From contig CALDSX010000028.1 in NCBI GenBank assembly GCA_937924445.1, forward strand, positions 1 to 32,203: a stretch of 32,203 nt of DNA. The letters run 5' to 3'. Origin of the DNA: an uncultured Chthoniobacterales bacterium. GTDB taxonomy: Bacteria > Verrucomicrobiota > Verrucomicrobiia > Chthoniobacterales > CALDSX01. The position numbers and the translations under genes were made by a program. Positions 1 through 32,203 of this stretch are shown piece after piece (position 1 is the stretch's first letter; the number at the start of each line of letters is the position of its first letter). The notes below the pieces were generated by a model that ran no database searches, was not told where the DNA came from, and saw nothing but the letters and a program-made list of their open reading frames with translations.

Positions 1-85
1 CCACCGCCACCGGTTCCCCACTGCGCACTGCCTCCACCGCCCTTTTCCTCATCTCATACTTTGCTTCCGCTTTTGCTGCATCCAT
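1..85 (-). CDS. Probable IS630-like transposase, N-terminus only (cut by window edge)
   Basis: An ATG at 83-85 on the minus strand opens a frame that is still open at the window edge (28 codons visible). The leader carries TTAGGA about 1 base upstream. The peptide begins MDAAKAEAKYEMRKRAVEAV and continues RSGEPVAV. A basic 'MRKRAVEAVRSGE' helix followed by hydrophobic residues is what the N-terminal helix-turn-helix of IS630/Tc1-type transposases looks like. The family call is from this short motif only. The catalytic DDE part would lie outside the window, so intactness cannot be judged. A non-transposase HTH protein is the alternative. Confidence 0.45.
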   Translation of the reverse strand, partial: MDAAKAEAKYEMRKRAVEAVRSGEPVAV

Positions 86-540
86 TCCTAATGTTATTCC
101 ACTCACACAACGTAACGCAAGGACTTTCGCAACGATTTATAGCCACTCAAATTAAAAGTCGACGTCGGAAGGTGCGAGCTTCGCGTTAAGCAAAATCGTG
201 TGGAACGAAAAGCACGATGACAACCCATTAAAGGCGAATTGGAAGAGAATTGCATTGATCACATGAGAGTCACTATGGAGCAGGTGTGTAAAAAAGGGGG
301 TACATCCCACCGCGCTCGCAGGCACCAGAGATATAACGCACTAACTTTAATAGGGCAAAAGAGTGGCAGGAACAAGTTGCGGCATAAAAAGATCGAAAAC
401 AATTAGGCTGAACAAGGATTTAAAAGCAATCCGGAATTCTTCTATGATGATGCTATAGCAACCGCAGCAAACAATGGATGATAACTCAAGGTCATACTGC
501 ACGAGGTGGGATTGATGATGATGCCAATCTAACTGGGGAG
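86..540. other. Intergenic, no intact gene seen
   Basis: No convincing reading frame was found on either strand. A short stop-bounded stretch at about 407-478 (+) reads like degraded coding sequence (AEQGFKSNPEFFYDDA, then IATAANNG and two stops), but I cannot assign it to a family. The left part, up to about 200, may contain the end of the IS630-like element that starts at 85. I could not delimit its terminal repeat. Confidence 0.4.
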
Positions 541-579
541 ATAAAACGCAAAACCCCGGATCGCGTGAGCGATCCGGGG
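541..579 (-). terminator. Rho-independent terminator after groEL
   Basis: A perfect 10-bp stem, CCCCGGATCG with CGATCCGGGG (554-563 and 570-579), has a 6-base loop. Read on the minus strand it is followed by TTTTGCGTTTTA. It lies 36 bases past the groEL stop codon and would end the groES-groEL transcript. Confidence 0.85.
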
Positions 580-614
580 CGTGCGTGGTTGGGGATGTCC
601 CTCGGTCTATTGCT

Positions 615-2249
<1,635 letters not shown>

Positions 2250-2302
2250 TTAATTCTATAGTTAGTGTGAACTGTTGAGTTGATGGTTTAAAGTTTGAGT
2301 GA

Positions 2303-2596
2303 TCATTCAATCACACCGAGGATGTCGTCCTCGCGCATGATGAGGTATTGTTCCCCATCAATCTTGACTTCCGTGCCACCGTATTTGGAGAAGAGAACTT
2401 TGTCTCCTACCTTAACGGTGAACTCGATTTTTTTGCCGTTATCGTCGAGCTTTCCAGTGCCGAGCGCGACGATTTTACCTTCCTGTGGTTTTTCTTTGGC
2501 GGTGTCCGGGATAATGATTCCGCCCTGACGGACTTCTTCTTCCTTCATGGGCTGAACCAGCACGCGGTCGCCGATGGGTTTCATCTTTGTTGCCAT
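2303..2596 (-). CDS. groES: Co-chaperonin GroES
   Basis: The 10-kDa lid of the GroEL chamber; 97 residues, full length. It starts [16 protein letters not shown], followed by the mobile-loop region ([20 protein letters not shown]) and the roof segment. The late motif [20 protein letters not shown] is followed by the C-terminal strand DDILGVIE. It lies directly upstream of groEL in the same direction. A dnaK gene lies upstream on the same strand, separated by 221 bases that contain a predicted terminator and a competing hairpin. No CIRCE repeat is visible in front of it, and the start codon lacks an evident ribosome binding site. Confidence 0.98.
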
Positions 2597-2678
2597 GTGT
2601 GTAGTTTTTGGTTTGGGTTATTGAGGTGGCCGAGTTTATTCGCGCGCCTCGCTCGGCGAGAACGCCGGTTTGACTGCG

Positions 2679-2709
2679 AAAAAACGGTCAGCCTGTTAAT
2701 CAGAGACCG
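2679..2709 (-). terminator. Probable rho-independent terminator between dnaK and groES
   Basis: On the minus strand, CGGTC (2705-2709) pairs with GACCG (2685-2689). An inner CTG/CAG pairing closes a small loop, and TTTTTT (2679-2684) follows directly. It lies after dnaK and before groES. The stem is short and has an internal loop, so strength is uncertain. Confidence 0.55.
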
Positions 2710-2754
2710 CTCCTTTGAGTTCGCACATGGTGCGCATGGAGCAGTCTGTCTCTG
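2701..2754 (-). promoter_or_regulatory. Hairpin overlapping the dnaK-groES terminator (possible antiterminator)
   Basis: CAGAGAC (2701-2707) pairs with GTCTCTG (2748-2754), GCTCC (2709-2713) pairs with GGAGC (2738-2742), and an inner CGCAC/GTGCG hairpin has a 3-base loop. This structure shares bases 2701-2709 with the terminator stem, so the two folds exclude one another. The structure is read directly from the sequence; a regulatory role is inferred. Confidence 0.4.
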
Positions 2755-2817
2755 AAAGGGTGCGCTGTATGACGAAAGCCACGTTTGAACAAAAAAATGT
2801 GGTCGTAGCCATGCTGA

Positions 2818-4785
<1,968 letters not shown>

Positions 4786-4821
4786 TTATCAGCATGACAC
4801 ATTCCATTTCTTTGAGATTTA

Positions 4822-4849
4822 TGTATATTCCTAATCATCAAATAGTTAA
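4822..4849 (-). promoter_or_regulatory. Possible sigma70-like promoter of dnaK
   Basis: On the minus strand, TTAACT (4844-4849) and TATACA (4822-4827) are 16 bases apart and lie 55-80 bases before the dnaK ATG. Each hexamer matches 4 of 6 consensus positions. No sigma32-type promoter was recognised. This is a weak pattern match in A/T-rich DNA. Confidence 0.3.
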
Positions 4850-4890
4850 AATTATTAAAGCTCTTGTGTCCCGATTTTGAATGAACTTCA

Positions 4891-4933
4891 AATGTGCCAA
4901 AATGCGTCTGTGGGAATCGCATAATGACACATT
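4891..4933. promoter_or_regulatory. Large interrupted dyad upstream of dnaK (candidate operator)
   Basis: AATGTG-N5-ATGCG-N11-CGCAT-N5-CACATT forms a symmetric inverted repeat. The outer arms extend to 7 bp when positions 4890 and 4934 are included, and the spacers are equal. It lies 124 bases upstream of the dnaK start, in a place where a heat-shock operator would be expected, but it does not match CIRCE (TTAGCACTC-N9-GAGTGCTAA). The binding protein is unknown. Confidence 0.45.
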
Positions 4934-5067
4934 TAAACAGGAGATGTTTGTTCGATTCTCTCCCTAACAGACCGTTGAAAAACGGTTCCTTTTAGGCCCA
5001 CTGGGAAAAAGCAGCCTCCGAAAGTTGGTTGCGAAAACATAGAAAAACTACTCATCGCAGAGTTGGT

Positions 5068-5574
5068 TTAGGCGAGGTAGCGAGATTCTATCGGACTGAG
5101 CCAGAATATAAACAAAAGCAGAGCCGCCCATCCTCGGCTGGCCCATTGTCTGGGCGTTCCAAGGCCGCAGATTTTGCACAGAAGCACAGCCTCGATTTCC
5201 GACGCGGCAAAATACCCTTTGTCCGCCGTCAGACTTTCACTTGGGCGGGCTTCTCTTCGCTCCCACAGAGCGCATGAACCATCCCCACAGCGGCTCCCAC
5301 ACGCTCACCGAGTTCCTCCGTATCCGCCTGATCTCCTGGCAACACCTCCGCCGCCACGATCGTTCCGGTGTCCAGATCGCTCATCGCTTCGGGCTTATAA
5401 ACCATATCACAGGCTCCGTCCTTGGTCTGGCCCACCTCGGCGTCCTCGGCATGAGGGTTTTTTTCAGTCTTTGTTGCTTGTGCTTCGTCCCGGTTTCTTT
5501 TTGTCGAACCGCCTCACCGCCTCCCCGTCCTCTGGATCCATCCCCGCCCTCGCGAGCCCACGATCCGCTTGCGT
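5068..5574 (-). pseudogene. IS1182-family transposase remnant (frameshifted and truncated)
   Basis: Read from 5574 downwards, one frame gives GLARAGMDPEDGEAVRRFDK and then KKPGRSTSNKD before a stop. A shifted frame continues with NPHAEDAEVGQTKDGACDM, VYKPEAMSDLDTGTIVAAEV and LPGDQADTEELGERVG. After a second shift, LTADKGYFAASEIEAV follows. These blocks match the order of motifs in IS1182-type DDE transposases: 'RFDRKR..SNEDW..HP.DPDA..TKMKDG..HLAYKAEHAVDLDTGAVV', then 'ADKGY'. The N-terminus and the part with the last acidic residue are gone. It cannot encode an active enzyme. Confidence 0.75.
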
Positions 5575-5607
5575 TTAATCCAAAACTCTCCTGGCTCTTC
5601 TCTCACA

Positions 5608-5645
5608 ACTCGCTCCTCAAACATTTACTCGCTCCTCAAACATTT
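5608..5645 (+). repeat. Tandem 19-bp duplication inside the IS relic
   Basis: ACTCGCTCCTCAAACATTT occurs twice back to back (5608-5626 and 5627-5645) with no mismatch. It is within the IS relic, near its right end, and may reflect replication slippage in the decaying element. Confidence 0.9.
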
Positions 5646-5784
5646 TTCTCTCCTATCATGCCAATTTGACTTTGGGAAGGTTTTTCAACATTCTGTTAGA
5701 TGGCTGTGCAAACTTTTAGATGTTCGTCTTTATAGGCCCCCTCTGCTCACTTGAATAAATCTCAAATTTTAATTTATCTAAAAA

Positions 5785-7728
5785 ATGCAAAACAAATGGA
5801 ATACGCTGGCGCTTGCACTTTTCCCTTTATTCTTTGGTGTTACAGGTTTCGCGCAGGAGCTAGTGCCTGCGCGGCCTTTGTTTGAAGAACATCTTCGCGA
5901 TCCGGCTATAACCCGTGCACCAAACGGAGTCTATTACCTTACCGGAACGTTAGGAATCGCATCTAAAGCCGTCGGTTTCCCATCTCAAACATCTGGTGAG
6001 GTGGACTTCGCCAACACGCTGGGAATCTGGATGTGGAAATCCACAGACCTCAAGGCCTGGACCCCACTGGGTAAAGTTTTCGATATGGAAGTTTGTGGGG
6101 ACCAAGGTAATCAGATGCGCTGGACACAATACTTCCGACTTAACCCAGACCATCCCGCGGGCCCGCGAGTCCGCGGCGTTCAGTCGCCCGAACTGCATTT
6201 CGTCGGTGGCCTTCCTTACATCGCTTTTGCAATGAGCGGCGGAGGCACAGGGCTCCTGCGGAGTTCCTCTGGCAAAGCGGAGGGTCCGTATGTCATGCAC
6301 GCTCGGCTCACCACCCTTGGCCAAACACCTTCGCTATTTCAGGATGATGACGGCTCAAACTACTGGCTATGGGATGGGGGCTGGATCGCGAAACTCAGCG
6401 ACAATTTAACCGAATTAGTAGAACAACCCCGTTTTCTGCGCCCAACAATCGAAAGCACCCTCGGAGATTTCCCCCTGCAGGTCGGTTATCAGGGAGCTTT
6501 TATCTTTAAATTTGGAGGTCGTTACCATCTCGTCGCCTCAGAGCTTACTACACGACTTGGCGCGGTTTGCCACGACACGTTTGTCTCCGAGGCAAAATCT
6601 ATCTACGGCCCCTACGGCCCACGCCGGATGATGATTCCTCACGGCGGACAGGTGACTCTTTTTACAGATGGGAAAGGAGATGTCTTTAGCACTTTCGGCG
6701 GGGATCCCGCAGCGGTGTTCATGGACAAACCGGGGATTGTGCCGCTGGTGGACGATGGATTTCTAAAGCATCTTGCCTTAAAACGCCCAACGGTGACCGA
6801 AGGGGGGCCTATTTCAGCTCTCCGCCCCATTGAGCTTCCCGGTGATTACGGCGGTATCCGGGATCCGCAGATTCTCCTCGCTCCGGACGGCTTTTACTAC
6901 CTCACGGGCACTACCGGCAAAAGTTCACTGCGGGTGCCTGGGTGTCGGCTTTGGCGTTCGAAAGACTTGAAAAACTGGGAAGCGCTGGGTGACGAAAAAG
7001 GGGTCATCTGGTATGTTGATGAAAGCGAGTGGACCAGAAAACCCTTTTTTACAGACGCCGTCCCCGGCCAGCCCGTCCACGACTTTTGGGCTCCTGAAAT
7101 TCACTTTATAAAGGGTAATTATTACATCCCCTTCTGTATGTTCGGTGGCGGAACAGGAATGCTCACAAGCGTGTCCGGACGTCCCGAAGGACCGTATGAA
7201 GACCGAGTGGGACAGCTCCATTCCTGGGCAGGAGATCCTTCCCTTTTTCAGGACGATGACGGCACCGTCTACATGCACCTCGGCTTTGGGCCAACACAGC
7301 TTGTAAAAATGAAGGATGACATGAGTGGCTTTGATGGCGACCCATTTTACATTGGACCAGTTGACGGCTCTGTCTTGGGACACGAGGGCGGTTACCTTGT
7401 GAAGATGGAAAATAAATATGTGCTCTTCTACACCACTCAAAACGGTCTCGAGGAACCGGCCCGCAAAGCGATGAGAGAACCTCACGATTACGCCACCTAT
7501 GATTTTGTCTATTGCTGGTCAGAAAATCTTCGTGGCCCTTACTCAAGCGGACGCACATTTGCACCGCACGGCGGCCACGGTGCGGTGTTCAAGGATAAAA
7601 CCGGCCGGTGGTTGGCCACAATGTTCGGCACAGACATGACTGCGCCGTTCCGCAGTAAGCTTGGTATCTATCCACTACATGTGGAGTGGACAGGAAGCGA
7701 CCTGATTATTCGGCCAACGGAAAAGTAG
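5785..7728 (+). CDS. Secreted protein with two tandem GH43-like beta-propeller domains
   Basis: 647 residues. Residues 1-24 (MQNKWNTLALALFPLFFGVT, then GFAQ) form a signal peptide, so the protein is exported. Two homologous GH43-type five-bladed propellers follow, at about 32-320 and 353-640. They are recognisable by repeated blocks: RDPAI/RDPQI, YYLTGT, W(R/K)S.DL..W, PE(L/I)HF, GGGTG, PSLFQDDDG. GH43 enzymes (arabinofuranosidases, xylosidases) use three carboxylates. The second domain has D360, D484 (GDPSLF) and E534 (GHEGGY). The first keeps D39 but has Q180-T181 in place of GD and Q236 in place of the Glu. Hence probably only the C-terminal copy is catalytic. The substrate is likely a plant or algal polysaccharide side chain, not determinable here. 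It is a single gene convergent with icd, with no ribosome binding site seen before the ATG. Confidence 0.85.
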   Translation: MQNKWNTLALALFPLFFGVTGFAQELVPARPLFEEHLRDPAITRAPNGVYYLTGTLGIASKAVGFPSQTSGEVDFANTLGIWMWKSTDLKAWTPLGKVFDMEVCGDQGNQMRWTQYFRLNPDHPAGPRVRGVQSPELHFVGGLPYIAFAMSGGGTGLLRSSSGKAEGPYVMHARLTTLGQTPSLFQDDDGSNYWLWDGGWIAKLSDNLTELVEQPRFLRPTIESTLGDFPLQVGYQGAFIFKFGGRYHLVASELTTRLGAVCHDTFVSEAKSIYGPYGPRRMMIPHGGQVTLFTDGKGDVFSTFGGDPAAVFMDKPGIVPLVDDGFLKHLALKRPTVTEGGPISALRPIELPGDYGGIRDPQILLAPDGFYYLTGTTGKSSLRVPGCRLWRSKDLKNWEALGDEKGVIWYVDESEWTRKPFFTDAVPGQPVHDFWAPEIHFIKGNYYIPFCMFGGGTGMLTSVSGRPEGPYEDRVGQLHSWAGDPSLFQDDDGTVYMHLGFGPTQLVKMKDDMSGFDGDPFYIGPVDGSVLGHEGGYLVKMENKYVLFYTTQNGLEEPARKAMREPHDYATYDFVYCWSENLRGPYSSGRTFAPHGGHGAVFKDKTGRWLATMFGTDMTAPFRSKLGIYPLHVEWTGSDLIIRPTEK

Positions 7729-7835
7729 CAAAAGTAAACACCACCTGACCTTTGACATTCGTTTTTTCAATGCACCGCTTCCTCGAGCGGCACTCGTTTG
7801 CGTAAGAATTCAATCAATCACCCACTATTTCTGTC

Positions 7836-10269
<2,434 letters not shown>

Positions 10270-10319
10270 GTAACTGCTCAGGTAGCCGCCCGCCTTGGGG
10301 CGGCTACCTGAGCAGTTAC
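10270..10319. repeat. Perfect 21-bp inverted repeat (hairpin)
   Basis: GTAACTGCTCAGGTAGCCGCC at 10270-10290 (given as two runs: GTAACTGCTCAGG, TAGCCGCC) is exactly complementary to 10299-10319, with an 8-base loop. There is no T-run on the 3' side on either strand, so it is not a typical terminator. It abuts the IS110 relic, whose stop codon lies inside the right arm. It is probably a mobile-element-associated or REP-like palindrome. Confidence 0.9.
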
Positions 10320-10444
10320 TGATTAGGAATCGAAAACTCGCGGAGGGTATTTCCGTCCTTGTCGAGGACGCAGATTGCGTGTTGTTTATCTCCTAGATCG
10401 ATGCCGATTACGGCTCTGCGATGGGGTTTTTTGGTGTTTTTCAT
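10316..10444 (-). pseudogene. IS110-family transposase, N-terminal 42 codons only
   Basis: On the minus strand the ATG at 10442-10444 gives MKNTKKPHRRAVIGIDLGDK, then QHAICVLDKDGNTLREFSIP, NQ and stop. 'IGIDLGD...CVLD..G' is the first block of the RuvC-like DEDD domain of IS110/IS1111 transposases, including its first Asp. These enzymes are normally 300-400 residues, so nearly all of the gene is missing. The frame ends in a TAA at the edge of the 21-bp hairpin, suggesting that the hairpin sequence or a deletion cut the element. It is unlikely to be functional. Confidence 0.7.
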
Positions 10445-10491
10445 AGAGGCAGCTATTTTCGAGAACCGCTGGCACGGCCTCAACTACCTTC

Positions 10492-10830
10492 TCATTCTAT
10501 CCGATGGGCGACCTTGAGTAATATGATCCCACCGATAATCATGCTGATGCCAATCAACCGCGGCAAGTCACGGGATTCATTAAGAAAAAAGAGGCCAACC
10601 AGTGCCGTGCCTCCGGCGCCGATACCCACCCAAACGGCATAGGCGGTGCCGACAGGCAGGGAGCGCATCGCCATTGAGAGACCAAACATGCTCATGGCAA
10701 TAAAGAGTACGACAACAACGGAAGGTAGAATGCGCGTAAAAGATTTTGCATGAGGTATAAGAACCGCATAGACCACCTCGCACAGGCCCGCAAATAGAAG
10801 CCACAACCATGGATTCACCGATTGTTTCAT
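10492..10830 (-). CDS. Small multidrug resistance (SMR) transporter, SugE/Gdx-like
   Basis: 112 residues with four predicted membrane helices, the size of SMR proteins. I chose the ATG at 10828-10830 because the peptide then starts MKQSVNPWLWLLFAGLCEVV like the family; a longer upstream reading would add 54 unrelated residues. The essential membrane glutamate is E18 (AGLCEV). The motif LPVGTAYAVWVGIGAGGTAL is that of the SugE/Gdx subgroup, which exports guanidinium or small quaternary cations, so that function is likely but not proven. No guanidine riboswitch was recognised upstream. It is divergent from the symporter gene with about 150 bases between them. Confidence 0.85.
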   Translation of the reverse strand: MKQSVNPWLWLLFAGLCEVVYAVLIPHAKSFTRILPSVVVVLFIAMSMFGLSMAMRSLPVGTAYAVWVGIGAGGTALVGLFFLNESRDLPRLIGISMIIGGIILLKVAHRIE

Positions 10831-10980
10831 AGCACTAAGAGAGCACAGCAACAACCTACGATGCAAATCAAAGCGGGCTGTATGGCCAAAACAGATTTTA
10901 CGGATTGGACTCTTCGGACTGATTGAGTGAGGTCCGCAAAAGCACTTGCGCTTCCGTCTGGCTACTGACAGGGTTGAGCA

Positions 10981-12342
10981 ATGGCAGCGCAAACGAGCAA
11001 AGCGGATGGCGCAAAGGAGAATCTCTCGAAGAAGATACTAATTGGGCTCGCTTTAGGAACCGCCTTGGGTTTGCTTTGCAACATTTTTTTTGCACCTGGC
11101 GCACTGTTTGCCGACCATCTTGGGTCTCTCAACCTTATCATTGAGCAAATTATTCTACCGATTGGCCGGATTTTTTTGCGACTTATTTTCATGGTGGTCA
11201 TTCCGCTTATCATTTCAGCTATCGCTATCGGTTCGCTGGAAATAGGCGATGCCCGGAGTCTGGGGCGGATTGGGTTGAGGACGCTCTTTGCGACGGTTGC
11301 ACTCTCTGCGACAAGTGTGCTGATCGCTCTGAGTCTGGCCTCTCTTCTGAAACCTGGGAAGGCCGTTTCTGCGGAAGCAAGGGAGCGGCTCTATGCGGAT
11401 TACGCTGGAAACGCTGCACAAGCGGTGGAGCGCTCGAAGCAGGGAAAAAGCGTTGCCGAAACCTTGCTTCAACTCATACCAGACAATCCAATGAACGAGG
11501 CGGTTCGCGCATTTGACCCCACCCACACCGGTGGCGGAATGCTGGCCGTGATGGTCTTTGCGCTTTTTTTTGGTCTGGGAATGGGTCGAGCTTCGCCAGA
11601 GCGAATCGAGGGGCTCAAGTCCGTTCTTGAAGGAATTTTTGAGGTCTGCATGGTAATCATCGGATTTGCGCTGCGTCTGGCGCCTCTCGGGGTGGCCTGT
11701 ATGGGATTTGCTCTTGGTGCAAGACTGGGTCTGGGTATTGTGCAGACTGTAGGGTTTTATGTGGTCACAGTTATTGCGGGATTAGCGTTTCATCAATTCA
11801 TCGTCTACTCGGTTGCGCTGCTGCTTTTTTCCGCGAAAAAGCCTTTGGTCTTTTTTGGTGAAATTAGGGAGGCCATGGCCACAGCCTTTGCCACCTCTTC
11901 GAGTAATGCTACACTGCCGGTGTCTCTCCGTGTGGCGGAGAGGAATCTAAATCTTCCACCGAAAATTTCCCGATTTGTTCTCACCGTCGGAGCGAGCGCA
12001 AACCAGAATGGAACAGCTCTCTACGAGGGAATTACCGTGTTGTTTTTGGCGCAGTTGTTTGGGGTGGAACTCACGCTGGGGCAGCAGTTGATGGTTGCGC
12101 TGATGTGTATTCTAGCCGGCATCGGCACGGCGGGTGTGCCTGGGGGCTCTTTGCCGCTGGTAGCCGGAGTGCTTGCCACGGTTGGGGTGCAGCCGGATGC
12201 GATTGCGATAATTCTTGGTGTGGATCGTTTGTTGGACATGTGCCGAACCACGCTCAACGTCACAGGTGATCTGGTGATCGCGGTTATCGTGTCTGGGAGG
12301 GAGGATTTATCTTTTGCAGATAAGCATTTACCGCGGTCTTAA
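10981..12342 (+). CDS. Dicarboxylate/amino acid:cation symporter (DAACS family)
   Basis: 453-residue membrane carrier of the GltP/GltPh/EAAT fold, importing acidic amino acids or dicarboxylates with Na+ or H+. Signatures are the serine-rich hairpin 1 (SSSNATLP, 306-313), the helix 7 motif at 341-345, hairpin 2 (AGIGTAGVPGGS) and helix 8 (DMCRTTLNVTGD, 419-430). D419, R422, N426 and D430 correspond to the substrate and cation residues of GltPh, and the arginine favours an acidic amino acid. The helix 7 motif is NQNGT instead of NMDGT, so a Na+-coordinating Asp is Asn here. It has a variable insert at about 125-180. The 3' end overlaps the convergent Nudix gene by 59 bases. Confidence 0.93.
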   Translation: MAAQTSKADGAKENLSKKILIGLALGTALGLLCNIFFAPGALFADHLGSLNLIIEQIILPIGRIFLRLIFMVVIPLIISAIAIGSLEIGDARSLGRIGLRTLFATVALSATSVLIALSLASLLKPGKAVSAEARERLYADYAGNAAQAVERSKQGKSVAETLLQLIPDNPMNEAVRAFDPTHTGGGMLAVMVFALFFGLGMGRASPERIEGLKSVLEGIFEVCMVIIGFALRLAPLGVACMGFALGARLGLGIVQTVGFYVVTVIAGLAFHQFIVYSVALLLFSAKKPLVFFGEIREAMATAFATSSSNATLPVSLRVAERNLNLPPKISRFVLTVGASANQNGTALYEGITVLFLAQLFGVELTLGQQLMVALMCILAGIGTAGVPGGSLPLVAGVLATVGVQPDAIAIILGVDRLLDMCRTTLNVTGDLVIAVIVSGREDLSFADKHLPRS

Positions 12343-12835
12343 GGGACGGGAAGGCGATTTTTTCCAGTGCCAGTTCGGATCTTGGGACAAAAAGCAGTGC
12401 TTGTGATTCTTTGCACGGAGCAAGAGTTTCCCACGAGAGAGGCTGTGCGATGAAGAACAGATCGGCTGTGGTGTAAGTCACGCCGCCATAGCTGTAGTAA
12501 TTCACAGCGGACATGAAATAGGTGTATTTTGCGAGGGTCAGGCCAGTTTCCTCAGCGACTTCACGTTCGAGTGCCTCCTCCACGGTTTCGCCCGGGTCTA
12601 CAAAGCCACCTGGCAAGCCAAATAGGCCACGGCCCGGGTCGTTGGCTCTGTTAAGCAGGAGAAGTCCATGCTCTGGCCGCTCGATCAGGGCTCCGACCGC
12701 ACTGGCGGCATTGATAAAGTGCTCAAATCCGCAGAGCGTACATTTGCGGCGACGGTGGTCGGGCTGTGTGAAGGCCTTTGCTCCGCAGCGCGGACAGAAT
12801 TGGAAGACATTTTCTGATGATATCAGCGGGGACAT
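12284..12835 (-). CDS. Nudix hydrolase with N-terminal zinc ribbon
   Basis: 183 residues from the ATG at 12833-12835; a longer start inside the preceding gene is possible but adds a non-conserved segment. C14, C17, C32 and C35 (CPRCG...CTLCG) form a zinc ribbon. A complete Nudix box lies at 77-99 (G77, E83, R91, E92, E95, E96, G98). The enzyme should hydrolyse a nucleoside diphosphate linked to another moiety. The zinc ribbon resembles NudC-type (NADH or capped-RNA) pyrophosphatases, but the substrate cannot be fixed. It follows the PIN-TRAM gene by 4 bases, indicating an operon, and overlaps the convergent symporter gene by 59 bases. Confidence 0.88.
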   Translation of the reverse strand: MSPLISSENVFQFCPRCGAKAFTQPDHRRRKCTLCGFEHFINAASAVGALIERPEHGLLLLNRANDPGRGLFGLPGGFVDPGETVEEALEREVAEETGLTLAKYTYFMSAVNYYSYGGVTYTTADLFFIAQPLSWETLAPCKESQALLFVPRSELALEKIAFPSLKTAVNAYLQKINPPSQTR

Positions 12836-12839
12836 AAGA

Positions 12840-13835
12840 TCACCGCTTGAGTTCGGCAAAATAAAGTCGTCCGGCGGAGGTTTGGAGCGCCCCTCCGACG
12901 GTGACCACAACGGATTTACCGATCATTTGGCTGGCATTGTTCACGACGATCATTGTGCCGTCTGGGAGGTAACCAACTGCTTGAGTGGGGTCGCGACCTT
13001 CTTTCACAAGGTCAACCTCGACATCGTCCCCTGGAGAGACCACCGGACGCATAGCACGGACAAGATCATTGAGATTGAGCACGGACACGTTTTGAAGCTT
13101 GGCAACCTTGCAGAGATCAACGTCGTTTGTCAGCAAACGCGCCTGGAGGTATTTAGTTGCGAGGATCAGCAGAGCATCGACGGCTTTCTCCTCGTATGAA
13201 TGCTGATGAATCGTCAAGGAAACCGCTTTTGAAGAGCGGAGTCTGTTCAGATTATCAAGGCCACGCCGTCCTCGTGAGCGCCTAATTTCATCCTCCGAAT
13301 CAGCAAGGAATTGCAGTTCATCGAGGATAAATTGTGGCACGACGATTTGTCCGCTCAGAAAGCCAGATTCACAGAGATCAACCACTCGTCCGTCAATAAT
13401 GATATTGGTATCAATAACAAGCGGCGCATCCTGAACGGCCTGGCGGGTGAAGCGAACGTAAGGGATGATAAGGGAAAATTCATCTTTGTTGCTTCGCATT
13501 GCCAACATCATGCCGAGATAACCAAAGGCGGCGTAAAGGCTGAGGCTAATGACCCATTCGACGCGATCCGATTGATACCGCAGCATGCCGGAAGCGCGCA
13601 GCAGCGTAGCAAATAGCAGACCAAGAAACAGACCAAAGGTCGCTGATGAAAAGGCGCGCAGCGAAAACCCCTTGAGCAGTCGATCAATTAGCACAATGAG
13701 GAGCCCGAATGTCGTGCCAACCATGACACCATTAATGTGCGCGCGGAAAAACTCATTTGAAATAAGTGCGCCAATGAAAGCGCAGAACACCACAAACAAT
13801 GCGCTGAGGAGATTAACCGTTGTTGAGTGATTCAT
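12840..13835 (-). CDS. Membrane-anchored PIN-TRAM domain protein (YacL-like)
   Basis: 331 residues. Four hydrophobic segments at about 5-25, 35-52, 64-82 and 94-112 anchor it in the membrane. A PIN nuclease domain follows (about 138-250) with acidic residues D142 and D148 (VIDTNIIIDGR), E156 and a later D (LTNDVDL). A C-terminal TRAM-type domain ends the protein (DDVEVDLVKEGRDPTQAVGY...). This architecture matches Bacillus YacL-type proteins, thought to act on RNA; the exact role is unknown. It lies 5 bases after the mlaD-like gene and 4 bases before the Nudix gene, so the three are probably cotranscribed. Confidence 0.92.
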   Translation of the reverse strand: MNHSTTVNLLSALFVVFCAFIGALISNEFFRAHINGVMVGTTFGLLIVLIDRLLKGFSLRAFSSATFGLFLGLLFATLLRASGMLRYQSDRVEWVISLSLYAAFGYLGMMLAMRSNKDEFSLIIPYVRFTRQAVQDAPLVIDTNIIIDGRVVDLCESGFLSGQIVVPQFILDELQFLADSEDEIRRSRGRRGLDNLNRLRSSKAVSLTIHQHSYEEKAVDALLILATKYLQARLLTNDVDLCKVAKLQNVSVLNLNDLVRAMRPVVSPGDDVEVDLVKEGRDPTQAVGYLPDGTMIVVNNASQMIGKSVVVTVGGALQTSAGRLYFAELKR

Positions 13836-13840
13836 CGAAA

Positions 13841-14698
13841 TTATGGGGATGAGGAGCGACTGCCGCCTCGTCCTGTCTCGGCAGGCGGACGGTCACGATA
13901 AAAAAGAATGCCTCGTGTGCGGATATTGGCCACAAAAGCCCGAAAATCCTCAGCGAGCCGCTTGTCCGTCATGAGTGATTGAAAGAGCCCGCCACCCGTT
14001 TGCGCACGATCAATCACGTTTGATGCACCGGCGGCTACTTTCTTTATCTCTTCGCCTACGGAGGAGAGATCAGACACAAGGCGTTCCCCTTTGTCCGCAC
14101 CAGCAGAGAGTTTCTCAGCGGTAAGCCGGATTGACTCAATCGTCTGCGAGGCGTTTTGAATGTTCTTCTGCGAAAGGATGTCGGATTCGATTTTATCTGC
14201 GGCTTTCTGGAGGGAATGTATCAATCCCCTTGCTTCTTCAAGAATTTTCTCTGAGTTGCGAACAAAGTCATCCAGCCCCGGTTCACGTGTGCCACTGAGC
14301 TCGGCACCGGGGCTGAGAAATGCCTCCCCATCAGGCAAGGGTTGCCCTCGGAGAATTTGGACGAACCGATCACCCAAAAGACCGGAGCTGCCAACGCGAA
14401 AAGTCGCACTCGCAGGAATTTTAAACGGTTTGGCGATGTTGAGTTTCACTATCACGCCGTCGGAATATGGAAGTAATTTGGGATCTTCGGCCACTCTTCC
14501 AATACGGGCCCCGCTCATGAGAACTTCGGCGCCTTTTGTCAGCCCTGACGCGTCGGGAAAACGCACGCTGATTTGATAAACGCCTTGCATCCCCTCACCA
14601 AAACGCCCAAACTGCACCACCATCACAGCGATCACCGCAAGGCCGATCAGCACAAAGAGGCCAACTTTTGTTTCGAGATATTGATCTGAGGGCTTCAT
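13841..14698 (-). CDS. MlaD/MCE-domain lipid transport protein
   Basis: 285 residues. Residues 11-30 form an N-terminal membrane anchor (KVGLFVLIGLAVIAVMVVQF), and an MCE domain covers about 38-115 (VRFPDASGLTKGAEVLMSGA, RIGRV). A helical coiled-coil-like region follows at about 130-260, and the tail is Arg/Ser-rich. MCE proteins with one anchor form hexameric rings that carry phospholipids between inner and outer membranes, with an MlaE/MlaF ABC transporter. No such transporter gene is in the window, so partners lie elsewhere. It heads a compact run with the PIN-TRAM and Nudix genes. Confidence 0.9.
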   Translation of the reverse strand: MKPSDQYLETKVGLFVLIGLAVIAVMVVQFGRFGEGMQGVYQISVRFPDASGLTKGAEVLMSGARIGRVAEDPKLLPYSDGVIVKLNIAKPFKIPASATFRVGSSGLLGDRFVQILRGQPLPDGEAFLSPGAELSGTREPGLDDFVRNSEKILEEARGLIHSLQKAADKIESDILSQKNIQNASQTIESIRLTAEKLSAGADKGERLVSDLSSVGEEIKKVAAGASNVIDRAQTGGGLFQSLMTDKRLAEDFRAFVANIRTRGILFYRDRPPAETGRGGSRSSSP

Positions 14699-14773
14699 GG
14701 GATAAACCCCTTGGTTATTATGCGAGGATCACCTTCTTTGCCTATCATGCCTTTGCTTCCGCGTGGTTCAACC

Positions 14774-15934
14774 TTATTTCTTCGGCAGCAACCCTAAGTG
14801 TTGCCCAATGGAAAACCAACCAGTCTGTCTCAATCTTTTCAATAATTTTGACTCATGCCGAAGAGAGCGCACTTGTTCTTTTAGCTCATCTCTCTCTTTC
14901 TGCAGCATTTGGAGCCGGGAGGCCAATGCGGACAATTCCCCAAATGGAATGCCTGGTTTTTTCAAATTAACGAGAGGTTTGTTGGGAAAAGATTGCAATT
15001 CCTGTGGGTTCATTTGCACCCAAAATTCTATCGCTTTTGCAAGAGTTTCCTCAGACAGACAGCTCAAAAGGTCGGCCGTTAATGAATGGAACAGATCTTG
15101 TCTAAGTCCCGAAACATTTGTCCACATGGCTCTCTGACAACCCGCCCAGCGTGCCCGCATCTCGGGAGAGGTTTTCAAGGACGGCGCCAGAGAAACAGCT
15201 AGATCAAGAACGACCCTCAGCATCTCTGCCATCAACTTTGCCGGAGTGGTAGTGATGGTATTCGCGGGATGAACCCGGTATTCTAGACTCACCTCAGGAT
15301 CCACGAGCAGAACTCCCTCCATCGCCGCGGTCAGGAGGGCAAAATAATCATGAGCGTAGCGATAGTCGCGGAAAGGGTGTTCTAACAACCAACAGCGACG
15401 CGCAATAAAGTTGCTTGTAGTTGCCGGAAAATTTGCAATACCGAGCCATTCAGGCAATGACAGCTCCCCGCGCTCGAAAGCTGCGTGAAGCGACCAAACA
15501 GCTTGAAACCATTTCGACCGTGGCTCCTCTTCTGGCAGTGCGACTCCGTTTCTTCCGATCAATCGGAGTCTAGTGCAAAGAAGATTTGCAGAGAGATTTT
15601 CTTGTAGCATCGCAGAGGCTTTCTCAAGACGCCCGGGTAAAAAGCGGTCGTCGGAGTTTATAATTGCAATTAAATCACAATCTTCTACCAACATAATTCC
15701 GCGGTTCAAAGCCGCATGTGCCCCGGCATTGGTCTGTTCGATTAACTCGGCGTTGATGCTCTTGGAAGCCTCTCCCAAAAACTGTCGAGCTACCGCCACG
15801 GAACCGTCCGTAGAACCATCGTCAATGATAAGCAGACGTGTGGGCAGCTTGGTTTGAGCCAAGACGGAACGGATGGTTTCACCGATGAACTCTTGATGAT
15901 TGTAGAGTGGAATTATTACGGCGATGCGACTCAT
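14774..15934 (-). CDS. Family 2 glycosyltransferase
   Basis: 386 residues. The N-terminal GT-A domain starts MSRIAVIIPLYNHQEFIGET and has IIDDGSTDGS, TNAGAHAALNRGI and the DXD-like INSDDRF, all GT2 hallmarks for binding nucleotide sugar and metal. An H-containing acceptor-side region (YRYAHDYFALLTAAMEG) follows. The C-terminus is predicted to be a charged coiled coil (ASRLQMLQKERDELKEQVRS). No transmembrane segment is evident. It probably adds a sugar to a surface polysaccharide or glycolipid; the acceptor is unknown. It lies 75 bases upstream of mlaD-like and 62 bases downstream of the Bat operon on the same strand, so cotranscription is possible. Confidence 0.9.
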   Translation of the reverse strand: MSRIAVIIPLYNHQEFIGETIRSVLAQTKLPTRLLIIDDGSTDGSVAVARQFLGEASKSINAELIEQTNAGAHAALNRGIMLVEDCDLIAIINSDDRFLPGRLEKASAMLQENLSANLLCTRLRLIGRNGVALPEEEPRSKWFQAVWSLHAAFERGELSLPEWLGIANFPATTSNFIARRCWLLEHPFRDYRYAHDYFALLTAAMEGVLLVDPEVSLEYRVHPANTITTTPAKLMAEMLRVVLDLAVSLAPSLKTSPEMRARWAGCQRAMWTNVSGLRQDLFHSLTADLLSCLSEETLAKAIEFWVQMNPQELQSFPNKPLVNLKKPGIPFGELSALASRLQMLQKERDELKEQVRSLRHESKLLKRLRQTGWFSIGQHLGLLPKK

Positions 15935-15996
15935 AACTTCCAGAAAAGTTTTTTACTTTAGTTCCGTGACTTGAAAGAAAGTGCTCGATTTGACGA

Positions 15997-18162
15997 TTAC
16001 CAGTCCCTGAAGGGACGCTCGGGCCGAACTCTTTCGCGCAGAATCACACGCTGCTCCTCGCTGCGCAGCGATTCGATCAGGCGCCGTGCTTGTGCTGGTG
16101 ACATTTTACCCTCATTCCCTTCCTCCTCTTGTTCGGGTTTGGCCTCTTGATCTTTTGTCTGGCTGTCGGACTGGTTTTGTTGATCAACAGATCGTATTTC
16201 GCCTTGGAGTGGAGTGTCACGCTCGATTTTAGGCACATCACTCGGGGGGCTTTGAGAATTGTTTTCGCCATCGGGTGGAGTGCTCTTTTCAGAGCGGTTG
16301 GACGGCGATGGGGAATCCTTATTTTCTTCGTTTTCGTTCTCTTCGGCGTTCGAAGGCCGGGGCTGTCGGTTGTTGTTCTCGCAATTGCCTTCTTCCGTCT
16401 GGTTCTCCTGCTCTCCCCCATTTTTTGAATCTGACTGTTGGTCGCTTGGCTGGCGGTTTTCTTCCTGCTGCTCGCCATCGCCCCTGCCGGATTTTTTTTG
16501 CTGATCTTTTTCCCCGCCTTGCTCCTGTTGGCCTGAACGGTCGCCTTGTTCGGCTTTGTTTTTTTTATTCTGGAGTGGTTCCGGTTTCTGCTGACCGCCC
16601 TGTTGTTGATTTTTATCTTTGCGTTGCTGATTCTGGTCTTTCTGTTGTTGTTGTTCTTGCTGCTGTTCTTTTTGTTTGCGCAGCTGCTCTTCCAGTTCTT
16701 TGAGTCGCTTCGATGCGACTTCGCGGTTATGGGAGGAGGCTTTGTGGTTTGGTGTGAGTGCCAGAGCTGAATCGTATTGTGCGATAGCATCTTTGAGCGA
16801 CTCAATCGCCCGTTCGAGGCTGGAGCGGTCTTGATCGGATGCGGCTTCCTGTGTGGATTTCCGGAAGAGAGAATTTCCGAGGTTATAATGAGCGGACGTT
16901 TGCAAGTGCGGGTCGGATGCTTGCAGCGCTTCTGCAAATGCCTCAACGGCCTGCTCATATTTTTCCGCACGGTATAGAGCGCAGCCACGGTTAAAAGCAC
17001 GCTTAAATTCGGCATTTCCGCGGGTTGAAGATTTTGCCCAAGCCTGGGCAGCCTCCTCGAATTTGCCTTCGGCGTAAAGCTTTTCAGGAGAGACTTTTGC
17101 GATTTCTGCACGTATACTTGTCATCGCACAGAGAGACAGAGCAACCAGACCCGAGATTCTGGAACGGGCTGTCCGTAGCCGCTCCGGTAAAAGCCAGGCA
17201 GCGACAAGCAATGCCACTGCGACTGCCAGAGGCCATTGAAATCGTTCGATCGGACGTTTTTCCGCACGCGATTCCCCCTCTTTTTCGCTCAATTGTCCGA
17301 ATGCCTCTTCGAGAATTTCTGCGGCCTGATTTTTGTCCGGTTGAAATCGCCTGTAAATACCACCACCGGCTTCTGCTATGCTCCTTAATAGCGATTCCTC
17401 TAATCGCGTCCGCACAATTTCTCCGTTCGGCCCGCGGACAAACTGACCTTCCATTCCGGGGAGCGGAATAAGATCCCCTTCGGCAGTTCCGATGCCTATT
17501 GTGTCTATGCGGATTTGCGCCTCTCGCGCGGCTTTTGCGGCTTCGAGAGCGTTTCCGTCAAGTTCCTCGCCATCGCTAATTAATACCAAGAGCCGATGAG
17601 GTCCTTCAGCCTTGCCGAATGCCTCGATAGCCTCGGAAATCGCCGCCCCGATATTTGTGCCGCCTCGGGGAATAAGAGAGGGATCGATCGCATTCAACGT
17701 GGCGGCCACTGCCCCGTAGTCAATCGTCAAGGGGGCCTGCAAAAATGCCGTTCCAGCAAAGGCCACAACACCGATCCTGTCTGTTCGCATCTTTTCGAGG
17801 AAATCTTGGGCGAGAAGTTTTGCGCGTGTGAGTCGGTCTGGTGGCACATCGCGTGCCAGCATACTGCGTGAGACATCAAGAGCGAGGATGACATCACGGC
17901 CTTTTTGACGCACCACCTCGATTGTCTCGCCCCATCGCGGACCGGCTAGTGCTACGACGGCGAGAGCCAACCCTGAACAACCCAAAAATACCCGTGCCCT
18001 CCGTAATGTTGCTGCGTGACGGGGCAGAAGGCTCGGCTCTAATCCCCTTCCCACGATTGACGCTAACTTCGCGCGATCCCGAGCCCCCGCCAGAATTGCA
18101 AGCACAAGAAGCGTCGCTGGGACAATGAGAAAAAACAGCACCACTGAGTTTGCAAACGTCAT
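15997..18162 (-). CDS. BatB-BatC fusion: VWA-domain membrane protein with TPR and low-complexity tail
   Basis: 721 residues. I chose the ATG at 18160-18162 because it overlaps the batA stop (ATGA) and is preceded by GGAGG; an upstream frame adds 25 unlikely residues. Two membrane helices (about 7-27 and 57-75) precede a von Willebrand A domain with a MIDAS motif D96-x-S98-x-S100 and a TNIGAAI segment. A third helix lies near 310. TPR-like repeats (KLYAEGKFEEAAQAW, FNRGCALYRAEKYEQAVEAF, HYNLGNSLFRKS) are followed by about 180 residues dominated by Q, K, E, N and S, ending RERVRPERPFRDW. In other bacteria BatB and BatC are separate proteins of the aerotolerance (Bat) cluster. No BatD follows here; the next gene is a glycosyltransferase. 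Confidence 0.9.
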   Translation of the reverse strand: MTFANSVVLFFLIVPATLLVLAILAGARDRAKLASIVGRGLEPSLLPRHAATLRRARVFLGCSGLALAVVALAGPRWGETIEVVRQKGRDVILALDVSRSMLARDVPPDRLTRAKLLAQDFLEKMRTDRIGVVAFAGTAFLQAPLTIDYGAVAATLNAIDPSLIPRGGTNIGAAISEAIEAFGKAEGPHRLLVLISDGEELDGNALEAAKAAREAQIRIDTIGIGTAEGDLIPLPGMEGQFVRGPNGEIVRTRLEESLLRSIAEAGGGIYRRFQPDKNQAAEILEEAFGQLSEKEGESRAEKRPIERFQWPLAVAVALLVAAWLLPERLRTARSRISGLVALSLCAMTSIRAEIAKVSPEKLYAEGKFEEAAQAWAKSSTRGNAEFKRAFNRGCALYRAEKYEQAVEAFAEALQASDPHLQTSAHYNLGNSLFRKSTQEAASDQDRSSLERAIESLKDAIAQYDSALALTPNHKASSHNREVASKRLKELEEQLRKQKEQQQEQQQQKDQNQQRKDKNQQQGGQQKPEPLQNKKNKAEQGDRSGQQEQGGEKDQQKKSGRGDGEQQEENRQPSDQQSDSKNGGEQENQTEEGNCENNNRQPRPSNAEENENEENKDSPSPSNRSEKSTPPDGENNSQSPPSDVPKIERDTPLQGEIRSVDQQNQSDSQTKDQEAKPEQEEEGNEGKMSPAQARRLIESLRSEEQRVILRERVRPERPFRDW

Positions 18163-19169
18163 GGAAGCCTCCTCAGAATAGTTTCTGCCAGGAAGAAACG
18201 CAAAACAAGCAGCACCAGCCCAAAAGAGAGCGGCCAAGAATAGAGCTCTGTAACCTCACGCCAGGTGGTGACTGTGATCTCTGCTTTTTCCAGTTTGTCA
18301 ATCGTCTGGTAAATGTTCTCTAGCGATTTGGTGTCGGTGGCACGGAAGTATTTGCCACCGGAAAGAGCGGATATCTCCTGCAACGTTTTTTCATCAAACT
18401 CGGCGGGCACGTTCCGATAGAAAATTCGGCCGAAAGCGTCTTGAAATGGATAAGGTGCGCTGCCGCGGCTGCCAGCTCCGATGGCGTAAATCCTTATCCC
18501 AAGAGCAGCCGCTGCTTCGGCCGCTGTCTTTGGGTCAATTTTTCCCGCGTTATTCTCGCCGTCAGTCAGCAGTAACATGATGCGCGTTTTCGCTCCAGTA
18601 TCTTTCAACCGCGCCGCTGCGATTGAAATGGCTGATCCAATCGCCGTGCCATCCTCGACAAGTCCGATTTCGATACGTTGCAAATTTTTAATTAGCCAAT
18701 CGTGATCGAGCGTCAGCGGACTAACTAGATAGGGTCTCCCGGCAAAGGCCACAATGCCGATCCGGTCACTTTTGCGTCGGCTAATGAATTCTTCGGTCAC
18801 CTTTTTGACTGTCTCGACGCGGTTCGCCCTCCGCCCGCCGATGGTGAAGTCTTCCGCAAGCATTGACCGCGAGACGTCAAGCACCAGCATAATATCTATA
18901 CCGCTCGATTTCACTTCTCCCCCATCGAGAATAACCCGCGGCCGGGCCAGAGCGATGACCATCAGCGAGAGCCCGGCCAGCATCAACCCCGCAAGAATAT
19001 ATCCCCGCGCTTTGGCAGTGCGGCGTGCAAACGGCAGCATGCGAGATGTCATTGAGAATTGAACCGCAGCCGCCCCCCCCCTTCTCCCTCGCAGCCAGGC
19101 AAAGACAGGCAAAAAAAGCAGCAGCGCCAAATACCAGGGATGTAAAAACTCGTAGCCGATCATCGTCAT
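18159..19169 (-). CDS. batA: BatA-like VWA-domain membrane protein
   Basis: 336 residues. The N-terminal part contains YEFLHPWYLALLLFLPVFAW (helix 1) and a second helix at about 57-75. The VWA domain from about 91 has MIDAS residues D98, S100, S102 (DVSRSM), a Thr loop (VEDGTAIGSAI) and LLLTDGENNAG. A C-terminal membrane helix (SFGLVLLVLRFFLAET) closes the protein. BatA proteins bind a divalent metal and protein partners at the cytoplasmic membrane; the physiological role of the Bat cluster is still unsettled. It overlaps both neighbours by 4 bases. Codons 30-33 lie in a G9 tract. Confidence 0.92.
   Translation of the reverse strand: MTMIGYEFLHPWYLALLLFLPVFAWLRGRRGGAAAVQFSMTSRMLPFARRTAKARGYILAGLMLAGLSLMVIALARPRVILDGGEVKSSGIDIMLVLDVSRSMLAEDFTIGGRRANRVETVKKVTEEFISRRKSDRIGIVAFAGRPYLVSPLTLDHDWLIKNLQRIEIGLVEDGTAIGSAISIAAARLKDTGAKTRIMLLLTDGENNAGKIDPKTAAEAAAALGIRIYAIGAGSRGSAPYPFQDAFGRIFYRNVPAEFDEKTLQEISALSGGKYFRATDTKSLENIYQTIDKLEKAEITVTTWREVTELYSWPLSFGLVLLVLRFFLAETILRRLP
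19073..19081 (-). repeat. Homopolymer G9 tract within batA
   Basis: Nine consecutive C on the plus strand (G on the coding strand) cover codons 30-33 of batA. One-base slippage would shift the frame and abolish the VWA domain and also disturb the overlapping batB start. Confidence 0.85.
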
Positions 19170-19657
19170 GGCGCTCCTCCCCTAACAAAAGCCATTGCGA
19201 GATCGAGCAGACGGGTGTTGATGGGCATTGATGGTGCAGGTGGATGCCCACCAAATTTCAGGTTGTCAGCTTTAGATAAAAATTCCGCCAGCAATTCCGT
19301 TTCAGCCCTAGAAAAAATCATACTGCGCCGCGCGGTCGCGAGAAATTCCGGCGTGGTTTGATATTCCGCGCGAAGTCCGAACTGCGCTCCTATGAAGCGG
19401 CGCAAGACTTCGGACACCTCTGCGGCGAAACAAATACTTTCTGCTTCGTGCGCGCAAGCGGCAAGATCGCGTAAAGCGTTGAGCGCGATTTCGCGGGGGG
19501 TCGGCGGTGGTAGTGCCGGTCGACGCTGCAGGTGGTGCCTAAGAAATGCGGCGACCAATAGAAGAGCGCCCAAGGCAACGGCTATCCACAGCCACGCTAT
19601 GCCTCCCTCGATCAGAAGAGGTGTCTCGATGTCGAGTATATCGCTAGAATCTGGCAT
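19166..19657 (-). CDS. DUF4381 protein of the Bat operon
   Basis: 163 residues with one membrane helix near 19-39 (IAWLWIAVALGALLLVAAFL), a short basic linker, and a cytoplasmic helical domain (RPALPPPTPREIALNALRDL, then EVLRRFIGAQFGLRAEYQTT). This pattern matches DUF4381 proteins, which regularly sit between the DUF58 gene and batA. No catalytic residues are known. It overlaps batA by 4 bases and lies 8 bases after the DUF58 stop, so coexpression is likely. It probably acts as a small membrane partner of the VWA proteins, an inference from position only. Confidence 0.8.
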   Translation of the reverse strand: MPDSSDILDIETPLLIEGGIAWLWIAVALGALLLVAAFLRHHLQRRPALPPPTPREIALNALRDLAACAHEAESICFAAEVSEVLRRFIGAQFGLRAEYQTTPEFLATARRSMIFSRAETELLAEFLSKADNLKFGGHPPAPSMPINTRLLDLAMAFVRGGAP

Positions 19658-19665
19658 TGTGGCAA

Positions 19666-20583
19666 TCAGCGCACCCGTGCGCGACGAGTGCGCGTCCGAA
19701 AGAAGGCGCGAAGTGGTGGGAGAAAATCGCTGTCGGTATCAAGATCAATAAGATCGACACGGTGACGGATGGTGAATCGTTCAAATGCCGAGCGTTCTGC
19801 AATGCGCGCTTCGCGATGGCGTTTTCGAAGTTTGGGATCGGAAGTGTTAACTGCCAACTGATCGCCTGTTTCTGGATCTTCCAAAGTGACCCATCCAATA
19901 TCGGGCAGGTCAGTTTCGCGCGGATCGGATACCCGGACAGCAATCAGGTCATGTTTCTGGGCTGTGGCAGCGAAGGGGCGTGAAAAGTCGGCAGAAAGAA
20001 AATCGGAGATTAAAAAAACCACCGCACGACGTGTTAGCAGACGGTTAATGTCGCTGAGAGCAGCGCCAATGTCTGTGCCTCGTCGGATCGGTTGGAAGTA
20101 GAGCATGTCGCGGATAAGCCGGAGCGCATGTAAGCGACCTTTGCGAGGTGGCACAATCAACTCCGTCCGGTCGGTAAAAAGAGCGGCTCCGATTTTATCA
20201 CCGTTATAGACAGCGCTGAAGGCGAGGGCTGCGGCCACCTCCGCAGCCAGAAGACGTTTGGATTGGGGGCAGGAGCCGAAGATTCCAGATGGGCTGACGT
20301 CGAGCAGGACAAGGACAGTAAGTTCTCGCTCCTCTGTAAAGAGCTTCACATGCGGATCTCCCGTGCGGGCAGTGACGTTCCAGTCAATCGAACGAATATC
20401 ATCCCCGGCTTGATATGGGCGAACATCTTCGTAATTCATGCCCTGCCCACGAAAGACGCTGTGGTACTGGCCTGCAACAGCTTCCTGAACAAGCTGACGG
20501 GTCTTAATTTCAATGCGTCGAATGCGGGCAATAATCTCGGTGACGCCCCTTGAATCGGTAGATGTCTGCGGGTGGGGACTCAT
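19666..20583 (-). CDS. DUF58 domain protein
   Basis: 305 residues, soluble. The conserved DUF58 block is VRPYQAGDDIRSIDWNVTAR followed by FTEERELTVLVLLDVSPSG. The DxSxS sequence at D95 suggests a VWA-like fold with a metal-binding site. Downstream blocks are KRLLAAEVAAALAFSAVYNGD and RGTDIGAALSDINRLL. Unlike longer DUF58 proteins it has no N-terminal transmembrane pair. These proteins occur next to MoxR AAA+ ATPases, which are thought to act on them. It overlaps moxR by 4 bases at its start. Confidence 0.92.
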   Translation of the reverse strand: MSPHPQTSTDSRGVTEIIARIRRIEIKTRQLVQEAVAGQYHSVFRGQGMNYEDVRPYQAGDDIRSIDWNVTARTGDPHVKLFTEERELTVLVLLDVSPSGIFGSCPQSKRLLAAEVAAALAFSAVYNGDKIGAALFTDRTELIVPPRKGRLHALRLIRDMLYFQPIRRGTDIGAALSDINRLLTRRAVVFLISDFLSADFSRPFAATAQKHDLIAVRVSDPRETDLPDIGWVTLEDPETGDQLAVNTSDPKLRKRHREARIAERSAFERFTIRHRVDLIDLDTDSDFLPPLRAFFRTRTRRARVR

Positions 20584-21581
20584 GGTACCGGCACACCATC
20601 AAGAATCTGGTTAATCATCGAAACCACAGATACTCCTTCGGCCTCCGCCTCGTAGCTGACCATGACGCGGTGCCGGAGAACGTCGTGGGCAATATCCTTG
20701 ATGTCTTGTGGCACCACAAAAGTGCGGCCCTGCATTGCAGCGCGGGCTTTGGCACCAAGCGCAAGATAAATTGTGGCACGCGGCGAACCACCGTAGCGAA
20801 TGAGACCTTCTATAGGAATGCCGGCAGCCTTGGGATCGCGAGTGGCACGCACGAGATCGACAATGTAATCCTGAACCTTAGGATCAATGTAGATGGAATT
20901 TACCGTTTCTCGAGCCCGGACAAGTTCTTCCGGGCCCACAACAGCATCTACATTAAGCTCCGGGGCGCTAGTAGCCATTCGCCCCAGGATCTCGCGTTCT
21001 TCCTCGCGGCTCGGGTAATCCACGTTAACCTTGAACATAAACCTATCCAACTGAGCCTCAGGAAGTTGATAAGTCCCTTCTTGCTCCAAAGGATTCTGGG
21101 TTGCCAAAACAAGAAACGGTTCGGGCAAAGCAAATGTCTGCCCACCAATCGTTACCTGGCGCTCCTGCATCGCCTCAAGCAACGCACTCTGCACTTTTGC
21201 CGGGGCGCGATTGATTTCGTCGGCAAGAATCAGATTGGCGAAAATCGGCCCGAGCTTTGTTTCGAATTTCAATTCGCGGGGATTGTAGATGAGCGTCCCG
21301 ATCAAATCGGCAGGCAGAAGATCCGGGGTAAATTGCAACCTCTGAAAACCAGTGCGAATAGCCCTGGCCATAGTTCTGACGGTGAGGGTTTTTGCCAGCC
21401 CAGGCACTCCCTCTAGCAGAACGTGACCATTACAAAGCAGCGCCAGAATGAGGCGATCCACAAGATTCTGTTGACCGACCACGACACGTCCAATCTGTTC
21501 ACGCATCGGGTTTGTCCACGAGGCAATGGCGGACACCCGACGGTCGGTTTCTTCAGTTGGTAAAGATGAGAAATATGGCAT
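20580..21581 (-). CDS. MoxR-type AAA+ ATPase
   Basis: 333 residues. Walker A is GVPGLAKT, the variant common in MoxR, and Walker B is LILADEINRAPAKVQSALLE. Sensor 1 follows (LVLATQNPLEQEGTYQLPEA), then an arginine-containing region LDRFMFKVNV and a C-terminal lid. MoxR ATPases act as chaperone-like factors for VWA proteins, which fits its place at the head of the DUF58-DUF4381-batA-batB/C operon. It starts MPYFSSLPTEETDRRVSAI; no Shine-Dalgarno motif precedes the ATG. Confidence 0.94.
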   Translation of the reverse strand: MPYFSSLPTEETDRRVSAIASWTNPMREQIGRVVVGQQNLVDRLILALLCNGHVLLEGVPGLAKTLTVRTMARAIRTGFQRLQFTPDLLPADLIGTLIYNPRELKFETKLGPIFANLILADEINRAPAKVQSALLEAMQERQVTIGGQTFALPEPFLVLATQNPLEQEGTYQLPEAQLDRFMFKVNVDYPSREEEREILGRMATSAPELNVDAVVGPEELVRARETVNSIYIDPKVQDYIVDLVRATRDPKAAGIPIEGLIRYGGSPRATIYLALGAKARAAMQGRTFVVPQDIKDIAHDVLRHRVMVSYEAEAEGVSVVSMINQILDGVPVP

Positions 21582-21678
21582 GGAAAAAGAATTTGTCTTA
21601 CGACGCGGCGCTTAGCGATAAAAATCTTCAGTAACGCAACGAACCGTTAAGACACAGCAGTCTGGCACTCTGTTCAAA

Positions 21679-22635
21679 CTAACCTTGTTTTACTGAAAAG
21701 ACTCTATCCCCCTCGGCCAATTCGCGAAGTGTCGCGAGGTTAACCACATCCTCCGCCATATCTCGGCCTTTGGGAGTTTCCAACACTTTTGCAATTCCGG
21801 CCAAGCACGGCTCCCGCATGATCCACGCAAAGGCTGCCAGCCCGATTTTGCCTTTGCCGATATGCTCATGGCGGTCCACACGTGAACCAAGCGGGGTTTT
21901 CGAGTCGTTCATGTGGATGGCCACAAGGAGGTCAAGCCCAAGAGTGAGTTGGATTTGGGTAAATACCTTACGGGTAGATTCCTCCGACGATAGATCATAA
22001 CCCGCCGCGAAAATGTGCGCCGTATCCACACAATAACAAACTCGCTCCGGTTGCGACACTTTTTCACGGATCGCAACGAGATGTTCCAGCTCGTGCCCCA
22101 GACAGGACCCCTGACCTGCTGTAGTTTCCAGCGCGATACGGCAGGAGCCGCGCGGGTGCGCCGCAAATACCTCATCCAAAGCTCTGGCAGCGAGAGCAAG
22201 CCCCTCCGCCTCCCCCAATCCAAGGTGGGCTCCAGGATGCAGCACCAAAAAGGGTAACCCAAGCTGCTCCGCGCGGCCCAATTCAAGAGTAAGAGACTCA
22301 ATCGAACGAACACGGTTGGGGCCTGTCGCGGCAATATTGATCAGGTAACCAGAATGGCCGAAAAGAACACGCAAATCTGACCTGACCCGATGCTCCTCAA
22401 AAGAACGAAGCTCCGCACTTGAAAACGGAGGGGCCATCCATTGCATGTTATTCTTTACGAAAATCTGCGCGGCCGCGCATCCAATGGCCGCGCAACGCTC
22501 GAAGACCTTATGGACTCCGCCTGATGTTGATATGTGCGCACCAATAAGATGTTCCTCAACCTCCGGCCTTGGAGCAGGTGCTCTGGACGATGCCGGTCGA
22601 GCCGCCGAAGGGCGTTGAGAATATTTTCTAGCCAT
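21679..22635 (-). CDS. nfo: Endonuclease IV (AP endonuclease)
   Basis: 318 residues, DNA repair enzyme cutting 5' of abasic sites. Metal-ligand blocks of the TIM barrel are present: IGAHISTSGGV, VLHPGAHLG, IALETTAGQGS, CVDTAHIFAAGYD, VAIHMNDSK, DRHEHIGKGKIG and the terminal Glu in LETPKG. All appear intact. The N-terminus has about 30 extra residues rich in Ala, Pro, Arg and Ser (SQRPSAARPASSRAPAPRP) compared with E. coli Nfo, likely disordered. It is transcribed in the same direction as the Bat operon and lies upstream of it, divergent from the sensor kinase. Confidence 0.95.
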   Translation of the reverse strand: MARKYSQRPSAARPASSRAPAPRPEVEEHLIGAHISTSGGVHKVFERCAAIGCAAAQIFVKNNMQWMAPPFSSAELRSFEEHRVRSDLRVLFGHSGYLINIAATGPNRVRSIESLTLELGRAEQLGLPFLVLHPGAHLGLGEAEGLALAARALDEVFAAHPRGSCRIALETTAGQGSCLGHELEHLVAIREKVSQPERVCYCVDTAHIFAAGYDLSSEESTRKVFTQIQLTLGLDLLVAIHMNDSKTPLGSRVDRHEHIGKGKIGLAAFAWIMREPCLAGIAKVLETPKGRDMAEDVVNLATLRELAEGDRVFSVKQG

Positions 22636-22779
22636 AGTCCGCCTTATCTCCTTGCTAAACCTACTGCAACAGCCAAAATACTTAATGTTTCTTTGTAGAA
22701 ATACAGCCCAAAGAATGACATATTCCAGAAGCTAGGCGGGGGCCGATATTTACAACCAGAGTAATGATATTAACCTAGG

Positions 22780-25224
22780 GTGAAATTCATCAAAACGAAC
22801 CTCGTCAAACCACCAGAAGCCTCTAGATCAATAGCAGAAATGGCCTCCCAAAAAACCTTTTTGCCTCTGGAGAGATCGACGACCGATGAAACTTTTTTGC
22901 CAAATCTAGAATTCATTCCTGCTCTCTTATCTTTCGACAAAAGGGAGCGCATCCAGTCATGGAATTTCGCCGAGGAAAGGATGTTTCATCGAGAGGCCAA
23001 GGAAACGATTGGCCGCCCACTCATGGAGCTAGGGATTTTAATCCAAGGCCCAGGCGGCCAAAAAAACACGCTTCTGAAGTCTGCCACGCAGCTGAGTGCC
23101 ACAGAGACGCAGGCACAGGTTACTCTTCCAGAAGGTCTCACACGCATTCTAGGGCTTCGAACGCTCAATTGTGGAAAAGACAGCAATGTCAACATTCTCA
23201 TCAGAGATCTTGGACCTGAGTTACGTGATCTGAAACGCAAAGAGCTCACCACATTCCTCTTCCCTGCCATTTCACTGGCAAGCGCGACTCAAAACTGGGA
23301 TGACATACTAGACAAAACACGGCAATTCTTTGGTGCTTCCTTCGCATTTATCTTCGAGATTAGGGACATCGAAGAAAAAAAACGCGTCCACTGCGTCGCG
23401 GCCAATGGAGGGGGTGGGCTCACATCCGTGCAACAGCTGCTGCAGTCTCTCTTAAGCAGCGATGAGGTGAGGCGTCGGCTCATTAAATCTGGCTTTATGA
23501 AAAGCAAACTCCCTGAATTTTACGGAAAGTTTGCGATCGCAGTCCAAGACTTGGGTGATGAGGAGAGCGCGCATCGCCGACTCCTTGTCTTGGTGCGCCC
23601 GAGTGATACCGCACCTTGGTCCACGGTGGATGCCGCTGTTTTGGCCGACTTTACGCAGTTAGTCTGTTGCATATCTAGCTTCATGCTCATCCCATCCCGG
23701 CGAACAAGCTCCAACAAATATTTGGAAAGCATCATGCGGTCGTCCGATCTGGGCATTCTGTTTATCGAAAAACGCGACGGAACAGTCATCATGAGTCTAG
23801 CCAACCGAATGTTTTTCGAATTTTTTGGCATCGAAACGGCTGAATTTTCAGGCGGCAGTATCAAGGCGTTGGAACAGCATCTTCTCTCCTGCGTGGTGGA
23901 TCCCGCTAATGCCCGGGAAAATCTGATCTCCCATTTTGAGTCCGCAGACGAACGATCAGGGGAGTTGACCACAAAACTACCCACTCATCGTATTCTTCAG
24001 GTCTTTTCCGCCCCTTCAATAGAAGGGGAAAAGAATTTCAGCCGGATCATTCTTTTCCGTGACATCACGCGCGATAAGGAGATTGAACAACAACTTCTGC
24101 ATTCGCAAAAAATGGAGAGTATCGGCACGCTTGCCGGCGGCATTGCACATGATTTCAACAATCTCCTCACCACCATGCTTGGATACGCCGAGTTGCTGAA
24201 GGCGGAGCTGCCTCCCGGCCAGCCATCTCATGTAAAGGTCGAGCAGATCGAGCGCTCAGCTCGACGTGCAGCTGAACTCACAAGCAATCTCCTTGCCTTT
24301 TCCAGGAGAAAACCCTCGCAAACAACGGTTTGTGACCTCGGCGAGCTTGTCAAAGAGGCCATCGCCCTCGTGCGGTTCTCCATGCCAAGCTCCATCGAAA
24401 TAAAAACCAACATCGCCCAAAACATTCCATTTGTTGAAGCTGATCCAACTCAAATCCAGCAGGTGCTCATCAACTTGATGCTCAATGCTCGCGACGCCCT
24501 ACCTGAAAAGGGTGGGTGCATCGTTGTCTCAACTGAGGCCGGAGAGGATTCAATGAATCCGGTTATAAAAGGAGGACCGAGGTATGCCGTCATTGAAGTA
24601 GAGGACAACGGGAGTGGTATTCCAAAGGAGTGTCTTCCGAGAATTTTTGAGCCCTTCTACACGACCAAAGAAGTCGGCAAGGGAACGGGCCTCGGACTGG
24701 CTATGGTTTACGGTATCGTTAAAGGGCACGGTGGCTTTATCGAGGTCTCCAGTGCACCCGATTGTGGAAGCATATTTTCGGTTTTTTTGCCCGAAACCAA
24801 GAAACCACCCCTGCCACCGATGCTCACGCCACAGCATGTTGAGCAGACGGTAAAAACCGCAGCGCATGTCCTTGTGGTGGACGACGAACCCGACCTCCTC
24901 CAATTCTGTCGTTCCGCACTGGAACCCCTCTGCGGGCAGGTACAAACCGCTTCCGATGGTCTCGAGGCGCTAACTCTGGTAGAGGCTGCCCCTGAGGAAT
25001 TTGACCTCGTTATTCTTGACCTCACGATGCCTCGTATGGGCGGGGTGGAGTGTTTCTACAGGATGCGACGATTAAGCCCGCAGCTAAAAATAATTATAAC
25101 CAGTGGTTATAATGTTAAAGGCGGTCCGGAAGCTTTACTTGAAAGCGGGGCGGTGGCTTTTCTCCAAAAACCTTACAGCGTCAATTCCCTCATCAAAACG
25201 GTAAAAAACCAACTTAAGGGCTAA
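22780..25224 (+). CDS. Hybrid sensor histidine kinase with C-terminal receiver domain
   Basis: 814 residues from GTG at 22780; an ATG at 22840 is an equally possible start, and neither has a good ribosome binding site. An N-terminal PAS-like region (about 45-130) is followed by a GAF-like region (about 155-300) and a second PAS-like segment (about 315-430). The HisKA box has H457 (GGIAHDFNNLL). The HATPase domain has N (LMLNARDALPEKG), DNGSGIP and FEPFYTTKEVGKGTGLGLAM. The receiver domain (about 690-805) has VVDDEPD, phospho-acceptor D747 (VILDLTMPRMGG) and a conserved Lys (LQKPYS). No transmembrane helix is evident, so it is probably cytosolic. No adjacent regulator gene, so it is an orphan hybrid. 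The 3' end overlaps coaD by 4 bases. Confidence 0.92.
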   Translation: MKFIKTNLVKPPEASRSIAEMASQKTFLPLERSTTDETFLPNLEFIPALLSFDKRERIQSWNFAEERMFHREAKETIGRPLMELGILIQGPGGQKNTLLKSATQLSATETQAQVTLPEGLTRILGLRTLNCGKDSNVNILIRDLGPELRDLKRKELTTFLFPAISLASATQNWDDILDKTRQFFGASFAFIFEIRDIEEKKRVHCVAANGGGGLTSVQQLLQSLLSSDEVRRRLIKSGFMKSKLPEFYGKFAIAVQDLGDEESAHRRLLVLVRPSDTAPWSTVDAAVLADFTQLVCCISSFMLIPSRRTSSNKYLESIMRSSDLGILFIEKRDGTVIMSLANRMFFEFFGIETAEFSGGSIKALEQHLLSCVVDPANARENLISHFESADERSGELTTKLPTHRILQVFSAPSIEGEKNFSRIILFRDITRDKEIEQQLLHSQKMESIGTLAGGIAHDFNNLLTTMLGYAELLKAELPPGQPSHVKVEQIERSARRAAELTSNLLAFSRRKPSQTTVCDLGELVKEAIALVRFSMPSSIEIKTNIAQNIPFVEADPTQIQQVLINLMLNARDALPEKGGCIVVSTEAGEDSMNPVIKGGPRYAVIEVEDNGSGIPKECLPRIFEPFYTTKEVGKGTGLGLAMVYGIVKGHGGFIEVSSAPDCGSIFSVFLPETKKPPLPPMLTPQHVEQTVKTAAHVLVVDDEPDLLQFCRSALEPLCGQVQTASDGLEALTLVEAAPEEFDLVILDLTMPRMGGVECFYRMRRLSPQLKIIITSGYNVKGGPEALLESGAVAFLQKPYSVNSLIKTVKNQLKG

Positions 25225-25781
25225 ACTTTCCACTCACCGCTCCTCAAGCGAAGGGGCTCTTTTTCATCCACAAATTCAGAGCGGGAGGCCAAGACCTCAC
25301 GCAAGGCGTTATTGACAGTGCCCGGCACAAACTTTGAAACATCGCCTCCTAGCCGCGCAATCTCTTTCACGATACGCGAGCTTAGATATGTGTAATCCTC
25401 CTTGGGGGTGAAAAAAATCGTCTCGAGTCGGGGCGAAAGTTTGCGATTCATGAGAGCCATCTGAAACTCAAATTCAAAATCGGAAACAGCGCGCAGCCCT
25501 CGGATAATCACCTGGGCTCCACAATCTCGTGCAAAATCGACTAACAACCCCCGGATCGGTGCCACTTCGACATTCTCAAACCGCGCAGTGCACTCTTTAA
25601 GAAAATCAATCCTCACCTCAATTGGAAAGGTGTGACTTTTTTGGGCATTTACCGCCGGCGCCACAATGACATCGTCGAAAAGATTTGCAGCTCGCTCAAT
25701 AACATCGAGATGCCCAAGGGTAACGGGGTCAAATGAACCCGGATAAACAGCCACACGCCGCGCTCGCTTCGATGAGATCAT
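25221..25781 (-). CDS. coaD: Phosphopantetheine adenylyltransferase (CoaD)
   Basis: Transfers AMP from ATP to 4'-phosphopantetheine, the penultimate step of coenzyme A synthesis. I chose the ATG at 25779-25781 (186 residues, MISSKRARRVAVYPGSFDPV) because the family starts just before the strand AVYPGSFDP. Conserved motifs are the nucleotidyltransferase TLGH, RGLRAVSDFEFEFQMALMNR and YLSSRIVKEIARLGG. It is about 20 residues longer than E. coli CoaD because of a charged C-terminal tail (SRSEFVDEKEPLRLRSGEWK). It follows ompH by 67 bases on the same strand. Confidence 0.94.
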   Translation of the reverse strand: MISSKRARRVAVYPGSFDPVTLGHLDVIERAANLFDDVIVAPAVNAQKSHTFPIEVRIDFLKECTARFENVEVAPIRGLLVDFARDCGAQVIIRGLRAVSDFEFEFQMALMNRKLSPRLETIFFTPKEDYTYLSSRIVKEIARLGGDVSKFVPGTVNNALREVLASRSEFVDEKEPLRLRSGEWKV

Positions 25782-25848
25782 CAGCGAATAAAGTATGTTG
25801 ACAAGGTCCGAACCATTCCAAAAACAGTGCTTTAGATTGTCCCGATCG

Positions 25849-26463
25849 CTATTTCTTTTTACCGGCCGATTCGTCCTTCTCAAGTGTCTGCATGCCGGAT
25901 TTTTCAATCTGCGCGATCACCTTATCAGTAAAGTCAATAGCATCTTTGCCGAAGAGAACCACCGGGATACCGGCAGCACTTGGTCCTGATTTATCGATCA
26001 CAAGGTCAAAGCCTTCCGCCTTGGAGATTTCCACTGCCACAGCGGTGATTTGATCAAGGATCTCTTTGCGGTTTTTGAGGAGCTGTTCTTGAAGCTCCTT
26101 CATACGGGTCTGACGAAACTCATTAATCTCGAGCTCCAACTTACGAACGTCCCCGGCCTTCGCGGCGAGATTACGACGCCGCTCGGCCCGAGCGTTTTCA
26201 CTCAGGGCAGGGCTGTTGGCTTCCTGCTCCAGCTTGCGTGCCTGTTCGACAGCGGTTTTGTAGGCATCCATACGTTCCTTGAATTCCTTTTCGGCAGCCT
26301 CCTCTGCCAAACGAAGCTGGACTTTAGCGGATTCTGTTTTGGGCATGCTGTTGAAAACACGGTTGACATCCACCGTGCCAATCTTTAACTGGGCAGCAGC
26401 AGGTAAAGCAGCACTCGACAAAGCGAGTATCAGAGTGGCGAAAAATTTAAGTGCGTTATTCAT
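25849..26463 (-). CDS. OmpH/Skp-family periplasmic chaperone
   Basis: 204 residues. A signal peptide covers residues 1-24 (MNNALKFFATLILALSSAAL...AAA-Q). The mature protein begins LKIGTVDVNRVFNSMPKTES, then a long coiled-coil of two arms (about 45-140) and a returning C-terminal strand (DLVIDKSGPSAAGIPVVLFG). This is the Skp layout: a trimeric jellyfish-shaped chaperone that holds unfolded outer-membrane proteins in the periplasm. The bamA/omp85 gene often found beside it is not here. A Lys-rich C-terminus (KDESAGKKK) is present. It is divergent from the alpha/beta-hydrolase gene. Confidence 0.9.
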   Translation of the reverse strand: MNNALKFFATLILALSSAALPAAAQLKIGTVDVNRVFNSMPKTESAKVQLRLAEEAAEKEFKERMDAYKTAVEQARKLEQEANSPALSENARAERRRNLAAKAGDVRKLELEINEFRQTRMKELQEQLLKNRKEILDQITAVAVEISKAEGFDLVIDKSGPSAAGIPVVLFGKDAIDFTDKVIAQIEKSGMQTLEKDESAGKKK

Positions 26464-26789
26464 ATTCTTATAAACAAAGATGGATCCAAAAGGACTGTGG
26501 GTTGATCGAAGGAGAGTTTTCGCCGCATTTCAAACTCGTGTCAACATCTCTTCCGCAGCGCACATGAAATCAGGCACCTCTTTTCTGACTATCACGCGGT
26601 TTTCATTCTTCACACGCCGCCTTAATTCGCACTTGCAGTTGCAGCGATACACGTCATGGTGCAAAGGTATTTTGTGAACTATTGAGCAATTCACTGGACC
26701 CGCTCCAGCAAGGATCATTAGTAAATAGTTCCGCGTCCGATGGGGATATATCAAAACACCAAGCAGCTAAATTATTTTTAAACTCTGTC

Positions 26790-27785
26790 ATGATTTTGTT
26801 TCGCAAACCACGACGCTGGTGGGGTATTGGCTTGGGAGCTGGACTTGTGGGAGCCCTAGCTGTCGCGGTGCGCCATTCGTTAAGTGGCGGGGAGCGGTCG
26901 AGGATCCCAGACAGTATTTCTCCCGCGATATTCGCTACACGTGTGGCTCGGACGGCCCATGGCCAAATTGTTTTCCATGAGTCGGGCGCTGGTACACCCT
27001 TAATCTTTCTCCATGGCGCTCACCTTGGGGGATCCTCTTACGAATGGTCCAAGGTGTATCCTTCGTTTGCTGAAACCAGACACGTTTTTGCTCCAGATCT
27101 GATCGGTTTCGGGGAGTCCGAACGTCCCGCAGAACTGCTCAGCCCTTTCGACCATGTGCGGGCTCTTGTTGAGTTTATCAGTCAGATCTGTACGAACAGG
27201 CCTTGCTCGGTTGTTGCCTCGCACTTTGGAGGTGCAATTGCCGTGCTCCTGGCCTCTCAACATCCTGATCTGGTTCAAAAACTCATCCTCTTTGCACCCA
27301 CCGGTTTCTCTGAGCGCGTTTGCCTTTCGCCCTCGTCGGCCTCTAAACTCGCCGGCCGTATTCCCGGGATAAAGAGTCTGATTTACAAACAACTCACAAC
27401 CAGGCAGGCTTTAAAGCATTGGCTCAACAGAGAAGGCTTTCGAGGCGCACAAGAAACTGCCGCTGAAGTCGTGGAGGTTTTCTATAATTGCGCCCGCCAA
27501 TACCGTGCCGATGTGGCAGGGGTGGCCGTCCTGGCAAAAAGCGGACTATCCTTCGATTTTGAAAAACGTCTAGCGACGCTACCGCTGCCTGTCGCTCTTC
27601 TTTGGCCGGCGCAGTCAGCCTCTTTCCCTCTGCAACGAGCCAAACATATCCTCTCCTTGTCCCCGCCTGGCAGCACCTTGGATGTGCTGCCAGAATGTTC
27701 TCTGCTCGCCCCCATTGAAGCACCCAAAATAGTCGCGCAGGCTGTTTCATCCGCCCTCGACCTCTCAATCCGGACAGATTGCTGA
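26790..27785 (+). CDS. Membrane-anchored alpha/beta-hydrolase-fold protein lacking the catalytic triad
   Basis: 331 residues from the ATG at 26790; an in-frame TTG at 26682 would add 36 residues. A basic N-terminus (MILFRKPRRW) precedes one transmembrane helix (WGIGLGAGLVGALAVAV), then the hydrolase fold starting at about residue 55. The oxyanion region (LIFLHGAHLGGSS) and strand-helix patterns are clear. At the nucleophile elbow, where G-x-S-x-G-G is expected, the sequence is A-S-H145-F-G-G, so the Ser position is His. The usual acid site reads WPAQSAS without Asp, and the His-loop (normally GH) reads ECSLLAPIEAP without His. All three positions appear lost, so it is probably a non-enzymatic binding or scaffold protein. 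Function unknown. Confidence 0.82.
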   Translation: MILFRKPRRWWGIGLGAGLVGALAVAVRHSLSGGERSRIPDSISPAIFATRVARTAHGQIVFHESGAGTPLIFLHGAHLGGSSYEWSKVYPSFAETRHVFAPDLIGFGESERPAELLSPFDHVRALVEFISQICTNRPCSVVASHFGGAIAVLLASQHPDLVQKLILFAPTGFSERVCLSPSSASKLAGRIPGIKSLIYKQLTTRQALKHWLNREGFRGAQETAAEVVEVFYNCARQYRADVAGVAVLAKSGLSFDFEKRLATLPLPVALLWPAQSASFPLQRAKHILSLSPPGSTLDVLPECSLLAPIEAPKIVAQAVSSALDLSIRTDC

Positions 27786-27809
27786 TTCAAACTAAGTGCT
27801 TCACTAACG

Positions 27810-27852
27810 AAAAAATCCGCCACCTCCGGCTGCTTAAATCATACCTGGCGGA
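27810..27852 (-). terminator. Rho-independent terminator on the minus strand
   Basis: TCCGCCA (27816-27822) pairs with TGGCGGA (27846-27852). On the minus strand TTTTTT (27810-27815) follows. It would stop transcription coming from the cupin-fabH side. It lies about 490 bases past the cupin stop, suggesting that the intervening IS fragment was inserted upstream of an older operon end. Confidence 0.7.
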
Positions 27853-28064
27853 ATTGATCGAAAGCGCCAGCCGATCTCCTCCATCTTAAGGGTTTTATCA
27901 TCTTCAACAGGGAAAAGCAAACCACCTCAACACTGAGCGAAATAGCACCTCGCTTTTGACCGGCCACCACAAAAAGTCTCGGATGAAACAAGTTCTAAAG
28001 TGGATTGTTCCAACTTCACCAAAGTTGCATTTTGCAACCAGCACATCGCCAAAAAGGATAGTTT

Positions 28065-28165
28065 CTATTTCCGTTCTGAGGGGCGCCTTCGGAGCCCGTT
28101 GTAGAAGTCAAAATAACTTCGTGCACTTTCCACACACTGCGGCCTACAGAAATTCTTGATATCCA
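28065..28165 (-). pseudogene. Fragment of an IS3-family transposase C-terminus
   Basis: Minus-strand frame reading MDIKNFCRPQCVESARSYFD, then FYNGLRRRPSERK and stop. 'ESARSYFDFYN.LRR' resembles the conserved end of IS3-type integrase-core transposases ('ARESLGRYFDFYNNRRPHQSLG'). Only about 30 residues are present, with no DDE catalytic motif, so this is a remnant. The assignment is by a short motif and carries real uncertainty. Confidence 0.4.
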
Positions 28166-28341
28166 TGCGCGGTGGTCGAAGGCCCCCGCGCCTCCGTTTT
28201 CTTACCTTAAACTTTTTATCGGCGTGTCGTGTTGCTGAGCACCGGCCGAAAAGCAATTGGCGGGGTGCTTCCCTGAGAAGTAACGTCTCGCCTCGTAAAT
28301 CGCAAGCCAACGCCATTACGACTTTTGACTCTCTAACCAGT

Positions 28342-28743
28342 TTAAGTGTTTGTCCCCCAAAAACCAGGTGGGGGTTGACCTTCAAAGAAAACATCTTTAC
28401 CTGGGCGGGAACCGGGGCTGTGAATATCCAACAAGACCAGCGGGCCACCTTCAGCGAGGAAAGCATGTCGAGTGCCAGGAGGCAGCCGCAAAAAATCTCC
28501 CTTGGCGATACGACAATCGGATCCGTCAACCCGGGCCTGCCCGTGTCCCTCCAGTACATAGTAAATTTCCTCAGCATTCTTGTGATACGACGTGGTGGTC
28601 CATTGTCCCGGAACGATCGTGACCCGGTAGGCGGTCATGGTCAACTCTTCCTCCTCCGCGATGAGTGTTTCGATACGATACGGGCCGAGGGTTATTGAGG
28701 CGACGGGTTCGCCTTCTTTGATGTGTTTGATGAGAAGAGTCAC
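28342..28743 (-). CDS. Small cupin-domain protein
   Basis: 133 residues from GTG at 28741-28743, chosen because it overlaps the fabH stop (GTGA), a translational coupling pattern; an ATG 24 bases further upstream is the alternative. A single cupin barrel is evident. Motif 1 is SYHKNAEEIYYVLEGHG, with H and E but Asn instead of the second His. Motif 2 is GDFLRLPPGTRHAFLAEG with its His. Such proteins bind a metal and a small molecule; no reaction can be assigned. It ends FWGTNT. The coupling to fabH suggests coexpression with lipid synthesis genes, an inference from spacing. Confidence 0.85.
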   Translation of the reverse strand: MTLLIKHIKEGEPVASITLGPYRIETLIAEEEELTMTAYRVTIVPGQWTTTSYHKNAEEIYYVLEGHGQARVDGSDCRIAKGDFLRLPPGTRHAFLAEGGPLVLLDIHSPGSRPGKDVFFEGQPPPGFWGTNT

Positions 28744-29810
28744 CACTGGAGAACAGTTCCGGCCCAAGTAAGCCCACCGCCGAATACTACGAGCAGGGCA
28801 TAGTCGTCGGGTTTAAGAGCCCCCGTGCGGTTTGCTTCGTCTAGTGCGATGGCAACTGCGGCAGCAGATGTGTTGCCGTAACGCTCGAGATTCATAAAAA
28901 CACGCTCCGATGGCACCTTCAGACGAGTGGCGATCGCATCGATTATCCGACTGTTGGCCTGATGAGGGATGAGCAGAGAGATCTGCTCAGGACGGAGCCC
29001 CGAGCGTTCAACGACTTCCAAAGCAGCCGCCTGCATGGCGATAACAGCTTGTTTGAACACCTCCTTACCGGACATCTTAATGGTGTTGAGTTTTTGATCG
29101 ATATTTTCTTTTGTAATTGGGATGCGGCAGCCACCTCCCGGCATCAACAGAATATCTGAAAACCGGCCATCACTGCCCATCACCGTTTGCAAGATGCCGT
29201 TTTTCCCTTCACGATGACCCACTACCGCCGCCCCGGCTCCATCGCCGAAAAGCACACAGGTGTTGCGGTCGGTCCAGTCAACAAGCGAGCTGAGTTTGTC
29301 TGCGCCAATGACCAGAATATAATCGTGGGTGCCGGCGGCAATAAAATTGCGGGCGACTTCGAGCGCATAGAGAAAACCTGAACAAGCGGCAGAGATATCC
29401 ATGCATGCCGCGTTAAAGGCACCAAGTTTTTTCTGCACAAAACAGGCTGTGCACGGAAACATCATATCTGGTGACACCGTGGCTACTAGAATCATGTCAA
29501 TCTCCAGAGGATCGAGCCCAGCCATTTCGATAGCACGACGACCGGCTGCGGCAGCCATTTGACTGGTATGTTCATCCTCACCCGCAATACGTCGTTCACG
29601 TATCCCAGTGCGGGTGACAATCCATTCATCCGAGGTCTCGACAAGCCGTTCGAGATCGGCGTTTGTCAGAACCTTCTCTGGAACATAGCTCCCCGTGCCG
29701 AGGATAGAAGCGCCACGAACAGGTTGACCGAGTTGCCCGCGTTCTTTCTTGCGCCGAGCTTGAGAGGTAATTGAAGGGGCCGGAGTCTCAGTGCCTCTTG
29801 GCGTGCTCAT
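28740..29810 (-). CDS. fabH: 3-oxoacyl-[acyl-carrier-protein] synthase III (FabH)
   Basis: Initiates fatty acid synthesis by condensing acetyl-CoA with malonyl-ACP. The active-site residues are C143 (ISAACSGFLYAL), H283 (IPHQAN) and N313 (GNTSAAAVAIAL), all present. At 356 residues it is about 35 longer than E. coli FabH; an N-terminal extension rich in Thr, Pro, Arg and Lys precedes RGASILGTGSYVPEKVLTN. No later start fits, since the residue before RGAS is coded by GTT. The start codon overlaps the end of plsX by 23 bases. The extension may be disordered or interaction-related. Confidence 0.96.
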   Translation of the reverse strand: MSTPRGTETPAPSITSQARRKKERGQLGQPVRGASILGTGSYVPEKVLTNADLERLVETSDEWIVTRTGIRERRIAGEDEHTSQMAAAAGRRAIEMAGLDPLEIDMILVATVSPDMMFPCTACFVQKKLGAFNAACMDISAACSGFLYALEVARNFIAAGTHDYILVIGADKLSSLVDWTDRNTCVLFGDGAGAAVVGHREGKNGILQTVMGSDGRFSDILLMPGGGCRIPITKENIDQKLNTIKMSGKEVFKQAVIAMQAAALEVVERSGLRPEQISLLIPHQANSRIIDAIATRLKVPSERVFMNLERYGNTSAAAVAIALDEANRTGALKPDDYALLVVFGGGLTWAGTVLQW

Positions 29811-30804
29811 GGTAGTTCTTAATCTCTTCGACGATGTGCGGATTTATTTGTTGACGAATCGACTCACAGGCGACGCGGATAGCATTTTTTATCGCAAGCG
29901 CGGAACTGCTGCCATGAGCAATGACACAAATCCCGTTCACGCCGAGTAGTGGACTGCCACCATACATCTCGTAGTTTGTCTTGTCTTTTATCGCTTTGAA
30001 GGCGCCTTTGGCGATCAGCGCTCCCCCCATTCGCAAAGGGGATCGCTTCAACTCGGTCTTGAGCCAATGAAAAATAGCTGAAGCGGTAGCCTCTGCTGTT
30101 TTTAAAACCACATTTCCGGTAAACCCATCGGCAAGCACCACCTCGACAGGGTTCTCAAAAAGGTCGTGCCCTTCAACATTACCGCGAAAATTCAGACCGC
30201 TCGGGCGGAGCAACTTGAAAACTTCCTTGGTGAAATCGGTCCCCTTTGCGTCTTCTGTACCAACTGACATAAGTCCGATCGAAGGATTTGCATACCCGAG
30301 CACATGTCGCGAGTAAACGGCTCCCATGATGGCATACTGCACCAGATGAATCGGTTTGGCGTCAATGTTTGCCCCGGCATCAATAAGGACGCAGACATTT
30401 GTCTCCGTAGGGATCGGTGCAGCAATACCGGGACGATCAACCCCGGAAAGCATGCGTAATTTGATCGTGGTCGCGGCGACAGCTGCACCCGTGTGACCCG
30501 CACTGACAACAGCATCGGCTTGGCCTGATTTCACAAGATCCACCGCGCGACTAATCGAAGAGTCTCTCTTCCGACGCACCGAATCTATCGCGCTGTCGGC
30601 CATATCAACCACTTGAGAGCAATGGATAATATGAAGTCGCCCATCGGTGAAGCCCAAACGGTTAAGTTCGAATTGTAACTGCGGCTCGTCTCCAACTAGA
30701 TAAAGCCTGCTAATGTGATGATATTCCCGGAGGGCCATCACAGCCCCCTCGACGGTATTTGTCGGGGCAAAATCACCCCCCATTGCGTCTAATGAAATTC
30801 TCAT
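29788..30804 (-). CDS. plsX: Phosphate acyltransferase PlsX
   Basis: Converts acyl-ACP to acyl-phosphate for phospholipid synthesis. 338 residues, full length. The start MRISLDAMGGDFAP is typical, followed by SAGHTGA, RPGIAAPIPT, LIDAGANIDAKP, GANPSIGL-type block ANPSIGLMSVGTEDAKG, and the late VVLADGFTGNVVLKTAEA. It is preceded by rpmF (63-base gap) and followed by fabH (23-base overlap), the common yceD-rpmF-plsX-fabH order. It is expected to be a peripheral membrane protein. Confidence 0.97.
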   Translation of the reverse strand: MRISLDAMGGDFAPTNTVEGAVMALREYHHISRLYLVGDEPQLQFELNRLGFTDGRLHIIHCSQVVDMADSAIDSVRRKRDSSISRAVDLVKSGQADAVVSAGHTGAAVAATTIKLRMLSGVDRPGIAAPIPTETNVCVLIDAGANIDAKPIHLVQYAIMGAVYSRHVLGYANPSIGLMSVGTEDAKGTDFTKEVFKLLRPSGLNFRGNVEGHDLFENPVEVVLADGFTGNVVLKTAEATASAIFHWLKTELKRSPLRMGGALIAKGAFKAIKDKTNYEMYGGSPLLGVNGICVIAHGSSSALAIKNAIRVACESIRQQINPHIVEEIKNYHEHAKRH

Positions 30805-30867
30805 CTCCGACGGGAAGAAGGGCGAAGCGCACCAACTTTCTCAGATTGAGAGAGCTGATTGGATGCC

Positions 30868-31053
30868 TTAAGCACCGACTTCGACTGACAGAACTTGGCG
30901 CCCCTTATAATACCCGCAGGAGGGGCACGCTATATGCAAAGGCACCCGGCTACCGCATTGCGGGCAGACGCCCAGCGCGGAAGCGTGCCAGCGGTTGGCA
31001 GCACGCCTTTTACGTGCGCGGGATTTTGACGATTTTCGTTTTGGAACTGGCAT
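30868..31053 (-). CDS. rpmF: 50S ribosomal protein L32
   Basis: 61 residues. MPVPKRKSSKSRARKRRAAN is the typical basic start, followed by a zinc-binding pair CPQCG...CPSCG (four Cys) and GYYKGRQVL. It is therefore the Zn-containing form rather than the Cys-free paralogue. It is located between yceD and plsX in the usual order. Confidence 0.97.
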   Translation of the reverse strand: MPVPKRKSSKSRARKRRAANRWHASALGVCPQCGSRVPLHIACPSCGYYKGRQVLSVEVGA

Positions 31054-31148
31054 GTTGTAGTTTAGTTTAGTTCTTTTTGCTGTCTATTCCGACAGACAAA
31101 CCGTTTCGGATCAATTGGCAATTGGGCACTCAGCGGTTTCGAGAGCAC

Positions 31149-31631
31149 CTAAGCTTTGCCATTTTTCAGTTTAAGCGCGTCAAGCCGTTTCCAGGGAGAA
31201 TTTCCTGATAAGACCTTACCCGACGCTTCCAAGTTACCTGTTGCAACAGGAGGGAGCGTCCCAAAGCCGGGACATTCCAAACCTCCATCCCGTTGGCAAT
31301 CGGGGTAATTTGGTAGAATCAAAAAAATATCCTCTCTAAAGGCCAGAGTCAAGTCCACCAAGTCTCCAGTCTCCCAAGGGAGTTGAGTGACGAAGTTAGG
31401 CACATGGATCTCGGTGACAAAAGAGTCAAGACACCGTACACATTCAAATTCCACAGGCAAACTCAGAGAGCCTAAAGCCCAAAAACCGTCGTTATTTGCA
31501 CCGCAATCCAAACAATACCGCAGTGGACCGGTCTGGCGCAGGATGCCCTCGCCGGGTTTGAGCAGTTCCACTTCGAGTTCGCCCTCGAGGATGAGGCCCT
31601 CTTGCGGAATTTGATTTTTGTGGATTTTCAT
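31149..31631 (-). CDS. DUF177 / YceD-family protein
   Basis: 160 residues from the ATG at 31629-31631 (MKIHKNQIPQEGLILEGELE), chosen because the family begins this way; an upstream ATG adds 34 unrelated residues. The core motif FECVRCLDSFVTEI (ECxRC) is that of YceD/DUF177, which lies upstream of rpmF in most bacteria and is linked to 23S rRNA accumulation in studied species. An extra CLDCG motif lies about 25 residues earlier, giving a second CxxC. The C-terminus is divergent with two further Cys. It is the first gene of the run to rpmF, plsX, fabH and the cupin gene. Confidence 0.88.
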   Translation of the reverse strand: MKIHKNQIPQEGLILEGELEVELLKPGEGILRQTGPLRYCLDCGANNDGFWALGSLSLPVEFECVRCLDSFVTEIHVPNFVTQLPWETGDLVDLTLAFREDIFLILPNYPDCQRDGGLECPGFGTLPPVATGNLEASGKVLSGNSPWKRLDALKLKNGKA

Positions 31632-32203
31632 GACTGTATGGAACAAGCTCCGGAACCGCCGATTTGCAGAGCCGATTTTCTCTAGTTTTAGTTTAATAAA
31701 ACTCGCCGACGAAGGCCATCTTGTCAATGCCACTCATTTGTTTTATATTTAGCATTTAGTTAGCCCGAGCACGCAAATTTTCTCTTTCCTAAGGGCCTGT
31801 GTGGCTGACCACGTCTGTCATGCAGGCGTTAACGAGCATTCTAGCCCGATGTGGGAAGTAACCCACCGTGGGCGTGCAGCATGCTGCGGAAAGAGTTCTC
31901 CAGCTCAATAGATAGATGGAGCCGCCACCGGCCGAGGGCTTCACCAGCAAGATCATGCTAAAAAACCAGATTTCGAAAGATCGAGGTATCCATTAGAGGC
32001 GCACCTACCAAACTTGGTTACATCCGCCTGTCAACCATGCGAGCATTTCTAAACATTTATCAGACAACTCAACCAAAACCCTCCTTCGTCGGGTTTGAGA
32101 CTGGGGGAAGGAACTGGAGAGACCTTAGGGGGCGTGCGCGCGATCTGGACGCGGCAGTTGGTTCGTCGTAAAAGGAAGCTGGTTTTCGTGACCGCAAGCC
32201 TTG
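31632..32203. other. Upstream region of the yceD operon, no gene seen
   Basis: No convincing ORF or RNA gene was recognised in these 572 bases. On the minus strand, TTGACA (31722-31727) lies about 95 bases before yceD and could be a -35 element; the nearest -10-like A/T stretch is about 20 bases away, so the match is weak. Short minus-strand frames open at the right edge have no recognisable motif. Confidence 0.4.

Follow-up and report, generated by a model that had tools for sequence, protein, structure and literature searches.

A conserved α/β-hydrolase-fold family of Chthoniobacterales with a predicted membrane anchor and replaced catalytic positions

Does a gene that reads as an α/β-hydrolase, and in which the nucleophile, the acid and the base all appear replaced, encode a maintained protein, and if so, what could that protein do? 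The locus that raises this question lies in a stretch of 32,203 nucleotides from an uncultured Chthoniobacterales bacterium, referred to here as the window. Its frame, which the original prediction took to be open throughout, runs uninterrupted from the ATG at 26790 to the TGA at 27785 of the forward strand (331 residues) and is open by chance in none of 2000 base shuffles; its codon-position GC resembles that of its neighbors. An earlier start is possible for the same frame (TTG at 26682); the ATG at 26790 is preferred, as it matches the start region of the orthologues. The features of the gene are the following:

26790..27785, + strand: α/β-hydrolase-fold pseudoenzyme gene, 331 aa (open frame, Pfam, 87 orthologues, AlphaFold2 model)
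26829..26882, + strand: N-terminal glycine-zipper hydrophobic helix, residues 14-31 (near-invariant G12, G14, G16, G18, G21; helix in the model)
26907..26933, + strand: conserved linker PDxISPAIF, residues 40-48 (family alignment)
27012..27062, + strand: oxyanion segment from H75 and family signature SSYEWSKVYP, residues 82-91 (residue conservation)
27093..27119, + strand: PDLIGFGES motif, residues 102-110 (invariant D103, G106, G108, E109, S110)
27216..27233, + strand: nucleophile elbow A143-S144-H145-F146-G147-G148, with the His145 codon CAC at 27222-27224 (alignment and AlphaFold2 model)
27312..27575, + strand: cap (lid) region, residues 175-262 (identity to cyanobacterial members)
27615..27617, + strand: acid position, Ser276 replacing Asp (alignment with active relatives)
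27702..27704, + strand: base position, Leu305 replacing His (alignment with active relatives)

By profile match and by fold, the product belongs to the α/β-hydrolase superfamily. It matches Abhydrolase_1 (E=3.9e-16) and Abhydrolase_6 (E=1.2e-13) of Pfam, both well above the gathering scores, and an AlphaFold2 model built with 60 relatives reaches a mean pLDDT of 88.4 and a pTM of 0.85. In this model, strand β5 (residues 139-144) is followed by helix αC (145-157), the helix of the elbow, which is started by residue 145 and not by S144. A phmmer search against the PDB aligns VVASHFGGAIA with VVAQDWGTALA of haloalkane dehalogenase, ASHFGG standing without gaps on the AQDWGT elbow and His145 on the nucleophile Asp; as the gapless alignment and the model both place residue 145 at the elbow, a register shift that would make Ser144 the true nucleophile is judged unlikely. 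Aligned with active relatives (n=16; nucleophile S or D in 16/16, acid D in 12/16, base H in 16/16), the window protein has His145 at the nucleophile, Ser276 at the acid and Leu305 at the base position, and no Asp or Glu at the alternative acid site after β6, which is F168. It thus lacks what defines the catalytic members of the superfamily: an S, D or C nucleophile at the elbow, an acid after β7 or β6, and a His base. The original prediction, of a hydrolase fold that is kept (as its structural neighbors, described below, also indicate) with a His at the Ser position of the elbow, no Asp in the acid strand and no His in the final loop, is borne out on each of these points.

The replacements are a property of a whole family. 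An order-wide search (213 genomes) finds 87 orthologues, mostly at 37-47% identity, in Chthoniobacterales/Spartobacteria of the Verrucomicrobiota, including Chthoniobacter flavus Ellin428 (from a named scan). Class- and phylum-wide samples contain no orthologues outside Chthoniobacterales, the viral contigs searched contain no relative, and a viral fold library yields generic hydrolases only. No second genome represents the genus or the family of the window's organism in the collection, and the single-sequence genome scan returned no relatives. About half of the order's genomes do not have the gene, so its role must be dispensable in some lineages; it is missing from two reduced genomes of 0.9 Mb (G209, G211) and kept by larger-genome congeners of the same genus. 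No NCBIfam model reaches its cut-off, and a description of the family was not found in the literature; the family is undescribed and covered by no curated family.

In the alignment of 88 sequences, Gly occupies the nucleophile position in 86, the exceptions being the window (His) and one other sequence (Asp). The base position is His in none, nor does any Chthoniobacterales sequence have a His three residues beyond it; at the acid position Ala, Ser and Pro prevail, the four sequences with Asp lacking both the base and the nucleophile Ser, and the alternative site after β6 carries no Asp or Glu. The single elbow Asp occurs in the motif ASDISAALA (L018, genome G210), which likewise lacks acid and base and whose sister L014 has Gly. 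His145 is thus private to the window: as it is not conserved, it is rejected as a functional residue of the family and no function can be built on it, so that a special His chemistry is no longer hinted at. From these residues, the family is predicted to be unable to hydrolyse by the standard mechanism. The missing triad does not prove inactivity, as Ser144 is still conserved and H75 still invariant.

A sister family occurs in cyanobacteria: a named scan matched one Nodosilinea contig, and when the phylum was sampled, 55 of 194 genomes had matches at E <= 1e-40, often two each. Its members carry the signature SSxYEWSKVYP, an A-S-S elbow and an AQQ cap helix. Nine residues (T55, G58, E85, S87, Y90, S144, P170, Y199 and Q237) are common to both phyla and absent or nearly absent in active relatives, E85, S87 and Y90 being conserved to at least 94% in both. 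The part of the cap formed by residues 226-262 (conserved E226, A235, Q237, A240, A243) has a mean identity of 31% to cyanobacterial members, against 16% to active relatives. A maximum-likelihood tree separates the cyanobacterial family plus the Chthoniobacterales clade from the active relatives (98/96), save for one long-branched active row of unsure placement that falls inside the group (L222, o_L222), and a single branch sets off the Chthoniobacterales (95/78; recovered in 96% of bootstrap trees). In the 36 cyanobacterial rows, the nucleophile is Ser in 35, and acid and base are missing in all. Since these sisters keep the elbow Ser yet lack both partners, acid and base were probably lost first; stepwise loss, with the Ser following, is the simplest reading of the sequences, and it depends on the root, on which the direction of change hinges, a further long-branched row (y_L235) also being of unsure placement. 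Shared descent and an old transfer between the phyla are equally possible.

Some cyanobacterial copies depart from this pattern. One Nodosilinea genome holds three family copies, among them one paralogue in which Ala replaces the nucleophile (L182/L213, the contig C2 copy). Six genes with the motif HNFGGGAS (L250, L251, L253, L254, L255, L259) lie directly downstream of a gene resembling the HugZ/pyridoxamine-oxidase fold (named by eye), and this paralogue group is the only one with a conserved direct neighbor in the cyanobacterial neighborhoods. In Nostoc punctiforme, Npun_F5141 is a lipid-droplet-associated α/β-hydrolase of 310 aa, called a putative lipase, whose orthologues start at Met13 (PMC4500132); its length resembles that of the cyanobacterial members, and it is a candidate member by length only.

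The remaining Ser and His leave room for an enzyme that works through other residues, for example through Ser144, directly before the usual nucleophile, or through some other chemistry of the old pocket. Ser144 is found in 85/88 Chthoniobacterales and 33/36 cyanobacterial sequences and in 0/16 active relatives, and it is the one support for the different chemistry that the original prediction had offered as an option; the pocket-side motifs are also kept. However, three orthologues have Arg at this position, residue 144 lies within strand β5 in the model, 145 being the first of the helix, and neither the base, at its usual place or three residues on in Chthoniobacterales, nor a conserved acid at either site is there to serve it. 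We consider an enzyme of this kind unlikely.

The Chthoniobacterales proteins share a layout of a short basic segment, a glycine-zipper helix, the linker PDxISPAIF and then the hydrolase domain. The zipper, GxGxGxGLxGA from residue 12, is conserved across Chthoniobacterales and absent from the cyanobacterial relatives; the helix has a hydropathy of 1.8 in the window protein (family mean 2.05) and is wanting in L087, which has no clear helix, and in sequences cut by contig ends. Its flanks carry mean charges of +3.4 and +3.3 in the family, which do not decide its orientation. This conserved glycine-rich helix, a predicted anchor, lends support to the membrane tethering originally proposed. Glycine-zipper helices often mediate helix packing, a habit that would suit a protein that regulates or partners an active hydrolase, joined to it in mixed dimers through this helix. 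The membrane-anchored phospholipase PlaF forms dimers via its TM and juxtamembrane regions (PMC9132575), which points the same way. Against such a partnership, no active paralogue adjoins the gene, and the window's own genome holds one distant homologue only (28% identity); it can be given little credence.

The neighborhood of the gene shows a recurrent order outside the window. In 34 of the 65 loci carrying the gene, purM directly precedes it in the same orientation, frequently in the order purQ-purL-purF-purM-gene (names assigned from sequence by eye), with a median spacing of about 18 nt and overlaps of 1-4 nt in several, as is typical of genes predicted to be co-transcribed. This operon-like place points to joint expression with the purine-synthesis genes in many relatives and need not mean an activity in the purine pathway; cyanobacterial relatives were searched for a purM neighbor, and none was found. 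The window genome has lost the linkage, a purM-sized AIRS protein being encoded on contig C65; here the gene is flanked by ompH/skp and coaD at one end, and by a cupin-protein gene, fabH and plsX at the other (ompH, coaD, fabH and plsX named by eye). Farther upstream, past coaD and ompH on the opposite strand, 22780-25224 (+) encodes a hybrid histidine kinase (PAS, HisKA, HATPase and receiver domains).

Purifying selection on the family is strong: dN/dS is 0.03-0.16 in close orthologue pairs (pairs with saturated dS, which dominate the overall median, disregarded; the measure is for the relatives, not for the window's own lineage), and no order-wide match has an internal stop. The window protein retains 36 of 38 near-invariant residues, having lost two through Y62F and G145H, the latter the sole radical change. 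With catalytic positions replaced in 87 orthologues and selection evident in the relatives, the family has the marks of a maintained pseudoenzyme, as originally suggested. That the window copy is nevertheless decaying, with His145 a random change within it, is very improbable: its tree branch is 0.93 long, its purM neighborhood is lost and many relatives lack the gene, but the retained residues and the open frame of 331 codons argue against decay, as does its neighbor-like codon-position GC, and other orthologues have equally long branches.

The family is thus probably one of membrane-tethered, non-hydrolytic binding or scaffold proteins with an α/β-hydrolase fold; the maintained membrane pseudoenzyme of the original prediction is supported, and for the whole family, without His145 as a conserved feature, and of the functions that it named we infer a binding, scaffold or signalling role. 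On this reading, the glycine-zipper helix would fix the protein to the inner membrane and may also dimerise it, so that the hydrolase-fold body and cap sit at the membrane surface; there, a hydrophobic ligand or a partner protein could be bound, uncleaved, by the former substrate pocket together with the conserved cap helix. Acid and base were probably lost in an ancestor shared with the cyanobacterial sisters; Ser would then have given way to Gly among the Chthoniobacterales, and Gly to His in the window's lineage. A more far-reaching reading, tentative and on balance doubtful, is that of an ancient two-phylum family, soluble in its cyanobacterial members and tethered to the membrane in those of Chthoniobacterales, that lost its triad stepwise and acts as a lipid- or metabolite-binding membrane sensor, coupled to purine synthesis in Chthoniobacterales.

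Because these genes match the generic Abhydrolase_1, annotation as enzymes is to be expected, although for dozens of them the usual mechanism should be out of reach. Conserved Chthoniobacterales proteins and their Ser-keeping cyanobacterial sisters would form a natural series for the passage from an enzyme fold to a non-enzymatic protein, and the orthologue in Chthoniobacter flavus Ellin428 makes the reading testable.

Among known systems, the top Foldseek matches in the PDB are PlaF, epoxide hydrolases, CarC and HsaD (TM-score by target 0.73-0.85). PlaF of Pseudomonas aeruginosa (6i8w), the best of these hits, is a phospholipase A held in the membrane by a TM helix, with its catalytic domain on the periplasmic side (PMC9132575); like it, the window protein has a single N-terminal TM helix, predicted from sequence and model, and a lidded α/β-hydrolase domain. 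It differs in that PlaF has an S137-D258-H286 triad and PLA activity, all three positions being replaced in the window protein, at an identity of ~20%, and in that its own helix is a glycine zipper. The meta-cleavage product hydrolases CarC/HsaD, epoxide hydrolases and haloalkane dehalogenases have the same fold and cap insertion and are the best neighbors in sequence and structure, but they keep the S or D nucleophile, the acid and the His; in NCBIfam, the window protein scores 74 bits against the dehalogenase equivalog (cut-off 241) and 60 against that of HsaD (cut-off 400). The cyanobacterial homologues (for example L170 of Nodosilinea sp. LEGE 06152), which share the signature, the ASS/ASG elbow and the cap helix, differ in the retained Ser and in the N-terminal membrane helix, not seen in those inspected. 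The NDRG proteins are eukaryotic α/β-hydrolase pseudoenzymes maintained for other functions (PMC12132217), and the window family may be analogous to them, as a hydrolase fold without catalytic residues that is kept for another use; it has no Pfam Ndr match, however, and is a bacterial, predicted membrane-anchored and different sequence family.
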